Made by a program: the position numbers and the translations under genes
The notes under the pieces: generated by a model
Database searches by the model: none
What the model saw: the letters and a program-made list of their open reading frames with translations, nothing else
Told to the model about the DNA's origin: nothing
In this document: positions 1 through 64,000 of the stretch, piece after piece
How the letters are laid out: every line of letters starts with the position of its first letter
How positions within the stretch are numbered: the stretch's first letter is position 1
Assembly (NCBI GenBank): GCA_026645935.1
Contig: JAPKMP010000002.1
Location: 186,001 to 250,000, forward strand
Direction of reading: 5' to 3'
DNA: 64,000 nt
Origin: Candidatus Villigracilaceae bacterium
Lineage (GTDB): Bacteria; Chloroflexota; Anaerolineae; Anaerolineales; Villigracilaceae

Positions 1-298
1 CTGCTCCAGTGCGCTGGATCAGGATAATGCCGGTCAGATCATGTTCAAGAATACGAGTGGGGGAATTGCCGAAATCGAATCCTTCCGGCGGGAGCCCGCC
101 CACTTCACCCATTGCTTTGGCGTTTTGAATTTGCGCTTTCAAATCCAATGCTTCTTGAATTCCGCTGACAAGGCGGATCTCTTTCGCTCCACGCGAGAAC
201 GCGTACGCGGCTGTGGAGAATGCGCGCAACACGTCTATGACAAGGACGATGCCTGTGGCTTCATGGCAATCGTCGAGTGTGTAGTGATGGAATTTCAT
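1..298 (-). CDS. comB: 2-phosphosulfolactate phosphatase, ComB family (N-terminal part, runs off window)
   Basis: Reading the minus strand from ATG at 298 gives 99 codons without a stop to the window edge. The translation contains IDVLRAFSTAAYAFSRGA, a segment GEVGGLPPEGFDFGNSPTRI and a LIQRTGA stretch. These match the conserved blocks of ComB as I know the family. ComB hydrolyses 2-phosphosulfolactate to sulfolactate and phosphate; in methanogens this belongs to coenzyme M synthesis, and in bacteria its role is less settled. The ATG follows the stop of the upstream dehydrogenase gene by a single base, so the two are probably translated from one message. The C-terminal half is outside the window. 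Family assignment is firm; the physiological role is inference. Confidence 0.85.
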   Translation of the reverse strand, partial: MKFHHYTLDDCHEATGIVLVIDVLRAFSTAAYAFSRGAKEIRLVSGIQEALDLKAQIQNAKAMGEVGGLPPEGFDFGNSPTRILEHDLTGIILIQRTGA

Positions 299-299
299 T

Positions 300-1301
300 T
301 TAGTATTCAAATATGACCTGTATCGCCTCTTGCGGGTGTTCATCCAGCAGTTGATATGCCCCGGCGGCGTCTTTCAACGAATAGCGATGCGTGATCCACT
401 TCTGCGGCTGGATTCTTTCCAGCGCCTGCCATGCCGCGCCGAAGCGACGGGATTTGTCCCAGCGTCCGCTTAACTCTGGTGAGATCGTGCTGACCTGCGA
501 AGAAATGAGTTTGATGCGTGACCGGTGGAATGAACCGCCGAGGTCGATCTCCGAGCGTTTTTGCCCGTACCACGAGCCGATGACAATTCTTCCGCTAAAA
601 GCAGTGCATTCGATGGCGGTATTCAACACGGTAGGGGTGCCGGTGAGTTCGAAAACCAAGTCAAAGGGTTGAAGGTTGAAGGCCGAAGGTTGAAGGTCGT
701 GGGGAGAGAGATTTTTGACCTTTGACCCTCGACCTTCGACGTTGAGCGCCTTCCTTCTCAAATCTATCGAATCCACAACGGTCAAATTTTCGAGTGGAAA
801 CTCGCTTAGCAATGAAGCCGTCAACAAACCCACCACACCTTGTCCCAACACTAAAACTCGTTCACCTAAAACTGGAGCGCCATCTTGCACCAGGTTTACA
901 GCCGTTTCCATGTTTGGAAGGAAGCAGGCGTTTTCGGGAGAGAGGGAATGAGGAATTGCGAATAGATTTTCAGGTTTGGCAGCAAAATGCGTAGTATGCG
1001 GCTGAAATGAGAAGACAATTTTTCCCTTCCATTCCGTATCTATCAACTTACCAATGTCCTGCACAACACCCACACATGCATATCCATATGCCAGCGGATA
1101 CTTCAGCTCACTGCTGACCGCATCATGCGCATCGTGAAGCGATGGAAATTCGCCGCGATAGACCAGCATCTCCGTCCCGGCACTGATGGCGGAACAGAGC
1201 GATTCCACCAGGACTTCGTCATCCCTCAAGGGCGGCAGGGCCGTTTCGCATATCTCCACCCGACGGGGCGCGGTAAACATAAGGGTCCTGGCAGCAGGCA
1301 T
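300..1301 (-). CDS. MDR-family (zinc-type alcohol dehydrogenase-like) oxidoreductase
   Basis: A 333-residue protein of the medium-chain dehydrogenase/reductase superfamily, with a GroES-like N-terminal half and a Rossmann motif GQGVVG at residues 153-158. The opening LMFTAPRRVEI and the SAISAGTEMLVYRGEFP block resemble the subgroup related to bacteriochlorophyllide dehydrogenase BchC. The usual catalytic-zinc cysteine and structural-zinc cysteine quartet are not evident. Substrate unknown. Residues about 186-214, just after the nucleotide-binding strand, are a low-complexity insertion (SKVKNLSPHDLQPSAFNLQ) encoded by a repeat. The start at 1301 was kept because the family usually has several residues before the FTAP block; ATG at 1280, with AGGA in front, is an alternative. 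comB follows one base after the stop. Confidence 0.75.
   Translation of the reverse strand: MPAARTLMFTAPRRVEICETALPPLRDDEVLVESLCSAISAGTEMLVYRGEFPSLHDAHDAVSSELKYPLAYGYACVGVVQDIGKLIDTEWKGKIVFSFQPHTTHFAAKPENLFAIPHSLSPENACFLPNMETAVNLVQDGAPVLGERVLVLGQGVVGLLTASLLSEFPLENLTVVDSIDLRRKALNVEGRGSKVKNLSPHDLQPSAFNLQPFDLVFELTGTPTVLNTAIECTAFSGRIVIGSWYGQKRSEIDLGGSFHRSRIKLISSQVSTISPELSGRWDKSRRFGAAWQALERIQPQKWITHRYSLKDAAGAYQLLDEHPQEAIQVIFEY
661..745. repeat. Low-complexity direct/inverted repeat inserted in-frame in the MDR gene
   Basis: Direct copies of GGTTGAAGG / CGAAGGTTGAAGG are followed by the inverse form (GACCTTTGACCCTCGACC) around a short spacer. The stretch keeps the reading frame of the dehydrogenase and adds about 28 residues that the fold does not need. 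Confidence 0.6.
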
Positions 1302-1324
1302 GGACGAAGTTTAACATAAACGAA

Positions 1325-1343
1325 GACAGCCCTGGCGGCTGTC
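1325..1343 (-). terminator. Possible terminator after the PilZ gene
   Basis: A 7-bp stem (GACAGCC / GGCTGTC) lies just downstream of the PilZ gene on the minus strand, followed by a weak T-rich stretch. The U-tract is poor, so this is tentative. Confidence 0.35.
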
Positions 1344-1363
1344 ATTTCGATTTGAAATTCCCA

Positions 1364-1753
1364 TCATGATTTGGGACCCGGTCCGCGCGTGGGATATTTT
1401 GGGACGTCTCGCCGGAATTCATAGTTTTCGATGATCGACTCGATCAGGCTCTTCTGTTGGGGGGTGATTTCCCTGAACTCGAAACCGATGTTGAAATACT
1501 GTGGGCTGAGGTCCTGCTGGCACCAGGCGACCCGGGTCGCAAGACTCATGCGTGTGGAGTTGATCTCCGGCAGGTCGGGCAGTTCGATGGCAAGTGTGAT
1601 CTCGGTCTCGGGTTTAATGGGCTTTTCGCTGATGATCATTGCCCCCGATACGGTCAGGTCGCCAAGGTACCCGATCAGATTTCCCCCGTAAAGATCGAAC
1701 ACCTGCGTGTACGCCACCAGATTCTTTCTTTCCTGTTTACGTCGTTCTTGCAT
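1364..1753 (-). CDS. PilZ domain protein (c-di-GMP binding)
   Basis: A 129-residue single-domain protein. The N-terminus carries ERRKQERKN, matching the RxxxR loop of PilZ domains, and residues near 32-37 read DLTVSG, matching the D/NxSxxG motif with Thr in place of Ser. Both motifs contact cyclic di-GMP in known PilZ domains, so this is probably a small receptor that relays c-di-GMP level to a partner such as a motility or surface-polymer machine. The target is not shown by the neighbours. GAGGT stands just before the ATG. The divergently oriented PIG-L gene starts about 75 bp away. Confidence 0.85.
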   Translation of the reverse strand: MQERRKQERKNLVAYTQVFDLYGGNLIGYLGDLTVSGAMIISEKPIKPETEITLAIELPDLPEINSTRMSLATRVAWCQQDLSPQYFNIGFEFREITPQQKSLIESIIENYEFRRDVPKYPTRGPGPKS

Positions 1754-1829
1754 AAGACCTCATGTTTGCCCAAGTGTACAGGAAGGGTGCTGCGTCTTTC
1801 ATTGCTGTTATATGGTAAAAATAAACCCG

Positions 1830-2564
1830 ATGCGTTGGATTTATCTTTCCCCCCATCTCGATGACGCCGCGCTCTCCGCTGGCGGCTGGATCTACGATCA
1901 AACCCGGGCGGGCATTCCAGTCGAAATCTGGACCATCATGTGCGGATTTCCAAAGACCAGGAAACTTTCACCGTTTGCGGAATATCTTCATAACCAATGG
2001 GGCATGGCATCCGCGAGGGATGTGGTAAGCGGGCGGCGAACCGAGGATAAAAACGCGGCGTTCGTTCTCGGCGCAAAGGCACGGCATTTCGATTTTCTCG
2101 ATTGCATCTACCGGCAGGACAGGAACGGCGACTGGCTTTATTACAGTATTTTCGTCGACCCATTACCCGGCGAAGCGGATTTGCCCCGCCACATAGCCGA
2201 TGCGGTCCGCGCTCGCCTCAAACCGGATGATAAACTGATCTGTCAACTCGGCATTGGCAAACACATCGACCATGTCACCGTGCGGCTGGCCGCGGAACTG
2301 GTCGGACGTCCGCTCCATTACGTGGCAGACATCCCCTATCTATTCGACTATCCGAAGCAGCTCGCACCGAAAACAGCCGGGTTGAGGCGAAAGGTCGAAC
2401 GGGTGAGCAGAGCAGGTTTGAAGGCTTGGAAAGAGGCGGTTCTGGCGTATGAATCCCAAATTACCATGCTGTTCAAGAATCCCGGGCAGATGCGAAAATT
2501 TATCAATGCGCATTATTCAAAGTACGAGGGCATCCCAATCTGGCGAAAAAAGGGTCAAAAATAA
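1830..2564 (+). CDS. PIG-L family deacetylase
   Basis: A LmbE/PIG-L-type metal-dependent deacetylase of 244 residues from the ATG at 1830. It begins MRWIYLSPHLDDAALSAGG; the SPHLDDAALSAGG block is the family zinc-binding PHxDD signature. A second ligand His is probably in GIGKHIDHVTVR. Such enzymes remove N-acetyl groups from GlcNAc-type sugars in GPI anchors, mycothiol or bacillithiol, or tailor antibiotics. No neighbour identifies the substrate. The frame is open back to 1707, but that would overlap the PilZ gene; ATG at 1812 is possible. I prefer 1830 because a TAAAAT-like box lies immediately upstream, as in front of several genes here that look leaderless. Confidence 0.8.
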   Translation: MRWIYLSPHLDDAALSAGGWIYDQTRAGIPVEIWTIMCGFPKTRKLSPFAEYLHNQWGMASARDVVSGRRTEDKNAAFVLGAKARHFDFLDCIYRQDRNGDWLYYSIFVDPLPGEADLPRHIADAVRARLKPDDKLICQLGIGKHIDHVTVRLAAELVGRPLHYVADIPYLFDYPKQLAPKTAGLRRKVERVSRAGLKAWKEAVLAYESQITMLFKNPGQMRKFINAHYSKYEGIPIWRKKGQK

Positions 2565-2579
2565 CAGGACTTTTGGGAC

Positions 2580-2608
2580 TTGAAACAGCGTTAAAAACAT
2601 GATATAGT
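2580..2608 (+). promoter_or_regulatory. Sigma-70-type promoter of greA
   Basis: TTGAAA at 2580-2585, a 17-bp spacer and TATAGT at 2603-2608 preceded by TG (extended -10). Transcription should start near 2615, giving a leader of about 80 nt. Confidence 0.75.
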
Positions 2609-2618
2609 ATGCGCGATT

Positions 2619-2645
2619 TTCCGGACATTACCACCGGAATTTTTT
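2619..2645 (+). promoter_or_regulatory. Terminator-like hairpin in the greA leader (possible attenuator)
   Basis: TTCCGG at 2619-2624 and CCGGAA at 2634-2639 form a 6-bp stem followed directly by six T, only a few bases after the expected start site. A second hairpin (TTGCATC / GATGCAA) follows before the ATG. This could abort most transcripts within the leader. Confidence 0.5.
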
Positions 2646-2696
2646 CATCATTGCATCTCGGTAGGGGATGCAAAATTCATTTAGCAGGACAGTACC

Positions 2697-3167
2697 ATGC
2701 CAACCAATTTCCTTACCAAAGAGGGTTACGACAAACTGCAGGAGGAGCTCGATCACCTGCGGACCGTAAAACGCCAGGAAGTTGCCGCGCGCTTGCATGA
2801 AGCCATGGAGGGCGGGGAGCTGATCGAGAACGCCGAATATGAAGCCGCCAAGAATGAGCAGGCTTTTGTCGAGGGGCGTATTCAGGAACTGGATCTCTTG
2901 CTTGCCACCGCACAGATCATCGAAGAGAACGGCAAGGGAAAAAAGAACGATACCATCCAGGTCGGCTCGAAGGTGACCATCAAGGAAGGCAACTACGAAG
3001 CCGAGACTTTCACCATCGTGGGCGCCGCGGAAGCCAACCCGCGCGAAGGAAAGATCTCTAACGAATCGCCGATCGGTAAAGCCATCATCGGTCACAAATT
3101 GGGCGATACGGTAAAAGTGGAAACCCCCGGCGGAACGTACAACGTCAAGATCCTCAAAGTCGGTTGA
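2697..3167 (+). CDS. greA: Transcription elongation factor GreA
   Basis: A 156-residue protein of normal GreA length. The N-terminal coiled coil (residues 1-75) contains GELIENAEYEAAKNEQ, the tip region whose acidic residues reach the RNA polymerase active site through the secondary channel and stimulate cleavage of backtracked RNA. The C-terminal FKBP-like domain includes ESPIGKAIIGHKLGD and ends VKILKVG, both typical. The ATG follows AGGACAGTACC. The gene is monocistronic: it has its own promoter with a structured leader, and a strong terminator follows. lysS downstream has a separate -10 box. Confidence 0.97.
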   Translation: MPTNFLTKEGYDKLQEELDHLRTVKRQEVAARLHEAMEGGELIENAEYEAAKNEQAFVEGRIQELDLLLATAQIIEENGKGKKNDTIQVGSKVTIKEGNYEAETFTIVGAAEANPREGKISNESPIGKAIIGHKLGDTVKVETPGGTYNVKILKVG

Positions 3168-3185
3168 CCGGGACGCGACGTATTG

Positions 3186-3219
3186 CCCCGCGTCTGTGTA
3201 TTGGATGCGGGGTTTTTTT
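3186..3219 (+). terminator. Intrinsic terminator of greA
   Basis: Stem CCCCGCGTC / GATGCGGGG (9 bp with one G-T pair) followed by seven T. Confidence 0.85.
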
Positions 3220-3223
3220 ATTA

Positions 3224-3273
3224 CCCTCACCCCATCCCCTCTCCCAATGGAAAAGGAGCGCAGGGGTGAGGGG
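3224..3273. repeat. Palindromic CCCTCACCCC...GGGGTGAGGG repeat (intergenic copy)
   Basis: Outer arms CCCTCACCCC and GGGGTGAGGG enclose inner arms CCCCTCTCC and GGAAAAGGAG-type sequence. The same architecture recurs at 5290-5344, 11346-11380 and 43608-43660. This copy ends two bases before the -10 box of lysS, so its 3' arm occupies the position of the -35 region. Confidence 0.8.
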
Positions 3274-3274
3274 C

Positions 3275-3280
3275 TATAAT
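3275..3280 (+). promoter_or_regulatory. -10 box of lysS, ten bases before the ATG
   Basis: A perfect TATAAT lies 10 nt before the lysS start codon, so the mRNA should start within a few bases of the ATG. Confidence 0.6.
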
Positions 3281-3290
3281 AGGAAGCAGC

Positions 3291-4802
3291 ATGGCAGAAT
3301 ACAACTCCCTTGAAAGAATCCGATTGCAGAAAGTGGATGAACTCCGCGCCGAAGGCGTCGAGCCGTACCCCACACGCGCCAAACGGACGCATACCAGCGC
3401 GCAAGCGATTGCTGAATTCGAAAAGGATGAGACGAAAGAGGTGAAGGTCACGCTTGCGGGTCGCGTCCGCTCCATGCGCCCCAAGGGAAAGTTGTGTTTT
3501 GCCCACATCGAAGACGGAGACGGAAAGATCCAGTTATTCCTGCGCGTGAATGAAGTGGGGGAGGAGCGCCTCGCTTTCTTCAATAAGATGTTCGACCTCG
3601 GTGATTTTATGGAAGCCACCGGCACGATGATGCGCACCAAAGCAGGCGAAGCGTCGCTTCAGGTCCTGGACTTCACACTGCTTGCCAAATCCATTTCGCC
3701 TCTCCCCGCCGACAAGGATGTGACCCAGGAAGACGGCACTGTTGTCCGTTATGCTTCATTGGACGATGCCGAACTCCGCGCCCGCCAGCGCTACGCGGAC
3801 CTGGCTGTGAATCCCGAAGTGCGCGAGACTTTCCGCAAGCGGGCGAAACTCATCAAGTCTTTGCGCGATTTTCTCGATGGTCAAGGCTTTCTCGAAGTGG
3901 AAACGCCCGTCCTTCAACCTTTGTACGGTGGAGCGGCGGCGCGCCCGTTCGTGACGCATCACAACGAACTCGAGCAGGATATGTACCTGCGGATTTCATT
4001 CGAGTTGTATCTCAAACGCCTGCTTGTCGGCAATTTGGAAAAGGTCTACGAGATCGGGAAGGATTTCCGCAACGAGGGCGTTTCGTTCAAGCATAACCCC
4101 GAGTTCACACAGTTGGAGTTCTATTGGGCATACGCGGATTATCTGCAAGTGATGGAACTCACCGAGCAGATGGTCGTTCATGCCGTCGAGCAGGTGACCG
4201 GCTCCACGAAAATTCGATACGGAGAGCATGAGATCGAGTTCAAACCGCCGTGGCGTCGGCTTGAAATGCGTCAGGGTATCCTTGAGACAAGCGGAATCGA
4301 TATCGCCGAGCACAGGACGGCTGAGGCGTTGTTAAAAGCCATTAAAGAGAAACAGCCCAAGGCGGCGCCTGATCCGAAAGCGACGCGCGGCAAATTGGTC
4401 GATTTCCTGTTGAGCGAATTCCTCGAGCCGACCCTCATCCAGCCGACCTTCCTTTATAACTATCCGCGTGATATTTCACCGCTGGCAAAATCCATCCCCG
4501 GCGATCCCCTGACGGTGGAACGCTTCGAGGGCTACGTGGCGGGATTCGAATTGTGCAACGCCTTCACCGAGTTGAACGATCCGCTCGACCAGGAATCCCG
4601 CTTCCTCGAAATGGGACGTGACTACGAAGCCGATGACGAAGAGAAGCACCCGCTCGATGAAGATTATTTGCGAGCCATGCGTTATGGGATGCCGCCCAAC
4701 GGCGGTTTTGGCATGGGCGTGGACCGGCTTGCCATGCTGGTGACGAACAAACAATCCATCCGGGATGTGCTCTTGTTCCCGGCGCTGAGGAAGGAAGAAT
4801 AG
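3291..4802 (+). CDS. lysS: Lysyl-tRNA synthetase, class II
   Basis: A 503-residue class II synthetase that charges tRNA-Lys. An N-terminal OB-fold anticodon-binding domain lies at about residues 55-150. Motif 2 is FRNEGVSFKHNPEFTQLE, and motif 3 near the C-terminus is GFGMGVDRLAMLVT followed by SIRDVLLFPALR, the usual LysS ending. The THHNELEQDMYLRISFELYLKRL stretch, here split over the active-site entrance, is also diagnostic. Length is normal and no insertion is seen. The start at 3291 gives the expected MAEYNSLERIRLQK beginning. A strong terminator follows, so the gene stands alone. A tRNA-Lys gene occurs 40 kb further on in this window. Confidence 0.97.
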   Translation: MAEYNSLERIRLQKVDELRAEGVEPYPTRAKRTHTSAQAIAEFEKDETKEVKVTLAGRVRSMRPKGKLCFAHIEDGDGKIQLFLRVNEVGEERLAFFNKMFDLGDFMEATGTMMRTKAGEASLQVLDFTLLAKSISPLPADKDVTQEDGTVVRYASLDDAELRARQRYADLAVNPEVRETFRKRAKLIKSLRDFLDGQGFLEVETPVLQPLYGGAAARPFVTHHNELEQDMYLRISFELYLKRLLVGNLEKVYEIGKDFRNEGVSFKHNPEFTQLEFYWAYADYLQVMELTEQMVVHAVEQVTGSTKIRYGEHEIEFKPPWRRLEMRQGILETSGIDIAEHRTAEALLKAIKEKQPKAAPDPKATRGKLVDFLLSEFLEPTLIQPTFLYNYPRDISPLAKSIPGDPLTVERFEGYVAGFELCNAFTELNDPLDQESRFLEMGRDYEADDEEKHPLDEDYLRAMRYGMPPNGGFGMGVDRLAMLVTNKQSIRDVLLFPALRKEE

Positions 4803-4806
4803 TGTA

Positions 4807-4834
4807 AGAGGCGGATTTATATCCGCCTCTTTTT
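4807..4834 (+). terminator. Intrinsic terminator of lysS
   Basis: Ten-base stem AGAGGCGGAT / ATCCGCCTCT with a 4-nt loop, then TTTT. Confidence 0.9.
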
Positions 4835-4844
4835 ATTCCACAGG

Positions 4845-4850
4845 TAAAAT
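4845..4850 (+). promoter_or_regulatory. -10-like box of kynU, six bases before the ATG
   Basis: GGTAAAAT ends six bases before the kynU ATG, where a sigma-70 start site would coincide with the A of the ATG. This suggests a leaderless message. Confidence 0.5.
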
Positions 4851-4856
4851 ATCTCC

Positions 4857-6182
4857 ATGGTCAACTTCTCCACTTCCCGCGATTTCGCCTTTCAACTCGA
4901 TGCCAAGGATAAACTTGCCTCATTCAAAGAGGCGTTTGTCATTCCAGACCCAAGCCTCGTCTACTTTGACGGCAACTCGCTTGGCATGATGCCCAAAATA
5001 GCACAGGAAAAATCGCGCCAAATTGTAGATGAGCAATGGGGCAAGGATCTCATCCGCGGCTGGAACAAAGGCTGGTGGGAAGCCCCAGCCCGCGTGGGGG
5101 ATAAGATCGGCGGCTTGATTGGAGCCGCGCCTGGTCAAACCCTCGTCAGCGATACCGTCTCGGTCAATCTCTTCAAACTTGCCACTTCCGCGCTTACATT
5201 GCAATCGAACAAGACCCGCGTCATCACAGATACTTTCAACTTCCCATCCGATCTTTATATTTTACAGGGCATCAATAATTTACTATCCTCCTCACCCCGC
5301 CTTCGGCACCCCTCTCCCATCGGGAGAGGGGACGGGGGTGAGGGCTACGAGATCATCCGCATCGGCGCAACTGATAGCGACATAACGCCAGACCTTTCCG
5401 CGCTCGAATCCGCCATCGACGAAAACACCGCGCTTGTCACGCTCTCGCACGTTGTTTTCAAAAGCGGTTACATCTATGACATGCGGCGCATTACCGACCT
5501 TGCCCACAAAAAAGGCGCGCTTGTCCTATGGGACCTCAGCCACTCCGTCGGCTCCGTGCCCGTCCATCTCGACGATTGCAACGCAGACTTCGCCATCGGC
5601 TGCACCTACAAATATCTTAACGGCGGTCCCGGCGCGCCCGCATTCCTTTACGTCAATAAAAAAATCCAGGAAAAATTATCGTCGCCCATCTGGGGATGGT
5701 GGGGTCAAAAAAATCCCTTCGACTTCGATCTTGAATACACCCCCGCCCCCGGCGCGCAGCGTTTCATGGTCGGCACCCAACCGATGATCTCATTACTCAC
5801 CATGGAAGCCGCCCTCGAACCGATTCTTCAAGCAGGCATGGATTCACTCCGCGAAAAATCCATCCTGATGACGGACTTCGCCTCTTTCTTAACCGGGGCT
5901 TGGCTTGTCCCCTTCGGTTTTTCATTAGGCTCGCCAGTTGACCCTGCCATCCGCGGATCGCACCTCTCCATCCGCCACCCCGAAGGCTACCGCATCAACC
6001 GCGCCCTCATCGAAGAGATGAACGTCATCCCCGACTTCCGCGCGCCCGATAATCTTCGCCTCGGCTTTGCCCCGCTTTATCTTTCATTTGCGGATGTGTG
6101 GGAAGGCTTTGACCGAATCCGCCGTGTGATGGAGGAAAAGCGTTACGAGAAATATCCCCTACAAAAATTGACGGTGACGTAG
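4857..6182 (+). CDS. kynU: Kynureninase
   Basis: A 441-residue PLP enzyme of aminotransferase fold type I that cleaves kynurenine to anthranilate and alanine. Family marks are VYFDGNSLGMMP at the substrate site, WDLSHSVGSVP, and GCTYKYLNGGPGAPAFLYV with the Schiff-base lysine in YKYLN. The C-terminal NLRLGFAPLYLSFADVW is also typical. Residues about 145-163 (SPRLRHPSPIGRGDGGEG) do not belong to the family; they are encoded by a palindromic repeat inserted in-frame between a helix and the EIIRI strand. No tryptophan dioxygenase or formamidase gene lies beside it, so the pathway context is not visible here. The gene has its own -10 box and stands alone. Confidence 0.93.
   Translation: MVNFSTSRDFAFQLDAKDKLASFKEAFVIPDPSLVYFDGNSLGMMPKIAQEKSRQIVDEQWGKDLIRGWNKGWWEAPARVGDKIGGLIGAAPGQTLVSDTVSVNLFKLATSALTLQSNKTRVITDTFNFPSDLYILQGINNLLSSSPRLRHPSPIGRGDGGEGYEIIRIGATDSDITPDLSALESAIDENTALVTLSHVVFKSGYIYDMRRITDLAHKKGALVLWDLSHSVGSVPVHLDDCNADFAIGCTYKYLNGGPGAPAFLYVNKKIQEKLSSPIWGWWGQKNPFDFDLEYTPAPGAQRFMVGTQPMISLLTMEAALEPILQAGMDSLREKSILMTDFASFLTGAWLVPFGFSLGSPVDPAIRGSHLSIRHPEGYRINRALIEEMNVIPDFRAPDNLRLGFAPLYLSFADVWEGFDRIRRVMEEKRYEKYPLQKLTVT
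5290..5344. repeat. Palindromic CCTCACCCC repeat inside kynU
   Basis: A 55-bp copy of the CCTCACCCC...GGGGTGAGGG family with inner arms CCCCTCTCCC / GGGAGAGGGG. It is translated in-frame as part of kynureninase. Confidence 0.85.
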
Positions 6183-6212
6183 CGAATTTATCGCTTAAGC
6201 ACATTGAGCAAA

Positions 6213-6262
6213 AACCGGGACGCTGTCCGCGCACTGCCGTAGGACGCGCCTGACGGACAGCA
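6213..6262 (+). repeat. Short fragment of the TIR-gene 5' region
   Basis: ACCGGGACGCTGTCCGCGCA and CGCGCCTGACGGAC match codons about 18-32 of the intact TIR gene at 8182, with an 8-base insertion (CCGTAGGA) and no start codon. It directly precedes the promoter of the DUF433 gene. Too decayed to encode anything. Confidence 0.65.
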
Positions 6263-6270
6263 ACACGTTT

Positions 6271-6287
6271 TGAGCGTTATAATATCC
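6271..6287 (+). promoter_or_regulatory. Promoter of the DUF433/DUF5615 pair, shared with mntA
   Basis: TGAGCGTTATAATATCC is identical to 7269-7285 in front of mntA and contains TATAAT at 6278-6283. Both copies come right after a TIR 5' fragment. Confidence 0.65.
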
Positions 6288-6309
6288 GCATAGGTTCAGG
6301 AGAAAGACC

Positions 6310-6621
6310 ATGCTTGCAGAAACCCGTTACGAACATATTATTCTCAACGATTTACGTGTGCCTGTCATTGAAGGGACAACTATGAAGGTTGTCGAACTCG
6401 TGTTGGCGCAGGCGGCGTATGGCTGGAGCGCGGAGGAATTACGCGAGCAGTTCCCTTACCTCACGTTGGGACAAATCTATTCCGCGCTGGCGTATTACTG
6501 GGATCATCAGAATGAATTCGACGCGGATGTTGAAGGGCGGGTTCGCAAAGTGGACAACATTCGAAAATCCATGCCTGAATCACCCTTGGTGAAACGATTG
6601 AAAGGCAAGGGGCTGATCTAA
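6310..6621 (+). CDS. DUF433 domain protein (antitoxin-like)
   Basis: A 103-residue protein. The IILNDLRVPVIEGTTMKVVELV start and the GWSAEELREQFPYLTLGQIYSALAYYWDHQ helices match DUF433, a winged-helix-like domain found in the antitoxin of type II pairs with a DUF5615 (PIN-like) partner. AGGAGA stands ten bases before the ATG. The stop overlaps the ATG of the next frame (TAATG), the usual translational coupling of such pairs. The partner is interrupted by a stop codon (see next entry), so this may be an antitoxin without an active toxin. Confidence 0.8.
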   Translation: MLAETRYEHIILNDLRVPVIEGTTMKVVELVLAQAAYGWSAEELREQFPYLTLGQIYSALAYYWDHQNEFDADVEGRVRKVDNIRKSMPESPLVKRLKGKGLI

Positions 6622-6968
6622 TGCCGGTTTCGCTTTACATGGATCACCATATTCCAAAAGCGATAACCACTAACTTGCGATTGCGGGGTGTGGATGTACT
6701 AACCTCTTATGAAGACGGCACGGATCAATTGGATGACGAACATCTGCTTCAACGAGCGCACGAATAGAAACGTGCTTTGTTTACGCAGGATGACGATCTG
6801 TTGGAGGAAGCCGCAAAATGCCACCGAGCAGGAAGGGCGTTCTCAGGTGTCATTTATGCCCACCAATTGCGAGTGACCATTGGCGTTTGTGTTCAAGATC
6901 TGGAGATTATTGCCAAAAGCTTGGACGTAGGCGAGATGGAAAATCAGGTAATTTTTCTGCCGTTGTAA
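6621..6968 (+). pseudogene. DUF5615 (PIN-like toxin-type) gene interrupted by an in-frame TAG
   Basis: From ATG 6621 the frame reads MPVSLYMDHHIPKAITTNLR and on to HLLQRAHE, then hits TAG at 6765-6767. The same frame continues KRALFTQDDDLLEEAAKC, then FSGVIYAHQLRVTIG and DLEIIAKSLDVGEMENQVIFLPL to a stop at 6968. Without the TAG it would be a normal-length DUF5615 protein of about 115 residues. The conserved early Asp (MDHH) and the TQDDD acidic cluster of the PIN-like fold lie on opposite sides of the stop. Everything else is intact, which suggests a recent nonsense mutation, a sequencing error, or much less likely readthrough. It pairs with the DUF433 gene. Confidence 0.8.
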
Positions 6969-6981
6969 AGCACGAACTAAA

Positions 6982-7251
6982 ATGACCCAGCCCAAGCGAC
7001 CATTGAAAGTCTTCCCTTCGACAAGCTCAGGACACCGCCTCTGCCACGCCCATACCCCTGCGGGGCACAAGCGCGGACCGGGACCCTGTCCGCGCACTAT
7101 ACACGTGCCTGACCAACGTCATGAGCCAAAGTCCATTTCTATCCGTGAATCCGTTATGAAGTCCACCACCGACAAACGCCCTCTCAAAGTATTCCTCTGC
7201 CACGCCCTTGCGGACCGGGACGCTGTCCGCGCACTGTACACGCGAGTATGA
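6982..7251 (+). pseudogene. Two fused truncated copies of the TIR-gene 5' end
   Basis: An 89-codon open frame contains two successive copies of the start of the TIR gene. The first (from 6982, MTQPKRPLKVF) carries a 24-base in-frame insert at about 7015-7038 that includes CCTTCGACAAGCTCAGGA, and a second hairpin insert (CCCCTGCGGGG) near 7054 that shifts it out of the TIR frame. The second (from 7156) reads MKSTTDKRPLKVFLCHALAD, then RDAVRALYTRV and a stop at 7251. Neither reaches the TIR active-site region. These are remnants, not working TIR proteins. The intergenic stretch 6969-7288 holds nothing else except the mntA promoter. Confidence 0.75.
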
Positions 7252-7268
7252 CCAACGATGGCACGGAT

Positions 7269-7285
7269 TGAGCGTTATAATATCC
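7269..7285 (+). promoter_or_regulatory. Promoter of mntA-hepT
   Basis: Same 17 bases as at 6271. TATAAT at 7276-7281 ends seven bases before the mntA ATG, so the transcript would start at or next to the start codon. Confidence 0.65.
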
Positions 7286-7288
7286 ATT

Positions 7289-7582
7289 ATGAAACAGGAA
7301 CTTGTTCTCCAAATTCTCAAACAAAAGAACGCTGAATTATCTACAAAGTTCGGTGTCAATTCTCTTTTGTTGTTTGGTTCAGTGGCGCGGAACGAAGCTA
7401 CTCACGCCAGCGACGTGGATTTGCTCGTGGAGTTCAACCGTCCCGTTGGTTATTTTGGTTTGTTTGCTTTGCAGGATTACCTTGAGAAATTACTCGGCTG
7501 CCCCGTTGACCTTGGGACACCCGACAGCCTCAAGCCTTATATCAAAGAACGCATCATGGGGGAGTTGATCCGTGTCACCTAG
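7289..7582 (+). CDS. mntA: MntA-type nucleotidyltransferase antitoxin
   Basis: A 97-residue minimal nucleotidyltransferase. The signature GSVARNEATHASDVDLLVEF supplies the GSx10DxD catalytic motif. In characterised MntA-HepT systems this enzyme transfers AMP from ATP onto a tyrosine of the HEPN toxin and so silences it. The open frame extends to 7208, but that part belongs to a TIR 5' fragment. ATG 7289 follows a TATAAT box by seven bases and matches the family start MKQELVLQILKQ. The following hepT gene overlaps it by 11 bases, starting at GTG. Together they form a type VII toxin-antitoxin module. Confidence 0.88.
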   Translation: MKQELVLQILKQKNAELSTKFGVNSLLLFGSVARNEATHASDVDLLVEFNRPVGYFGLFALQDYLEKLLGCPVDLGTPDSLKPYIKERIMGELIRVT

Positions 7583-7904
7583 AAACTGGAAGGATCGAAT
7601 TCACGATATTCTGGATGCCATTGCTGAGATCCAGAAATTTACGAAAGGGATGGATTTTGAATCCTTCAAGGACGATGATAAATCTGTCCGTGCGGTGGAA
7701 ATGAACTTCATCATTATCGGTGAAGCTGCAAACCAAATCCCTGAAGAGATCGAAGAGAAATATACGGCAATTCCGTGGAGTCTCATGCGTGCCATGCGGA
7801 ATCGCATTGTGCATGTCTATTTTAGAATCGACGAAAAACTGATGTGGGACACCATTCAAAACGACTTGCCCCCTTTGGTGCCCGAACTGGAAAAACTGCT
7901 CTAA
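7572..7904 (+). CDS. hepT: HepT-type HEPN ribonuclease toxin (DUF86)
   Basis: A 110-residue alpha-helical HEPN protein. Residues near 95-103 read RNRIVHVYF, an exact RX4HXY motif: Arg and His form the RNase active site, and the Tyr is the residue adenylylated by MntA in studied systems. The GEAANQIPEE segment is also typical of the family. The start is GTG at 7572 inside the end of mntA (11-bp overlap), which ties production of the toxin to its antitoxin. All catalytic residues are present in both partners, so the pair looks functional. Confidence 0.88.
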   Translation: MSPRNWKDRIHDILDAIAEIQKFTKGMDFESFKDDDKSVRAVEMNFIIIGEAANQIPEEIEEKYTAIPWSLMRAMRNRIVHVYFRIDEKLMWDTIQNDLPPLVPELEKLL

Positions 7905-7935
7905 ATTCATCATTCCGCATTCTGCATTCATCATT

Positions 7936-8109
7936 ATGACTTCCCGCCCTCTAAAAGTATTCCTCTGCCACGCCCATATCATCCCCTTGTGGGACGCGGA
8001 CCGTGACGCTGTCCGCGCACTGTACACGCGCCTGACGGACGATGGCGTGGACGCATGGCTGGACAAAGAAAAACCTTGTGGTGAGGGAAGCCGAATCATC
8101 CTCCCATAG
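7936..8109 (+). pseudogene. Truncated TIR N-terminus (57 codons)
   Basis: ATG 7936 opens a frame reading MTSRPLKVFLCHAH, a six-codon insert (IIPLWD region), then ADRDAVRALYTRL and DDGVDAWLDKEK. After that it leaves the TIR sequence and stops at 8107-8109. The insert is an imperfect CCCC-TTGT-GGG hairpin at the same codon (after CHAH) where the copy at 6982 also carries a hairpin insert. It covers only the first strand and helix of the TIR fold and lacks the catalytic Glu. The upstream gap 7905-7935 is a degenerate run of ATTC-rich short repeats. Confidence 0.75.
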
Positions 8110-8112
8110 TTG

Positions 8113-8118
8113 TATAAT
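8113..8118 (+). promoter_or_regulatory. -10 box upstream of the intact TIR gene
   Basis: TGTATAAT lies about 64 bases before the TIR start codon. No convincing -35 seen. Confidence 0.45.
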
Positions 8119-8146
8119 CTCAAAGTCGGGGAAGCATCCCCAAAAC

Positions 8147-8177
8147 CTTCGTGCTCCTTTGTGACCCTTCGTGGTAA
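8147..8177. repeat. CTTCGTG/CTTTGTG low-complexity repeat
   Basis: CCTTCGTGCTCCTTTGTGAC followed by CCTTCGTGG lies in the TIR leader. A related string occurs at 50601-50627 in front of the DinB gene. The unit resembles a short dispersed repeat. Confidence 0.5.
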
Positions 8178-8181
8178 AAAA

Positions 8182-9333
8182 ATGACCGAACCCAAACGCC
8201 CCCTCAAAGTCTTCCTCTGCCATGCCCACGCGGACCGGGACACTGTCCGCGCACTGTACACGCGCCTGACCAACGATGGCGTGGACGCATGGTTGGATAA
8301 GGAAAAACTCCTCGGCGGGTCAGATTGGGAGTATGAAATTCGCAAAGCTGTGCGTGATAGCGATGTAGTTATTGTTTGCCATTCTAATCAATTCAATCAA
8401 AAGGGTTTCAGACAAAAAGAAGTCAAAATTGCTCTTGAGGAGGCAGATTTGCTTCCAAAAGGGGAAATATTTATTATTCCTGTGCGATTGGATGAGTGTG
8501 AAGTTCTTGATGATTTACAGAAATGGCATTGGGTAGATTTGTTTGATGACGATGGGTACATAATGCTCATGCGGGCTTTGCGTGCGAGAGCAAATAATAT
8601 TGGCGCGACTCTACAAATCAAAAAAAGTTGGTTGCCAAATATTAAGACACCGAGCGAATCTGATGTACTTCGTCATAAACTTGCTCAAACGCCGCAACCG
8701 AAAAAACAACTTATACCCCAAAAAGAAATTCAATCCTCAAGGAATTTCAATCGAACTCTCATTCTGGTGCTTGGCTTTCTTTTATTAGCATTTTTGGGGG
8801 GCTCATGGATAATAACAAACTTAATACCTCTTGCTCCAAGTCCAACAGGTGTAGATGTAATTGTGCAAGAAACAACCCGGGCTTTTACGGATACTGTTTC
8901 TCATTTTACCCCGACCAATACAATAATACCTAGATCAACATCGACAAAAACGTTAACGCCTAAGCCAACGATAACAAAAACAAGAACTCCCATTCCTTCG
9001 CCTTTACCAACAAACATTACCCTCACTAGTATCCCAACCGTTAACTCAGTTACTGCCATACTGGATGCGCATCCAACACGTGGAAAAGCCCCCTTAACGG
9101 TCAATTTTTCTGCAAATCTTAAGCGATGGGACGGAGTTCTCCTTTGTAGTGATAGTTCTGCTTGCACTTTCACATGGTGGGTTAATTATGGAGGCGGGTC
9201 TGTAGCCAATCTAGATTCAAAAAATCGAACTGTGTCTTATAACTACATTTATGATGGAAGACGCTCTATGACAGTTACAGTATGCTACGGGAATTTATGT
9301 GATACTACAGGTGTAACAATTTATGTTGAATAA
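8182..9333 (+). CDS. TIR-transmembrane-PKD-like protein
   Basis: A 383-residue protein with three parts. Residues 7-145 form a TIR domain: KVFLCHAHADRD, DGVDAWLDKEKLLGG (BB-loop region), and FRQKEVKIALEEA with E80 at the position of the NADase catalytic Glu. Residues 192-212 are one membrane segment. A Thr/Pro-rich linker follows (STSTKTLTPKPTITKTRTP). The C-terminal 100 residues, with paired Cys, resemble a PKD/Ig-like beta-sandwich (APLTVNFSANLKRWDG, RSMTVTVCYG). The topology suggests a cytoplasmic TIR and an exported sensor. Prokaryotic TIR domains often consume NAD+ or make cyclic ADP-ribose signals in defence; that role is inferred. The frame is open to 8110, but the repeated copies all start at the codon equivalent to 8182. 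DNA after codon 50 is AT-rich, unlike the first 150 bp. Confidence 0.82.
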   Translation: MTEPKRPLKVFLCHAHADRDTVRALYTRLTNDGVDAWLDKEKLLGGSDWEYEIRKAVRDSDVVIVCHSNQFNQKGFRQKEVKIALEEADLLPKGEIFIIPVRLDECEVLDDLQKWHWVDLFDDDGYIMLMRALRARANNIGATLQIKKSWLPNIKTPSESDVLRHKLAQTPQPKKQLIPQKEIQSSRNFNRTLILVLGFLLLAFLGGSWIITNLIPLAPSPTGVDVIVQETTRAFTDTVSHFTPTNTIIPRSTSTKTLTPKPTITKTRTPIPSPLPTNITLTSIPTVNSVTAILDAHPTRGKAPLTVNFSANLKRWDGVLLCSDSSACTFTWWVNYGGGSVANLDSKNRTVSYNYIYDGRRSMTVTVCYGNLCDTTGVTIYVE

Positions 9334-9477
9334 CATTAAATCTATAATGACCAAAAATTTTACTTTTTTACCGCCGTAAATTAACTCAACAAGATATCTT
9401 GTAATATTCAATTTAGTGGGAAGATATAACAAAACTTTTATTAATCTTATCAGGCTTAATCTTAACTTTTCATCAGT

Positions 9478-9483
9478 TATAAT
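9478..9483 (+). promoter_or_regulatory. -10 box of glyQS; AT-rich gap 9334-9530
   Basis: TATAAT at 9478-9483 lies 47 bases before the ATG. The 197-bp gap is AT-rich with no other gene seen. Just before the start is a short degenerate repeat (AAATCGACAATCGGAAATCA). Confidence 0.5.
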
Positions 9484-9530
9484 CCTCCCGCAATTCAATC
9501 TAAAATGGTAAATCGACAATCGGAAATCAA

Positions 9531-12500
9531 ATGTCTTCCTCTTTCCAAGAAATCATCCTCAAACTCCAAGACTTCTGGGCATCCAAGGGATGTCTCATCA
9601 CACAGCCCTACTACACCCAGGTCGGCGCAGGGACGATGAACCCTGCCACCTTCCTGCGCGTGCTTGGACCCGAACCGTGGAACGTGGCGTATGTCGAGCC
9701 GTCGGTCCGCCCCGACGACGGGCGTTACGGCGAGAACCCCAACCGCTTCCAACTCCACACCCAATTTCAGGTCATCCTCAAGCCCGACCCCGGCAACCCG
9801 CAGGAGCTCTACCTCGAGTCGCTCAAAGCCCTCGGCATCGACCCGCGCCAGCACGACATCCGCTTCGTGGAAGATAACTGGGAACAGCCCGCCATCTCCG
9901 CCTGGGGCTTGGGCTGGGAGGTCTGGCTCGACGGGCAGGAGATCACGCAGTTCACCTACTTCCAGCAGATGGGCGGCGTGACGCTCGACCCCGTCTCGGT
10001 CGAGATCACCTACGGTCTCGAACGCATCCTCATCGCGCTCAACAACGCCAACGCCATCTGGAACGAGGAGTTCGGCGCAGGCGTCACCTACGGCGAGATC
10101 CGCCGTCAGGAAGAGTTCGAACACTCCAAATATTATTTTGAAACCGCCGACATCGACCGCGTCCGCGCCATGTACGACCTCTTCTCCGCCGAAGCCGACG
10201 CCTGTCTTGCCGCCGGTCTCATCGTCCCCGCGCACGATTATGTTTTGAAATGTTCTCATTCATTTAATATCCTCGATACGCGCGGAGCAATCAGTGTTGC
10301 AGAAAGACAGGCATTCTTTAGGAGAATAAGGGAATTAGCTAGAAAAGTTGCTGAGTCTTACGAAGAACAACGAAAGGGACTTGAATATCCGCTTCTTAAG
10401 TCGACCGATAAACTGGTTGCTAATAAAGAGACTCTTGTTGCATCTGATAGCGTAACCAAAACCTCTGACTTTGTTCTTGAAATCGGTGTTGAGGAATTAC
10501 CTGCTGATGATATCGATACGGCAGTAAAGAACCTTGAATATTTCCTTGAGAATGATATTCTGAAAACCTATCATTTAAGATATAAGAGTCTAAAGGTCTT
10601 TGGAACTCCTCGCCGCCTTGTTGTTTACATTGAAGATTTAGACCCTCAAGGGGAAACAACATTTACTGAGGTAAAAGGCCCACCCGAATCAGCCGCCTTT
10701 GATAAAGAAGGTAAACCTACTCAAGCGCTTCTTGGCTGGTTGAAGAAAAACGAATTTCCTGTTTTGGAAGAATTATTGAATCGAGAAACTCTTGTCCAGG
10801 AAAGAGACGGAGGAAGATATGTGGTTCGTCAGAAGACGACCGAAGGCTCGACGATTTCAACTCTCTTTCCAAGAATGCTGCCTGTCTTTCTGCGCGATAT
10901 AAAATTTGATAAAACGATGCGCTGGAACAGTTCAGGAGTTTCTTTCTCTCGCCCTATTCGTTGGTTTGTTTCATTGTATGGCGATCAAATAATCCCCTTC
11001 GAATATGCTGGCGTGGTGAGCGGGGATACCTCTCGCGGACTCCGCCCCTACGACTCACCAGAGATCAAAATCACCTCTGCCGATAAATATTTCGACATCA
11101 TCCGCGAAGCAGGCATCCTCCTCGATAAAGAAGAACGCAAAGCAGCCATTGTTCAGCAAGTGAAGGAAGCCGCATCTCTCATCCGCGGCGAAGCAATTAT
11201 TGACCATGATTTATTAAATGAAGTCGCGAACCTGATAGAGCTGCCAACAGCCGTAATGGGCGGTTTTGACAAGGAATATTTGTCTTTACCAAGAGATGTG
11301 CTGATCTCTGTTATGAAAAAGAATCAGAGATATTTTCCCGTCGCTCCCTCACCCAGTGGGAGAGGGGACGAAGGTGAGGGTTTGTTGCCCCACTTCATCG
11401 CCATCCGCAACGGCGACGACATCGGCATCGACATCGTCCGCGAAGGGAACGAACATGTCCTCTCCGCGCGTTTTGCGGACGCCAACTTCTTTGTCCGCGA
11501 AGACCTCAAACTTAAACTCGAAGAATACCGCCCGAAACTAGTGGGTTTGATGTTCCATACCAAACTCGGCTCCATGCTCGATAAATCCGAACGCATCGCC
11601 AAGCTCGTTGACGAGATTGCACCGTCATTGGGAATTACCAAAGACCAATTACCAATTACCAAACGCGCAGCGTTCTTAATGAAAGCCGACCTCGTCACGC
11701 AAATGGTCACTGAGATGACTTCGTTGCAAGGCGTCATCGGCGGCGAGTATGCAATGCGAAGCGGGGAAACAAAAGAGGTTGCAGCAGCGATTGCCGAACA
11801 ATATCAAACTGTTCCACAAAACAAGCCCGGCTTGGTCATTGCGCTTGCAGACCGAATCGACTCGCTTGTTGGTTTGTTCGCCGCCGGACTCGCTCCCACC
11901 GCCGCGAAAGACCCGTTTGCCCTGCGCCGTGCCGCGATCGGCGTTGTTCAACCGCTGATCGAACATGATCTTGAATTTGATTTGACCGAAGCTATAAAGA
12001 AGTCCGCGAAGACTCAACCGATCAAGGTTGCGGACAAAATGCAAGAACAAATACTGGAATTTATTGCGGGACGTTTAGCGGTTGTGTTGAAGGAAATGAA
12101 ATATCGTTACGATGTCGTGGATGCTGTGCTGGCGGAACAATCCGCCAACCCGGCGGCATCTGCCCGGGCGGTGAAGCAGCTCCAATCATGGGTGAGCCGC
12201 GCCGACTGGTCCACGATCCTGCCTGCGTTTGCGAGATGCGTCCGCATTACCCGCGATCAAAAAGAATCCTTCAAGGTCGATGAAAAAGCCCTTATGGAAG
12301 CAGAAGAAAAGACGTTGTTCAATGCCATCCAGGAAACCGCCAAGCATCCACCGTCCACTGTCAATGAGTTCCTGGAAATCATCGTCAAACTCATCCCATC
12401 CATCAACACCTTCTTCGATAAAGTCCTCGTTATGGCGGAGGATAAAAAGGTGAAAGAAAACCGCCTTGGCTTGCTTCAACGTATCGCTGGTCTGTCCACC

Positions 12501-12536
12501 GGCATCGCTGACTTGAGTCGACTCGAAGGATTTTAG
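9531..12536 (+). CDS. glyQS: Glycyl-tRNA synthetase, fused alpha and beta chains
   Basis: A 1001-residue single-chain version of the usually tetrameric bacterial GlyRS. Residues 1-290 are the alpha (catalytic) part: [34 protein letters not shown] and [15 protein letters not shown]. After a linker, residues from about 315 ([14 protein letters not shown]) form the beta part (tRNA binding), ending [13 protein letters not shown]...LEGF. DNA composition changes sharply: the first 700 bp are GC-rich, about 10240-11020 are AT-rich, then GC-rich again. Residues 606-617 ([11 protein letters not shown]) come from an inserted palindromic repeat in the loop before [11 protein letters not shown] decayed second copy of the 3' end lies at 18246-18553. 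A bidirectional terminator follows. Confidence 0.96.
11346..11380. repeat. Palindromic CCCTCACCC repeat inside glyQS
   Basis: A 35-bp short form of the CCCTCACCC...GGTGAGGG family, in-frame within the beta part. Confidence 0.8.
11631..11663. repeat. Short ATTACCAA tandem repeat in glyQS
   Basis: GGAATTACCAAAGACCAATT continues into ACCAATTACCAAACG: tandem AATTACCAA units in-frame, coding [11 protein letters not shown]. Confidence 0.45.
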
Positions 12537-12542
12537 AAATTC

Positions 12543-12575
12543 AAAAGCGCCATCCAAAACGGATGGCGCTTTTTG
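12543..12575. terminator. Bidirectional terminator between glyQS and cyanophycinase gene
   Basis: AAAAGCGCCATCC / GGATGGCGCTTTT, a 13-bp stem with a 5-nt loop. T-runs on both strands serve the two convergent genes. Confidence 0.9.
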
Positions 12576-12576
12576 T

Positions 12577-13380
12577 TTATTCCAATTTCAGCGGCGGGAT
12601 GTGAGCTTTGCGCTTTATCATGTCGTAGGTGCAGCCGGGGGTAAGGACGTGGATCGTCAATCCGCTGACGGCGATGGGGCGGAAGTTTGTCACTTCGGCG
12701 ATGTTGCTGGCGATGGCGTTCTTCCCGTCCACGATGGTGACGGCGCTTTTGCCGAGGACGGAGATTCGTAGGTCGTCTTCCACGATGGCGGCGGTGTTCT
12801 CGTCCACACCGACGCCCAAAAGTCCGGGGTGAGCCGTGGCTGCATACGCGAGCCTGCCAATTCTGTCGCGCTGACGAAAGTGCTGGTCAAAGACGATCTT
12901 GTCTGTGAATCCGAAACCTTGTGAAAATTGAGCAATGCGTTCCCGCGGCGTCGCGCCGCCGCTGCCATACGAAAGCATCACTTTGGAGAGGATTGCCGCG
13001 CCTGCCGATGTGCCGCTGATGACCGATCCGCGTTTGTAAGCGTTATGCAGTTCGTCTTCTAGTTTGGTGCCGCCGATGATGAATGCAAGCCGCATTTGGG
13101 TGCCGCCAGCGATGAAGATGCCGGTCGCTTCGCGGATGGCTTTGATATGGCGGGAGTCGTCGGCTTTGGGGCGTTCGCGGAACTCGAGCGAGATGGGTTT
13201 TTGTTTGACGCCCAATTTTTGGAAGTCGCGCACATACTTCGCGCCGGTGCCTTTCTGCCCGGAGGCTTGCGGCAGGATGACGATTCTTGCCTTTGCACCG
13301 CCTGCGCGTTTGATGAATTCTTCAAAGATGATCGGTTCTTCAAATGAAGCGGCGCCGCCGATCGCGATAAGGGTGGTCAT
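12577..13380 (-). CDS. cphB: Cyanophycinase-like peptidase (family S51)
   Basis: A 267-residue serine peptidase. GTSAGAAILS carries the nucleophile Ser of S51 peptidases, preceded by FIAGGTQMRLAF. DQHFRQRDRIGRL and GVGVDENTAAIV are conserved in cyanophycinases, which cut the storage polymer multi-L-arginyl-poly-L-aspartate into beta-Asp-Arg dipeptides. ATG at 13380 has AGGAC in front; the open frame reaches 13569 but would run into the permease gene and its terminator. No cyanophycin synthetase is visible nearby, although a peptide-type importer is encoded immediately upstream on the same strand, behind a terminator. Use of imported or stored dipeptides is possible but unproven. Confidence 0.88.
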   Translation of the reverse strand: MTTLIAIGGAASFEEPIIFEEFIKRAGGAKARIVILPQASGQKGTGAKYVRDFQKLGVKQKPISLEFRERPKADDSRHIKAIREATGIFIAGGTQMRLAFIIGGTKLEDELHNAYKRGSVISGTSAGAAILSKVMLSYGSGGATPRERIAQFSQGFGFTDKIVFDQHFRQRDRIGRLAYAATAHPGLLGVGVDENTAAIVEDDLRISVLGKSAVTIVDGKNAIASNIAEVTNFRPIAVSGLTIHVLTPGCTYDMIKRKAHIPPLKLE

Positions 13381-13418
13381 GGTTTGTCCTTTTGTGGTGA
13401 ACAAAAGCGAGATGTGAA

Positions 13419-13457
13419 AAAAAAGAAACCGCCGACTGTGATCTGATGTCGGCGGTT
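13419..13457 (-). terminator. Terminator of the ABC importer operon
   Basis: On the minus strand, AACCGCCGAC / GTCGGCGGTT (10 bp) is followed by TTCTTTTTTTT. Confidence 0.85.
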
Positions 13458-13463
13458 TTGGTT

Positions 13464-14426
13464 TTACATGTGGCGGCTGCTGCGTGGGTCGAGCGCGTCG
13501 CGCAGGCCATCGCCGACGAAGTTGATGCCCAGTACAGTGAGCAGGATCAAAGTCCCGGGGAAGAACCACAGCCAGGGGGCGGTCTCAAGGTATTGATATG
13601 CTCCGTCCAGCATGTTACCCCAGGTCGCCGTGGAGCCTTGCACGCCAACTCCGAGAAAACTTACATAAGCTTCGGCAAGAATAGCGTTTGCCACGCCGAG
13701 CGTTGCGCCAACAACCAGCGGCGCAGTGGTATTCGGCAAAAGGTGAGTGAAGATAATGCGACGGTCGGATGCGCCCAGCGCACGGGATGCTGAGACATAA
13801 TCGAGTTCGCGCAGGGAAAGCACGTTCGAGCGGACGATACGCGCAATGTACATCCATGATGTCGCGCCGATGATGAGAATAATGACAACCACGCTCCCGG
13901 TAAGTTCGCGCCCAAAGAAGTTGAAATCCGGCAGCCCGCTGCCAAAGAATCGCGCCCCGATGATGAGCAGGAAGAGGCTGGGGATGTTCAACATGGCTTC
14001 GGTGAAGCGCATCAACAAATTGTCTACCCAGCCGCCATAATATGCCGCAACCGCGCCAATCAATGCGCCCAGAAAGACTTCTACAAATGCTGCGGAAATT
14101 CCAATAAGCAGAGAGATTTGCCCGCCGTAAACGGTGCGGGCTAATATGTCGCGCCCGATGACGTCCGTGCCGAAGAAATGATCTGAAGATGGGGGTTGCA
14201 ACTTCAAGCTGGTGTCGTTGCAATTCGCCCATGCCTCCCCGTATACCATCTGGCTGATTGGGGCGCAATAGCCGCTTGAAAACCAGCCCACAACGCTTAC
14301 ATACAAAACGAGCAGCAATAGGAGTCCAATCCCAAACATCGCCATGCGGTGTTTACGAAACCGCCGCATCGCCAACGCCATGGGGGAAAGGGACCTTGTG
14401 ACGGGAAGGGATGTGGTGTTGGTCAT
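13464..14426 (-). CDS. Peptide-type ABC importer permease, DppC/OppC family
   Basis: A 320-residue inner-membrane permease. It has an N-terminal OppC_N segment (residues 20-50), the GTDVIGRDILARTVYGGQISL block and the EAA-like loop REL-x-YVSASRALGASDRRI that docks the ATPase, ending DGLRDALDPR. It should pair with the OppB-type permease encoded 11 bases upstream on the minus strand and import oligopeptides or related solutes. AGGAG precedes the ATG. The operon ends here at a strong terminator, so no ATP-binding subunit is encoded with it; the ATPases must come from elsewhere. Confidence 0.92.
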   Translation of the reverse strand: MTNTTSLPVTRSLSPMALAMRRFRKHRMAMFGIGLLLLLVLYVSVVGWFSSGYCAPISQMVYGEAWANCNDTSLKLQPPSSDHFFGTDVIGRDILARTVYGGQISLLIGISAAFVEVFLGALIGAVAAYYGGWVDNLLMRFTEAMLNIPSLFLLIIGARFFGSGLPDFNFFGRELTGSVVVIILIIGATSWMYIARIVRSNVLSLRELDYVSASRALGASDRRIIFTHLLPNTTAPLVVGATLGVANAILAEAYVSFLGVGVQGSTATWGNMLDGAYQYLETAPWLWFFPGTLILLTVLGINFVGDGLRDALDPRSSRHM

Positions 14427-14437
14427 GATAATATCTC

Positions 14438-15469
14438 CTAGTCAAGCCGGATACGCGGATCTATTAAGGAATACACCACATCTGTGATGATCTGGAAAAT
14501 CACAACTGCAAGCGCGATCAGCATCAGGATGCCCATCAGCACAGGGAAATCAGCGCGTTCGATGTGATCGATGAACAGACGTCCCATTCCGGGCCAGGCG
14601 AAAATGCGTTCAGTGACCACTGCTCCCGCCAGGAGGAAGGGTATTTCCAATCCAATGATGGTAATGAATGGCAGCGCTGCATTCGGCAGGGCGTGGCGAA
14701 AGACAACAAGGATGCCGCGCAATCCTTTTGCTCTGGCGGTGCGAATGTAATCCTCTCCCAAAACATCGATTACGCTTGAACGCACATATCGGCTGTATCC
14801 GGCCGTGCTGATGACCGCCAGGGTAGTTACAGGCAGGATCATGTGCTTTATTAGTTCTACCGTCGTCTTGCCAACTGCCGGATCGAACATTCCCACCGTT
14901 GGCAGGTATGGCAGATCCCAGCGGCGGAAATTGACCGCGAAGATGTACATCAGCATCAAAGCCAGCCAGAAGACGGGCATGGAATACCCCACAAAGGAAA
15001 GACTTGTCACCAGGTTGTCGAACCATGAATAGGGGCGCAGGGCAGAATACAACCCAATGGTTATCGACATGATAATAATCACAAATTCGGCGGTAAGCAT
15101 CAACAACAACGTATTGGGCAGGCGTTCGCCGATCATTTCAATCACCGGCTTGCGTGTGACAAGCGAGTTCCCAAAGTCACCGCGCAGCACGCCCCGACGT
15201 TTGCCGGGTGTCTCCCCCACGCCGTCGCCATCCATATCGATCTTTTGCCAGTCGTTGCCAACCAGCCAGGTGAGATATTGTATGTAAACGGGCTGATCCA
15301 ACCCCCACTGGCGGCGCAGACGTTCCTTGTCTTCCGGGCGCGGAGGGACACGCCCGCCCAATGTGGCGATGGGATCGCCAAACGACTGCATCAGCAAAAA
15401 CAAAATAATGCTGATGATGAAAAGTTGTGGGATGGCTTGCACCAGCCGCCGAAGGATGTAGTTTGTCAT
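14438..15469 (-). CDS. Peptide-type ABC importer permease, DppB/OppB family
   Basis: A 343-residue permease. The family start MTNYILRRLVQAIPQLFIIS sets the start at 15469; the frame is open to 15520. Conserved blocks are FGDPIATLGG, GDFGNSLVTRKPVIEMIGERLPNT (here two adjoining motifs), DYIRTARAKGL (EAA loop) and the ending YSLIDPRIRLD. An acidic stretch around QKIDMDGDGVGETPGKRRG between the first segments is longer than in many homologues and resembles a calcium-binding DxDxDG loop, probably periplasmic. It is the second gene of a three-gene operon, between binding protein and OppC-type permease. Confidence 0.92.
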   Translation of the reverse strand: MTNYILRRLVQAIPQLFIISIILFLLMQSFGDPIATLGGRVPPRPEDKERLRRQWGLDQPVYIQYLTWLVGNDWQKIDMDGDGVGETPGKRRGVLRGDFGNSLVTRKPVIEMIGERLPNTLLLMLTAEFVIIIMSITIGLYSALRPYSWFDNLVTSLSFVGYSMPVFWLALMLMYIFAVNFRRWDLPYLPTVGMFDPAVGKTTVELIKHMILPVTTLAVISTAGYSRYVRSSVIDVLGEDYIRTARAKGLRGILVVFRHALPNAALPFITIIGLEIPFLLAGAVVTERIFAWPGMGRLFIDHIERADFPVLMGILMLIALAVVIFQIITDVVYSLIDPRIRLD

Positions 15470-15538
15470 GGCTAAAAAGGGATTGCGCCTGCTGGGGCTG
15501 TGGACAGCTCCAGCAGGCATAGGTTGGGTTATGTCAAA

Positions 15539-17251
15539 TTATTCGGAGATCTCCCATTCATATGCATTCCAGAACGGGTACACACCGGAGAATTTTACGC
15601 CTTGCAGGCGGTTGCTGACAGACCACAGATCGGGATCCTTCCACATGCCGATGTAAACGTAATCATCATACATGATCTGCTGGATCTGAGTGAACAGATC
15701 CTTGCGTTTCGCCGGATCCATCTCGACAGCCTGTTGTTTGAACAATTTATCCAGTTCCGGGTTGCAGTAACCCTGGTCATTGGTCCCATCGGGGTTATCC
15801 GCATTGACAACCTGCTCACAAGTGAAGAGTTCGGTATCAGGATCAGGGAAGGCGTTCTGGGCGCTCGAGTATTCGGCAACTTCATACTCGCCCAACGCCA
15901 TTGGACCGCCATCACTAAAGGTATTCCAGAATATATCGCTGGAATGGTTCACCAGTTCGGCGCCAATGCCGACCAGCGCCCACTGTTGCTGCACCACCGC
16001 CTGCACGTTCTTGCGCAATTCACGCGTGTTGGTGATGTAGCGCAGGACGAGTTCCACGCCATCCTTGTCGCGGGTGCCGTCTCCGTTGCTGTCGATCCAG
16101 CCGGCTTCATCCAACAATCTCTTGGCTTCCTCTGGATCATAGGGGTACGGCTCGAAGGCGTCTGCCTGGTAGGGCGGGGTCATATCCCAGTAGGTGGCGT
16201 TTACCGGATTGATATCCGGCATCAACAGGTCGTTCACAATGGTGAAGCGGTCGGTTGCGAGCGCAATCGCCTTGCGGACGTTCACATCCAGCATGGCGGG
16301 ATGTGTCGTATCGGGGTTGACATTCAGGAACCAGGCTTCGTTATAACCCGAGGTGACAGGCACCACCTTCACTTTGCCGTCAGCTTCGAGTTTCTCGATC
16401 TGGTCGGAGGAAAGGAAGGTACCGATATCCGTGTCACCAGCGAGGATGGCGGCTTCCTGTGCGGCATCATCCGGCACGATGCGGACAAAAACCTGCTCCA
16501 GTTTCGGCGGGTTGTACCAGACGGGATTGGCTTTGAAGGCGAGATGACTGCCGGTTTCCCATTCGCTGAATACAAATGGTCCCAAACCGACGGTCGGGTT
16601 GCGGTTCCATTCGGCCTGGTCAATTGTGCCATCCGCCTCGTAGACCGGCTGCAAAATATGTTTGGGCAGAATCCAGTAGAACAGGGTTGTCTGCCAGGCG
16701 GCGAAGGGTTCCTTCAAAGTGATGACAACCGTCGTGGGGTCCTTGGCTTCCACGCTATCCACGTATTTGTCATAGGGATACCGCCCCAATGGGACATTCT
16801 TATCCGACATGATCATGTCGAATGTAAACACGTAATCGTCGGCGGTCATGGGTTCGCCGTCGCTCCATTTGACATCGTCGCGAAGATTGAGCGTGATCGT
16901 CTTGCCATCCGCGCTCAAGCCGCCATTGTCAGCGGACGGCACTTCCGTCACCAGCACCGGAACGGGATTGCCATTCTCGTCAAAGTCCCAGGAGGGTTTG
17001 AGGTAGAACGGGCGCAGATAGCCCGAGAAGGACATCTGCGTGTACATCGGGTTGAGGTTATCCGGCTCCTGCACAAAGGTAATGGTCGCTGTGCCGCTGA
17101 ATGTCGGCGCGGGGGCTGCTCCATTGGTATCGGCGGGGGCTTCTTCAGTAGAGGCTGCGGCAGGTTCTTCCGCAGCCGGGCTGCCACATGCCGCCAGGGT
17201 TATGCTGGCAAGCACGAGCATGGAAAGTAGTAGGTAATACTTGTTTTTCAC
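15539..17251 (-). CDS. Peptide-type ABC importer substrate-binding lipoprotein (family 5)
   Basis: A 570-residue extracellular solute-binding protein of the OppA/DppA class. The signal peptide MKNKYYLLLSMLVLASITLAAC has a lipobox (LAAC), followed by an Ala/Glu-rich linker, so it is a lipoprotein on the outer face of the membrane. Motifs include GKTITLNLRDDVKWSDGEPMT in two halves and VVITLKEPFAAW. The C-terminal part with DPAKRKDLFTQIQ and WSVSNRLQGV is typical. The start codon is GTG at 17251 with a strong AGGAGG. It is the first gene of the operon, just downstream of a divergent-length gap from the GntR regulator, which probably controls it. A long antisense frame (15500-17230) is a shadow. 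Confidence 0.93.
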   Translation of the reverse strand: MKNKYYLLLSMLVLASITLAACGSPAAEEPAAASTEEAPADTNGAAPAPTFSGTATITFVQEPDNLNPMYTQMSFSGYLRPFYLKPSWDFDENGNPVPVLVTEVPSADNGGLSADGKTITLNLRDDVKWSDGEPMTADDYVFTFDMIMSDKNVPLGRYPYDKYVDSVEAKDPTTVVITLKEPFAAWQTTLFYWILPKHILQPVYEADGTIDQAEWNRNPTVGLGPFVFSEWETGSHLAFKANPVWYNPPKLEQVFVRIVPDDAAQEAAILAGDTDIGTFLSSDQIEKLEADGKVKVVPVTSGYNEAWFLNVNPDTTHPAMLDVNVRKAIALATDRFTIVNDLLMPDINPVNATYWDMTPPYQADAFEPYPYDPEEAKRLLDEAGWIDSNGDGTRDKDGVELVLRYITNTRELRKNVQAVVQQQWALVGIGAELVNHSSDIFWNTFSDGGPMALGEYEVAEYSSAQNAFPDPDTELFTCEQVVNADNPDGTNDQGYCNPELDKLFKQQAVEMDPAKRKDLFTQIQQIMYDDYVYIGMWKDPDLWSVSNRLQGVKFSGVYPFWNAYEWEISE

Positions 17252-17405
17252 GATTGTCCTCCTGAAAAGGATTTTGTTTTATTCGACGGTCAAGGAACAT
17301 TGATTGGGTTAGTAGTGGGGATTTGCTCGAATTCTCCTTTCGACGGCGTAAAATGTACTCGTAAAGGCAGCGTAATTGCAACCTTCTAATGAGTGGTTTT
17401 TTTCA

Positions 17406-17444
17406 GAACCCTGCCTGTTGGATCCAGGCATGGGCAGGCCGTTC
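17406..17444. repeat. Imperfect inverted repeat between GntR and importer genes
   Basis: GAAC-CCTGCC pairs with GGCAGG-GTTC around a 17-nt loop. It is flanked by a T7 run before and an A7 run after on the plus strand, the reverse of a normal terminator on either strand. The rest of the 17252-17484 gap shows only the importer ribosome-binding site. Confidence 0.4.
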
Positions 17445-17484
17445 CTAAAAAAAGCGAAAAAAGGCTGGTCGGAAGCAACATATC

Positions 17485-18165
17485 CTATTGGGTGATCGTT
17501 CCCATTAGTTCGCGCAGTACCGACTCGATATGGGTTTTCATGAGCTGCTCTGCGGAGCGTGAGTCGCCGCGTTCCAACGCGGAGATGATTTCCGTGTGTT
17601 CCTTTATATCCACGTCGTCGCGTCCGGTCAGCGGCTGGGATGCCGTGCGCGGGTAATTTCCCATCAGCATGGTAGGGAAAGCTGCCCATAGCATCTTTAA
17701 TTGCCTGATCAGGTAAGGGCGACGGCTGGCGGTAAAGACCAATTCATGAAAGCGGCGGTTCAATTCGCGATATTTCACCACATCTTCCGGAGCGGAATAC
17801 TTCACGAGCTCCGCCTGCACTTTCTTCAACTCTTTTAAAATTTCCGGGGTGATCTCGCTGGCGGCGAACCCGGCGGCACGGGTTTCAAGGAAAGAGCGCA
17901 TTAAATAAATATCTTCCACGTCCTTCATGGAGATATCCACCACTTTTGCTCCGCGATAAGGGACGTGCTCGATCAGCCCTTCAGCCACCAGCTCTTTGAG
18001 CGCCTCGCGCACGGGCATCTGGCTAACGCTTAATTCCTGTGCCAGTTTTTCCTGCCGCAGCCATTCGCCAGGCTTGAAGCGCCCATCCAGAATGGCGGTT
18101 CGCAACTGGTCTGCAACCAACTTCCGCAGTTGTCGGTGAGAGGTCAATTCATTAAGCATAAGCAT
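17485..18165 (-). CDS. GntR-family transcriptional regulator (FadR subfamily)
   Basis: A 226-residue regulator. The N-terminal winged helix is LRKLVADQLRTAILDGRFKPG followed by LRQEKLAQELSVSQMPVREALKEL, the GntR DNA-binding signature. The C-terminal FCD domain is all-helical, with an ELNRRFHELVF metal/ligand His site and HTEIISALERGD. Effector unknown. It lies upstream of, and on the same strand as, the peptide-type importer, which it probably regulates. The start at 18165 was chosen over the open frame to 18246 because the promoter-like palindrome lies between them and the family begins close to the winged helix. Confidence 0.88.
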   Translation of the reverse strand: MLMLNELTSHRQLRKLVADQLRTAILDGRFKPGEWLRQEKLAQELSVSQMPVREALKELVAEGLIEHVPYRGAKVVDISMKDVEDIYLMRSFLETRAAGFAASEITPEILKELKKVQAELVKYSAPEDVVKYRELNRRFHELVFTASRRPYLIRQLKMLWAAFPTMLMGNYPRTASQPLTGRDDVDIKEHTEIISALERGDSRSAEQLMKTHIESVLRELMGTITQ

Positions 18166-18176
18166 ACTCTGATATA

Positions 18177-18189
18177 AGATATAATATCT
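18177..18189. promoter_or_regulatory. Palindrome upstream of the GntR gene (operator candidate)
   Basis: AGATATAATATCT is a perfect 13-bp palindrome with a central A, about 12 bases before the GntR start. It contains TATAAT on the plus strand and TATTAT on the minus strand. TTGACA-like TTGACATTAG follows at 18194. It fits an autoregulatory operator overlapping the -10 box. Confidence 0.45.
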
Positions 18190-18245
18190 AATATTGACAT
18201 TAGCATATTGGAGGGTCTGAGTCAAGCATTTGGCAAAATCTCTCA

Positions 18246-18553
18246 TTTTTCCAGGGATTCATCCAAACCAGCCGCAATCAGTAAAACCTCAGAAGTGAAG
18301 GAACAAGCCCTGGTGGAGGCGGAAGAAACAGCGTTGTTCGAACTGGTCAAAAAACGCCAAACGCCAGTAATCCACTGTGGATGAAATCCTATGCGATCGT
18401 TGCCGTACTCATCCAACTCACCTCCTGTTCTTCGATAAAGTGCTTGTGATGGCGGAGAATAAGAAGAAGCGGGGGAATCGCCTACGACTGCTTCAAAGAA
18501 TTTCATCCCTCTCCAAAGGCATCGCCGGCCTTAGCATTCTCGAGGGTTTCTAA
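18246..18553 (+). pseudogene. Decayed 3' end of a glyS (glycyl-tRNA synthetase beta) gene
   Basis: Two frames of this stretch match the C-terminus of GlyRS beta. From about 18290 one reads EQALVEAEETALFELVKK (intact gene: [13 protein letters not shown]). After a frameshift, 18374-18553 reads TVDE..., then [19 protein letters not shown] and LLQRISSLSKGIAGLSILEGF with a stop. The last 42 codons (18428-18553) align without gaps to 12411-12536 of glyQS: 31 of 41 residues match, and about two thirds of bases. It lacks the rest of the gene and has a frameshift, so it is a remnant. It has the same orientation as glyQS, 6 kb away. Confidence 0.88.
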
Positions 18554-18596
18554 ATTAAGAGCAAATTAGCCTTTTTTCAATTCCGACGTAGTTGGG

Positions 18597-18602
18597 TATA
18601 AT
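18597..18602 (+). promoter_or_regulatory. -10 box upstream of the small membrane protein gene
   Basis: GGGTATAAT at 18594-18602, giving a leader of about 77 nt that ends in a strong AAAAGGAGAT ribosome-binding site. Confidence 0.5.
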
Positions 18603-18685
18603 TTTCCCATTCAGTGGGGACGCTTCTTCGCTCACTCGTTCATCGTATTCTGCGTCGCAGCAACCTTTAGAAAAGGAGATAATCC

Positions 18686-18943
18686 ATGTCCCGCCTGGCT
18701 GTTCGTACCATCCTTATTGCGGTGATCGCCCTTGTGATCATCGCCGGAACTTATATGAGCGTGCAAGCCCTGTCTGCCGCCTCTGCGAAGGACAGCAAAG
18801 GCATGTACGTGCTCAGCGGCAACCTGACAAACCCGCTCAAGAATCAGGCAGCGGAGGAGTCCAAGCCGAAATTGGACACCTATCACGAACCTTCTGACGG
18901 GGGTCGCGATTGCGACTCCAAGGGAGATTCAAGCGATCTCTAA
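18686..18943 (+). CDS. Small single-pass membrane or secreted protein, unknown function
   Basis: An 85-residue protein that I do not recognise. Residues 5-27 (AVRTILIAVIALVIIAGTYM) are a membrane anchor or signal segment, and an ALSAASA stretch could be a signal peptidase site. The remainder is polar and ends in an acidic, Asp/Ser-rich tail (DGGRDCDSKGDSSDL) with one Cys. Evidence that it is real: TATAAT box, AAAAGGAGAT just upstream of the ATG, and a strong terminator right after the stop. It is transcribed alone, between a glyS remnant and dnaG. Confidence 0.65.
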   Translation: MSRLAVRTILIAVIALVIIAGTYMSVQALSAASAKDSKGMYVLSGNLTNPLKNQAAEESKPKLDTYHEPSDGGRDCDSKGDSSDL

Positions 18944-18960
18944 ATGTAATTAAACCGCGC

Positions 18961-18990
18961 AGGGCAGTGAGAAACTGCCCTGTTTTCTTT
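18961..18990 (+). terminator. Intrinsic terminator of the small membrane protein gene
   Basis: AGGGCAGT / ACTGCCCT stem, 5-nt loop, then GTTTTCTTTT. Confidence 0.85.
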
Positions 18991-18995
18991 TAGTA

Positions 18996-19083
18996 GACCT
19001 CTTGCAAAAGTCACAATTTTTTCTTGCTGAAGGCGGCATCTCCGCCGCCGGAGACTGCGGCGGGAGCACTTATGCAAGAGGTC
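18996..19083. mobile_element. MITE-like element with 16-bp terminal inverted repeats
   Basis: GACCTCTTGCAAAAGT at 18996-19011 and its inverse ACTTATGCAAGAGGTC at 19068-19083 match at 15 of 16 positions. The 88-bp element has no open frame and an internal GGCGGCATCTCCGCCGCC hairpin. The ends resemble those of some IS families. No clear target duplication is visible. Confidence 0.55.
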
Positions 19084-19119
19084 CGATGGATTTGATTTGC
19101 CATTCCATCGAACCACGCC

Positions 19120-19125
19120 TATAAT
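19120..19125 (+). promoter_or_regulatory. -10 box of dnaG, nine bases before the ATG
   Basis: A perfect TATAAT ends nine bases before the start codon, so the mRNA has almost no leader. Confidence 0.55.
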
Positions 19126-19134
19126 TCAATCTGC

Positions 19135-21033
19135 ATGTCAACCATTGATGAGATCAAATCCAAGATAGACATTGTTGACCTCGTCTCCGAGGCGGGGGTG
19201 AAACTGCGCAAAGCGGGTCGAAGCCAGACCGGATTTTGTCCGTTCCACGATAATAAACATACGCCTGCTTTCGTCGTCTGGCCCGAGTCCGGGACGTGGC
19301 GCTGTTTCGGCCAATGCAACGAAGGCGGCGACATCTTCAAATTCGTGATGAAGCGCGAGGGGATCGACTTCAAGGAAGCGCTGCAAAAACTTGCGGCGCG
19401 CGCGGGCGTGGAGATCAAGGAATACCAGCGGGAGACACCTCAACAGAAGGAAGCCTATCAACACCTTCGCAAATTATTGGAAGACGCGGTCATCTTTTAC
19501 CACAGCCATTTGCTTGCGAACGGGGAAATCCTCTCGTACCTGCGCGAAAAACGCGGTTTGACCGACGCCACCATCGAGACGTTTGGTTTGGGTTTTGCGC
19601 CTCCCGGTTACGACAATGCCTTGAAGCATTTCACCCAGCGCGGCTATCTCGAACAGGACTTGATGGATGCGGGCTTGCTGAGCGAACGCGACGACGGCAG
19701 GCGTTACGATAAATTCCGCAACCGCATCATGATTCCCATCCGCGACGAACAGGGACGCATGGCGGGTTTCGGCGCGCGCATCGTGGACCCAAACGATATT
19801 CCAAAGTTCCTGAATTCACCCGAGACCGCGATCTTTACCAAAGGACATTTGTTCTACGGCTTGGACCGCGCCCGCAAGCCCATCCGCGCGGCGGACCAGG
19901 CTGTGATCGTGGAAGGTTATTTGGATGTCATTGCCTTGCATCAAGCAGGCTATGAGAACGTCGTCTCGCCGATGGGCACGGCGTTGACGGAAGACCAATT
20001 GCGTTTGCTCAAACGTTCGACGAGAAGAATTGTCCTCGCGCTCGACCCGGATGTTGCGGGGCAAAAAGCCGTCCTGCGCGGGCTCGACGCGGCGCGTTCC
20101 GCCATGGATAAGGAAGGCGAACTGGCTTTCGACGCGCGCGGTTTGCTTCGGAATGAATCCCGACTCCAGGCGGATTTACGCGTTGCAACGATGCCGGACG
20201 ACCTCGACCCGGATGAGATCGTGGCGCGCGATAAAAATGAATGGGCGAAGATAATCGAGAATGCGAAGCCCATCGTCACGCATGTGATGGAGGCCCTTAC
20301 TGCCGGGCAGAACCTGAACGACCCAAAGGTGAAGAATCAGATCGCGGCGCAGGTGCTTCCTTTGATAGATGATCTGGGAAGCCCGCTCGAGCGCGATACG
20401 TATCGTCAGGCGCTGGCGAGAATGCTGCGGGTAAATGAAAGTGCGTTGATGGGCGCCCAGCCAAAGGGTCCGGTGATGAGGCGCAAACCGCGCGGGGTTG
20501 AATCCGGTGAGAGAGTCGAATCAAAGGGCGTGGCGGCTCATCCAAGAAAAAACATCGAGCATTATTGTCTGGCTGTTCTTTTACGTAAACCGGAATTGTT
20601 GTATCGCCTGGATCGCAGACTGGAAGAGTTCGGCTTGAGCCCCTTGGCGGTGGAGGATTTCGAGTATACTGACCATCAGTTGTTGTTCGAGGTCTTGAGG
20701 CAGGCTATGAGTCAGGATGAAAAGGACCATGGTTTTTTTGTCCACTCGAAGATCCCCGAAGCGCTGACCGCATTGACGACCGAATTGCTTGCGCAGACCG
20801 AGAAACTCGACCCATCGGAAGATAAATTGCTCGATGACCTGCTGGCGCGGTTTTTGGATCTGCGCCGCACCCATGCGATGACGAATGTGAACCAGTTGCG
20901 GTATATGCAGGAGGATGAACAGCAGATCGGCGGCGAGCATTTAAAAATGTACCAGGAACAGACGATCCAGTTCACGCGGCTGTTGCGCGGGCTGGACCAG
21001 GCGAAGTTGAAGATGTCGAAACGACAGGCATGA
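19135..21033 (+). CDS. dnaG: DNA primase DnaG
   Basis: A 632-residue primase that makes RNA primers at the replication fork. The N-terminal CHC2 zinc finger is [15 protein letters not shown] followed by [12 protein letters not shown]. The catalytic core contains [17 protein letters not shown] and the TOPRIM block [20 protein letters not shown] with the acidic EGY and later [11 protein letters not shown]. The C-terminal third (after about residue 430) is less conserved and should hold the DnaB-interaction domain. A perfect TATAAT nearly touches the start codon. The stop overlaps the upstream end of the rpoD frame, as expected for a macromolecular-synthesis operon; rpsU is absent. Confidence 0.97.
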
Positions 21034-21080
21034 GATTTCGACGATCGGGTCGCGACGACACCCTTGGGAAAGGAAGACGA

Positions 21081-22694
21081 ATGTCTCCCAAAAAACCGGG
21101 AAAGAAATCAACTCCGAAAAAAACATCCAGAAAAAGCGCAAAGGGAAAAAAACAAAAAAAGAAGCAACAAAGCGCGCCGATCGTTCATGCCGTGCTGGGA
21201 TCGCTCGATCAGCGGGCACCCGCGCCGGAATTCGGCGGGGACGATTTCATCGAACCGGACGAATCGATCCTGACCCAGCAGGAAGAAGACCTCGAAGGAC
21301 AACTCGACCTGCATGCGCATTTATCAGCCGAGCCCGGTGAAGACCCGGTGCGTCTGTATCTGCGCGAGATCGGGCAGGTGAAACTGCTCGACGCGGACAG
21401 CGAGTTCCGGCTGGCGACTCTGATCGAAGGCGACCGCATGATCGCCACACTGAACAGACTCAAAAAGCGCAAGGGGGTTTCGCAGGAGGTTTCGATCTAT
21501 CATTCGATCCTTTCAGAGATGTTGACCTCCTGGGATCGCCTCATCGAAGATACCGAACGCCTCGAGCACGACCTGCCCAGCATGGCTTTGCTGCTTGCGG
21601 AAGCCCAGTCGCTTCACGCCGGGTGGGAGTTTGATTCGCCGTCCTATCTTCGCGCCTACCTCGACAACGGCCAGTGGGGGGGCAATCACCTTTGGGATAA
21701 CCTCGCGCGCCACGCCTACAGTGTTTATCTGTGTTTATATCTCCTTCCATATAAATACGCCACTTGGCTTGTGGAACACGTCCGCGCCCATCACGGTTTC
21801 CCATCCCAGCGCACATTATTCCGCAACCTGCCTCCAGACGGAGAATTAACCGCCGAAATAAACGCAGTCCGCGCGCGCGCCTCGGAGGCGCAGCAATCTC
21901 TCGTCCGCGCGAACTTGCGGCTCGTGGTGAGCGTCGCCAAACGATATTTGGGACGCGGCATTCCATTGCTCGATCTGATCCAGGAAGGCAACATGGGACT
22001 CTTGCGCGCCATCGGCAAGTTCGATCCGCGGCGCGGATTCAAATTCAGCACCTACGCCACCTGGTGGATCCGCCAGTCCATCAACCGTTCCATTGCCGAG
22101 CAGGCGCGGACGATCCGCATCCCGGTGCATTTGTTCGAGTCGATCTCAAGGATTTTGCGCGCCCAGCGTCATCTTACTCAGGTCTTGGGGCGCGAGCCGA
22201 CCAATGAAGATATTGCGCTCGAAGCCGGTTATCTTTCCGCGGTGGATGTTCAAGCGATCTTGCGCGCGCATGCCGAGAACAAAACCGTCCCTCAGGAATT
22301 GCAGCGCAAGCTTGATACCGCCTCGCAAAAAGTGACCCGCGCTTTGCGCTCCGCCGAGGAGACCATCTCGCTCGAGGGCCCGGTGGGAGACGACGAATCC
22401 AGCGCCCTGGGCGATTTCATCGAAGATGAAGATGCGCTCTCTCCTATGGATGCCGCCGCGCGCGAGATGTTAAGGGAGCAGATCACACACGCGCTCGCTT
22501 CATTATCTGAGCGGGAACGCGATGTGCTCGAACTGCGCTTCGGTCTCAAGGACGGGCGCGAACACACGCTCGAAGAAGTCAGCCGCTATTTCGATGTGAC
22601 GCGCGAGCGGGTCCGCCAGATCGAGGCGAAGGCGCTGCGGAAGTTAAGGCATCCGAGCAAGAGCAGGGAGTTGAGGGATTATTTGGGGGATTGA
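21081..22694 (+). CDS. rpoD: RNA polymerase primary sigma factor (sigma-70)
   Basis: A 537-residue sigma factor from ATG 21081. The start is very Lys-rich ([20 protein letters not shown]). Region 1.2 is [16 protein letters not shown], with a nonconserved insertion of about 130 residues between 1.2 and 2. Region 2 is [22 protein letters not shown] followed by [19 protein letters not shown] (-10 recognition). Region 4.2 is [21 protein letters not shown] (-35 recognition). ATG 21081 is preceded by GGGAAAGGAAG; the frame is open to 21030, where ATGA would overlap the dnaG stop. Directly downstream of dnaG, it is probably co-transcribed with it. Confidence 0.95.
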
Positions 22695-22819
22695 AGAAGC
22701 ATCAGAAGATGTGTCAGTAATGGGGAATGCAAGTGAACTCAAAGAGATTTTTCCAACATGACAAATATCATCAATTTTGTGAAAAGGGGCACTTTTTCTA
22801 GGCGTTAAAAACCCTTTGT

Positions 22820-22827
22820 GATATACT
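22820..22827 (+). promoter_or_regulatory. Promoter of the nuo operon
   Basis: Extended -10 TGATATACT-type sequence with TATACT at 22822-22827, 43 bases before nuoA; no strong -35. The remaining 22695-22870 gap contains a short AT-rich stretch without a gene. Confidence 0.5.
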
Positions 22828-22870
22828 ACCGCGAAACTGTGCAAGATTTCACACATCCACCGAGGTGTTT

Positions 22871-23227
22871 ATGTTGTTGGAATACATTGCCATCGGGGTG
22901 ATGATCGCTGTAGCCACCCTGATCGCCTTTATTGCGATCGGTCTGGGGGAACTGTTCGGACCGAAAAAGAAATCAGCAGGAAAGGATATGCCTTATGAAT
23001 CGGGCATGAATCCGTACGGAGAAGGGACGCGGCGCATGCCGGTCCGCTTCTATTTGATCGCGGTCCTGTTCATTTTGTTCGACATCGAAGTTGTGTTCTT
23101 CCTGCCCTGGGCGATCGCCTTCCGCCAGCTCGGCCTGTTCGGCTTGATCGAGATGGTCGTCTTTATCGTTATCCTTCTTATCGGTTACGTGTATGCGTGG
23201 AAAAAAGGAGCCCTGGAATGGGAGTAG
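22871..23227 (+). CDS. nuoA: NADH-quinone oxidoreductase subunit A
   Basis: A 118-residue membrane subunit of complex I, three segments. The loop after segment 1 holds the conserved [21 protein letters not shown] block (here Met-Asn-Pro in place of the usual Cys-containing CG), which forms part of the quinone-cavity surface, and [12 protein letters not shown] lies in segment 2. GAGGTG at 22862-22867 supports ATG 22871 rather than GTG 22865. First gene of the operon; nuoB starts ten bases before its end. Confidence 0.95.
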
Positions 23228-23712
23228 AGCAAAAACTCGGCAACATGGGCGTGGTCACCACCACGCTTGAAAATGTCATCAACTGGTCGCGCACCAATGC
23301 GATGTGGCCCATGCTGTTCGGCCTGGCGTGCTGCGCCATCGAGATGATGTCGGCGCAGGCGGCGCATTACGACATGAGCCGTTTTGGCATGGAACTGATG
23401 CGCGCCAGCCCGCGCCAGTCGGATTTGATGATCGTGGCGGGGCGCGTCTCGAAGAAAATGGGACCCGTCCTGCGCCGTCTGTACGACCAGATGCCCGAGC
23501 CGAAATGGGTGATCGCCATGGGCGATTGCGCCTCCTGCGGCGGGGTCTTCAATAACTATGCCATCTACCAGGGCGTGGACGAAGTCGTGCCGGTGGATGT
23601 TTACGTGGCGGGCTGCCCTCCGCGCCCCGAGGCGTTGATTCACGGCGTGTTGACGTTGTATGAAAAGGTCAAGGGTATAAAACTCGCCGAGAAAACGGTG
23701 GAAGAAAAGTAA
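23218..23712 (+). CDS. nuoB: NADH-quinone oxidoreductase subunit B
   Basis: A 164-residue peripheral subunit that holds cluster N2, the last iron-sulfur centre before quinone. Ligand cysteines are visible: the tandem pair in [10 protein letters not shown], then GDCASCGG and [17 protein letters not shown] lies six bases before ATG 23218, which overlaps the end of nuoA; an in-frame ATG at 23197 is less likely. The product binds NuoC and NuoD, encoded next. Confidence 0.96.
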
Positions 23713-23720
23713 TCAACAAT

Positions 23721-23750
23721 ACCTGACAGGTTTTCGAAAACCCGCCAGGT
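23721..23750. repeat. Palindromic CCTGACAGGTTTT repeat
   Basis: ACCTGACAGGTTTT / AAAACCCGCCAGGT arms around a CG centre, in the nuoB-nuoC gap. Related palindromes occur at 54918-54949 and 59251-59283. Confidence 0.75.
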
Positions 23751-23766
23751 CTCTTGGAATCGATAT

Positions 23767-24279
23767 ATGGAAAAATCCCTCGAACCCATCCTGAAGAACC
23801 TGCAGGATAAATTTGGCGCGACCCTCGAAGAATTTCGCGGCGAAGCGCAATGCATCGTCAAGGCGGAACAGATCGTCGGAGCCTTGAAGACCCTGCGGGA
23901 CGCGCACCACTTCGAACTGTTGTCGGCGCAAACCGCAGTCGATTATTTCCCGCAGACCGCTCCGAGGTTTCATGTCATTTATCAGTTGACATCCATCTCG
24001 AAAAACCTGTCGGTGCAATTGAGAGTCCCGGTCAGCGCAGGCAACCCAAAGGTACCGACTGCGGCGAATGTCTACAAAACAGCGGTCTGGCGCGAACGCG
24101 AACTCATCGATATGTTCGGCATCGAGTTCGAAGGCCATCCCGATCCGCGCCGCATTTTAATGCCGGAGGGGACGGAAGGACATCCGCTGCGAAAGGACTT
24201 CCCGCTCGGCTACGAAGAACCGCAGTTCACGTTCAACTTCGAAGAGATCGACCTGCGCAAGCCGTACGCAAAGGAATAA
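23767..24279 (+). CDS. nuoC: NADH-quinone oxidoreductase subunit C
   Basis: A 170-residue peripheral subunit (30-kDa family). The diagnostic WRERELIDMFGIEFEGHPD and ILMPEGTEGHPLRKDFPLG blocks are present, followed by the short tail typical of stand-alone NuoC. It helps position NuoB and NuoD at the quinone site. The gene follows nuoB after a 54-bp gap holding a palindromic repeat and precedes nuoD by two bases. Confidence 0.96.
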   Translation: MEKSLEPILKNLQDKFGATLEEFRGEAQCIVKAEQIVGALKTLRDAHHFELLSAQTAVDYFPQTAPRFHVIYQLTSISKNLSVQLRVPVSAGNPKVPTAANVYKTAVWRERELIDMFGIEFEGHPDPRRILMPEGTEGHPLRKDFPLGYEEPQFTFNFEEIDLRKPYAKE

Positions 24280-24281
24280 CC

Positions 24282-25511
24282 ATGGCACAGCTCGAAGAAG
24301 TCACCGTAGACTTATATAAACATCTTGTTTCGGAACGCGCCCTTACCGGCGAGACCATGTTATTGAACATGGGTCCCCAACATCCGTCCACGCACGGCGT
24401 GTTGCGCCTGTTGCTGGAACTGGATGGCGAGGTTGTTGTCAACTGCATCCCCGATGTCGGCTTTTTGCATACCGGCATTGAAAAGAACATGGAAGCCAAG
24501 ACCTACCAGAAAGCGGAGGTAATGACCGACCGCCTCGATTACATGAACACAATGGGCAACAACCTCGCTTACGTGATGGCGGTGGAGAAACTGGTCGACC
24601 TCGATGTGCCGCCGCGCGCCCAAGCCCTGCGCGTCATCCTGGTGGAACTTCAACGCATCGCGTCGCATTTGGTCTGGCTCGGCACTTCGGGTCTCGATCT
24701 CGCTGCGATGTCCATGTTCCTTTATTGCTTCCGCGAGCGCGAACAAATTCTCGATATCTTCGAACTTGTCTCCGGTCAACGGATGATGACGACTTATATC
24801 CGCCCCGGCGGCGTATGGCGGGATGTGCCGGTCGAGTTCGAAAAGGCCGTGCGCGATTTCATCAAGATCTTCCCCAAACGGATCGACGAATACGAAAGAT
24901 TATTGACGAAGAATCCGCTTTTCATCGACCGTATGGTGGATATCGGCTACCTGAGCAAAGAGACGGCTCTTTCCTACGGGGTGACGGGTCCCACCCTGCG
25001 AGCCTCGGGCGTCGATTGGGACCTTCGCAAGACCCGTCCATACATGGGATATGAGCAGTACGATTTCGATGTGCCGGTGCTGACCGAGGGCGATACCTAC
25101 GCGCGTTACCTTGTGCGCATCGAGGAATTGCGCCAGACCCTGCGGATCGTCGAGCAGGCTTTGAATAAACTGCCAATGGGACCGGTTCGCTCGGACAACC
25201 GCAAATACGTCCCGCCGCCGCGCTCGGAGATCGGCTTGAGCATGGAAGCGCTCATCCATCACTTCAAGTTATGGACGGAGGGTTTCCTTGCGCCGAATGC
25301 ATCCGTTTACAGCGCGGTGGAATCACCGCGCGGTGAATTGGGGGTCCTGCTCGAAGGGGACGGCGGACCCAAGCCGCGGCGGGTTCACATGCGCACGCCA
25401 TCGTTCGACAACCTTGCCGTCCTGCCGGAACTTGTCAAGGGGCACCTGGTTGCCGACCTGGTCGCCATCCTCGCCTCCATCGATATCGTCCTCGGAGATA
25501 TTGACCGATGA
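24282..25511 (+). CDS. nuoD: NADH-quinone oxidoreductase subunit D
   Basis: A 409-residue 49-kDa-type subunit that forms most of the quinone pocket. Conserved blocks are NMGPQHPSTHGVLRLLLELDG with the quinone-site His, GFLHTGIEKNME, YLGTSGLD-like VWLGTSGLDLAAM, and the ending ADLVAILASIDIVLGDIDR. The frame is open far upstream, but ATG 24282, two bases after nuoC, gives the normal start. The stop overlaps the nuoE ATG. Confidence 0.96.
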   Translation: MAQLEEVTVDLYKHLVSERALTGETMLLNMGPQHPSTHGVLRLLLELDGEVVVNCIPDVGFLHTGIEKNMEAKTYQKAEVMTDRLDYMNTMGNNLAYVMAVEKLVDLDVPPRAQALRVILVELQRIASHLVWLGTSGLDLAAMSMFLYCFREREQILDIFELVSGQRMMTTYIRPGGVWRDVPVEFEKAVRDFIKIFPKRIDEYERLLTKNPLFIDRMVDIGYLSKETALSYGVTGPTLRASGVDWDLRKTRPYMGYEQYDFDVPVLTEGDTYARYLVRIEELRQTLRIVEQALNKLPMGPVRSDNRKYVPPPRSEIGLSMEALIHHFKLWTEGFLAPNASVYSAVESPRGELGVLLEGDGGPKPRRVHMRTPSFDNLAVLPELVKGHLVADLVAILASIDIVLGDIDR

Positions 25512-26005
25512 GCCTCGAAAAAAAATACGCGAAGGAAATCAAACAGATCCTTGCCAAATACCCGCCGGAGCATAAGCGCTCGGCGGTCATGCCCTTGCTC
25601 TACCTTGCCCAGCGCGAGGCAGGGTACATCAACAAGGAAGCGATGAAGGAAATCGCCCATCTGCTCGACATCACCGAGACGGATGTCGCTTCCATTGTCG
25701 GGTTCTACACGCTGTATCACGATAGAAAAGCCGGAAAGTATCGCATGCAGGTCTGTACCGATCTGCCCTGCGCGCTCCGCGGCGCGGACGAATTCCTCGA
25801 TAAATTATGCGGGAACCTTGGAATCAAAGTGGGCGAGACGACGGAAGACGGGTTGGTCACGGTCGAATCTGTGATGTGCCTTGCCGCCTGCGACCGCGCT
25901 CCCATGTTCCAGACCCAGGGACCGGACGGGATCAAATATCACGAGTATATGACCGTGGACAGGACGATGGAATTGATCGAGGCGTTGAAAGGGGTGAAGG
26001 AATGA
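25508..26005 (+). CDS. nuoE: NADH-quinone oxidoreductase subunit E
   Basis: A 165-residue thioredoxin-like subunit carrying the [2Fe-2S] cluster N1a. Ligands are CTDLPC (CxxxxC) and CLAACD (CxxxC). An N-terminal helical part includes PEHKRSAVMPLLYLAQREAGY. It starts in the nuoD stop and ends in the nuoF start (ATGA overlaps on both sides), so the three are translationally coupled. Confidence 0.96.
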   Translation: MSLEKKYAKEIKQILAKYPPEHKRSAVMPLLYLAQREAGYINKEAMKEIAHLLDITETDVASIVGFYTLYHDRKAGKYRMQVCTDLPCALRGADEFLDKLCGNLGIKVGETTEDGLVTVESVMCLAACDRAPMFQTQGPDGIKYHEYMTVDRTMELIEALKGVKE

Positions 26006-27249
26006 CCCACATCCTTTTGCGCCACCGCGACGTCCCGGATATCAACAAGCTCAGCGTTTATAAAAAGAACGGCGGTTTCGACGCGTTCAAAAAAGCGGTC
26101 ACCAGGATGAAGCCGAACGAAGTGACCGATGTGGTCAAAGCCTCGGGCTTGAAGGGAAGAGGCGGCGCGGGCTTCCCGACCGGCATGAAGTGGGCGTTCA
26201 TCGACAAAAATAACTGGCCTCACTATGTAGTGGCAAATGCGGATGAGTCCGAGCCGGGCACATTCAAAGACCGCGAGATCATGGAAAGCAATCCCTTCCA
26301 ATTTTTGGAGGGTCTGGCAATTGCCTGTTATGCCGTTGGCGCAACTGTGGCGTACGTGTATTTACGCGGCGAGTTCTGGGAACTGGCTGCCTTCCTCGAC
26401 CAGAAGATCGCTGAGATGGAAGAGGCGGGGTATCTCGGCGACAACCTGTTCGGGAAAGATTATTCGTTGAGGATTTTCACGCACCTCGGCGCGGGCGCGT
26501 ACATTTGCGGTGAAGAAACGGCATTGCTAGAATCGCTCGAGGGCAAACGCGGTCAACCACGAGTCCGCCCGCCGTTCCCGCCTTCGTTCGGTCTGTACGG
26601 CAAGCCGACGATCATCAATAATGTGGAAACGTTTACAAACGTGCCGCCCATTATCGCCAACGGCGCGGACTGGTACAAGAACATCGGCACCGCCGACAGC
26701 GCGGGCGTAAAAGTATTTTCGCTTTCAGGGCGGGTGCGCAAACCCGGGAATTACGAACTCCCCTTCGGATCGACCTTTCGTAACTTGATCTACGAACACG
26801 GCATGGGAATCCAGGAAGGACGACCCATCAAAGCCATCATGCCCGCCGGCGCTTCGTCTTCTTTGATCGTGGTGGATGAAAAAGTATTGGATACGCCGAT
26901 GGATTACGCCACCGTGCGCACGTTGGGCGCCGATCTCGGCTCTGCCTCGGTGATCGTGCTGGACGACACCGTGGACATCGACTGGGTCATCAATAAGACG
27001 ATCCACTTCTTCAAGCACGAATCCTGCGGGAAGTGCACTCCCTGCCGGGAGGGCAATCACTGGATGCGCAACCTGACGGAACGCATTCATCAGGGAACAG
27101 GTTCCGGCGAAGATGTATCCCTGCTGTTGAATGTTGCAAAACAAATGCAGGGGAAATGCCTGTGCGCATTGGGCGAATTCGCCACCATGGCGGTGGTGAC
27201 GGGCATCGAAAGGTTCCCGGAGGATTTCAAGAAAGCGGTAAAGGCGTAA
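26002..27249 (+). CDS. nuoF: NADH-quinone oxidoreductase subunit F
   Basis: A 415-residue NADH-binding subunit with FMN and cluster N3. GLKGRGGAGFPTGMKW is the FMN/NADH glycine-rich loop, NADESEPGTFKDRE the NADH contact, and ESCGKCTPCREG plus the later Cys in GKCLCALG ligate the [4Fe-4S] cluster. It accepts hydride from NADH at the tip of the peripheral arm. ATG 26002 overlaps the nuoE stop. Confidence 0.96.
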   Translation: MTHILLRHRDVPDINKLSVYKKNGGFDAFKKAVTRMKPNEVTDVVKASGLKGRGGAGFPTGMKWAFIDKNNWPHYVVANADESEPGTFKDREIMESNPFQFLEGLAIACYAVGATVAYVYLRGEFWELAAFLDQKIAEMEEAGYLGDNLFGKDYSLRIFTHLGAGAYICGEETALLESLEGKRGQPRVRPPFPPSFGLYGKPTIINNVETFTNVPPIIANGADWYKNIGTADSAGVKVFSLSGRVRKPGNYELPFGSTFRNLIYEHGMGIQEGRPIKAIMPAGASSSLIVVDEKVLDTPMDYATVRTLGADLGSASVIVLDDTVDIDWVINKTIHFFKHESCGKCTPCREGNHWMRNLTERIHQGTGSGEDVSLLLNVAKQMQGKCLCALGEFATMAVVTGIERFPEDFKKAVKA

Positions 27250-27310
27250 AACGACATTCGATAATCGGTATTCAAAGTTCGAATGATGAATATCGTTTCC
27301 CGGAGACTTA

Positions 27311-29773
27311 ATGAGTAAACAAGTCAATCTCACGATCAATGGAAAACAAGTCACTGCGCCGGAGGGCATGACTGTGGCAGATGCCGCGAAGCTGGCGGGC
27401 ATCGATATCCCCGTCTTTTGCCACCATCCAAAACTCGAACCGGTGGGCATGTGCCGGATGTGCCTGGTGGAGATCGGCCGTCCGATGCGCGACCGCAACA
27501 CAGGGCAGTTCGTCATGGAGAATGGGCAGCCGAAAATACAATTCATGCCCAAATTGGAAACCGCATGCACCAACCGGGTTGAAGAGGGTCTGGTGGTCTT
27601 AACGACGACCGAAAAGGCAGTTGATGGGCAGCGCGGGACGGTGGAATTTTTACTGACATCACATCCGCTCGACTGCCCGATCTGCGACAAGGGCGGGGAG
27701 TGTCCGCTTCAGAACCTGACGATGGCTCACGGTCCTGGAAAGAGCCGTTTCAATTACAACGAGAAACAGCATCTCGATAAGATGATCCCGCTCGGAGAGT
27801 TGATCTACCTCGACCGCGAACGCTGCATCCAGTGCGCGCGCTGTATCCGCTTTCAGGATGAAGTGGCGGGGGAGGCGGTGCTCGGGTTCGACGACCGCGG
27901 GCGATATACGCAGATCATTTCTGTTTCCGACCCGGGATTCGATTCGGTTTTTTCAGGCAATACAACGGATATCTGCCCGGTCGGGGCATTGACCACCACG
28001 GATTTCCGCTTCGGCGCACGGCCCTGGGAGTTGGATGCCCAGGCTTCGATCTGCACTCAATGCCCGGTGGGATGCAATACCACGCTCAACATCCGGCGCG
28101 AAGCGAAGGCTGGCGGCGAAGTGGTCGTCAAACGGGTCATGCCGCGCCAGAACGAGGAAGTGAACGAGATCTGGCTGTGCGACAAGGGACGCTTCACCTA
28201 TCATTACACGGAGGGAAAAGAACGGCTCACCAAGCCGATGGTGCGACGCGATGGAAAACTTGCCCGCGCCTCATGGGATGCGGCGACCAAATTTGCGGCG
28301 GAGAAATTCAACGCGCACAAAAAGGATTTCGTGGTGCTCGCTTCGGGCAGGCTTTCCAATGAAGACCTTTTCAACTTAAAGTCGCTGGCGGATACGGCGG
28401 GCGGCGAAGCAATTCTGTATTCCGATATGGGCGGCGGCGAGTTGACCCAGTTGGTGGGCGTCGGCGCGGGAACGAACCTCGGCAGGATGGGCAAAGGCGA
28501 TGCGATTTTGGTCATTGCTTCGGATCTATATGAAGAAGCGCCGATCTGGTGGCTGCGGGTCAAGCAGGCGGCGGATCGCGGCGCGACATTGATCGTGGCC
28601 AACCCGCGCACGACGAAACTTGACCGTTTTGCCAAGTACCACATCCATTACGCCTATGGCGATGAGATCAAGACCATCCACGATTTTGGAAAGAAAAGCA
28701 GGATCTCGGATGAATTTGCCAAAGCAAAGAACGCGGTGATCTTCTATGGAAGCGAAGGTCTCGGCGTGAATGGGACATCCGCGCTGGCTTCGGCGTGCGC
28801 AGTGCTGTTGAAGGAAAGCGGGCACGCGGGCAATGCGAACAACGGTTTGATCGGCGTGTGGCAGAGAGCCAACGACCAGGGCGCATTCGAGATCGGTTTC
28901 CGCCCAGTGCCAAACCTTGAGAAAGCGTTGAAGGGAAAAGCCGTTTACATTGCAGGCGCGGATCCCGTCGGTGACGACCCCAACCTCGCCAAAGCCCTGG
29001 AATCTGCGAAGTTTGTGGCTGTGCAGGAATTGCGTGAGACCGCCACCACAGAAATTGCGGATGTCGTTCTGCCTGCGCAGGCGTTTACCGAACGCGAAGG
29101 GACGTTTGTCTCCGGCGAGCGACGCGTCCAACGTTATCATGCGGCGGTCGCGCCGAAAGGCGACAGCAAACCGGATTATGCGATCACCGCCATGCTTGCA
29201 AAGCAGATGGGCGTCATCCTTCAGGGAACGTCCGCGACGGTGGTGTTCGATATTCTTTCCAATTCGGTGGAAGCGTTCAATGAATTAAGCTACGATGCGC
29301 TGGCGCAGGTCCGTGAGCAGTGGCCCATCGTCGGTCGCAGCGACATGTATTATGGCGGCACGACGTATGAAAATACGAAAGGGATGGGCGTACAGCTCCT
29401 CCCGATGGCTCAGGCTGGGGGTACGGTGCGCATCCCCAAGGTCCGGAAAGAGGCGGCTCTTCGTCCAAAGGAAAAAGAGTTATTGGCTGTCCCGGCGAAT
29501 AAGTTATATGACCTCGGTGTGACGGTCCGGACTGCGGGCTTCCTCGACGGTCGGATTGGCGAAATGATGATTTCGATGCATCCTTCAACGGCGAAAAAAT
29601 TCGGCGTGGAAGACGGCCGAAAAGTGAAAATAAGTTTCGACGGCGTGAGCGCTGAGGCGCCCGTCCGGTTGGATGAAACGGTTGCATCGGGTGTGGCTTT
29701 GATCCGGCGCGGGATGGGGATTGCGATCCATGAGCCGGTGATCGCGAAGATCGGCGGGAGGGTGAAATCATGA
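27311..29773 (+). CDS. nuoG: NADH-quinone oxidoreductase subunit G
   Basis: An 820-residue subunit. A plant-type [2Fe-2S] domain comes first (CHHPKLEPVGMCRMC and a later TACTNR). Next is the HxxxC-type region DCPICDKGGECPLQN, then CIQCARCIRFQ with later CPVGAL, and CTQCPVGCNTT as an additional cluster motif. A molybdopterin-oxidoreductase-like body follows without obvious cofactor-binding function, as in other NuoG proteins. The 61-bp gap after nuoF holds a degenerate short repeat (CGATAATCGGTATTC). The stop overlaps nuoH. Confidence 0.95.
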   Translation: MSKQVNLTINGKQVTAPEGMTVADAAKLAGIDIPVFCHHPKLEPVGMCRMCLVEIGRPMRDRNTGQFVMENGQPKIQFMPKLETACTNRVEEGLVVLTTTEKAVDGQRGTVEFLLTSHPLDCPICDKGGECPLQNLTMAHGPGKSRFNYNEKQHLDKMIPLGELIYLDRERCIQCARCIRFQDEVAGEAVLGFDDRGRYTQIISVSDPGFDSVFSGNTTDICPVGALTTTDFRFGARPWELDAQASICTQCPVGCNTTLNIRREAKAGGEVVVKRVMPRQNEEVNEIWLCDKGRFTYHYTEGKERLTKPMVRRDGKLARASWDAATKFAAEKFNAHKKDFVVLASGRLSNEDLFNLKSLADTAGGEAILYSDMGGGELTQLVGVGAGTNLGRMGKGDAILVIASDLYEEAPIWWLRVKQAADRGATLIVANPRTTKLDRFAKYHIHYAYGDEIKTIHDFGKKSRISDEFAKAKNAVIFYGSEGLGVNGTSALASACAVLLKESGHAGNANNGLIGVWQRANDQGAFEIGFRPVPNLEKALKGKAVYIAGADPVGDDPNLAKALESAKFVAVQELRETATTEIADVVLPAQAFTEREGTFVSGERRVQRYHAAVAPKGDSKPDYAITAMLAKQMGVILQGTSATVVFDILSNSVEAFNELSYDALAQVREQWPIVGRSDMYYGGTTYENTKGMGVQLLPMAQAGGTVRIPKVRKEAALRPKEKELLAVPANKLYDLGVTVRTAGFLDGRIGEMMISMHPSTAKKFGVEDGRKVKISFDGVSAEAPVRLDETVASGVALIRRGMGIAIHEPVIAKIGGRVKS

Positions 29774-30942
29774 CGGATTGGACGATCTGGGTTGAATGGG
29801 TGGTGAAGGGTTTTATCCTGTGCATGATCCTGTTGACAGGATTTGCCTATTTGACCTTGTACGAACGCCGCGCGCTTGCGCGCATTCAGGTGCGCGTGGG
29901 ACCGAACCGGGCGGGTCCGCAGGGATTGTTGCAGCCCATCGCGGACGCGGTGAAGTTGATCTTCAAGGAAGAGTTGACGCCGGGCAAGGTCTATAAAGTT
30001 GTATTTTTACTTGCGCCCGTATTGACGGTGGTGCCTTCATTGGTCCTCGCTGCGGTCATTCCGTTGGGCGATAAATTTATGCTGTTCGGGCGTGAGATCA
30101 CGCTCTATGTTGCGGACTTGAACGTGGGCGTTCTGTATTTGATGTCAATCGCTTCCATTGCCGTCTACGGCATCGTTCTTGCCGGATGGTCGAGCAATAA
30201 CAAGTATGCGATGCTGGGCGGCATCCGTTCTTCGGCGCAGATGATCTCGTATGAACTTTCCTTGGGTTTGTGCTTTGTTATCGCCATCATTCTCGGGAAT
30301 TCGATGAACCTGAACGAGATCGTGGACGCCCAAAGGGATATGTGGTTCGCAGTGATCCAGCCTGCGGGCGCGCTGGTCTTCATGGTCGTGACTCTCGCCG
30401 AAGTGAACCGCGCCCCGTTCGACATGCCGGAAGCCGAGCAGGAATTGACCGCCGGTTATCACGCGGAATATTCGGGCATGAAGTTCGCCCTGTTCTTCAT
30501 GGCGGAATACCAGAAGATGATCGTCATCTGCATGATCGCGGCGACCCTGTTCTTCGGCGGGTATCGCGAGTTCTGGTTCCTGAAGGATACCTTCTTCAGC
30601 GTCGACTCCGTCTGGACTATCGGGTCATGGCAGTTCAAAGCCTGGTTCCTCGGACCGATCTATATGTTGTTGAAAGTTATCGTTCTTCTCTTCTTTATGA
30701 TATGGATTCGCGCCACCTGGCCCCGCATCCGCTACGACCGGTTGATGGCGTTCGGCTGGAAGGTGCTTTTGCCGTTGTGCCTTGTGCTGGCTTTCATCAC
30801 CGCGGTTGGAATTCTGCTTTTCGATCTGTTGGGCAACCCGATGCTTATCTGGGGAGTGCCTGTTCTTTCGATGCTTTGTATTTTAGTGGTGGTCGCATTC
30901 ATTTACCGCGATCTGAGGAGAAAATCCCATGGGCGTGTTTGA
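29770..30942 (+). CDS. nuoH: NADH-quinone oxidoreductase subunit H
   Basis: A 390-residue membrane subunit, about eight to nine segments. It carries [20 protein letters not shown] and the acidic loop [20 protein letters not shown] that lines the quinone entrance. It joins the peripheral arm to the proton-pumping arm. It overlaps nuoG by four bases and nuoI by fourteen. Confidence 0.96.
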
Positions 30943-31450
30943 TCCCATTATCGAACTTTCAAAGGGATTGGGCGAGACCCTGCGCTCCTTCCTGACGGAG
31001 AAGACGGTTACCTACCAGTACCCCGAAGAGAAGCGACCTGTCCGGCCGCGCTTCCGCGGACGCCACGTCTTGAAGCGCTACGACAACGGCTTGGAGAAAT
31101 GCATCGGCTGTTCGCTCTGCGCCGCCGCCTGCCCTGCGGATGCGATCTTCGTGGAAGCCTCGGAGAACACCGACGATAAACGCTTCTCGCCCGGTGAAAG
31201 ATACGCCTCGACCTACGAGATCAATATGCTGCGCTGCATCTATTGCGGGTTCTGCGAGGATGCATGCCCGACCGAGGCGATCGTGCTGGGCGATAACTAC
31301 GAGCTTTCGTTCACCAGCCGCGAACAGGCGATCTATGGCAAGGATATGCTGCTGGAGCCGGTCGCATCGGAGAATATGCTTACGCCGCGTAAGGTAGAGG
31401 TTGGCATTTATACCCGTTCAGTGCCGGAAATGCAGGATCCCAGAGATTAA
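30929..31450 (+). CDS. nuoI: NADH-quinone oxidoreductase subunit I
   Basis: A 173-residue ferredoxin-like subunit with two [4Fe-4S] clusters (N6a, N6b): [12 protein letters not shown] and [12 protein letters not shown], each with the usual CxxCxxCxxxCP spacing. A short amphipathic N-terminus docks it to NuoH. In an uninterrupted operon nuoJ would follow, but here 7.5 kb of unrelated genes begin 26 bases after the stop, with no terminator between. Confidence 0.96.
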
Positions 31451-31476
31451 ATTCTATATCTAAGGAGGATTATTCA

Positions 31477-34400
31477 ATGAGACATAATTATTTTTTCAGA
31501 TGGCTCGCGGTGGTATTTATAATAACCATCTTTGTTTCGTTTGCCCTTATGTCCCCTTCGGCGTCAGCCCAAGAGGGAAATCCTCCTGTACCAACAGATA
31601 CGCCTACAGAAATCTCAACAGAAGAACCTGGGTTTTATCCCACTATTGTTCCGACGCCGACTGTGCCGTTGGAAATCACCCCTGATGATGCCCAACCATT
31701 CAGTATGCAGGGTTTTGAAGAGTCTGTTCCTCAAAGCGCTACTGGTTGGTCGCTCCCCGAGAATATATCATTATCTGTATCCGCTTCAATCAATCCAGAC
31801 ATTTCGATTGCCCCAAATGGAAGTGTGCATATCGTATGGGTGGAGGTGGAAGGCGGACACTCAGATGTTGTTTATAAATATCGAGACGAGTTGGGGGTAT
31901 GGTCTCCTGTTATCAATGCATCTGACAGCGGTTCGTTCAATGCTGGCACACCTCAGATCATAACTGACAGCAATAACACGGCGCATATTGTATGGTCGGA
32001 GGATGACTTTAATAACTCGGAGATCATGTACACCCGATGCTCCGATGGCTCTTGCCTTCCTGCCGTCAATTTATCGGGACCCGCCAACTGGGATTGCGGA
32101 AAATACCCGCCCAACCTGTGGGATTGGAAAAGCGAATTCCCCACTATTGGGATAGATCAGTCAAACCAAATCATGGTCTTATGGCGGGCATATGAACCCA
32201 ATGAGATTACAATGCCTTACAGCACCTGGGAAATGACAGGTTCCCCGCCCGCAACACCCTCAGGATGCATCCCTTACCATCCGGATATCCCCAAGCATGT
32301 AATAGGAGCGGCGCAGGTCGCCGGAAGGGGAGAACGCGATTTCCGGCTGGTCTATGAAGAACTGCCGGACGGCGGACTTCCCGGAATCTACTACGGCATT
32401 TACAGCGACAATTCTTTCACGAAATGGACGACTTCCCTTCTGGGAAACGGCGATTGGCCGGATATCTACTTGAAAGATATCAATCCTGTACATGCAACCT
32501 GGTGCGGATCGGACGGATTGGCAAAATATTGGAATAGCGACGCTTCTGTTGAGTCCATTTCAGACGCTTTGTGTGGGGCGCGGGTTTCGGTTGGAGTTGA
32601 TTCGGTTGAGTTGCCGCATATCTTCTCGAACCACAATTCGCAGATTTACGAAAACATTCGATACCCCGAGGGATGGTCGAGCGGTGTGAGTGTTTCTCGA
32701 ACTCCCAATGGCGCTGCCCAGCAGGATGTTGCTGTGGATGCAATTGGGAATTTGCACCTGGTATGGCTGGATGGCAGGGATGGGAATTATGAAATATATT
32801 ATTCATCAACTGCTACATATGATTGTTCTGGCGTTTCACTATCTCCAATTGCTCAGGCAGTTTTTGATGTAATAAAAGAATCTGAACCTACCCAAGAATT
32901 TTGTGGCAACAAGTTTGACGACCTTATAATTTTGCCTCCTGGTGAGCCTGCATTTCAAAGATTTCACGATTTAGCAGTTGAAGCTAAGTACGAAGTTAAT
33001 TTCACAACTATGTTTTGGGATAAACAATCAGGTCAAGAAGATGGTGTTGGATATATTTTTCTTAGGGGTATTAAAGAGTTATACCAAAAAGTTCAACAAA
33101 ATCCAGAGAATTTCCCAGTAGATGGAGTCCATGTAAGAATTCTTGTTGGAGTGAAAAGATATATTTCTAATAATCCAGATCAGAGAATATACATATTGAG
33201 GGACATGGAAAATCTTGATATCCCTGTTGAAGATAATAAATGGAGAGTTGAAGTAGCCGTTTATAGAGAAGGAGATAGTGATCCAACAGGAACTGGACTA
33301 TTTGGTACACATAGTCATGTAAAACTTATGATAGTAGATGGAAAAACTGTAATAGCAAGCGGTTATAACATGCAAGATGATTATCTTGAAGATTCCCGTC
33401 AAGACATGGGGGTAGAGGTCAATGGACCTATTGCGATTCGCTCCTTAATGGTTTTTGATGAATTATGGAAAGGGGCTTCTCGTTGTGATGAATACATCCC
33501 AAACCAATGTGGACAAGAAACAACCGTAGAAAACATAACTCATAATCCAGAAATTCTTTATCCAATTGTAATAGGTGGAGATACTGTTTTCTCACTTTTC
33601 AGAGATAAAACAAATAAGTTGGCTGACGATGCAATTGCATCGGCTATTAATGAGGCAAGTAGTAATGTTAATATAATCCAGAATCGTTTTATGAATGATT
33701 TTTGGAATCCGCCACAATACGCAGAATCTATATTAAATGTTCTTAATAAAGGTGAAGGGCAGGTGATAGTAAATCTCTTAGTTTCGGGTTCAGATGGAGT
33801 ACGCCCCTTAGATGATTTAGAATTAAGTACTGCTGGTATATGTCAACTTTGGGATCAACTTTATTATGAAACTCCAATAGGAACATATAATTTTACAGCA
33901 AGATATTCTAGTCAAGAAAAGCCAATTCACACTAAAGCACTTTCACTTGATGGATATTTTACTATTGTAGGAAGCCAAAATTTTGACCCAAGTGCTTGGG
34001 GTGAAAATACCACTGGTTCTTATGAAGAACTTGGCGATTTAGCAGAATATAGTCTAGGTATTGATAGTGTTCAAGTTGCCCAAGAATTTAATTCTGAATT
34101 TAATGAAGAATTTTCTTTGGAAAATGGAACCCAGAATATTACATGCCCCTATAACACATTTTCTCCTACATCCTTACAAAGTGTAATTGACCAGACAGCT
34201 TCAGGGTCAGTAGTATTTATTCCTGCTGGAGTATATACAGAATCTGTAACGATCAACAAACCTTTAACACTAATTGGAGCAAACCCAAGTCAAACTATCA
34301 TTCAACCTGTAGGAAACGAACCAACCTTTCGGATCACTTCCAGTGACGTAACCATTGCAAATATGAAAATCAAGGGCGGAGATGGTTATGGAATTGAATT

Positions 34401-35808
34401 GATAGATAGTTCACCAAGCAGCCTTAAGAATATCCTAATTTATCGAATTGTCTTTGAAGAAAATGAGCAAGGGGGTGTACTGGTGCAAGGTTTAATCCCA
34501 GGAAGCCCTATGAATTACACCATCGAAAATAGCACATTCATTGGTGGCGGGAGCGGCATTACGATTAACATGCTTGAAGTTCAGGCTGAGAAATCCTTGA
34601 TTCGTAACAATATCTTTTATAGCCAACTTCGTTTCCCGATTGAAATCCTTTCGGAAACTGACAGCCATGTTGAATATAGTTTCAATTTGTTTGATAACTG
34701 TGATTTAGGTTCTTGTATTACATACTGGCGCGATACCGAAGGCGGAGTTCTTAGCCCATTATCAAGCCAGAATGACAATTTATTTGACCTGGGCCCGCGT
34801 TTTATAAGTGCTGGTGATGGGGCATATCAATTATCTACTACTTCCCCCGCGATTGATGCTGGCGACCCAAGCATGTTCCATGAACTATATTTCGATGGGA
34901 ATGGTGATGAAGAAATACGAATTGATATTGGAGCATTTGAATACGCACCATTCACAAACCTTCCCCCTGTTGTGACTGCCAATGCAGACCAATCTATTGA
35001 ACTTGGAAGCCCTGTTACTATCAACACAACTTATACAGATGAAGACAATATCGAAGACCACACTTCCCAAATTTCTTGGGGGGATGGTGTGGTCGAAAAT
35101 ATCGCTGTCAATAGCACTGCGCCAAAACAGGGTGAAGTCATCGGTACACATACTTATACAGATATAGGGTCGTACACTGTGGAAATTTGTGTAGTTGATC
35201 TGCATGGGGGAGTAGGTTGTGACACCATGCAGATCAATGTAAACCTGTCTTCCGTTCCTGTCAATTTCTACCTACATGGCAGTGGCGCAAATGCAAACCC
35301 TGCCACTTTGTATTTGAATACAACTGCTCCTACTGGGACAACCGCAAAATACAAAGATTCGACCAGCATCAATTTCAACAATGGCAACCCATGGAAAGAT
35401 GTTGGCGCTTGGATATTAGAACCAGAACAAATTAGTGGAGAACTGACAGATATTAATAACTTACAGGTCTGGCTTGGATTAAAAAATAGTGACGACCAAG
35501 GCACGAATTTTGATTTACGCGTTGAACTTTATAGGAATGATATATTGATAGGGTCAAATGAGGAATTATGCATCACTGGTATCACACGCAATGCGAATTT
35601 AGCCAAGTTGGTGACTTTATCCGTTGAAGACTTGATGCCTGCTGACTTTGATGGTGTGACGGATATACTCTCGTTGAAAATAAAAACGAGAATAGGCACA
35701 AATGATTTAGGCGGGATGTGCGGCGGCCATAGCAATGCAGTGGGTTTGCGTTTGTATTTTGATGCGTCCAACCGTCCTTCCAGCTTTGAGAGTATGATTG
35801 CACCGTAA
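31477..35808 (+). CDS. Giant exported protein: propeller-like repeats, two HKD (phospholipase D) motifs, beta-helix, PKD
   Basis: A 1443-residue protein inside the nuo operon. Residues 1-32 are a signal peptide (FALMSPSASAQ), followed by a Pro/Thr-rich linker. Residues 90-440 contain sialidase/BNR-like repeats (ISIAPNGSVHIVWVEVEGG and AIGNLHLVWLDGRDGNYEIYY). Residues 470-885 form a PLD-type domain with two HKD motifs, HVKLMIVDG near 614 and HTKALSLDGYF near 818, each followed by an SGYN/GSQNFD block. Residues 895-1150 look like a right-handed beta-helix (VVFIPAGVYTESVTINKPL) ending IDIGAFEY. Residues 1162-1255 are PKD-like (HTYTDIGSYTVEICVVD). No C-terminal anchor seen. Codons 1-445 are mixed-GC and the rest strongly AT-rich. 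AAGGAGG precedes the ATG. Role unknown; a secreted phosphodiesterase/lipase is the best guess. Confidence 0.75.
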   Translation: MRHNYFFRWLAVVFIITIFVSFALMSPSASAQEGNPPVPTDTPTEISTEEPGFYPTIVPTPTVPLEITPDDAQPFSMQGFEESVPQSATGWSLPENISLSVSASINPDISIAPNGSVHIVWVEVEGGHSDVVYKYRDELGVWSPVINASDSGSFNAGTPQIITDSNNTAHIVWSEDDFNNSEIMYTRCSDGSCLPAVNLSGPANWDCGKYPPNLWDWKSEFPTIGIDQSNQIMVLWRAYEPNEITMPYSTWEMTGSPPATPSGCIPYHPDIPKHVIGAAQVAGRGERDFRLVYEELPDGGLPGIYYGIYSDNSFTKWTTSLLGNGDWPDIYLKDINPVHATWCGSDGLAKYWNSDASVESISDALCGARVSVGVDSVELPHIFSNHNSQIYENIRYPEGWSSGVSVSRTPNGAAQQDVAVDAIGNLHLVWLDGRDGNYEIYYSSTATYDCSGVSLSPIAQAVFDVIKESEPTQEFCGNKFDDLIILPPGEPAFQRFHDLAVEAKYEVNFTTMFWDKQSGQEDGVGYIFLRGIKELYQKVQQNPENFPVDGVHVRILVGVKRYISNNPDQRIYILRDMENLDIPVEDNKWRVEVAVYREGDSDPTGTGLFGTHSHVKLMIVDGKTVIASGYNMQDDYLEDSRQDMGVEVNGPIAIRSLMVFDELWKGASRCDEYIPNQCGQETTVENITHNPEILYPIVIGGDTVFSLFRDKTNKLADDAIASAINEASSNVNIIQNRFMNDFWNPPQYAESILNVLNKGEGQVIVNLLVSGSDGVRPLDDLELSTAGICQLWDQLYYETPIGTYNFTARYSSQEKPIHTKALSLDGYFTIVGSQNFDPSAWGENTTGSYEELGDLAEYSLGIDSVQVAQEFNSEFNEEFSLENGTQNITCPYNTFSPTSLQSVIDQTASGSVVFIPAGVYTESVTINKPLTLIGANPSQTIIQPVGNEPTFRITSSDVTIANMKIKGGDGYGIELIDSSPSSLKNILIYRIVFEENEQGGVLVQGLIPGSPMNYTIENSTFIGGGSGITINMLEVQAEKSLIRNNIFYSQLRFPIEILSETDSHVEYSFNLFDNCDLGSCITYWRDTEGGVLSPLSSQNDNLFDLGPRFISAGDGAYQLSTTSPAIDAGDPSMFHELYFDGNGDEEIRIDIGAFEYAPFTNLPPVVTANADQSIELGSPVTINTTYTDEDNIEDHTSQISWGDGVVENIAVNSTAPKQGEVIGTHTYTDIGSYTVEICVVDLHGGVGCDTMQINVNLSSVPVNFYLHGSGANANPATLYLNTTAPTGTTAKYKDSTSINFNNGNPWKDVGAWILEPEQISGELTDINNLQVWLGLKNSDDQGTNFDLRVELYRNDILIGSNEELCITGITRNANLAKLVTLSVEDLMPADFDGVTDILSLKIKTRIGTNDLGGMCGGHSNAVGLRLYFDASNRPSSFESMIAP

Positions 35809-35822
35809 TAAAACCCATTTGA

Positions 35823-35860
35823 GTTCAGCCTAACTGAAAGAAATTATGGTTAGGCTGAAC
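35823..35860. repeat. 12-bp inverted repeat before the paralogue array
   Basis: GTTCAGCCTAAC at 35823-35834 and GTTAGGCTGAAC at 35849-35860 are perfect inverse copies with a 14-nt loop. There is no T-run afterwards, so it may modulate rather than terminate transcription from the large gene into the three paralogues. Confidence 0.6.
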
Positions 35861-35874
35861 CTAATAAAAGCAAT

Positions 35875-36909
35875 ATGGATAATAAGATTTTCGAGACACC
35901 TCGATACACAAAAAATAATCCTTCGCCAAAACAACGAATATACCGATTGGGAGTTCGTCTTGTTATCTTGCTTGGGGTGTTATTTGTAGTTTATTATGGC
36001 TATTGTTGGGGCTGGTGGGGGAAAAATAGTTTGTTATTACAATACATTTTTCAATGTGGGTGTCTAATATCTAGTAATGAATCTCGTTACCCAGACAGTA
36101 TTGATGTGATTATTCCTGCTTGTGAACATGATTCTATCCTCCTATCGCCAAGCGGACGGTTATTGTATATAGACAATTATATATTCTGGAATAACTTTAG
36201 TTACTTCCTAAACATAGAAACAGGCGAAAAAACTCAATATAGACTACCGGGTGCACCTAAGTATTTTCTTACTGATAATTTCATGTTTTATCAATATGAT
36301 GAATATATTTTCGATCGCGTAACTAGCAAAAAGTATCCAATAACAAAATTTGAAAATTGGCGCCCCGAAGCATATACAAATGGAATAACAAATCTAGACT
36401 TATTATCTGAATCTCTACAAAATGCTAAGCAGGTTTTTTTAGTTAGCAATGAGGCTGTAGTTGCCATATCGAATGACTTTACTGTATATCCTGAAAATAA
36501 TTTCTTTATCAACCGTTCTGGTTTTCCTGGGAATGATACAAATCGTATCGAACAATTCCTCAAAGAGAATAATATTGAATATATATTTATTCCAGAGAAA
36601 TATTCTCATGAAACAAAGTCATCAAATGGCAGATTTATTGCCCGTGATGATGGAATTTATTTATCTGAAACTGAACAAAAAATTGTGGAGGGTTTTTCTC
36701 CAACAGGAGAATATCGCCCAGCAAGCGGTAAATATTTTTGGGTAGTTGGATGGGCTTATAATGGCAGTGCAGCAATGTATTCCAAAAAAGAAGAAGTTTG
36801 TTTAATTGAAATGAATATATTTGTAAGTGATGTCTGTATCTTCAGAGTTCCCCAACCTGTTTTGCTACTCAAAGTACCGCAAGAGTATTTGGATGGAACG
36901 ATACCCTAA
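35875..36909 (+). CDS. Unrecognised membrane-anchored Trp/Cys-rich protein, paralogue 1
   Basis: A 344-residue protein of a family I do not recognise, with two close relatives right after it. A basic N-terminus is followed by one membrane segment (RLVILLGVLFVVYYGYC), then the striking YCWGWWG motif and LLLQYIFQCGC. Shared features of the outside part are RYPDSIDV, a Cys before SPSGRLLYID, YFLTDNF, RFIARDDGIYLS, GWAYNGS, and the ending LKVPQEYLDG. The repeated short strands (SPSGR..LY, NGRFIARDDGIYL) suggest a beta-propeller-like fold. Four Cys conserved in all three copies could form disulfides. AT-rich. Its stop abuts the next ATG. Confidence 0.65.
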   Translation: MDNKIFETPRYTKNNPSPKQRIYRLGVRLVILLGVLFVVYYGYCWGWWGKNSLLLQYIFQCGCLISSNESRYPDSIDVIIPACEHDSILLSPSGRLLYIDNYIFWNNFSYFLNIETGEKTQYRLPGAPKYFLTDNFMFYQYDEYIFDRVTSKKYPITKFENWRPEAYTNGITNLDLLSESLQNAKQVFLVSNEAVVAISNDFTVYPENNFFINRSGFPGNDTNRIEQFLKENNIEYIFIPEKYSHETKSSNGRFIARDDGIYLSETEQKIVEGFSPTGEYRPASGKYFWVVGWAYNGSAAMYSKKEEVCLIEMNIFVSDVCIFRVPQPVLLLKVPQEYLDGTIP

Positions 36910-37920
36910 ATGGAAACCTTGACAAAGCATTTCACCCCCACAGTCAAACGACCAAGACTTAACCATAAGTTAAGCTTTGGTATCCTTGTATTGGGCGGTG
37001 GAACTTTCCTAGCATATTATGGCTATTGTTGGGGCTGGTGGGGTAGAAGTAGTTTACTATTGCAATACCTTTTTCAATGCAAGTGTCCGCCAATCAGCGC
37101 TGAATTTCGTTATCCTGAGCAAATTGATGTAATCCTCACTGCTTGTCAACATGATACATTTATTATGTCGCCAAGCGGGCGGTTTTTGTATGTAGAAAAA
37201 AGAGAAACAGAGAACAATGTTGGATATTTTTGGAATTTACAAACAAATGAAAGAATCCCATATACAATTCCTGATGGAGACAGATATTTCTTAACCGATG
37301 ATTTGCTTTTTCTTAGGACAGATTATGGTAAGGGAGTTGAAGGCGGAGAACACATTTTAGACCGCACAATTGGGGTGCTGTATCCTCTTCGAAATATTGA
37401 CACTTATACTGAAAGTGAAGCAAATGTTAGCCGTATGCTTGAAAAGCTAAGAAATGCACAAAAGGTTTTTTATATTAGAAGTTATGGAGTTATTGTGATT
37501 GAGGAAAATTTTCAAGTTTTTCCTGATCGTAACTTTATTATTTATTATGATATTCCTGGAAAAGACCCCGATTCAAAAGAAAAGTTCTTACAATACAACA
37601 GTGTGCCTTATATTCAAATTCCTCGTTTAGCATACTCTTTAGGCGAGGATGTATCTCCTAATGACAGGTTTCTTGCGAGGGATGATGGAATTTATCTGTC
37701 TGCATCGAATAAAAAAATAGTTGATGTTAATAATATGAGCTCCTCTCTTTATGGCTGGGTATATGACAGTACGGGCGCAATTTATGCTAAACCATTTGGG
37801 AGTTGCTTAATTCGATATTGGTTTCCGCTCATGGATGGGTCGAATTGTCTTATACGAGTGCCTCAGCCAATTTTGAAACTAAAAGTTCCGCAAGAATACC
37901 TGGATGGAACGACGCCCTAA
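36910..37920 (+). CDS. Unrecognised membrane-anchored Trp/Cys-rich protein, paralogue 2
   Basis: A 336-residue paralogue of the preceding protein. It is closest to the third copy: the start RPRLNHKLSFGILVLGGGTF, the YYGYCWGWWG segment, FQCKCP, HDTFIMSPSGRFLYVEKRE and YGKGVEGGEHILDRT are nearly repeated there. The start codon follows the stop of paralogue 1 with no base between, and its own stop abuts paralogue 3, so the three are translated as a chain. Differences cluster in the middle (residues 150-230), suggesting a variable exposed face. Function unknown. Confidence 0.65.
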   Translation: METLTKHFTPTVKRPRLNHKLSFGILVLGGGTFLAYYGYCWGWWGRSSLLLQYLFQCKCPPISAEFRYPEQIDVILTACQHDTFIMSPSGRFLYVEKRETENNVGYFWNLQTNERIPYTIPDGDRYFLTDDLLFLRTDYGKGVEGGEHILDRTIGVLYPLRNIDTYTESEANVSRMLEKLRNAQKVFYIRSYGVIVIEENFQVFPDRNFIIYYDIPGKDPDSKEKFLQYNSVPYIQIPRLAYSLGEDVSPNDRFLARDDGIYLSASNKKIVDVNNMSSSLYGWVYDSTGAIYAKPFGSCLIRYWFPLMDGSNCLIRVPQPILKLKVPQEYLDGTTP

Positions 37921-38952
37921 ATGAAAGCCTTGATAAAGCATTCTACCCCCTCATTCAAACGACCGAGACTTAACCGTAAGTTAGGTTTTGGTATTCTTGT
38001 GTTGAGCGGTGGAACTTTCCTGGCATATTACGGCTATTGTTGGGGTTGGTGGGGAAGACAAAGTTTGCTGTTGCAATACCTTTTTCAATGCCGTTGCCCA
38101 TCTGCCAGTATTGAATCGCGATATCCTGAATATATAGATGTATTACTTTCTGCTTGCCAATATGATATTTTTATTATGTCGCCGAGCGGGCGGTTTTTGT
38201 ATGTAGAAAAAAGAAAAACAGAAAACGATGCTGGTTATTTCTGGAATTTGCAAACTGGCGAAAAATATCCGTACACGATCCCTGATGGACGCAGCTACTT
38301 TTTAACTGACGATTTACTTTTTCTTAGAGTGGATTATGGTAAGGGAGTTGAAGGCGGAGAATACATCTTGGACCGCCAGACTGGAACTCAATACCCTATT
38401 AAGCACCTTGACACATATGAGATGAATACTGAGGTGCTAATCGAAAAATTATTAGCGTCTAGTAGTGTCTTTTTAATAGACGAGTTTTGGCTTATAGCAA
38501 TCGCTGAGAATTTTCAATCATTTCCTGAAATGAATTTTTTTACTAACCCGGATGTCTTCACAAATGAGATTTATAAAACGGCTGAGGAATTTTTACAGGA
38601 TAAAAACATAACGTATACCCAAATTCCTTATCTGGCATTCGACATAGATGAGGTCAAGTCTCCAGATGGAAATTTTATTGCCCGCGGCGACGGTATTTAT
38701 CTAGCTGAAACAAACCAAAAAATTATCGAGAGCTACAACGGTTTGGAAACTTATACCCCGTATAGTGGTAAAAATTTTTCAGTATATGGCTGGGCCTATG
38801 ACGGTTCTGGGGTTATATATTCTAAGCCTTTTGGGCTGTGTCTTTTTGAATACGAGTTTCTGTTCATGGATGGTTCGGAATGTGTAGTAAATGTGCATCC
38901 GCCCGTATTGAAACTCAAAGTGCCGCAGGAGTACTTAAATGCAAATAATTGA
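37921..38952 (+). CDS. Unrecognised membrane-anchored Trp/Cys-rich protein, paralogue 3
   Basis: A 343-residue third copy, very like paralogue 2 over the N-terminal 140 residues (RPRLNRKLGFGILVLSGGTF, YYGYCWGWWGRQSLLLQYLF). It diverges in the centre but keeps NFIARGDGIYLAE, YGWAYDGSG and LKVPQEYLNANN at the end. The last gene of the insert. The 79-bp gap to nuoJ is AT-rich and shows no terminator, so transcription can continue into the second half of the nuo operon. Confidence 0.65.
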   Translation: MKALIKHSTPSFKRPRLNRKLGFGILVLSGGTFLAYYGYCWGWWGRQSLLLQYLFQCRCPSASIESRYPEYIDVLLSACQYDIFIMSPSGRFLYVEKRKTENDAGYFWNLQTGEKYPYTIPDGRSYFLTDDLLFLRVDYGKGVEGGEYILDRQTGTQYPIKHLDTYEMNTEVLIEKLLASSSVFLIDEFWLIAIAENFQSFPEMNFFTNPDVFTNEIYKTAEEFLQDKNITYTQIPYLAFDIDEVKSPDGNFIARGDGIYLAETNQKIIESYNGLETYTPYSGKNFSVYGWAYDGSGVIYSKPFGLCLFEYEFLFMDGSECVVNVHPPVLKLKVPQEYLNANN

Positions 38953-39031
38953 CAAGTACTTTCTGTTCTTAAAAATTAAGGATCATGCTTTTGTTTACTC
39001 AAAACCACATATATAATTGCAAGGCTAACTC

Positions 39032-39556
39032 ATGAACACAGAATTGATTGTCTTCCTCGTCCTTTCCCTCGTCGCCATCGTGACCGCGATAGTCATGCTG
39101 TTGCACCGCAACCCCGTCTACTCAGCGTTATTCCTCGTGCTAAACTTCATCGCGGTGGCTGTGTTCTACCTGCTGCTGGGTGCCCCGTTCATTGCGATGG
39201 CGCAGATCACGGTCTATGCCGGTGCCATCATGGTGCTGTTCCTATTCGTGATTATGCTCTTGGGCGCGGAACGGCTTCCCGACGCCAAGGTCCTGCGCTT
39301 GCAAAGACCGCTGGCGTACGGGCTGGCAATCGTCCTCGCAGCGGAGACGATCTATCTCCTCTTCACAAAAGCCGGTTCGAATTTGGTTGTCACTACCCCG
39401 GATGCATCTCTCAATACGATGGAAAGCCTGCGCGAAATTGCGATGGAATTGTTCAATCGGTTCCTCCTCCCGTTCGAGGTGACCTCCATCCTCCTGCTGG
39501 TGGCGATGATCGGCGCCATCGTGCTGTCAAAGAGAGAGAAAGGGGAGCCGAAATAA
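39032..39556 (+). CDS. nuoJ: NADH-quinone oxidoreductase subunit J
   Basis: A 174-residue membrane subunit with five segments. The [31 protein letters not shown] stretch (split here: [20 protein letters not shown]) holds the pi-bulge segment 3 typical of NuoJ. It resumes the complex I operon after the inserted genes; composition returns to GC-rich at its start. The stop overlaps the nuoK ATG (TAATG). Confidence 0.95.
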
Positions 39557-39858
39557 TGGTCCCAATCGAATATTACATCATCCTTTCTGTGATCCTGTTC
39601 TCTATCGGCGTGGCAGGCGTGGTTTTCCGCCGCAACCCGCTCGTCATCTTCATGTCCATCGAGTTGATGCTCAATGCGGCGAACCTTGCCTTCGTCGCTT
39701 TCAGCAGCGTGCTCAAATCCTTTGAGGGACAGATCTTTGTATTCTTCGTCATTGCGGTTGCCGCGGCGGAGGTGGCAGTTGGACTGGCGCTGATCGTGGA
39801 GATCTTCAAGTCCAAGCGCACGATCGACGTGGATCAGTTGAACAGTATGAAGGAATAA
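39556..39858 (+). CDS. nuoK: NADH-quinone oxidoreductase subunit K
   Basis: A 100-residue three-segment membrane subunit of normal length. [24 protein letters not shown] contains the conserved membrane Glu in MSIELMLNA, and a second Glu lies in [13 protein letters not shown]; both are used in proton transfer. Coupled to nuoJ by a one-base overlap. Confidence 0.96.
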
Positions 39859-39912
39859 GTAAAACGGGATGCGTAATTCGCGGATCACGCATCACGGATT
39901 ACGGAGAATGTC

Positions 39913-42063
39913 ATGCACTTAATTGAAACGATGAACACAGGATTTTTCTTCCTTGCCCCATGGCTGGTGCTTGCGCCAGTGATCGGTCTGCTCGTCAATG
40001 CCGTTTTTGGAAGGCAATTATCCGAAAAATGGATCGGCGCGGTGGCAAGCCTTGCATCCGGCACGGCATTCGTCGTCTCGGTCTTGCTGGCATATTCGGT
40101 GGCGGTCAATCACGGTCATGCTGTCAGTGTTCCCTTCGCGGAGTGGATTCACATTGGCGACCTCAAACTCGATTGGACCTTCCGCGTCGACTCGCTTTCG
40201 ACGACGATGATGCTGGTTGTTTCGGGCGTCGGGACTCTCATTCACATCTACGCCATCGGATACATGCATGAGGACGTGCGTTTCAAGCATCAGGAGGGAC
40301 GCTTCGCCCGCTTCTTTATTTTCTTGAACCTGTTCATCGCTGCGATGATGATCCTCGTCTCGGGCGATTCCTATTTAATGCTCTTCGTTGGCTGGGAGGG
40401 CGTGGGTCTCTGTTCTTTTCTGCTGATCGGTTTCTGGTTCGAAATGGACACCCTTGCCCGTCCCTCCTGGGCGAATTCGGACGCCGCGAAAAAAGCCTTC
40501 ATCACCAACCGCGTGGGTGACTTCGGTTTCCTCATCGCCGGTTTTTTGATGTTTTGGTATCTCGGAAGAAGTTTCCAGTTCGACGATGTCTTCGCCGCCG
40601 CGCCCGCGATTGCAGAAACTCAACGATGGGTGATCATCGCAATAACACTCTTCATGCTTCTTGGCGTGGCGGGGAAATCGGCTCAGATCCCGCTCTATGT
40701 CTGGCTGCCAGATGCGATGGCGGGTCCAACTCCTGTCTCGGCTCTCATCCATGCCGCGACGATGGTGACCGCGGGCGTTTATCTTGTGGCGCGCTCGGCT
40801 CCGATTTATACGCTTGTCCCTGAAGCGCAATATATCGTGGCGATGGTCGGTGCGATGACCGCGCTCTTTGCCGCGACGATTGCGGTCGGTCAGTACGATA
40901 TCAAGAAAGTGCTGGCGTATTCCACCATTTCACAGCTTGGTTTCATGGTCGCCGCGGTGGGGATGGGCGCATTCGTGGCGGGAATGTTCCACCTCGTTAC
41001 CCACGCTTTCTTCAAGGCTCTGCTCTTCCTTTCTGCGGGTTCGGTCATCCTCGGCTTGGAACGCGGGCATCACGCTCATGCCCATCATGCTCATCATGAG
41101 GAGAGACATAAGGTAAGAGGAAAGAGGAAAGAGGAAAGAGAGCATGAGGAACATAAAGAAGTCTTCGATCCCGGCGATATGCGCAACATGGGCGGACTCC
41201 GCAAGACCATGCCGGTCACATTCTGGCTTTATATGATCGGCACACTTGCGTTGGCGGGAATCTTCCCCTTCGCGGGCTTCTGGTCGAAGGATGAAATCCT
41301 GCTCGATGCGAACCTGCATTACACCAGCGTCTATTGGCAATTAACGATCGCCGCTTTCTTTACAGCATTCTACATGGGCAGGCAGATTTGGATGGTCTTC
41401 TTCGGCGAGGCGCGCAGCGACGCCGCCAAGTCTGCGCAGGAAAGCCCGAAGGTAATGACCGTGCCTCTCATGGTGCTGGCAGGTCTCAGCGTAGTTGGAG
41501 GCGCGTTAAATCTTCCATTCGAAGGGTTCCATCACCTAGGTCACTGGCTGGGATATACGCTGGGCGAAGTCGAAGGTCTTCCTCTCAATTTACAAGTTGC
41601 CGGTATTTCCACGGTTCTGGCGTTGCTTGCCATTTTTATCTCATGGCTGATCTACGGCCGCAATCCGTTGAAGGATCACCAATCCGATCCGCTCAAACGC
41701 CCGCTAGGCTTTGTCTTCACCGGCATGGAAAATAAATGGTTCGTGGACGAAGGCTATGGCGTGTTGATCATCACGCCCTTCAAAAAACTTTCGCAGTTCC
41801 TCGCCGAGGTGATCGATTGGCGTTTCTGGCACGACTTTGTGCATGACACTGTGATTGCCGGGACGTACAACTGGCTGAGCGAAGTCGTCCTCAACCGTTA
41901 CGCCGACCAGAAGGGCATCGATACCTTCTTCAATAGTTGGGGCTCTTTCACGCAATGGCTCTCCGGCAATGTTCGTAAAATCCAAAATGGCTTCGTCCGC
42001 TCGTATGCGCTTTCGGTGCTGTTGGGCGTTGTATTGATTTTGGGTTACCTGATTTTGAAATAA
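39913..42063 (+). CDS. nuoL: NADH-quinone oxidoreductase subunit L
   Basis: A 716-residue antiporter-like subunit at the tip of the membrane arm. It has FVGWEGVGLCSFLLIGFW, PLYVWLPDAMAGPTPVSALIHAATMVTAG (split motif) and a C-terminal lateral helix region (residues 560-600). Residues about 385-418 are an unusual His-rich then charged insert (GHHAHAHHAHHEERHK, then KRKEEREHEEHKE), encoded partly by a GAGGAAA tandem repeat at 41113-41140. GGAG stands eight bases before the ATG. The 54-bp gap after nuoK is a degenerate GATGCGTAATTC-type repeat. Confidence 0.95.
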   Translation: MHLIETMNTGFFFLAPWLVLAPVIGLLVNAVFGRQLSEKWIGAVASLASGTAFVVSVLLAYSVAVNHGHAVSVPFAEWIHIGDLKLDWTFRVDSLSTTMMLVVSGVGTLIHIYAIGYMHEDVRFKHQEGRFARFFIFLNLFIAAMMILVSGDSYLMLFVGWEGVGLCSFLLIGFWFEMDTLARPSWANSDAAKKAFITNRVGDFGFLIAGFLMFWYLGRSFQFDDVFAAAPAIAETQRWVIIAITLFMLLGVAGKSAQIPLYVWLPDAMAGPTPVSALIHAATMVTAGVYLVARSAPIYTLVPEAQYIVAMVGAMTALFAATIAVGQYDIKKVLAYSTISQLGFMVAAVGMGAFVAGMFHLVTHAFFKALLFLSAGSVILGLERGHHAHAHHAHHEERHKVRGKRKEEREHEEHKEVFDPGDMRNMGGLRKTMPVTFWLYMIGTLALAGIFPFAGFWSKDEILLDANLHYTSVYWQLTIAAFFTAFYMGRQIWMVFFGEARSDAAKSAQESPKVMTVPLMVLAGLSVVGGALNLPFEGFHHLGHWLGYTLGEVEGLPLNLQVAGISTVLALLAIFISWLIYGRNPLKDHQSDPLKRPLGFVFTGMENKWFVDEGYGVLIITPFKKLSQFLAEVIDWRFWHDFVHDTVIAGTYNWLSEVVLNRYADQKGIDTFFNSWGSFTQWLSGNVRKIQNGFVRSYALSVLLGVVLILGYLILK
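41113..41140. repeat. GAGGAAA tandem repeat inside nuoL
   Basis: GTAAGAGGAAAGAGGAAAGA and one further unit: about three and a half 7-base copies, in-frame, coding part of the charged insert. Confidence 0.7.
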
Positions 42064-42086
42064 CTCGTAGAAACCGAGGATAGAAT

Positions 42087-43601
42087 ATGGAATTTCTTTT
42101 GCAACCTCTTACGATCCTGACCTTCCTTCCGCTGGCGGGCGTGCTCGTCCTTGCTTTCATCGACCCCGGGCGGAAGAATGTCATCCGCTGGATCGCCCTG
42201 GTTACATCGCTGGTCACATTCCTTGTTTCGTTGTGGGTCTTTTCGATGTTCGAATCGTCGAATCCCGACCTGCAACTGGAAGCCAAATACCCGTGGATCC
42301 AGGTGGCGGGATGGAACATCTATTACTACCTCGCCGTGGACGGTTTGAGCATCCTGCTTGTGATGCTTACTGCCTTCCTCACGCCCATTTCCATTCTCTC
42401 CACATGGTCCGCCGTCGAAGACCGCGTGAAGGATTTCATGATCTTCTTCCTCCTCCTCGAAGTGGGCATGACCGGCGTCTTCCTCGCACAGGATTTGTTC
42501 CTCTTCTACATCTTTTGGGAATTCACCCTCGTGCCGATGTATTTCCTCATCGGCATTTGGGGCGGACCGCGCCGCGTCTATGCCGCCATCAAATTCTTCC
42601 TTTACACCATGGCGGGTTCCATCCTGATGCTGGTTGCGATTATATTCCTCGGCATCAAGGCGGATACCTTCAATGTGCCGACGATGCTCGTGCGCCTACC
42701 CGACTTGTATGCCACCGGCACGATTCCCGCCTCGGTACAGATGATGCTCTTCATCGCTTTCGCCGCCGCTTTCGCCATCAAAGTTCCAATGTGGCCCCTC
42801 CATTCCTGGCTGCCTGATGCGCATGTGGAAGCGCCGACCGCAGGTTCTGTCATTCTTGCCGGTGTTTTGTTGAAAATGGGAACATACGGTTTCCTGCGCT
42901 TCAACCTTCCGCTCTTTCCCGATGCCTCCGTCCAGGCCGCCCCGTGGATCGCGCTTCTCGCGACAATTGGCATCATTTACGGCGCGGCGGTCTCATACGC
43001 CCAATCAGACGTGAAAAAACTGGTCGCTTATTCCTCGGTTAGCCACCTCGGTTTCGTCATGCTCGGTTTGTTCGCGCTCAATCCTGAAGGTGTCGCTGGC
43101 GCGATTTTGCAAATGGTCAATCACGGTCTGAGCACGGGAGCGTTGTTCCTTCTCGTCGGCATGATCTACGAACAGACTCATACCCGCGAGATCAAGGAAT
43201 ACGGCGGCTTGTGGAAGATCACCCCGATTTTCGGTACCATCATGCTCATCGCTTCGCTTTCTTCGATGGGCTTGCCCGGTCTCAACGGCTTCGTGGGCGA
43301 GTTCACCATCTTGCTTGGCGCTTTCGGCTCCGAAGCCATCGGCAATCCCTGGTATGCGGGCATTTCCGCGCTGGGTGTCATCATGGCGGCGGTTTATATC
43401 CTCTACATGTTCCAGAAGGTCTTCCTCGGTCCTGCGGGTGAAATTACGCATCACCACGAACTCAAGGATCTAAACTGGCGCGAGATTATTACGGCAATTC
43501 CACTCGTCGTCTTCATGTTCTGGATCGGACTGTATCCGAAACCCTTCTTCGATATCCTCGCCCCCGCGGTTGAGAAGTTATTGTCAACTTTGCCTTTGTA
43601 A
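42087..43601 (+). CDS. nuoM: NADH-quinone oxidoreductase subunit M
   Basis: A 504-residue antiporter-like proton-pumping subunit. FYIFWEFTLVPMYFLIGIWGG, MWPLHSWLPDAHVEAPTAGS and LKMGTYGFLRFNLP are the conserved NuoM blocks, including the Lys and Glu of the central proton path. It starts 24 bases after nuoL. Downstream is a palindromic repeat before nuoN. Confidence 0.96.
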   Translation: MEFLLQPLTILTFLPLAGVLVLAFIDPGRKNVIRWIALVTSLVTFLVSLWVFSMFESSNPDLQLEAKYPWIQVAGWNIYYYLAVDGLSILLVMLTAFLTPISILSTWSAVEDRVKDFMIFFLLLEVGMTGVFLAQDLFLFYIFWEFTLVPMYFLIGIWGGPRRVYAAIKFFLYTMAGSILMLVAIIFLGIKADTFNVPTMLVRLPDLYATGTIPASVQMMLFIAFAAAFAIKVPMWPLHSWLPDAHVEAPTAGSVILAGVLLKMGTYGFLRFNLPLFPDASVQAAPWIALLATIGIIYGAAVSYAQSDVKKLVAYSSVSHLGFVMLGLFALNPEGVAGAILQMVNHGLSTGALFLLVGMIYEQTHTREIKEYGGLWKITPIFGTIMLIASLSSMGLPGLNGFVGEFTILLGAFGSEAIGNPWYAGISALGVIMAAVYILYMFQKVFLGPAGEITHHHELKDLNWREIITAIPLVVFMFWIGLYPKPFFDILAPAVEKLLSTLPL

Positions 43602-43607
43602 TCTGTA

Positions 43608-43660
43608 CCCTCATCCCCAACCTCCCTCTCTCTTATGGAGAGGGGCGGGAGGGGTGAGGG
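43608..43660. repeat. Palindromic CCCTCATCCCC repeat between nuoM and nuoN
   Basis: Outer arms CCCTCATCCCC / GGGGTGAGGG and inner arms CCTCCCTCTC / GAGGGGCGGGAGG. Same family as at 3224, 5290 and 11346. Confidence 0.8.
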
Positions 43661-43672
43661 AATGGAGCGTTC

Positions 43673-45118
43673 ATGACGCCGCCTACATTCTTTGACTTTT
43701 ACTCGCTTCTTCCCTACATAATCCTCACGGTATGGGCGTGTATTCTCCTGCTCGTTGACCTCTACATCCCGAAAGGGCGCAAAGGCATCACGGCAGTTCT
43801 CGCGGCGATCGGGATTGCCGTCTCACTTGGATATTCGATCACACAAACCGGTATCGAGGCCAGGGGTTTCACCGATATGATCTCGCTCGATGGCTTCTCG
43901 ACCTTTGCCAATGTTCTTCTCCTTGCCAGCGGGCTATTCTCCATTGCCCTTGCTTATGGATACACCAAACGCATGGGCATCGAACGCGGTGAGTATTACA
44001 CGCTCCTGCTGTTCAGTCTTACCGGCATGATGCTCATGGCGCAAGCCTCCGACCTCATCATTGTCTTCCTCGCCCTCGAATTGCTCTCCATCCCGCTTTA
44101 TGTCCTCTCCGCCATTTCGCGAAAACTGCAATCGGAAGAATCCGGCTTGAAATACTTCCTGCTCGGAGCGTTCGCCAGCGGATTCGTCGTTTATGGAACC
44201 GCTCTGATCTTTGGCGCGACAGGATCGACCAACCTGTCCGTGATTTTTACCCAAGCCGCATCAGTCGGGACCTCGAACCTGCTCCTAACCATTGGAGCCG
44301 CGCTTCTCCTGGTTGGATTCGGCTTCAAGGTCGCCGCAGTCCCCTTCCACATGTGGACTCCCGATGTCTATCAGGGCGCGCCGACCTCCGTCACCGCCTT
44401 TATGGCGGCCGGCGCGAAGATCGCCGGTTTCGTGGCGTTATTCCGCGTGTTTGCCACCGCCTTCCCAAGTATTGCCTCCAACCTGACCGATATCCTCTGG
44501 GCGCTTTCCGCGTTGACGATGATCGTCGGTAATCTCATCGCCATCTCGCAGACCAATATCAAGCGCATGCTGGCATATTCGGCAATTGCGCATGCAGGTT
44601 ATGTGCTCATGGCATTTGTTCCATATGGGAATGAGACAGTGTCCGCCACTGCTGTTGCCGCAGGTTTGTTCTATCTTGCGGCGTACGCTCTCAGCAACTT
44701 CGGGTCGTGGGCTGTGGTGATCGCCCTTGAAAAATCGGAGGGACGCGGGCTTGGGATCGATGACTATGCTGGCCTGGCAAAGAAATATCCCGCTCTCGCC
44801 CTTTGCATGACCGTTTTCATGCTCTCCCTCATCGGCTTCCCGCCAACCCTCGGCATGGTGGGCAAGTTCTATCTCTTCCGTTCCGCCATCGCGGGCGGAT
44901 TCACCGGCCTTGCCTTGATCGGTGTGATCACTTCCCTTATCTCCGCATACTACTACCTGCGGGTCGTGGTCAACATGTACATGAAAGAAGGCGATCCCGA
45001 TGTCGAGCGCGAACCCTGGCTCGGACTCACAACATCCGTGACCGCAATCGCCACAGTGGTAGTGAGTTTTGTCCCGCAATTCCTTTTCCTGCTGGCTTAT
45101 ACAGCTGTCTTGCGATAA
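43673..45118 (+). CDS. nuoN: NADH-quinone oxidoreductase subunit N
   Basis: A 481-residue antiporter-like proton-pumping subunit, last of the 14 complex I genes. It contains LALELLSIPLYVLSAI with the key Glu, FKVAAVPFHMWTPDVYQGAPT and NIKRMLAYSAIAHAGY. TGGAG precedes the ATG. No terminator is obvious before the tRNA promoter just downstream. Confidence 0.96.
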   Translation: MTPPTFFDFYSLLPYIILTVWACILLLVDLYIPKGRKGITAVLAAIGIAVSLGYSITQTGIEARGFTDMISLDGFSTFANVLLLASGLFSIALAYGYTKRMGIERGEYYTLLLFSLTGMMLMAQASDLIIVFLALELLSIPLYVLSAISRKLQSEESGLKYFLLGAFASGFVVYGTALIFGATGSTNLSVIFTQAASVGTSNLLLTIGAALLLVGFGFKVAAVPFHMWTPDVYQGAPTSVTAFMAAGAKIAGFVALFRVFATAFPSIASNLTDILWALSALTMIVGNLIAISQTNIKRMLAYSAIAHAGYVLMAFVPYGNETVSATAVAAGLFYLAAYALSNFGSWAVVIALEKSEGRGLGIDDYAGLAKKYPALALCMTVFMLSLIGFPPTLGMVGKFYLFRSAIAGGFTGLALIGVITSLISAYYYLRVVVNMYMKEGDPDVEREPWLGLTTSVTAIATVVVSFVPQFLFLLAYTAVLR

Positions 45119-45124
45119 ATTTTG

Positions 45125-45152
45125 TTGACAGCATAATCCTTTGCGGTATAAT
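45125..45152 (+). promoter_or_regulatory. Promoter of tRNA-Lys
   Basis: A perfect TTGACA at 45125-45130, a 16-bp spacer and a perfect TATAAT at 45147-45152. The start site should fall about ten bases before the tRNA. The best consensus promoter in the window. Confidence 0.9.
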
Positions 45153-45168
45153 ACCGCCCGCACGAAAT

Positions 45169-45240
45169 GGCTCCGTAGCTCAATGGCAGAGCAGTTGACT
45201 CTTAATCAATTGGTTGAGCGTTCGACCCGCTCCGGAGTCA
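45169..45240 (+). tRNA. tRNA-Lys, anticodon CTT
   Basis: A 72-nt cloverleaf: acceptor GGCTCCG / CGGAGTC (one G-T pair), D arm GCTC / GAGC, anticodon stem GTTGA / TCAAT with loop CTCTTAA (anticodon CTT), T arm GAGCG-TTCGACC-CGCTC, discriminator A. CCA is not encoded. Confidence 0.95.
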
Positions 45241-45245
45241 CAGAG

Positions 45246-45280
45246 AAAAACATCCCTCGATTGGGATGTTTTTACTTTTT
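45246..45280 (+). terminator. Terminator of tRNA-Lys
   Basis: AAAAACATCCC / GGGATGTTTTT, an 11-bp stem, six bases after the tRNA, followed by ACTTTTT. Confidence 0.85.
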
Positions 45281-45315
45281 ATCGACAATTGCATCTCAGT
45301 GATTTACAAAACAGG

Positions 45316-46179
45316 TCATTCCCCGGTCAGCCAGCCGAACAGACCCTTCTTTGGCAGAGTTTCCTCCACCCGCGGCATCGCCAGGAGAACGACCGAAATG
45401 TTGTCGTGCCCGCCGCGTTCATTGGCAAGGGCAACCAATGCCTCGGCTGCGGATTTCAGATCGCGCTTCCCGCGGATGACCTGCTGGATCTCATCGTCCC
45501 ATACCAGGTCGGTTAAGCCATCGGTGCAGATCAAGATCGTATCGCCTGGTTCGAGTTGGAAACCTTGATTATTGATCGATTCCTCATCGGTTTCGTTGTT
45601 ATCGATGCGCAGACGAAAATCCACTTCGGGCAGGCGCAGACCCCCAAGGTGGCGGCGGATGACGTGAACGTTTGGGTGGTCGCGCATTTGTTCCGCGGTG
45701 ATGATCCCTTTTTCGAATGCCTCCTGCACCCAGGTGTGATCTATCGTCAATTGCTGAATGAACTTTCCACGCAGGAGATATACACGCGAATCGCCCACAT
45801 AACCGATGTAAAGCCGGTTCTCGATCACCCACACACAGGCGCAGGTCGCTCCCATGCCCTGTTCTTCAGCCTTGCCCGCGGAGTGCGATGCAATCGCCTG
45901 GCTGGCGTCGTGAATGGCGTTCTCCATGATCTTGATCGGCTTGCGCGCATTGCTTTCCGCCACATGCATGCTGATGTAGTTGACCGCCAATTCCGCCGCC
46001 ACTTCTCCGGCGCGGTGGCCGCCGATTCCGTCCGCGACAACTGCGAAGATCGAGGGACGCGGGTCGTCCTTCCCCAATTGGAAGGATGAGACAGCATAAC
46101 GGTCCTCGTTGTTCTTGCCTGAGAGGCCCGCATGACTGAGGGCGGCTATGTGCAAGTGGGCAAGCGTGGTACGGATCAT
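45316..46179 (-). CDS. PP2C-type protein Ser/Thr phosphatase
   Basis: A 287-residue cytoplasmic phosphatase of the PPM/Stp family. The metal-binding motifs are all present: NEDRYAVS, VVADGIGGHRAGEVAAE, GDSRVYLL, CTDGLTDLV and GGHDNISVVLL. It removes phosphate from Ser/Thr residues set by Hanks-type kinases. The frame is open to 46326, but ATG 46179 overlaps the stop of the VWA-FHA gene by four bases and gives the normal family start. Third gene of a minus-strand operon with an FHA phosphothreonine reader; no kinase is encoded in the window. Confidence 0.92.
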   Translation of the reverse strand: MIRTTLAHLHIAALSHAGLSGKNNEDRYAVSSFQLGKDDPRPSIFAVVADGIGGHRAGEVAAELAVNYISMHVAESNARKPIKIMENAIHDASQAIASHSAGKAEEQGMGATCACVWVIENRLYIGYVGDSRVYLLRGKFIQQLTIDHTWVQEAFEKGIITAEQMRDHPNVHVIRRHLGGLRLPEVDFRLRIDNNETDEESINNQGFQLEPGDTILICTDGLTDLVWDDEIQQVIRGKRDLKSAAEALVALANERGGHDNISVVLLAMPRVEETLPKKGLFGWLTGE

Positions 46180-48095
46180 TCTTCGGGATTTACAGGGATA
46201 ATTTTGGGGGTTCGCAGAGGTGGGGGAGTCCTCAGCATGAATCGATACTTTAATTGACCAAAGTTTACCATATCCCCATGCTCCAACCGGTAGCCCTCTC
46301 GGGGGATAAGATCGTAGTTCACCCACGTCCCCGCGATGGATTGGACATCCTGCAGCAGGTACCCGCCGTCATCGGTGGCGCGGATGCGGGCATGCACAGG
46401 CGAAATGGATGGATCATCCAGAATTTGTGTGCATTGCACCGGATCGGTGCCGATCAGGATTTCCTTCCCATTCAAAGGAATGGGCGGGATGGCGGCATAC
46501 TGACCATCGTTTTGGAGTCTTACGAGCGAAGCCGCCGCCTCGGCTTCCACTGTTTTATCTGTTTTGCTTTTTCTGGGTCTGGATTGCCGCCTTGGCTTTT
46601 TCTCTTTCACAGCCGGAGCCGATTCTGTCATAATGGAAATCGACTGGGTGAGCGGGTCGTTTTGCGCGCGACGTTCCTCCTGAACAGCGCGCAATGAGAG
46701 GAATCTAAATCTGCCGCCGAGCAGGATGGCGAACAACACAAGCCCGGCAAAAACGATCGCCCCGAACGTGAGCTGCGACCGGTATTTTGCTAGGAATGCA
46801 GCGGGTCCGCTGGGCGGTTTGATAACCGTGACCACCACAGGCAGAGGCATGCTGGTCTTGCTCAAGCCGAGCGTATCCACCGCCTCGACCATGATCTGAT
46901 GTTCCCCGCTGATTGCATAGGCGGTAAGGTCCCAGGTGAACTCATTGAACGGTTCAGATGTGTTTTCATCCATGACCGTTCCATCCACGTACAGGGTTGT
47001 GCGCGCGAGCGCGCGATTGTACCCGTCGGGGAATTCGACGATGATCTGGATTTTTTGGGAATCAGGCAACAGAACTTCCGTATTGAACGGGTCGTCGGGC
47101 GGAGCCTGCCGTGTGATCTGCATGGCTGGCGAAACAGGAATCGGGTTGGGTGGCTGGATGTTCAAATCGAACATTTGCGCATCCGAAGTAACCGTTCCTG
47201 CAGAGGGCAGAGTCACCTGAACGACAAGGTTGTGTTCGCCGGAAAAATTCAACCGCGAGTCATATTTGAGGTGATAGATTCTGCGCAATGGCGCAAAATA
47301 AACTTCGGGGTCTGGGAAGCGTTCCTCGCCTGAGAATTGGAACATGCTCCCGCCTGTCTGGATGGCAAGATTGTTGAAGACAGCCGCGCTTGTGGTGGTG
47401 AAGGTCGTGTTTGCATCCACATACCATACAAAGACACGGATCTTGTTATCGACCGCGCGTTGGATGATGGGTTCGAGGTCTGCAGCGAGGTTCGGATTTT
47501 CCATTTGCGGCGTGATGAAGAGCACGGCGCGTTTCACTCCGATGCGCGGGGTCTGGGCGCTGACCACATCCAGCGCGGAAACGAGCGATTGCAGGTTGGG
47601 GTTCGCTCCACGCAGGTCCGGTTGGAATCCCTGCAAGCCGACGATGAAATCTGTTGGAGAAGCATGGTTGATGACAGGTCCCGCCTGGCTGACGAGACTC
47701 AGATCATCGGGCAGGTCAGGAGGACGCGATTGCGCCCATTGGATGATGACCTGCGATACGCGTTGGAATCGCGAGATTCCGTTCGCGTTCCTTGCATCCA
47801 GCGCCTCTCCCTGGTTGAATGCAACCGCCAATTGCAGGGGAATCGCCATTTCGTTGAAGCTCACGGCCGGGAGGGATTGTCCGTTTTCGAGAACAGTGAC
47901 AGCTTCGGGTTTGAGTCCCGAGGCGAAGATTCCGCTTGAGTCGGTCACATCCACAAACCCCGAAATTTCCGGGAAGGCCGATGTGTCCACATTGTATAAG
48001 GTGGCAGACGCAGTGAACTGGTCCTGCGCGAGGGCGGGAATCGTGACGCCGAGGATCAGGCTTGTCGCAAAAAGGGCGAGGAAAAATCTACGCAT
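46176..48095 (-). CDS. Exported VWA-like domain, transmembrane segment and cytoplasmic FHA domain
   Basis: A 639-residue protein. A signal peptide (residues 1-23, ends ALAQ) leads to a large extracellular part with a VWA-like region (residues 60-270: LQLAVAFNQGE, VKRAVLFITPQ, IRVFVWYVDANTT) and beta-sandwich segments. One membrane helix at about 437-460 (LTFGAIVFAGLVLFAILLGG) is followed by a basic Lys/Arg-rich stretch. The C-terminal FHA domain reads EILIGTDPVQC, SISPVHARIRAT and AGTWVNYDLI: the SxxH and GTxVN phosphothreonine-pocket motifs are kept, while the usual GR is GT. It may link an outside signal to phosphoprotein binding inside. It overlaps both neighbours. Confidence 0.8.
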   Translation of the reverse strand: MRRFFLALFATSLILGVTIPALAQDQFTASATLYNVDTSAFPEISGFVDVTDSSGIFASGLKPEAVTVLENGQSLPAVSFNEMAIPLQLAVAFNQGEALDARNANGISRFQRVSQVIIQWAQSRPPDLPDDLSLVSQAGPVINHASPTDFIVGLQGFQPDLRGANPNLQSLVSALDVVSAQTPRIGVKRAVLFITPQMENPNLAADLEPIIQRAVDNKIRVFVWYVDANTTFTTTSAAVFNNLAIQTGGSMFQFSGEERFPDPEVYFAPLRRIYHLKYDSRLNFSGEHNLVVQVTLPSAGTVTSDAQMFDLNIQPPNPIPVSPAMQITRQAPPDDPFNTEVLLPDSQKIQIIVEFPDGYNRALARTTLYVDGTVMDENTSEPFNEFTWDLTAYAISGEHQIMVEAVDTLGLSKTSMPLPVVVTVIKPPSGPAAFLAKYRSQLTFGAIVFAGLVLFAILLGGRFRFLSLRAVQEERRAQNDPLTQSISIMTESAPAVKEKKPRRQSRPRKSKTDKTVEAEAAASLVRLQNDGQYAAIPPIPLNGKEILIGTDPVQCTQILDDPSISPVHARIRATDDGGYLLQDVQSIAGTWVNYDLIPREGYRLEHGDMVNFGQLKYRFMLRTPPPLRTPKIIPVNPEE

Positions 48096-49017
48096 CAGCC
48101 TGCGTGAGAACGGGCGTGTTTTCCGATGGCTTGGTAAGTTGCAAGTAGGAGAGCGCCCATGAAGTCTTCATGTACGCCGTGAGAACGCCGTTCAAGAAAA
48201 TGAAGACAGGCAGATACAAGCCGCAGCATGCGATGGAGAACCACGCCGTTGGCGGCAAGGCATCGCCTGGGCGGAAGTCCATCATCCCGATCGCGCCGGG
48301 AATTACCGCTGCAACGATTGGCAGGGCAAAGATGAAACCGATGATGGCTCCGCCGATGCCGAGCACGAGCGAAAGCACGATCATGCCGCCGATGTCGGAT
48401 TTGGCGATCTCCCATCCGCGTTTGAAGCCGTCCATCAGGGTGAGATCTTCAGCCACGATCGCCGCCTGTCCCTGTTCGAGTATGATGCCCACCGCCCATG
48501 CCACGGGGATGATGAGGCAGATGAGCGGAATCAAACAGACGAAGCCGATTCCCGCAGTGGCAACACCCAGCAGAATGATCGGCAAAAAGATGACAAGGAA
48601 GGCAAGCCCCACGAGGAGATTCATACCGAAGAAGCGCCAGAAATACGGCATACTTTCGGACCAAAGTTCCGCAAACATCAACGACGGCGCGCCGCCTTCC
48701 ACCTTGTAGACCCCCTTGAGAATGCCGATGCGCCCCATCATCCCCAATGCATAGAAGGCGAAGGAGATGATTAATATCGCAACACATGCCAGGATGATGA
48801 TTAGCATGTATTGCTGGAAGAACTCAACAGCTTGCCCGCCAAAGCGTTCCACATCGCCCTGGAAGGGCTGGGTATCGCCGCCGCCTGACGAACCTCCGTT
48901 GTTGCCACCCCCGTTGCTGTTGGCAAAACCCGCAAAAATCCCGAAGATCCATAGAACCTTGTGGTTCCAGATGATCTGCCAGGAACGGGTGAAGATCTTT
49001 CCGAGGTCGATTTTCAT
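48088..49017 (-). CDS. Multi-pass membrane protein of the FHA/PP2C operon
   Basis: A 309-residue membrane protein with about six hydrophobic segments. The start MKIDLGKIFTRSWQIIWNHK with VLWIFGIFAG is typical of the DUF-type 'glycerophosphoryl diester phosphodiesterase membrane domain' relatives, but I cannot name it. Residues 35-50 form a Gly/Asn/Ser-rich loop. AGGAG before ATG 49017 sets the start; the frame is open to 49056. First gene of the three-gene operon, overlapping the VWA-FHA gene by eight bases, which suggests that the products work at the same membrane site. Confidence 0.65.
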   Translation of the reverse strand: MKIDLGKIFTRSWQIIWNHKVLWIFGIFAGFANSNGGGNNGGSSGGGDTQPFQGDVERFGGQAVEFFQQYMLIIILACVAILIISFAFYALGMMGRIGILKGVYKVEGGAPSLMFAELWSESMPYFWRFFGMNLLVGLAFLVIFLPIILLGVATAGIGFVCLIPLICLIIPVAWAVGIILEQGQAAIVAEDLTLMDGFKRGWEIAKSDIGGMIVLSLVLGIGGAIIGFIFALPIVAAVIPGAIGMMDFRPGDALPPTAWFSIACCGLYLPVFIFLNGVLTAYMKTSWALSYLQLTKPSENTPVLTQADA

Positions 49018-49183
49018 GTCAATCTCCTGAGGGCGGCGTGCGCTTTCCCACCGCAAAACCGTTTAAATCATACACTACTCAAAGGTTTCCGTCCACGTGG
49101 GGTATTTGCCGTCGGGGCGCGGAATTAAATTATTTTCCGCCCCTTTCTGGTATCATCCCAACATTCCCGTCAGGAGAACACGA

Positions 49184-50581
49184 ATGTCCGCCGCTGAATT
49201 CGATACATTCCTTCGAAAATATCCCGCCTACAAGGACACCAAACTCATAGACGATCTCCGAAAGAGCGATTACGCCCGGCTCGACGCGGGCGAACATGTC
49301 TATCTCGATTACACTGGCGGCGGAATCTATGCCGAGTCGCAGGTTCGAAAACATCACCAATTGCTCAAGGAAAACGTCTTCGGTAACCCGCATTCTTCCA
49401 ACCCGACCTCGCTCGCCGCCACGCATCTGGTCGAAGGCGCGCGCGATTACATCCTCAAATTTTTCAACGCCGATCCCGGTGAATATCTCGCCATTTTCAC
49501 ACCCAATGCCAGCGGCGCGTTGAAACTCGTCGGCGAAAGTTATCCCTTCCCGAACGGGCGTTACCTTTTGACTTTCGACAACCACAATTCAGTGAACGGG
49601 ATTCGCGAATTCGCCCACGTGCGCGGGGCGGAAGTGACTTATATCCCGGTCATGCTGCCTGAAATGCGAGTCGACACCTCCCAACTCGAAGCAGAGTTGG
49701 CTCGCCCTTCCAAAGCGGGTCATAACCTGTTTGCTTTTCCCGCTCAATCGAACTTCTCCTCCGTCAAGCACCCGCTCGAGTGGATCGAAAAAGCCCAAGC
49801 TCACGGCTGGGATGTCCTGCTCGACGCGGCTGCATTCGTCCCAACCAGCAAACTTGACCTGAGCATGGTCAAACCGGATTTCGTTCCCATTTCTTTCTAC
49901 AAGATCTTCGGTTATCCCACAGGGCTCGGCGCACTGATCGCCAGAAAAGAAGCCTTGGCAAAACTTCATCGTCCCTGGTTTGCAGGCGGGACGATCACTG
50001 TCGCATCGGTGCAGGGCGACAGATACTATCTCGCCGAAGGTGCGCCTGCCTTTGAAGATGGAACGCTCGATTATTTGAACATCCCTGCATTGGAAATCGG
50101 CTTGAAGCACATTGAATCCATTGGCTATGATGTCATCGGTGAACGCGTCAAGTCGTTGACCGGCTGGCTGTTGGACAATCTCACCGCCATGAAACACAGC
50201 AACGGCGTGCCCTTGGTTCGGGTCTTTGGACCGACATCAACAGAAGGAAGAGGCGGGGCGGTCACGGTCAACTTTTACGACAAGAACGATCAAGCCTTCG
50301 ATCATCGCTTCATCGAAAGTGAAGCCAACAAAGTGAACATCTCCCTTCGCACGGGATGTTTTTGCAATCCCGGTGCAGGTGAAGTGGCTCTCGGCATTTC
50401 GCGCGTGGAACTGGATGTTTGCTTTACCTCGCCCGGTCACGAAGACCGTTTGACCCTCGATGATTTCCGTTTGTGCATCGACGGCAAATCCTCCGGCGCG
50501 GTGCGCATTTCGGTGGGTATGGTCACGAATTTCAACGATGTGCAGGCGTTCCTTGCCTTTGCGAGGGGTTTGCTGGCATAA
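49184..50581 (+). CDS. Class V aminotransferase (cysteine desulfurase-like)
   Basis: A 465-residue PLP enzyme of the NifS/MOCOS-like group. YLDYTGGGIYAESQVRKHHQ is the N-terminal cofactor-entry block, and PDFVPISFYKIFGYPTGLGA contains the Schiff-base Lys (YKIFG). RTGCFCNPGAGE carries a Cys on the catalytic-loop position used by desulfurases and molybdenum-cofactor sulfurases. ATG 49184 has CAGGAGAACACGA in front; the frame is open to 49097. Substrate is not shown by the neighbours. Could also be a selenocysteine lyase. Confidence 0.85.
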   Translation: MSAAEFDTFLRKYPAYKDTKLIDDLRKSDYARLDAGEHVYLDYTGGGIYAESQVRKHHQLLKENVFGNPHSSNPTSLAATHLVEGARDYILKFFNADPGEYLAIFTPNASGALKLVGESYPFPNGRYLLTFDNHNSVNGIREFAHVRGAEVTYIPVMLPEMRVDTSQLEAELARPSKAGHNLFAFPAQSNFSSVKHPLEWIEKAQAHGWDVLLDAAAFVPTSKLDLSMVKPDFVPISFYKIFGYPTGLGALIARKEALAKLHRPWFAGGTITVASVQGDRYYLAEGAPAFEDGTLDYLNIPALEIGLKHIESIGYDVIGERVKSLTGWLLDNLTAMKHSNGVPLVRVFGPTSTEGRGGAVTVNFYDKNDQAFDHRFIESEANKVNISLRTGCFCNPGAGEVALGISRVELDVCFTSPGHEDRLTLDDFRLCIDGKSSGAVRISVGMVTNFNDVQAFLAFARGLLA

Positions 50582-50600
50582 ATTGCAATGTGTAAGATCT

Positions 50601-50627
50601 CGTGTTCTTTGCGTTCTCTGTGATCGA
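50601..50627. repeat. CGTGTTCTTTG low-complexity repeat
   Basis: CGTGTTCTTTGCGTTCTCTG with a further TGATCGA, similar in style to 8147-8177. It lies in the leader of the DinB gene. Confidence 0.45.
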
Positions 50628-50639
50628 AAGCCGCTTGGT

Positions 50640-51140
50640 ATGAGCATCCAAAGCATCCATCTCATGTACGAATACAACTACTGGACGAGCGGACGAATCC
50701 TCTCTGCTGCGGCGAAGGTGACTCAGGAACAATTCCTTGCGCCTGTGGCATTCCCCTACAGCAGCCTGCGGGAGACCCTGCTTCATATTGTCGACGGCGA
50801 ATACGGCTGGTGGGGATTGTTCGAGCAGAATACCTTTCTTGAATTGAACTGGGAAGGTTTCCCCAACTTCGCATCCATTGAGAAAAAATTTCATGAAGAG
50901 GAAAAAGCCTTGCGCGCCTACCTTAACCGGCTGACCGACGCGGATATGGAAAGTCATCTTAGGTATACGGTCGAAGGCGGGATCCAGCGCGACCGCATCC
51001 TCTGGCATTGTCTGTATCACCTTGTCAATCACGGCACACAGCATCGCAGCGAAGCCGCCGCCATCCTCACAAGTTTCAACGCCTCCCCCGGCGACATCGA
51101 TTTCACCTTGTTCCTCAACGAATATATAAAAGCGAAATAG
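50640..51140 (+). CDS. DinB family protein
   Basis: A 166-residue four-helix-bundle protein of the DinB/YfiT superfamily. The three metal-binding histidines are likely in LLHIVDGEYGWW and LVNHGTQHRSEA. Members are metal-dependent thiol transferases or damage-inducible proteins of unclear role. ATG 50640 gives MSIQSIHLMYEYNYWTSGRI, the standard start with its YNxW motif; the frame is open to 50460 inside the previous gene. It follows the aminotransferase gene after 58 bp and may share its message. Confidence 0.88.
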   Translation: MSIQSIHLMYEYNYWTSGRILSAAAKVTQEQFLAPVAFPYSSLRETLLHIVDGEYGWWGLFEQNTFLELNWEGFPNFASIEKKFHEEEKALRAYLNRLTDADMESHLRYTVEGGIQRDRILWHCLYHLVNHGTQHRSEAAAILTSFNASPGDIDFTLFLNEYIKAK

Positions 51141-51154
51141 CAAAAGAAATTCCC

Positions 51155-52639
51155 ATGCTCAAAAGGATTATCGGATTTTTCGTTATCGCCGCCGTCTCCC
51201 TCATCGGGTCGTATGGCATTAATTCCAATTTTTTCGATTTGATGACACGCTCACCCATCGACCGGAAGTTGATGGTTTTCTTTCTGGCGTGCGCGTTGAC
51301 CTTCATCCTGTTCATGGTCTGGGTTGACGGGCTGAAGACCGGTTGGAAGTGGAACCCGCCCCGTTTGACGCCGGACTCCCTGCTCGATAACCTTCCAGGC
51401 ATTGTCCTGGCGATCCTATTTTGCCTGGTCTACCTCCGTTTCGCAGTCACATTGAATAACTTTGGCGTTGGGCAGGTGGATAACCTTTTCGATGCGGATG
51501 TCGCTTCGTGGATGCGGCGCATCTCCTTCGAAGATGTTCGGGATTTCGAAATGCGCGGACCGCATCCCTTCACGTATTTCATCTTCCGCCCCTTTGGGTT
51601 GACCCTCAACCTCTTTACGAACGACCCGACCTTTTCCGCGATTCTCTTCAACGCCCTGGCTGGCGGATTGTGCGTCTATCTCATGTGGCTGCTGGTCAAA
51701 CGCAAGTTCGGGAGCAAGACGTACGCGTTTTTGATGGCATTCTTCCTTGGTGCAAGCGCTTCCCATTTCTGCTTCGGGAGCGTCATCGAGACCTATATAT
51801 ATTCCGCTTTGGTTTTGCTATTATTCATCCTGCTTGCCGAGAGGGAAGGCACATCAAGTTTCGCATTGGTCGCTGTGGGAGTCGTCACCTTCGGTATTAC
51901 TTTGACGAACTTTGTTCAGAACCTGTTCGGTTTTATTGTCTCCCGTCCGCGTTGGAAGGAGATCATCCGTTTTGCGGGTTGGGCGATCTCGATCTCCCTG
52001 ATCCTGACCTATTTGCACGCATATTTCTATCCCGCAAGTAAATTGTTCTTCCTTGTGCCCGATGTGCAGAACGAGGACAAGTTCTTCCTGGACATTCTCC
52101 TCCTGCCGGATTGGATGATCGAAGGGCGCCTTTTCTACCTGGCGCGGACGCTTCTCTTGTACAGCGTCATTGCGCCCAAAGTTTTCATCCTCACCACTGA
52201 AGTGGGAAGTACGATTCCAGAATTCCGGTTTTACAAAATTTCACCCGGCGTTTTCCATCAGACAAATTACGACGGGCTTGGACAAATCCTTGCCATCGCA
52301 TGGGCAATATTGCTGGCCGTCTCGGGAGCGGTCTTCCTTTGGCGGCTATTTCGCGAGAAAAAGATTGAAATGCCTCTCGCATTTGCCTTGTGCCTCCTGT
52401 TCAACTTCGCCATCCATGTCAATTACGGGCAGGAATTGTTTCTGTATTCCCCGGATTGGACCTACGCACTGATCCTGTTCGCCGCTTATGGTTTATCCCC
52501 CTTCGCGAAGAACCGCCTCTTTCAAGCCGCGATGCTGGTCTTCCTTCTTTTGCTGGCGTACAACCAATGGAATTTTATGAGCATCATCCTTCGATCGCTT
52601 GAAGAATATGCCCTGACGCTTCCGCCTGTCATCCCGTAG
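51155..52639 (+). CDS. Multi-pass membrane protein, GT-C glycosyltransferase-like
   Basis: A 494-residue integral membrane protein with about 11-12 hydrophobic segments. After segment 3 is GQVDNLFDADVASWMRRI, an acidic first loop like that of GT-C glycosyltransferases, and later HPFTYFIFRPFG and NALAGGLCVYLMWLLVKRKFG. I cannot name the family with certainty. ATG 51155 begins MLKRIIGFFVIAAV; the frame is open to 51008 within the DinB gene. The 3' end overlaps the convergent GT87-like gene by 11 bases, and no terminator is seen between them. Confidence 0.65.
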   Translation: MLKRIIGFFVIAAVSLIGSYGINSNFFDLMTRSPIDRKLMVFFLACALTFILFMVWVDGLKTGWKWNPPRLTPDSLLDNLPGIVLAILFCLVYLRFAVTLNNFGVGQVDNLFDADVASWMRRISFEDVRDFEMRGPHPFTYFIFRPFGLTLNLFTNDPTFSAILFNALAGGLCVYLMWLLVKRKFGSKTYAFLMAFFLGASASHFCFGSVIETYIYSALVLLLFILLAEREGTSSFALVAVGVVTFGITLTNFVQNLFGFIVSRPRWKEIIRFAGWAISISLILTYLHAYFYPASKLFFLVPDVQNEDKFFLDILLLPDWMIEGRLFYLARTLLLYSVIAPKVFILTTEVGSTIPEFRFYKISPGVFHQTNYDGLGQILAIAWAILLAVSGAVFLWRLFREKKIEMPLAFALCLLFNFAIHVNYGQELFLYSPDWTYALILFAAYGLSPFAKNRLFQAAMLVFLLLLAYNQWNFMSIILRSLEEYALTLPPVIP

Positions 52640-53903
52640 AGTCTGGGTTTTCCGTTTTTCTCGCCAGCGCCCAAACGGATAGAAGCAGAATATAAAATAA
52701 CAGACTGCCCAGAAACTGGGTGGAAAGCATCAGCGTGGAATCTGTCCACTCGAAGAGAGCCAGTGCGAGGTCCTTTGGAACCGAAAGAAGGATCAAGCTC
52801 AGGGCGAGCATGATGTGCATCCAGACTTTATACGGAAGTCCTTCGACATTTCCAAGATACATCGCGGCGGGAATCAGCAGAAGGACAAAGTAATGCGTCC
52901 ATGCGATGGGGCTGGTGAGCAGGGAAAAGGTCAAAATGATGAAGAATTCGAGCGCGTAATGAAATGTTCGTTTGCCGGGACCCCTGCCAAAGATCAGGAC
53001 GATTAGCGCGGGCATGGCGAGCAAAACCCTTCCGATGTTCGATGCGGCGATGTATGCGGGAGTCGGAATCAACGGATCCCAGCCCAGGTTTCCCGGCATG
53101 AAGATGCGCGCCAAAAATCCGCTCAACGATTGGTTGTTATATGCCGCCGTTGGCTTGCCCGCCATCAGGAGCACACAGCGCTCCAGCCAGATTGAATTCA
53201 ACTCAAGCGGGACCAAAACCAAAGAAAGGATGAGAACCGCGCCTGCAATCAGCAGACCGCCGCCGACCACTTTCCACTTTCCACGCACAAAAAAATATCC
53301 CGATGGCAAAACAAGCGGAAGTTTGACAAGCCCCGCCGCGCCGAAAATGATTCCAGTAAGCCACTCCCATCCGCGGCTTAGACTGAAGAACGCCAGCAGA
53401 ACGAGGAGCATGACGATCTGTGTTGTATTCCCAAGCCAGATGCTGTAATCGAGCGGACCGTTCAACGCCAATAACCCCAAAACAAGAAAACGCATCCAGC
53501 CTCTGACGTTCGTCCCTCTGACGAGCCAATAAGCGAGAGGAAGAAGACAAAGATAACCGAGCAGGAAAAAGATTCGCCCCGCCAATTCCTTTGGGAGATC
53601 GGACAATGGGACGAAAAGATAGGCAAAGAGCGGAAAATTGGTGAAACCGTAGCAGGTTTCGTCGTACAACGCATCGAGGTTGCGCACGATCTTCCGCCCG
53701 CCGTGATAATACCCTTTGAAAAAATCGTAGAGGGCATGGTCTTGAACCAAATAGTACCCGACGAACGTCAAAAGGATGATACAGGCGATCCACCACATCC
53801 AGCGGATGCGCCGGTCTGCGAGCCGGTCTTCAAGGAAAAAATAAAGCCCTGCAAGGAGGATGGGCAGGAAGGTAAACGGCAGATAGAACGAAAAATAGGG
53901 CAT
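52629..53903 (-). CDS. GT87-like membrane glycosyltransferase (DUF2029)
   Basis: A 424-residue polytopic membrane protein with about 10-12 segments. ALYDETCYGFTNFPLFAYLF, LKLPLVLP-like LVKLPLVLPSGYFF and AAYNNQSLSGFLARIF are typical of family 87 (polyprenyl-phosphate-mannose type) transferases, as is TSPIAWTHYFVLLLIPA. Substrate unknown; probably cell-envelope glycolipid or glycan. It converges on the preceding membrane protein. A second, shorter relative lies at 60529-61677. Confidence 0.78.
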   Translation of the reverse strand: MPYFSFYLPFTFLPILLAGLYFFLEDRLADRRIRWMWWIACIILLTFVGYYLVQDHALYDFFKGYYHGGRKIVRNLDALYDETCYGFTNFPLFAYLFVPLSDLPKELAGRIFFLLGYLCLLPLAYWLVRGTNVRGWMRFLVLGLLALNGPLDYSIWLGNTTQIVMLLVLLAFFSLSRGWEWLTGIIFGAAGLVKLPLVLPSGYFFVRGKWKVVGGGLLIAGAVLILSLVLVPLELNSIWLERCVLLMAGKPTAAYNNQSLSGFLARIFMPGNLGWDPLIPTPAYIAASNIGRVLLAMPALIVLIFGRGPGKRTFHYALEFFIILTFSLLTSPIAWTHYFVLLLIPAAMYLGNVEGLPYKVWMHIMLALSLILLSVPKDLALALFEWTDSTLMLSTQFLGSLLFYILLLSVWALARKTENPDSTG

Positions 53904-53975
53904 GAGGTTGAAAGAAAAAAGATGCTGACTGGGGATTATAACATTCGCATTTTGGCGATAAAATCAGTTCACATT

Positions 53976-54185
53976 ATGTTGAACAATCAAACCCGTTCCC
54001 GTATCAAACCCGGCATGATCGTGTTCATCGTCCTCAAACAGGACCAGCGGACTGGCCGGCTTACGAAAGGCGTTGTCAAGGATATCCTGACGAAATCGCC
54101 GACACACCCGCATGGGATCAAGGTTCGCTTGGTGGATGGGCGGGTGGGGCGCGTGAAGGAAATTATCGAAGAGTCTGTGCCATGA
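53976..54185 (+). CDS. ywbE: YwbE family protein (DUF2196)
   Basis: A 69-residue conserved protein. RSRIKPGMIVFIVLKQDQRTG followed by LTKGVVKDILTKSPTHPHGI and KVRLVDGRVGRVKEI is the whole YwbE family sequence, predicted to be a small all-beta nucleic-acid-type fold; function not established. A GATAAAAT box ends 11 bases before the ATG, so the leader is minimal. The frame is open to 53703 across the divergent GT87-like gene, which I take as chance. Confidence 0.88.
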   Translation: MLNNQTRSRIKPGMIVFIVLKQDQRTGRLTKGVVKDILTKSPTHPHGIKVRLVDGRVGRVKEIIEESVP

Positions 54186-54222
54186 TTATCTGCACCATCG
54201 AAACCTTGATCGAGGATTGCCA

Positions 54223-54912
54223 ATGAAACGATTGCTCGCCGGATTTTTCATTCTTTTTCTCACCGCTTGCGGATCGTCCGCCTCAGACTCCCCGACGGCG
54301 GAGCTGCCCGCCCTGATTCCACCTTCACTGACGCCTCCCTCCGATTCTGTTTCGACAGAAGAGACTCCCGACCTTCCGCTTGGGGAGACGCCGATCCTCG
54401 TCCTGCCCACCGATCAGTCTGCGAGTCTCACTAAACCGGTTTGCATCGACTCTCTTCCCACGCAGGCCGACATCGACCGCGCACTCGCCTTTTCCGGCGA
54501 ATTCCTCGAAGCAGGCGATTGGGAACGCAGTTACACCGTCTCCAGCGATAAAGTGTTGGTCTCCTGGTATAGCGCCTCCCTTCCGGCCATCGTGAACCTG
54601 GAAGCGCTCGTTTTTCCCTGCAGTTACGAGGAACCCGACCTGGACGCATACTATAACGTGGATGCGTGGGCGATCATTTTCGGCAATTACCAAAGTTACG
54701 AATTTATAAGTGATTGCCGGAACGACCAGGGACTGCGTTTGTATAATTTCATCGCCGTGGACCAGGGTTTGGCGTACCAGGTCCGATATTGGGTGTTGAA
54801 CGATACCCCCACGCGCGTCATTTCATTCATGGCCGTCCTGCCCATCGACGCCGGGACACAAATGGACGAGATGGCTTACGCACTCTTCCCTCAATTGACC
54901 AATTGTGAGTAA
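54223..54912 (+). CDS. Lipoprotein of unknown function
   Basis: A 229-residue lipoprotein. The signal peptide MKRLLAGFFILFLTAC has a lipobox (LTAC), followed by a Ser/Pro/Glu-rich linker to about residue 70 and then a folded domain beginning near KPVCIDSLPTQADID. Cys residues in PVCID, VFPCSYE, SDCRND and LTNCE could form two disulfides. I do not recognise the domain. GAGG precedes ATG 54223. It lies 37 bases after ywbE and is followed by a palindromic repeat and the flavoprotein gene. Confidence 0.7.
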   Translation: MKRLLAGFFILFLTACGSSASDSPTAELPALIPPSLTPPSDSVSTEETPDLPLGETPILVLPTDQSASLTKPVCIDSLPTQADIDRALAFSGEFLEAGDWERSYTVSSDKVLVSWYSASLPAIVNLEALVFPCSYEEPDLDAYYNVDAWAIIFGNYQSYEFISDCRNDQGLRLYNFIAVDQGLAYQVRYWVLNDTPTRVISFMAVLPIDAGTQMDEMAYALFPQLTNCE

Positions 54913-54917
54913 CAATC

Positions 54918-54949
54918 AGACCTTATGGTTTCCGAAACCCGTCAGGTCT
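54918..54949. repeat. Palindromic AGACCTGACAGG-type repeat
   Basis: AGACCTTATGGTTTC / GAAACCCGTCAGGTCT, an imperfect palindrome ending in TTTT. Same family as 23721-23750 and 59251-59283. Confidence 0.7.
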
Positions 54950-54967
54950 TTTATAAAGGAATCATAC

Positions 54968-57013
54968 ATGGCTTCCCGCTACGACATCCTCTTTCAACCC
55001 ATAAGGATCGGTCCCGTCACTGCGCCGAACCGTTTCTATCAGGTGCCGCATTGCAACGGATTTGGCTGGCGCATGCCCCAAAGCATGGCCGCCATGCGCG
55101 GCATGAAAGCGGAGGGCGGCTGGGGCGTGGTCTGCACCGAAGAAACGGAAATTCACCATTCCACCGACCTCTCGCCGTACTTCGAAGGGCGCATCTGGGA
55201 TGACGAAGATATTTCCACCTGGCAGTTGATGACCGAGGCGGTTCATAAGCACGGCGCACTTGCCGGCATCGAACTGACCTATAACAGTCACGATGCGGCG
55301 AATTTATATTCCCGCGCTTCCGCCCTTGGTCCTCGTTCGATGAGCATCACCGGCGGAGGCGGGTATGAGCCGGGTCAGACGCGAATTGCATCAAAGGATG
55401 ATCTCAAACAGATTCGCAAGTGGCATCGTAATGCCGCCATCCGGGCAAAGAAGGCGGGTTTCGACATCATCTACTGCTACGCCGCGCATAACATGACGCT
55501 GGCGTTCCATCTCTTATCCAAAGACAATGACCGCGCCGATGAATACGGCGGTTCGCTCGAAAACCGCTTGCGGTTCTTCCGCGAACTGATCGAAGATACC
55601 AAAGAAGCCGTCGGCGATACATGCGCTGTTGCTGTCCGCTTTGCGGTCGATGAACTACTAGGCGCGGAAGGCATGCAGTATGACGGCGAAGCGCGCGAAA
55701 TTGTTTCGATGCTCGCCGAACTGCCCGACCTGTGGGATGTGAACATCAGCGCATGGAAGAACGATTCGATCACATCTCGTTTCGGGAAGGAAGGGCATCA
55801 AGAAAAATACATTTCCTTTGTTAAGGAACTTACAACAAAACCTGTTGTCGGTGTGGGACGTTATACCTCGCCGGATTCCATGGTCTCCGCCATCGAGCGA
55901 GGCGTGATGGATCTCATTGGCGCAGCGCGCCCGTCGATTGCCGATCCGTTCCTGCCGAACAAGATCAAAGAAGGCAGGCATGAAGACATCCGCGAGTGCA
56001 TCGGTTGTAATATCTGCGTCACGGGCGATACGCGCTTCGTTCCGATTCGCTGCACGCAGAATCCGACCATGGGAGAAGAATGGCGGCGTGACTGGCATCC
56101 TGAGATCATCGCGCCAAAAAAATCAAACGACGAGATTCTCATCGTCGGCGCGGGACCGGCTGGGCTTGAAGCGGCTCGGGCGTTGGGTCAGCGCGGGTAC
56201 AGGGTCATGCTCACCGAAGCGAAGCGGGAGGCGGGCGGTCGCGTCTCGCTTGAATCGCAGCTGCCAAATCTTATCGAGTGGCGCCGCGTCGTCGATTGGC
56301 GGCTCACCCAGATTCAAAAACTCGCAAACATTTTTTTCTATCCGTCCAGTCCGATGACTGCGCAGGATGCTCTCGATGCCGGCGCGCCGCATGTCATCCT
56401 TGCCACGGGCTCAACCTGGAGGCGTGACTGCATGGGTCGCAATATCTCGCGTCCGCTGCAAGGCGGTGGCAAAATTTTCACCCCCGATGATTTAATGAAC
56501 GGCAGATTACCGGTGGGAAAAGTTTTGGTTTATGATGACGACCATTACTACATGGGCGGTGTGATTGCTGAACTTCTTGCGGAGAACGGATGCGAGGTCA
56601 CATTGATGACTCCCGCTTCGACGATCTCCGCATGGACTGAATTCACCCTCGAGCAGGATCGCATCTACAAGCGTATGCTTGATTTGAATGTGACTCTTCT
56701 CCCGCATCATGCCCTCGCCTCTCACTCGCCGCGAACTGCTGTTGTTTCTCATGTCATTACCAACGCTGAAACGACTCTTGACTGCGATTCCATTGTCCTC
56801 GTAACGGAGAGATTTCCGAACGACAGCCTCTATCATGAGCTCAAACCCGCTCTCGAAGGCGGGCGACTCAAATCCCTGCGTCTCATCGGCGACGCCGAAG
56901 CGCCGGGCATCATCGCGCAAGCCGTGTTCAGCGGGCACCTGGCGGCGCGCGGGTTCGATGAATTCATCGACCCCGATGTGACACCATTCAGGATCGAACG
57001 GGTTAAGTTTTAA
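54968..57013 (+). CDS. Trimethylamine dehydrogenase-like iron-sulfur flavoprotein
   Basis: A 681-residue enzyme of the TMADH / 2,4-dienoyl-CoA reductase class. It has an N-terminal TIM barrel with FMN, a [4Fe-4S] site and a C-terminal pair of dinucleotide-binding domains (ILIVGAGPAGLEAARALG). NRFYQVPHCNGFG places Cys29 where TMADH binds FMN covalently. YCYAAHNMTL matches the active-site Tyr-x-x-His. C344, C347, C350 and C362 (CIGCNIC, then after 11 residues RC) give the TMADH cluster spacing. It should oxidise a secondary or tertiary amine such as di- or trimethylamine, passing electrons to an ETF; substrate not proven. ATG 54968 gives the family start MASRYDILFQPIRIG. Confidence 0.85.
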   Translation: MASRYDILFQPIRIGPVTAPNRFYQVPHCNGFGWRMPQSMAAMRGMKAEGGWGVVCTEETEIHHSTDLSPYFEGRIWDDEDISTWQLMTEAVHKHGALAGIELTYNSHDAANLYSRASALGPRSMSITGGGGYEPGQTRIASKDDLKQIRKWHRNAAIRAKKAGFDIIYCYAAHNMTLAFHLLSKDNDRADEYGGSLENRLRFFRELIEDTKEAVGDTCAVAVRFAVDELLGAEGMQYDGEAREIVSMLAELPDLWDVNISAWKNDSITSRFGKEGHQEKYISFVKELTTKPVVGVGRYTSPDSMVSAIERGVMDLIGAARPSIADPFLPNKIKEGRHEDIRECIGCNICVTGDTRFVPIRCTQNPTMGEEWRRDWHPEIIAPKKSNDEILIVGAGPAGLEAARALGQRGYRVMLTEAKREAGGRVSLESQLPNLIEWRRVVDWRLTQIQKLANIFFYPSSPMTAQDALDAGAPHVILATGSTWRRDCMGRNISRPLQGGGKIFTPDDLMNGRLPVGKVLVYDDDHYYMGGVIAELLAENGCEVTLMTPASTISAWTEFTLEQDRIYKRMLDLNVTLLPHHALASHSPRTAVVSHVITNAETTLDCDSIVLVTERFPNDSLYHELKPALEGGRLKSLRLIGDAEAPGIIAQAVFSGHLAARGFDEFIDPDVTPFRIERVKF

Positions 57014-57037
57014 TATCTTTAGGAATACCGAGCCAGC

Positions 57038-59245
57038 ATGAACTCTGCCGAAATCAAAAGGAACTTCCAGCCGTCCGTTCTGCTGCCCAGCCTCAGCGCC
57101 GGGTTGATCAACGCGGTCATACTCGTCAGCGTGGAGATTTCGCTTGCTGCGCTCATCTTTTCGGGGGATTTGAGCCCGTTTCTGCCGCGCGGAATCGGCC
57201 TCCTGCTTATCGGAACGATCGTGGTCACCATTGTGATTGCATTGACTTCATCCCTGGTCAATATGGTCGGCGTGCCGCAGGACACTCCCGCCGCGCTCAT
57301 GGCGTTGATGACCGCCGGGGTGGCCGCGTCCCTTCGAGGTCAAAACCCTGAGGCGGTTTACTCCACAGCGGTGGGCGGAATCATGTTTGGGTCCTTTCTG
57401 GCTGGGATCATTTTTATCGTTCTCGGTTGGTTCAAGTTGAGCGAGTTTGCGCGCTATGTGCCGTATCCTGTGGTGGGCGGTTTTCTCGCCGGGACGGGAT
57501 ATCTGCTTGCGAAGGGCGCATTGAGCGTGATGGTCGATATTCCGCAACGGCTCGCCAATCTTCCCCTGTTCTTTGCGCCGACAGTTTTGTGGAGCTGGCT
57601 TCCGGGGATTCTGTTCGGTTTCGTTCTGATATTCGTCCTGCGGCGATTCAATCATTTCCTGATCATGCCCGGTGCGGTTGTTGCAGGCGTGTCGGTTTTC
57701 TATTTGTACCTCCTGGTCTCCGGCGTTTCGATATCAACAGCGGAGACCAACGGCTGGTTGTTGGGTCCTTTTCCCGAGGGCGGGTTGATACGGATTTTTA
57801 CCATTGAAAATGTTCGAATGATCCAGTGGAACGCCATCTTTGCAAATTCCGGGACCTACATCACGCTGTTCGGTTTGAGCGTCATCTCGCTGTTGCTCAA
57901 CGCGAGCGGATTGGAAGTGATCTACAAACAGGATATCGACCTCAACCGCGAACTGGTCGCGGCGGGCGGGGTGAATTTGCTCGGTGGTCTGATCGGTTTC
58001 CCGGTCGCATATCAAACGCTTGGGTTCACGGCGCTTCCAAGCCGCTTCGGCGCACGTAGCAGGCTGGTGGGAATCTCAACCGGTTTGTTCTGCGCGCTTG
58101 CGTTATTTCTTGGGGCGTCTTTCATCTCGTTCTTCCCCAGGTTTGTCATGGGCGGCATGCTGTTCTTTTTGGGGCTGACTTTTCTGGCGGAATGGCTCGT
58201 GGATTCATACAAACTCCTGCCGCGCATGGATTACGCGCTGATCTGGGTGATGCTGTTCATCATCGACCGGATCGGTTTCCTCGAAGCCATCGGCGCGGGC
58301 ATTGTGATCTCGGCGCTGTTGTTCGTGATCAGTTATGGCAGGGTCAGCACGATAAAGAATGTTTTCTACGGCGGCACGTTGCACAGCCGTGTGGAACGCC
58401 CGCAGCGGCATCGCGATTATCTTGGCGCACAGGGCGATAAGATCCACATCCTGGTGTTGCAGGGTTTCATCTTCTTCGGCTCCATTCAACGGATCTTGGG
58501 AAACGTCCGCAAACGCATGTCGCTGAAGGACGAAAACGAGATGAAATATCTCGTGCTGGATTTCCATCATGTAAAGCGGCTCGATTCCTCCGCCATATTT
58601 GGAGTGACGCGCCTCAGGCAGCTGGTCGAGGCTGGGAATATTGCCATGGCTTGGTCGGGTCTTTCAGACGATATCCGCTTGCAAATGGAACGAGGGGGGT
58701 TGTTGCGAGGGCAGGGCGATTCCTTCTCCCTTCATCCCACGCTTGATCACGCCCTCGAATGGTGTGAGAACAAATTACTTGCGGATGAAAAGGAACAGCC
58801 CACCGTCGATCTTGGCAAAAGCATCCTCTCCACCTTGAACCGCTCCTTCCCCGGCATTATTCGCATCAAGGAGTTCATGGAACGCGCGGAGATCCAGCCG
58901 GGTGAATATTTCATCAGGCAGGGTGAAGATTCGAACGATCTGTATTACATCGAGTCCGGGCTGGTGACAGTGGAATTCGAAACGATCAAAGGTGAAGTCG
59001 TGCGCCTGCGCAGTGTCAAGAACGGAGCCACGCTTGGCGAAATCACGCTTTATCTGGGCGGCGTGCGCTCGGCTTCCGTCAAGGCGGAACAGCCCAGCGT
59101 GGTGTACCGCCTTTCGAAACAAAGTTTACAAAAGATGCACAAGGAGGATCCGGCTCTTGCGGCCCTTTTGCATGAGTGGATCGCCCGGACCTTGGCGGGA
59201 CGTTTGGCGGAAAATAACAGATTGGTCGAGTTATTCTTCGATTGA
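57038..59245 (+). CDS. SulP-type anion transporter with STAS and cyclic-nucleotide-binding domains
   Basis: A 735-residue protein. Residues 1-440 form the SLC26/SulP membrane domain (about 12-14 segments; PSLSAGLINAVILVSVEISL, GVPQDTPAALMALMTAGV, VPYPVVGGFLAGTGYLL). Residues about 455-570 are a STAS domain (HILVLQGFIFFGSIQRI, LDFHHVKRLDSSAI). Residues 610-725 are a cNMP-binding domain (GEYFIRQGEDSNDLYYIESG and GEITLYLGGVRSASV, which keeps Gly-Glu and the Arg-Ser-Ala phosphate-binding cassette). Transport may be gated by a cyclic nucleotide. The anion is unknown. Confidence 0.88.
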   Translation: MNSAEIKRNFQPSVLLPSLSAGLINAVILVSVEISLAALIFSGDLSPFLPRGIGLLLIGTIVVTIVIALTSSLVNMVGVPQDTPAALMALMTAGVAASLRGQNPEAVYSTAVGGIMFGSFLAGIIFIVLGWFKLSEFARYVPYPVVGGFLAGTGYLLAKGALSVMVDIPQRLANLPLFFAPTVLWSWLPGILFGFVLIFVLRRFNHFLIMPGAVVAGVSVFYLYLLVSGVSISTAETNGWLLGPFPEGGLIRIFTIENVRMIQWNAIFANSGTYITLFGLSVISLLLNASGLEVIYKQDIDLNRELVAAGGVNLLGGLIGFPVAYQTLGFTALPSRFGARSRLVGISTGLFCALALFLGASFISFFPRFVMGGMLFFLGLTFLAEWLVDSYKLLPRMDYALIWVMLFIIDRIGFLEAIGAGIVISALLFVISYGRVSTIKNVFYGGTLHSRVERPQRHRDYLGAQGDKIHILVLQGFIFFGSIQRILGNVRKRMSLKDENEMKYLVLDFHHVKRLDSSAIFGVTRLRQLVEAGNIAMAWSGLSDDIRLQMERGGLLRGQGDSFSLHPTLDHALEWCENKLLADEKEQPTVDLGKSILSTLNRSFPGIIRIKEFMERAEIQPGEYFIRQGEDSNDLYYIESGLVTVEFETIKGEVVRLRSVKNGATLGEITLYLGGVRSASVKAEQPSVVYRLSKQSLQKMHKEDPALAALLHEWIARTLAGRLAENNRLVELFFD

Positions 59246-59250
59246 TCCTC

Positions 59251-59283
59251 AGACCTGACAGGGTTGGAAAACCAGTCAGGTCT
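59251..59283. repeat. Palindromic AGACCTGACAGGGTT repeat
   Basis: AGACCTGACAGGGTT / AACCAGTCAGGTCT arms around GGAA; followed by TTTTATAT, so it may also end transcription of the SulP gene. Confidence 0.8.
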
Positions 59284-59309
59284 TTTATATTAAGTGGGAT
59301 AATTGACCC

Positions 59310-60518
59310 ATGCCTCCCCTGATCCTTGTCACCGGGGCGACGGGATATATAGCCAGCCTGCTGATTCCCCGATTGCTCGAACGCGGATATCGCGTCCGCG
59401 CACTGGCTCGCCACCCGGAAAGACTTCGAAGGCGAAATTGGTGCTCAAACGTGGAGATGTCCCAGGGCGATGTCATGGAACCCGCCTCGCTCATGCCCGC
59501 CTTGGATGGAGTCCACACGGCTTATTATCTCATTCACAACATGTCTCGCGGACATGGTTACATCGAGGCTGAACTTCAGGGTGCGCGAAATTTTTCGATT
59601 GCCGCCAGACGGAAGGGCATTGGGCACATCATTTACCTCGGCGGTTTGGCAGATCCGGAACAGCATATCGCTCCGCATCTACGTTCGCGCATCGATACTG
59701 GCAGGGCGCTTCGCGAGGGCGAGGTTCCCGTCACTGAATTCCGCGCCGGGGTGATCGCAGGTTCGGGGAGTATTTCCTTCGAGATGATCCGCTTTATGAC
59801 CGAACTCTTTCCGATCATCCCCGCGCCGGAGTGGATTCGAAATCGATCCCAACCGATCGCGATTCAAAATGTGATCGATTACCTCATCTCTGCGCTCGAG
59901 AATAAAAGCGGGCAGGGCGGTGTCTTCGAGATCGGAGGTCCCGAGATCACCACATATGCGGACCTCATGCTCCGCTATGCCCGCTCGCGCGGGTTAAAAC
60001 GAAAAATGCTTTTGGCTCCCCGCATCCCGGTCTGGTTCATGGCGTTCGGTGTGAATTTGATGACGCCTGTCCCCTTTCCCATCGCCAGCGCGTTGATCGG
60101 CGGCTTATCGGCGGATAGTGTCGTCAAGCACCCCGGGGCACAGACGACCTTTCCCGGAATCGACCTGGTGGATTTTGATGCCGCGACCCGAAAAGCGCTC
60201 GAGTTGACGCACCCCGATCATATCCAACGCGTTTGGGAGGACGGCGGGCTTGAACTGAAATCACTTAAGCACGAAGGGTGCTTTGTCATTCATAAAATTT
60301 TCGCGCCAGTTAGGAAGCAGCCGAAGGAATTTACGCGAAGCCATACCAGGAATTATTTTGGTGAATTGTGGATCGAACATCGCCTGGAACAGGCTGACGG
60401 TTTCTCGCGCACCATAATATTCCATCCGCATGGTCTTCCTGGTTTTTTGTATTGGTACCTGATTCAGCCGTTCCTGCGGTTGGGATTTTCCGAGTTATTT
60501 CAGAAGATTAGCGGGTGA
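59310..60518 (+). CDS. NAD(P)-binding SDR-like protein with C-terminal DUF2867 part
   Basis: A 402-residue protein. The N-terminal Rossmann fold begins ILVTGATGYIASLLIPRLLE (extended SDR / NmrA-like TGATGYI motif), with YYLIHNMSRGHGYIEAE and IIYLGGLADPEQ as in the YbjT-like group. From about residue 320 a DUF2867-type part ends FHPHGLPGFLYWYLIQPFLR. That second domain is shorter than usual, probably reduced. Reaction unknown. GGATAAT ends six bases before the ATG, so the message is probably leaderless. The GT87-like gene follows after ten bases. Confidence 0.8.
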   Translation: MPPLILVTGATGYIASLLIPRLLERGYRVRALARHPERLRRRNWCSNVEMSQGDVMEPASLMPALDGVHTAYYLIHNMSRGHGYIEAELQGARNFSIAARRKGIGHIIYLGGLADPEQHIAPHLRSRIDTGRALREGEVPVTEFRAGVIAGSGSISFEMIRFMTELFPIIPAPEWIRNRSQPIAIQNVIDYLISALENKSGQGGVFEIGGPEITTYADLMLRYARSRGLKRKMLLAPRIPVWFMAFGVNLMTPVPFPIASALIGGLSADSVVKHPGAQTTFPGIDLVDFDAATRKALELTHPDHIQRVWEDGGLELKSLKHEGCFVIHKIFAPVRKQPKEFTRSHTRNYFGELWIEHRLEQADGFSRTIIFHPHGLPGFLYWYLIQPFLRLGFSELFQKISG

Positions 60519-60528
60519 ATGAGGATTC

Positions 60529-61677
60529 ATGAAACGGATCGTTCTCATTCTGGTCGCGGTTTTGCTCCTCCTTGCAATTTTGCTTGCGATTGCAGTTTAC
60601 CTGCCAATTCCAGTCACGCCTTATTTGGATTTTCAGGTCCTTTATCGGGCAAACAGGGCGATTCTGAACGGGATTCCCTTATACGATCGCGAAGCACAGA
60701 CGGAGTGGATTGCCCAGTCCTCAGGAGTTTCCGTGGACGAAGTGTTTGTCCTGCCTTTTCCCTACCCGCCCTGGTATGCTTTGAGTACCCTTCCGCTTGC
60801 TTTTCTTCCATTATACGCCGCCGCCCGGATGTGGTTTCTTCTAAACATTTCCATGTTGCTTTTGTCGGTCTGGCTTTTCACCGATGGATGGCGCCCTCGT
60901 AAACGACTGATTTCTTTTCTGGCGGCGTTATTTTTCCTGCCTGTTTTGGGTGCTTTGATCGTTGGGCAATATGTCTTCCCGGCCATCCTCGGCATGGCGT
61001 TGATCGTCTACACCGTGAAGCGTGAGCATGCGGGACTCCTTGCGCTGGGCATGGCCCTGGTTACGTTCAAACCGCATATCGGGATATTCGTCTTGATGGC
61101 GATTCTTTTTCATTTGATCCAGCGGCGTGATGCGTTTGGTCGACGCGCTTTCTGGTGGACGTCCGCTGCGGGGGTGTTTCTCTTCCTCCTTGGTTTCACC
61201 GTCGATAGGGCGTGGCTCCTCAACTATTTCCATTCCTTGTCTGATTTCAGGAATATCTCGGAATGTGAGATATGTACAAGCCTCCCGCTGGTGATCGGGC
61301 GGATTGCCGGTCTTGGTTATGATCAATCCGCTCCAATCGCCGGGGTCATTCTCATGGTGGCAATCGCTCTATTTATCGGGAGCAAACATCGGCTTGGGAG
61401 CGAAGCGTCTTCGGCTTTCTTTGCCTGCGTCCCGTTGCTGGTCAACCCGTATCTGTTGAATTATGATTTTTCGTTCGCGCTCGTCCCTTTGTTTTACCTT
61501 TCTGCGAGCGCAGGATCGAAATTGGACTGGCTCTGGATCGCGTCCTTCATTCTTCTGCCATGGGTCGGGCTGTTGATATTCAACCGCGCCGGGAATCCGA
61601 TTTTGCTGTTCTGCACCCTGGCGATGACATCCATCATCTTGACGCGGAAGGATAAAGGGCATACAATCGTTTCATAA
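60529..61677 (+). CDS. GT87-like membrane protein (DUF2029)
   Basis: A 382-residue polytopic membrane protein with about nine segments. PYLDFQVLYRANRAILNGIP with YD following, then PYPPWYALSTLPLAFLPL and FKPHIGIFVLMAI, are the family blocks (DF in the first loop, PPxx, KPH). The usual NQSL motif is not seen. Length is a little below the 52629 relative. GAGGATTC precedes the ATG. Its last codons contain the promoter of the downstream cobalamin riboswitch. Confidence 0.75.
   Translation: MKRIVLILVAVLLLLAILLAIAVYLPIPVTPYLDFQVLYRANRAILNGIPLYDREAQTEWIAQSSGVSVDEVFVLPFPYPPWYALSTLPLAFLPLYAAARMWFLLNISMLLLSVWLFTDGWRPRKRLISFLAALFFLPVLGALIVGQYVFPAILGMALIVYTVKREHAGLLALGMALVTFKPHIGIFVLMAILFHLIQRRDAFGRRAFWWTSAAGVFLFLLGFTVDRAWLLNYFHSLSDFRNISECEICTSLPLVIGRIAGLGYDQSAPIAGVILMVAIALFIGSKHRLGSEASSAFFACVPLLVNPYLLNYDFSFALVPLFYLSASAGSKLDWLWIASFILLPWVGLLIFNRAGNPILLFCTLAMTSIILTRKDKGHTIVS
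61639..61667 (+). promoter_or_regulatory. Promoter of the riboswitch-controlled transport genes
   Basis: TTGACG at 61639-61644, 17-bp spacer, TACAAT at 61662-61667. It is inside the end of the GT87-like gene. The start site near 61674 is a few bases before the aptamer. Confidence 0.65.
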
Positions 61678-61679
61678 TA

Positions 61680-61798
61680 CGAATCGGCCAGCGGCGAAGT
61701 CCGGTGTAAACCCGGCGCTGTCGCGCAACTGTGAAGTTTGATCATCGATTACTCGAAAATCGATTGTTGAACGAAGCCAGGTCGACCGCTCTGATTCG
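61680..61798 (+). ncRNA. Cobalamin riboswitch aptamer
   Basis: P1 is CGAATC (61680-61685) with GATTCG (61793-61798). The core has GCCAGCGGCGAAGTCCGGTG, then AAACCCGG, the CGCTGTCGCGCAACTGTGA element, and the B12-box-like GAAGCCAGGTCGACC. These match the conserved cobalamin (adenosylcobalamin-type) aptamer. It lies in the leader of a BtuF/FecB-like gene. Confidence 0.92.
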
Positions 61799-61863
61799 GT
61801 TCAACCACTTCTCGCGGAAAGGAGGTGGAGAACGGATCCCCAAGCGGATAGCCTCTCCTACCT

Positions 61864-61891
61864 CCCCAGCCCATGCTGGGGATTTTATTTT
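61864..61891 (+). terminator. Riboswitch-linked terminator
   Basis: CCCCAGC / GCTGGGG stem, 4-nt loop, then ATTTTATTTT. It sits between the aptamer and the start codon, as expected if ligand binding promotes termination. A weaker hairpin (61805-61828, CCACTTCT / AGGAGGTGG) could be the alternative fold. Confidence 0.75.
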
Positions 61892-61936
61892 CGTAGTAAT
61901 GACTTAATTCGTCGCTATGACGCACAGGAGAAAACA

Positions 61937-63181
61937 ATGTTACTCAAGACCCTTATCTTGACTTTATTGATTGCCCTGCTTGCTGCCTGCTTGCCTCAGG
62001 CTGCTCCGATGGTTGATTCTGCTCCGGCAGAAATCCCCGCCGCCGAAGCCGCATCCGCCATTTCTCCCGAGCATAACCTTGCAGACAGTTGTGTCGCTGA
62101 AGGCGAATTCAACGCTTCGGTTGATTACTTCCCCGAAAAAGCCACACTGACTCACACCGATGGATTCAGCGTCGAATACTTCAACAACTACAAAGTTGTC
62201 ACGGTCAAGACGCCCTATCCCGGCGCAGCTGAATCCATCCAATATGTGCTCGTACAGTGCGGCACACCCGCGCCTGAGGGCTTTCTCGACGAACAGATCA
62301 TCAATATCCCTGTGCAGACCGTTGTGATCATGTCCACCTCTTATCTGCCTTTCCTCGATGAACTTGGCCTGTTGGATCGTCTCGTTGGCTTGGATGACGC
62401 CACCTATGTCAGCAATCCCACCGTTTTGAAAATGGCGGAAGAGGGCAAGTTGGCCATGATCGGTTACGGCTCAGGCGTGAATGTGGAACAGGCGCTCGAA
62501 CTCAGCCCGGAACTGATCCTCACCTACGGCTCTGGCGCCCCCGATTACGACGCGCATCCTGTGTTGATCGAAGCGGGTTTGAAGACCGTGGTCAACGCCG
62601 AATGGTTGGAGACGACTCCGCTTGGTCGTACAGAGTGGGGAAAGTTCCTCGCTGTCTTCTTCAACAAGGAAGCCGACGCCCAGGCACTTTTTACAAGGAC
62701 AGTTGAACGATACTACGAATACGCCGCGGTCGTTGCGGGCGCGACAGAGAGACCAACAGTGTTTACCGCTTCCGACTACCAGGGAATCTGGTCGATGCCG
62801 GGCGGCAACAGTTTCGCCGCCGCATTCTTCAAAGATGCTGGCGCAGACTATCTCTGGGCGGACGACACCTCCACAGGCAGTCTGCCGCTTGCCTTCGAAG
62901 CCGTGTTCGAGAAAGCCCAGGGCGCGGAATATTGGGTGAATGTCGGCTACTTCTTCACCTCCGATGACCTGCTCGCCGCCGACGCGCGCTACGCCGATTT
63001 TAACGCCTATCAGAGTGGCAACATCTGGAACAACGACGCCAGGATCTCTCCAAACGGCGGCAACGATTACTACGAAAGCGCTGTCGCACATCCAGAATTG
63101 GTGCTGGCGGACCTTATCAAAATCTTCCACCCCGAATTGCTCCCCGATCATGAACTGGTCTATTACCGTCGATTGAAATAG
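61937..63181 (+). CDS. ABC-importer substrate-binding lipoprotein (BtuF/FecB type)
   Basis: A 414-residue periplasmic-binding-protein-2 type lipoprotein (lipobox LLAAC at residues 16-20). The two-lobe domain includes VVIMSTSYLPFLDELGLLDR, LVGLDDATYVSNP, VEQALELSPELILTYGSG and a C-lobe with WSMPGGNSFAAAFFKDAGAD. It binds a metal chelate; the cobalamin riboswitch in its leader points to cobalamin or a cobalt-corrinoid rather than a siderophore, but this is inference. It is longer than E. coli BtuF because of an N-terminal extra region (residues 25-110). AGGAG precedes the ATG. The permease gene follows after a perfect palindrome. Confidence 0.88.
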   Translation: MLLKTLILTLLIALLAACLPQAAPMVDSAPAEIPAAEAASAISPEHNLADSCVAEGEFNASVDYFPEKATLTHTDGFSVEYFNNYKVVTVKTPYPGAAESIQYVLVQCGTPAPEGFLDEQIINIPVQTVVIMSTSYLPFLDELGLLDRLVGLDDATYVSNPTVLKMAEEGKLAMIGYGSGVNVEQALELSPELILTYGSGAPDYDAHPVLIEAGLKTVVNAEWLETTPLGRTEWGKFLAVFFNKEADAQALFTRTVERYYEYAAVVAGATERPTVFTASDYQGIWSMPGGNSFAAAFFKDAGADYLWADDTSTGSLPLAFEAVFEKAQGAEYWVNVGYFFTSDDLLAADARYADFNAYQSGNIWNNDARISPNGGNDYYESAVAHPELVLADLIKIFHPELLPDHELVYYRRLK

Positions 63182-63186
63182 AAAAT

Positions 63187-63225
63187 GATAAATCCTAAAG
63201 GTCTTTAAGACCTTTAGGATTTATC
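63187..63225. repeat. 39-bp perfect palindrome between the binding protein and permease genes
   Basis: GATAAATCCTAAAGGTCTT, central T, and the exact inverse complement. The arms are 19 bp. No T-run follows, and the permease ATG is eight bases away, so it may hold back the 5' end of the permease message. Confidence 0.85.
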
Positions 63226-63232
63226 ACATTGT

Positions 63233-64000
63233 ATGAATTCTTCTTCATCCTTCCCCAGACTCGGACTACGCACCCGGATCGTTGCCTTGCTGATCGTGAT
63301 CCTTGTCGCGGCGTTCATCCTCAGCCTCACGCTGGGATCGGTTCGCATCCCGCCGGACCAGGTTCTGCGAATCCTGACCGGAGGCGAACCCGACAAAGCC
63401 TCCTGGATGGATGTTATTTTCAAATTCCGTCTGCCCAAAGCAGTGACAGGAATGCTCGTCGGCGCGGCGTTGTCAGTGGCTGGTTTACAAATGCAGACTC
63501 TCTTCCGTAATCCGCTGGCAGACCCGTTCATTTTGGGCGTCAGTTCGGGTGCGAGTTTGGGCGTGGCACTGGTGGTTCTTGGAACGGGCGCAGGCGGAGC
63601 GTCCGCTTTCATCACCGGTCTGAACGTTTTCGGAGATTTAAGCCTGGCGGTTGCCGCAAGTTTGGGCGCAGGCTTGGTTCTCGGCGCGGTGCTGATCGTT
63701 TCCCGTCGGGTACAGAACACGCTTACGCTGCTCATCCTCGGTTTGATGTTCGGATATCTGACCAATGCCATCGTCAGCCTCCTGATCTATTTCAGCCAGC
63801 CGGAACGCGTGCAGGCATTCAGCCTGTGGGCGGCGGGCAGTTTTGGCGGAGTGACGTGGAACCAGATGCGCGTCTTTTTCCCTGTGATCGCGCTGGGTTT
63901 ATTCATCGGTTATGTAATGATAAAACCGTTGAATGCTTTGCTGCTGGGCGATGAATACGCTCGTTCTCTGGGTTTGAACGTGCGCCGCGCCCGCTTCTGG
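63233..64000 (+). CDS. ABC-importer permease, BtuC/FecCD family (N-terminal part, runs off window)
   Basis: 256 codons from ATG 63233 to the window end with no stop. The translation shows RLPKAVTGMLVGAALSVAGL, QTLFRNPLADPFILGVSSGA and later LLLGDEYARSLGLNVRRAR, the ATPase-contact loop. These are the standard blocks of BtuC/FecD permeases (about 330 residues when complete). It follows the BtuF/FecB-type gene and should form an importer with it; the ATPase gene would lie beyond the window. Confidence 0.93.
   Translation, partial: MNSSSSFPRLGLRTRIVALLIVILVAAFILSLTLGSVRIPPDQVLRILTGGEPDKASWMDVIFKFRLPKAVTGMLVGAALSVAGLQMQTLFRNPLADPFILGVSSGASLGVALVVLGTGAGGASAFITGLNVFGDLSLAVAASLGAGLVLGAVLIVSRRVQNTLTLLILGLMFGYLTNAIVSLLIYFSQPERVQAFSLWAAGSFGGVTWNQMRVFFPVIALGLFIGYVMIKPLNALLLGDEYARSLGLNVRRARFW

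Follow-up and report, generated by a model that had tools for sequence, protein, structure and literature searches.

The window analysed in this study is a stretch of 64,000 nucleotides from a Candidatus Villigracilaceae bacterium (positions 186,001 to 250,000 of contig JAPKMP010000002.1; genome G000, contig C22). Its open reading frames, together with Pfam matches for nuoA–F and nuoK–N and for nuoG–J, place all 14 nuo genes on the + strand with the order A to N kept. Between the stop codon of nuoI (30929..31450) and the start codon of nuoJ (39032..39556) lie 7,581 bp with four genes for exported or membrane proteins, which confirms the view of the first-pass annotation that nuoI and nuoJ are split by a giant PLD/beta-helix/PKD protein and three tandem membrane-anchored paralogues. 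The insert opens with a spacer (31451..31476) carrying a strong ribosome-binding site, AAGGAGG, 5' of its first ATG. There follow the gene for an exported modular phospholipase D-type protein of 1,443 aa (31477..35808), a hairpin (35823..35860), and the genes for three beta-propeller-like membrane-anchored paralogues of 344, 336 and 343 aa (35875..36909, 36910..37920 and 37921..38952). A right spacer (38953..39031), without a hairpin spacer of the type found in relatives, leads into nuoJ. The ribosome-binding site and the shared strand had both been described correctly, as had the mostly AT-rich composition of the insert: GC content is 35–42% from ~32.5 to 39.0 kb versus ~53–58% in the flanking nuo genes, the first ~1 kb being higher at ~50%.

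The first-pass annotation had reported that the insert has no terminator, and indeed there is none at the gene boundaries. It did not mention a strong hairpin between the PLD gene and paralogue 1, which has a 14-bp stem and no T tract (-20.3 kcal/mol, z -5.5). A terminator scan of the region gave 10 terminator-like sites versus 5.5 expected, and all six of those on the + strand fall within genes. The common strand and the short spacers would fit co-transcription of the insert with complex I, with the internal hairpin to be kept in mind.

The 1,443-aa protein is modular. Pfam recognizes PLDc_2 (E 5e-15), Beta_helix (3.9e-6) and PKD_4 (4.5e-7), and the full arrangement is a signal and Thr/Pro linker (assigned by eye), an all-beta N-terminal module (~aa 70–445), the PLD region (~445–880), a beta-helix (~900–1160), the PKD domain and a C-terminal domain. 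Two HxKx4D (HKD) motifs do not vary among the six aligned sequences (H171, K173, D178 and H375, K377, D382, numbered as in the aligned fragment). A model of aa 70–900 (pLDDT 80.1) consists of the all-beta module and a PLD domain, and its best Foldseek matches are Streptomyces phospholipases D (PDB 1f0i, 2ze9 and 7jrb; E 3.4e-17, TM-score on target 0.61), with the PLD3 exonuclease also among the matches. On its two HKD motifs and predicted two-lobed PLD fold, the giant is a member of the phospholipase D superfamily, and its substrate may be phospholipid. It is like the secreted Streptomyces-type enzymes in predicted fold, paired HKD motifs and secretion signal, but unlike them it embeds the PLD domain in 1,443 aa with an N-terminal all-beta module, a beta-helix and PKD, and identity is only 15–18%.

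Of 301 genomes in the order, at least 21 (G000 included) gave partial matches to the giant at E 1e-10; four of these genomes match in the PKD region only, and the count is a lower bound because no more than two candidates were scored per genome. Scanning named genomes with the whole giant gave no match. The PLD alignment found 15 loci there, four of them contigs of G283, G204, G025 and G005. Setting aside these four and L280, none of the remaining ten had a propeller match or a nuo gene adjoining the PLD gene, and three had weak nuoG-like matches (24–27%) farther out in the flank. It therefore appears that the wider PLD family is mostly unlinked to nuo genes or propellers. Among defence families, there was only a weak match to DrmC.

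The three paralogues, which run in tandem from 35875 to 38952, are 45–62% identical to one another in the paralogue alignment, and paralogue 1 carries a conserved YYGYCWGWWG segment. Neither Pfam (at E 1) nor NCBIfam (at E 0.01) gave a match to any of them. The AlphaFold2 model of paralogue 3 (pLDDT 79.9) has a helix at residues 17–41 and is mostly beta thereafter; its top structural neighbours are mostly beta-propellers (best Z 7.4; Foldseek TM ~0.2). The outer domain is therefore probably a beta-propeller, a fold that we do not claim as certain at a Z below 8.

The insert is a recent arrival, as the first-pass annotation had considered possible, and the comparison of relatives that it called for supports this well. 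The sister genome G032 is 97.4% identical to the window at the nucleotide level over 11.2 kb to the left of the insert, and likewise over 6.2 kb to the right, and its nuoI–nuoJ spacer is 65 bp with no insert; furthermore, it has no match to the three paralogues at E 0.001. The survey took nuoJ-centred stretches from 99 fetched genomes, out of 134 in the family with a nuoJ match, plus G032, G236 and G000, mostly draft genomes among the relatives; of its 105 loci, seven without a nuoI–nuoJ gap were left out. This left 98 relatives (G032 counted among them, and 46 of the 98 belonging to the same genus), and in 97 of them the gap is 225 bp or less. The exception, and the only gap above 350 bp at this junction, is G333, where 1,012 bp contain an unrelated 305-aa ORF. 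In the 27 same-genus genomes listed in an earlier comparison, many of which are also in this survey, the spacer is 6–131 bp.

The DNA next to the insert suggests how it came. Identity to G032 is ~98% up to position 30950 and drops thereafter: in the nuoI tract from 30951 to 31450, 64 of 500 positions differ (12.8%) versus 63 of 2,951 upstream (2.1%; Fisher P 1e-22), and of 541 sliding windows placed left of the insert, the lowest falls in this tract. Third codon positions account for 39 of the 43 differences in nuoI up to 31390. On the right side, nuoJ differs at 10 of its first 21 nucleotides, followed by 46 differences in 1,237 positions up to 40290 and none in the next 1,560. This test involves one genome pair, and a second divergent patch at ~43.3–44.0 kb has no insert, so divergent tracts alone are no proof of import. 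Nevertheless, a divergent tract that abuts the insert suggests that nuoI DNA and the insert were imported together by homologous recombination, the source being an unsampled relative in which the insert was already present. No donor of the tract was found among 57 same-genus genomes (G000 included), 48 of which matched nuoI, and the closest nuoI among those 48 was still that of G032, at 89%. No scar of other operon genes was found at the boundaries of the window's own insert. As a separate observation, comEC is present in G000; it is common, occurring in 10 of 14 control genomes too.

A related cassette occupies this junction in a different genus, g30. In its member G236, an exported-protein gene starts 27 nt past the nuoI stop codon, and the contig ends inside this gene. 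The last 121 nt of that contig are the exact start of contig C24, which continues with an exported LCAT protein, a TM ORF and nuoJ, K, L, M and N. The exported protein of G236 has the N-terminal module of the giant (47% identity to aa 70–445), with an LCAT-type lipase in place of PLD. The same 121-mer also terminates contig C34, just past acsB (Pfam ACS_CODH_B_C/CdhC), so that G236 probably carries a second copy of the cassette in its acetyl-CoA synthase operon; the path from nuoI to nuoJ in G236 crosses a contig overlap common to a third contig, and C24 could follow either. The same genome has a 933-aa exported ORF with Amidase_6 between a CooS-like gene and acsB. The cargo at nuoI–nuoJ therefore differs by genome: a PLD cassette in G000, an LCAT cassette in G236 and the 305-aa ORF in G333.

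This second occupied junction could be taken to mean that the insert is ancient and has been lost from all relatives. We regard that as very improbable, since G032 and 97 further measured relatives would all have to have lost it, and since the inserts of G000 and G236 match by sequence in the N-terminal module only, their catalytic domains and partner genes being different. An assembly artefact is scarcely credible: G000 is a draft genome of 70 contigs, but both flanks are 97% identical to a single relative, the genes are unbroken, and in an independent genome too this junction holds an insert.

Fragments of operon genes next to the cassettes provide a record of where such elements have been. 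A CBS-type gene precedes acsD/CdhD in G357, G000, G032 and G309 (gene order judged by eye, with Pfam CBS and CdhD for G357; G321 was not counted). Contig C24 of G236 carries, just 5' of the nuoJ leader, 39 nt copied from the start of this CBS gene and 92% identical to the gene in G357; the acs loci of G236 and G204 (genus g27) also contain this fragment, that of G204 two times. In G204, a cassette of PLD and propeller genes sits within the acs operon. Directly after it come the CBS scar and the nuoJ leader with ~30 nuoJ codons, then a 3' fragment of nuoI and what remains of an exported protein of the LCAT type. The nuoJ fragment is closer to G236 (82% over 123 nt) and G344 (84% over 92) than to the nuoJ of G204 itself (79% over 53), and the nuoI fragment is 88–91% identical over 44–49 nt to G105 and G281 versus 74% over 47 to its own nuoI. 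These acs and nuo scars thus show, for G236 and G204 though not for G000, that cassettes have been transferred from one of the two operons to the other and from one lineage to another. The joint of the nuoJ and nuoI fragments falls, by eye, on a short stretch common to both genes, which would fit an illegitimate step.

Related cassettes were also found at further sites, in answer to the suggestion of the first-pass annotation that the block be sought elsewhere. Besides nuoI–nuoJ in another genus and the acs operon, they occur near nuoM. In Chloroflexus aurantiacus, one ordered and one loosely arranged nuo cluster have been described (PMC3150298). Second, divergent nuo operons are present in G005, where a PLD giant lies just upstream of nuoM, and in G283, where 4.6 kb between nuoL and nuoM hold the gene for an exported protein of 1,284 aa along with a propeller remnant. 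In addition, a partial propeller gene in G341 adjoins genes for NrfD and an Fe–S protein, which we take for an alternative complex III. With related cassettes at the same junction, near nuoM and in the acs operon, and with an acs fragment in a nuo operon and nuo fragments in an acs operon, the nuoI–nuoJ site looks like a recurrent dock.

It could instead be argued that a single illegitimate recombination placed the insert here by chance, that its location in the nuo operon is meaningless and that the other nuo cassettes are coincidental. Most cassette or propeller loci that we examined do fall outside energy operons, and unrelated ORFs also break up nuo operons (for example L209, L221 and L258). 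Nor is nuoI–nuoJ the nuo junction most frequently widened: of 35 gaps above 350 bp, 12 are at E–F, nine each at F–G and L–M, two at M–N and one each at I–J, J–K and K–L, most of them shorter than 700 bp and nearly all of the 34 outside I–J shorter than 1 kb. A chance event, however, accounts poorly for the reciprocal acs and nuo scars and for the homologous cassette that a different genus has at exactly this junction. Furthermore, of 35 cassette loci compiled by hand in the family (31 with a propeller match), four are in nuo operons, or three of 34 without the window; assuming that 0.67–1.5% of sites lie there, the latter has a P of 0.0015–0.014, in a post hoc calculation. We therefore consider a one-off insertion improbable.

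The first-pass annotation had offered two alternatives, that the insert arrived recently or that it is a system profiting from expression of nuo. Recent arrival has held up, but the pair proves too narrow given the related cassettes at the same junction and in other energy operons. The idea of benefit can be put more broadly, namely that the exported system gains from transcription with the complex I or acs operon and that insertions there are retained by selection. The shared strand, strong ribosome-binding site and short spacers would suit such positional selection, as would the presence of cassettes in both nuo and acs operons and the partial propeller gene near the NrfD and Fe–S genes. Conversely, several exported-protein genes in the genus end soon after the signal and linker, and the strong hairpin within the insert may uncouple expression. 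We hold positional selection to be possible though rather unlikely as the explanation, and it is compatible with a docking model.

A polymorphic toxin system with immunity proteins is a further possibility, in which the PLD giant would be directed at relatives as a toxin, with immunity conferred by the three tandem propellers. In a few cases the N-terminal module or the C-terminal part is constant while PLD and LCAT catalytic domains are swapped, and tandem, variable partner genes adjoin the exported gene. In these respects (a modular exported protein, a swapped catalytic domain and small partners that are sometimes in tandem) the cassettes are like polymorphic toxin systems as described by Zhang et al. 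(2012; PMC3482391). Unlike the systems of that description, they match no known delivery module, peptidase or immunity family, and the partners are membrane-anchored and probably propellers. Of 28 propeller loci outside the window (27 of the family's 30 known ones plus one other; L156 gave no match), 12 have an exported-protein-like gene, judged by eye, next to the propeller gene, in varying order; several of the 12 are short ORFs with little beyond signal and linker, and one (L130) was counted on a match to the PKD region only. No exported gene adjoins the propeller in 15 of the 27 loci with a propeller found. On balance, we think a toxin and immunity system unlikely.

We consider it likely, then, that the insert is a recent accessory cassette, imported via flanking genes and belonging to a family that occupies energy operons as recombination docks. 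According to this reading, the cassette would have entered the nuoI–nuoJ junction of an Anaerolineales-type genome by double homologous recombination within the conserved genes on either side, its donor already having an insert there. The family to which it would belong has either PLD or an LCAT-type lipase as its catalytic domain and sits in energy operons of related genera. The enzyme may act on extracellular phospholipids, in scavenging or antagonism, and would be expressed whenever the energy operon is; the propellers may anchor the enzyme or protect against it. A bolder proposal, which we advance tentatively and hold to be somewhat short of probable, is that this is a nomadic cassette of an undescribed kind, consisting of an exported lipid-active enzyme and propeller partners and docking at nuoI/J, at nuoL/M of the second operon and at acsB/CBS. 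Such a cassette would move between operons and genera by flank recombination, keep fragments of its docks as a travel record and be shielded from deletion by the needed operon around it.

Integron gene cassettes and transposons likewise occur as cassette-like units at repeated sites. Unlike these, the insert contains no integrase or transposase recognizable with Pfam or NCBIfam, and no convincing target duplication or inverted terminal repeats were found at its ends, only short chance-like repeats, among the repeat families listed; in relatives, the ends of the cassettes are gene scraps. We therefore rejected a transposon or integron identity for the insert. Viral contigs gave no match to the PLD alignment, and there was no match in plasmids with P0004 as the sole query, or in phages with P0001 as the sole query.

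A closer likeness is to hotspots of horizontal gene transfer, and for hotspots without mobile elements, double homologous recombination at flanking core genes has been proposed (Oliveira et al., 2017; PMC5635113). As in the hotspots of that report, variable cargo lies between two core genes, with no recognizable mobile element, and the divergent nuoI tract may be a sign of flank recombination. Unlike them, as they are described there, the dock in this case is inside a conserved energy operon, and the cassettes ferry operon fragments across genera. A limited literature search found no description of exported genes within Chloroflexota nuo operons.

In summary, respiratory-complex operons are generally regarded as conserved units, and yet accessory genes here appear to enter repeatedly at the same joints. 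Some cassette ends record earlier sites, so that transfer between operons and genera may be traced directly in the poorly cultured Anaerolineae. The idea that conserved operons serve as docks for homologous recombination thereby becomes testable. Finally, the findings suggest a family of phospholipase-type exported enzymes whose membrane partners are as yet unnamed.

Tandem propeller genes (encoding probable beta-propellers) lie immediately upstream of recA in two species (L120 88-3103 in genome G030; L131 12629-14267 in G025), and the recA call in G030 is backed by a Pfam RecA match. In G236 (genus g30), two ORFs occupy the interval between a CooS-like gene and the acetyl-CoA synthase gene acsB (L116 4764-8223): one of 209 aa, lipoprotein-like, whose relatives (40-45%) adjoin propeller genes in G121, and an exported one of 933 aa with an Amidase_6 domain. 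A palindrome of the type AGACCTGACATG...CATGTCAGGTCT stands immediately after the start fragments of a CBS-type gene in two genera (L306, about 315-400; L118, about 5590-5690), and this element is perhaps a small mobile repeat. Finally, a record that carries the label candidate division KSB1 contains a 1,574-aa phospholipase D (PLD) relative (39%; L274 7709-12433), reflecting either distant transfer or misbinning.

Other genes also interrupt nuo (complex I) operons, namely a DUF2268 Zn-protease-like ORF at nuoK/nuoL (L221 8575-9432, G204), a Phd/YefM antitoxin ORF at nuoJ/nuoK (L258 9571-9837, G113) and a 305-aa ORF at nuoI/nuoJ (L209 8525-9442, G333). Co-directional nuo genes are separated by hypervariable, self-complementary strings of short words, as in the nuoI-nuoJ spacers of same-genus genomes (L024-L051) and at window 39868-39905; folding z was below -2 in 15 of the 25 nuo-gene spacers tested. 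Within the insert itself, a strong 14-bp hairpin without a T tract (window 35823-35860) follows the PLD gene and precedes the first of the propeller genes. Further downstream, 1,560 bp (window 40291-41850) are identical to the sister genome G032, the rest of the operon differing by about 2-4% or more, and such identity amid a divergent operon points to mosaic recombination.
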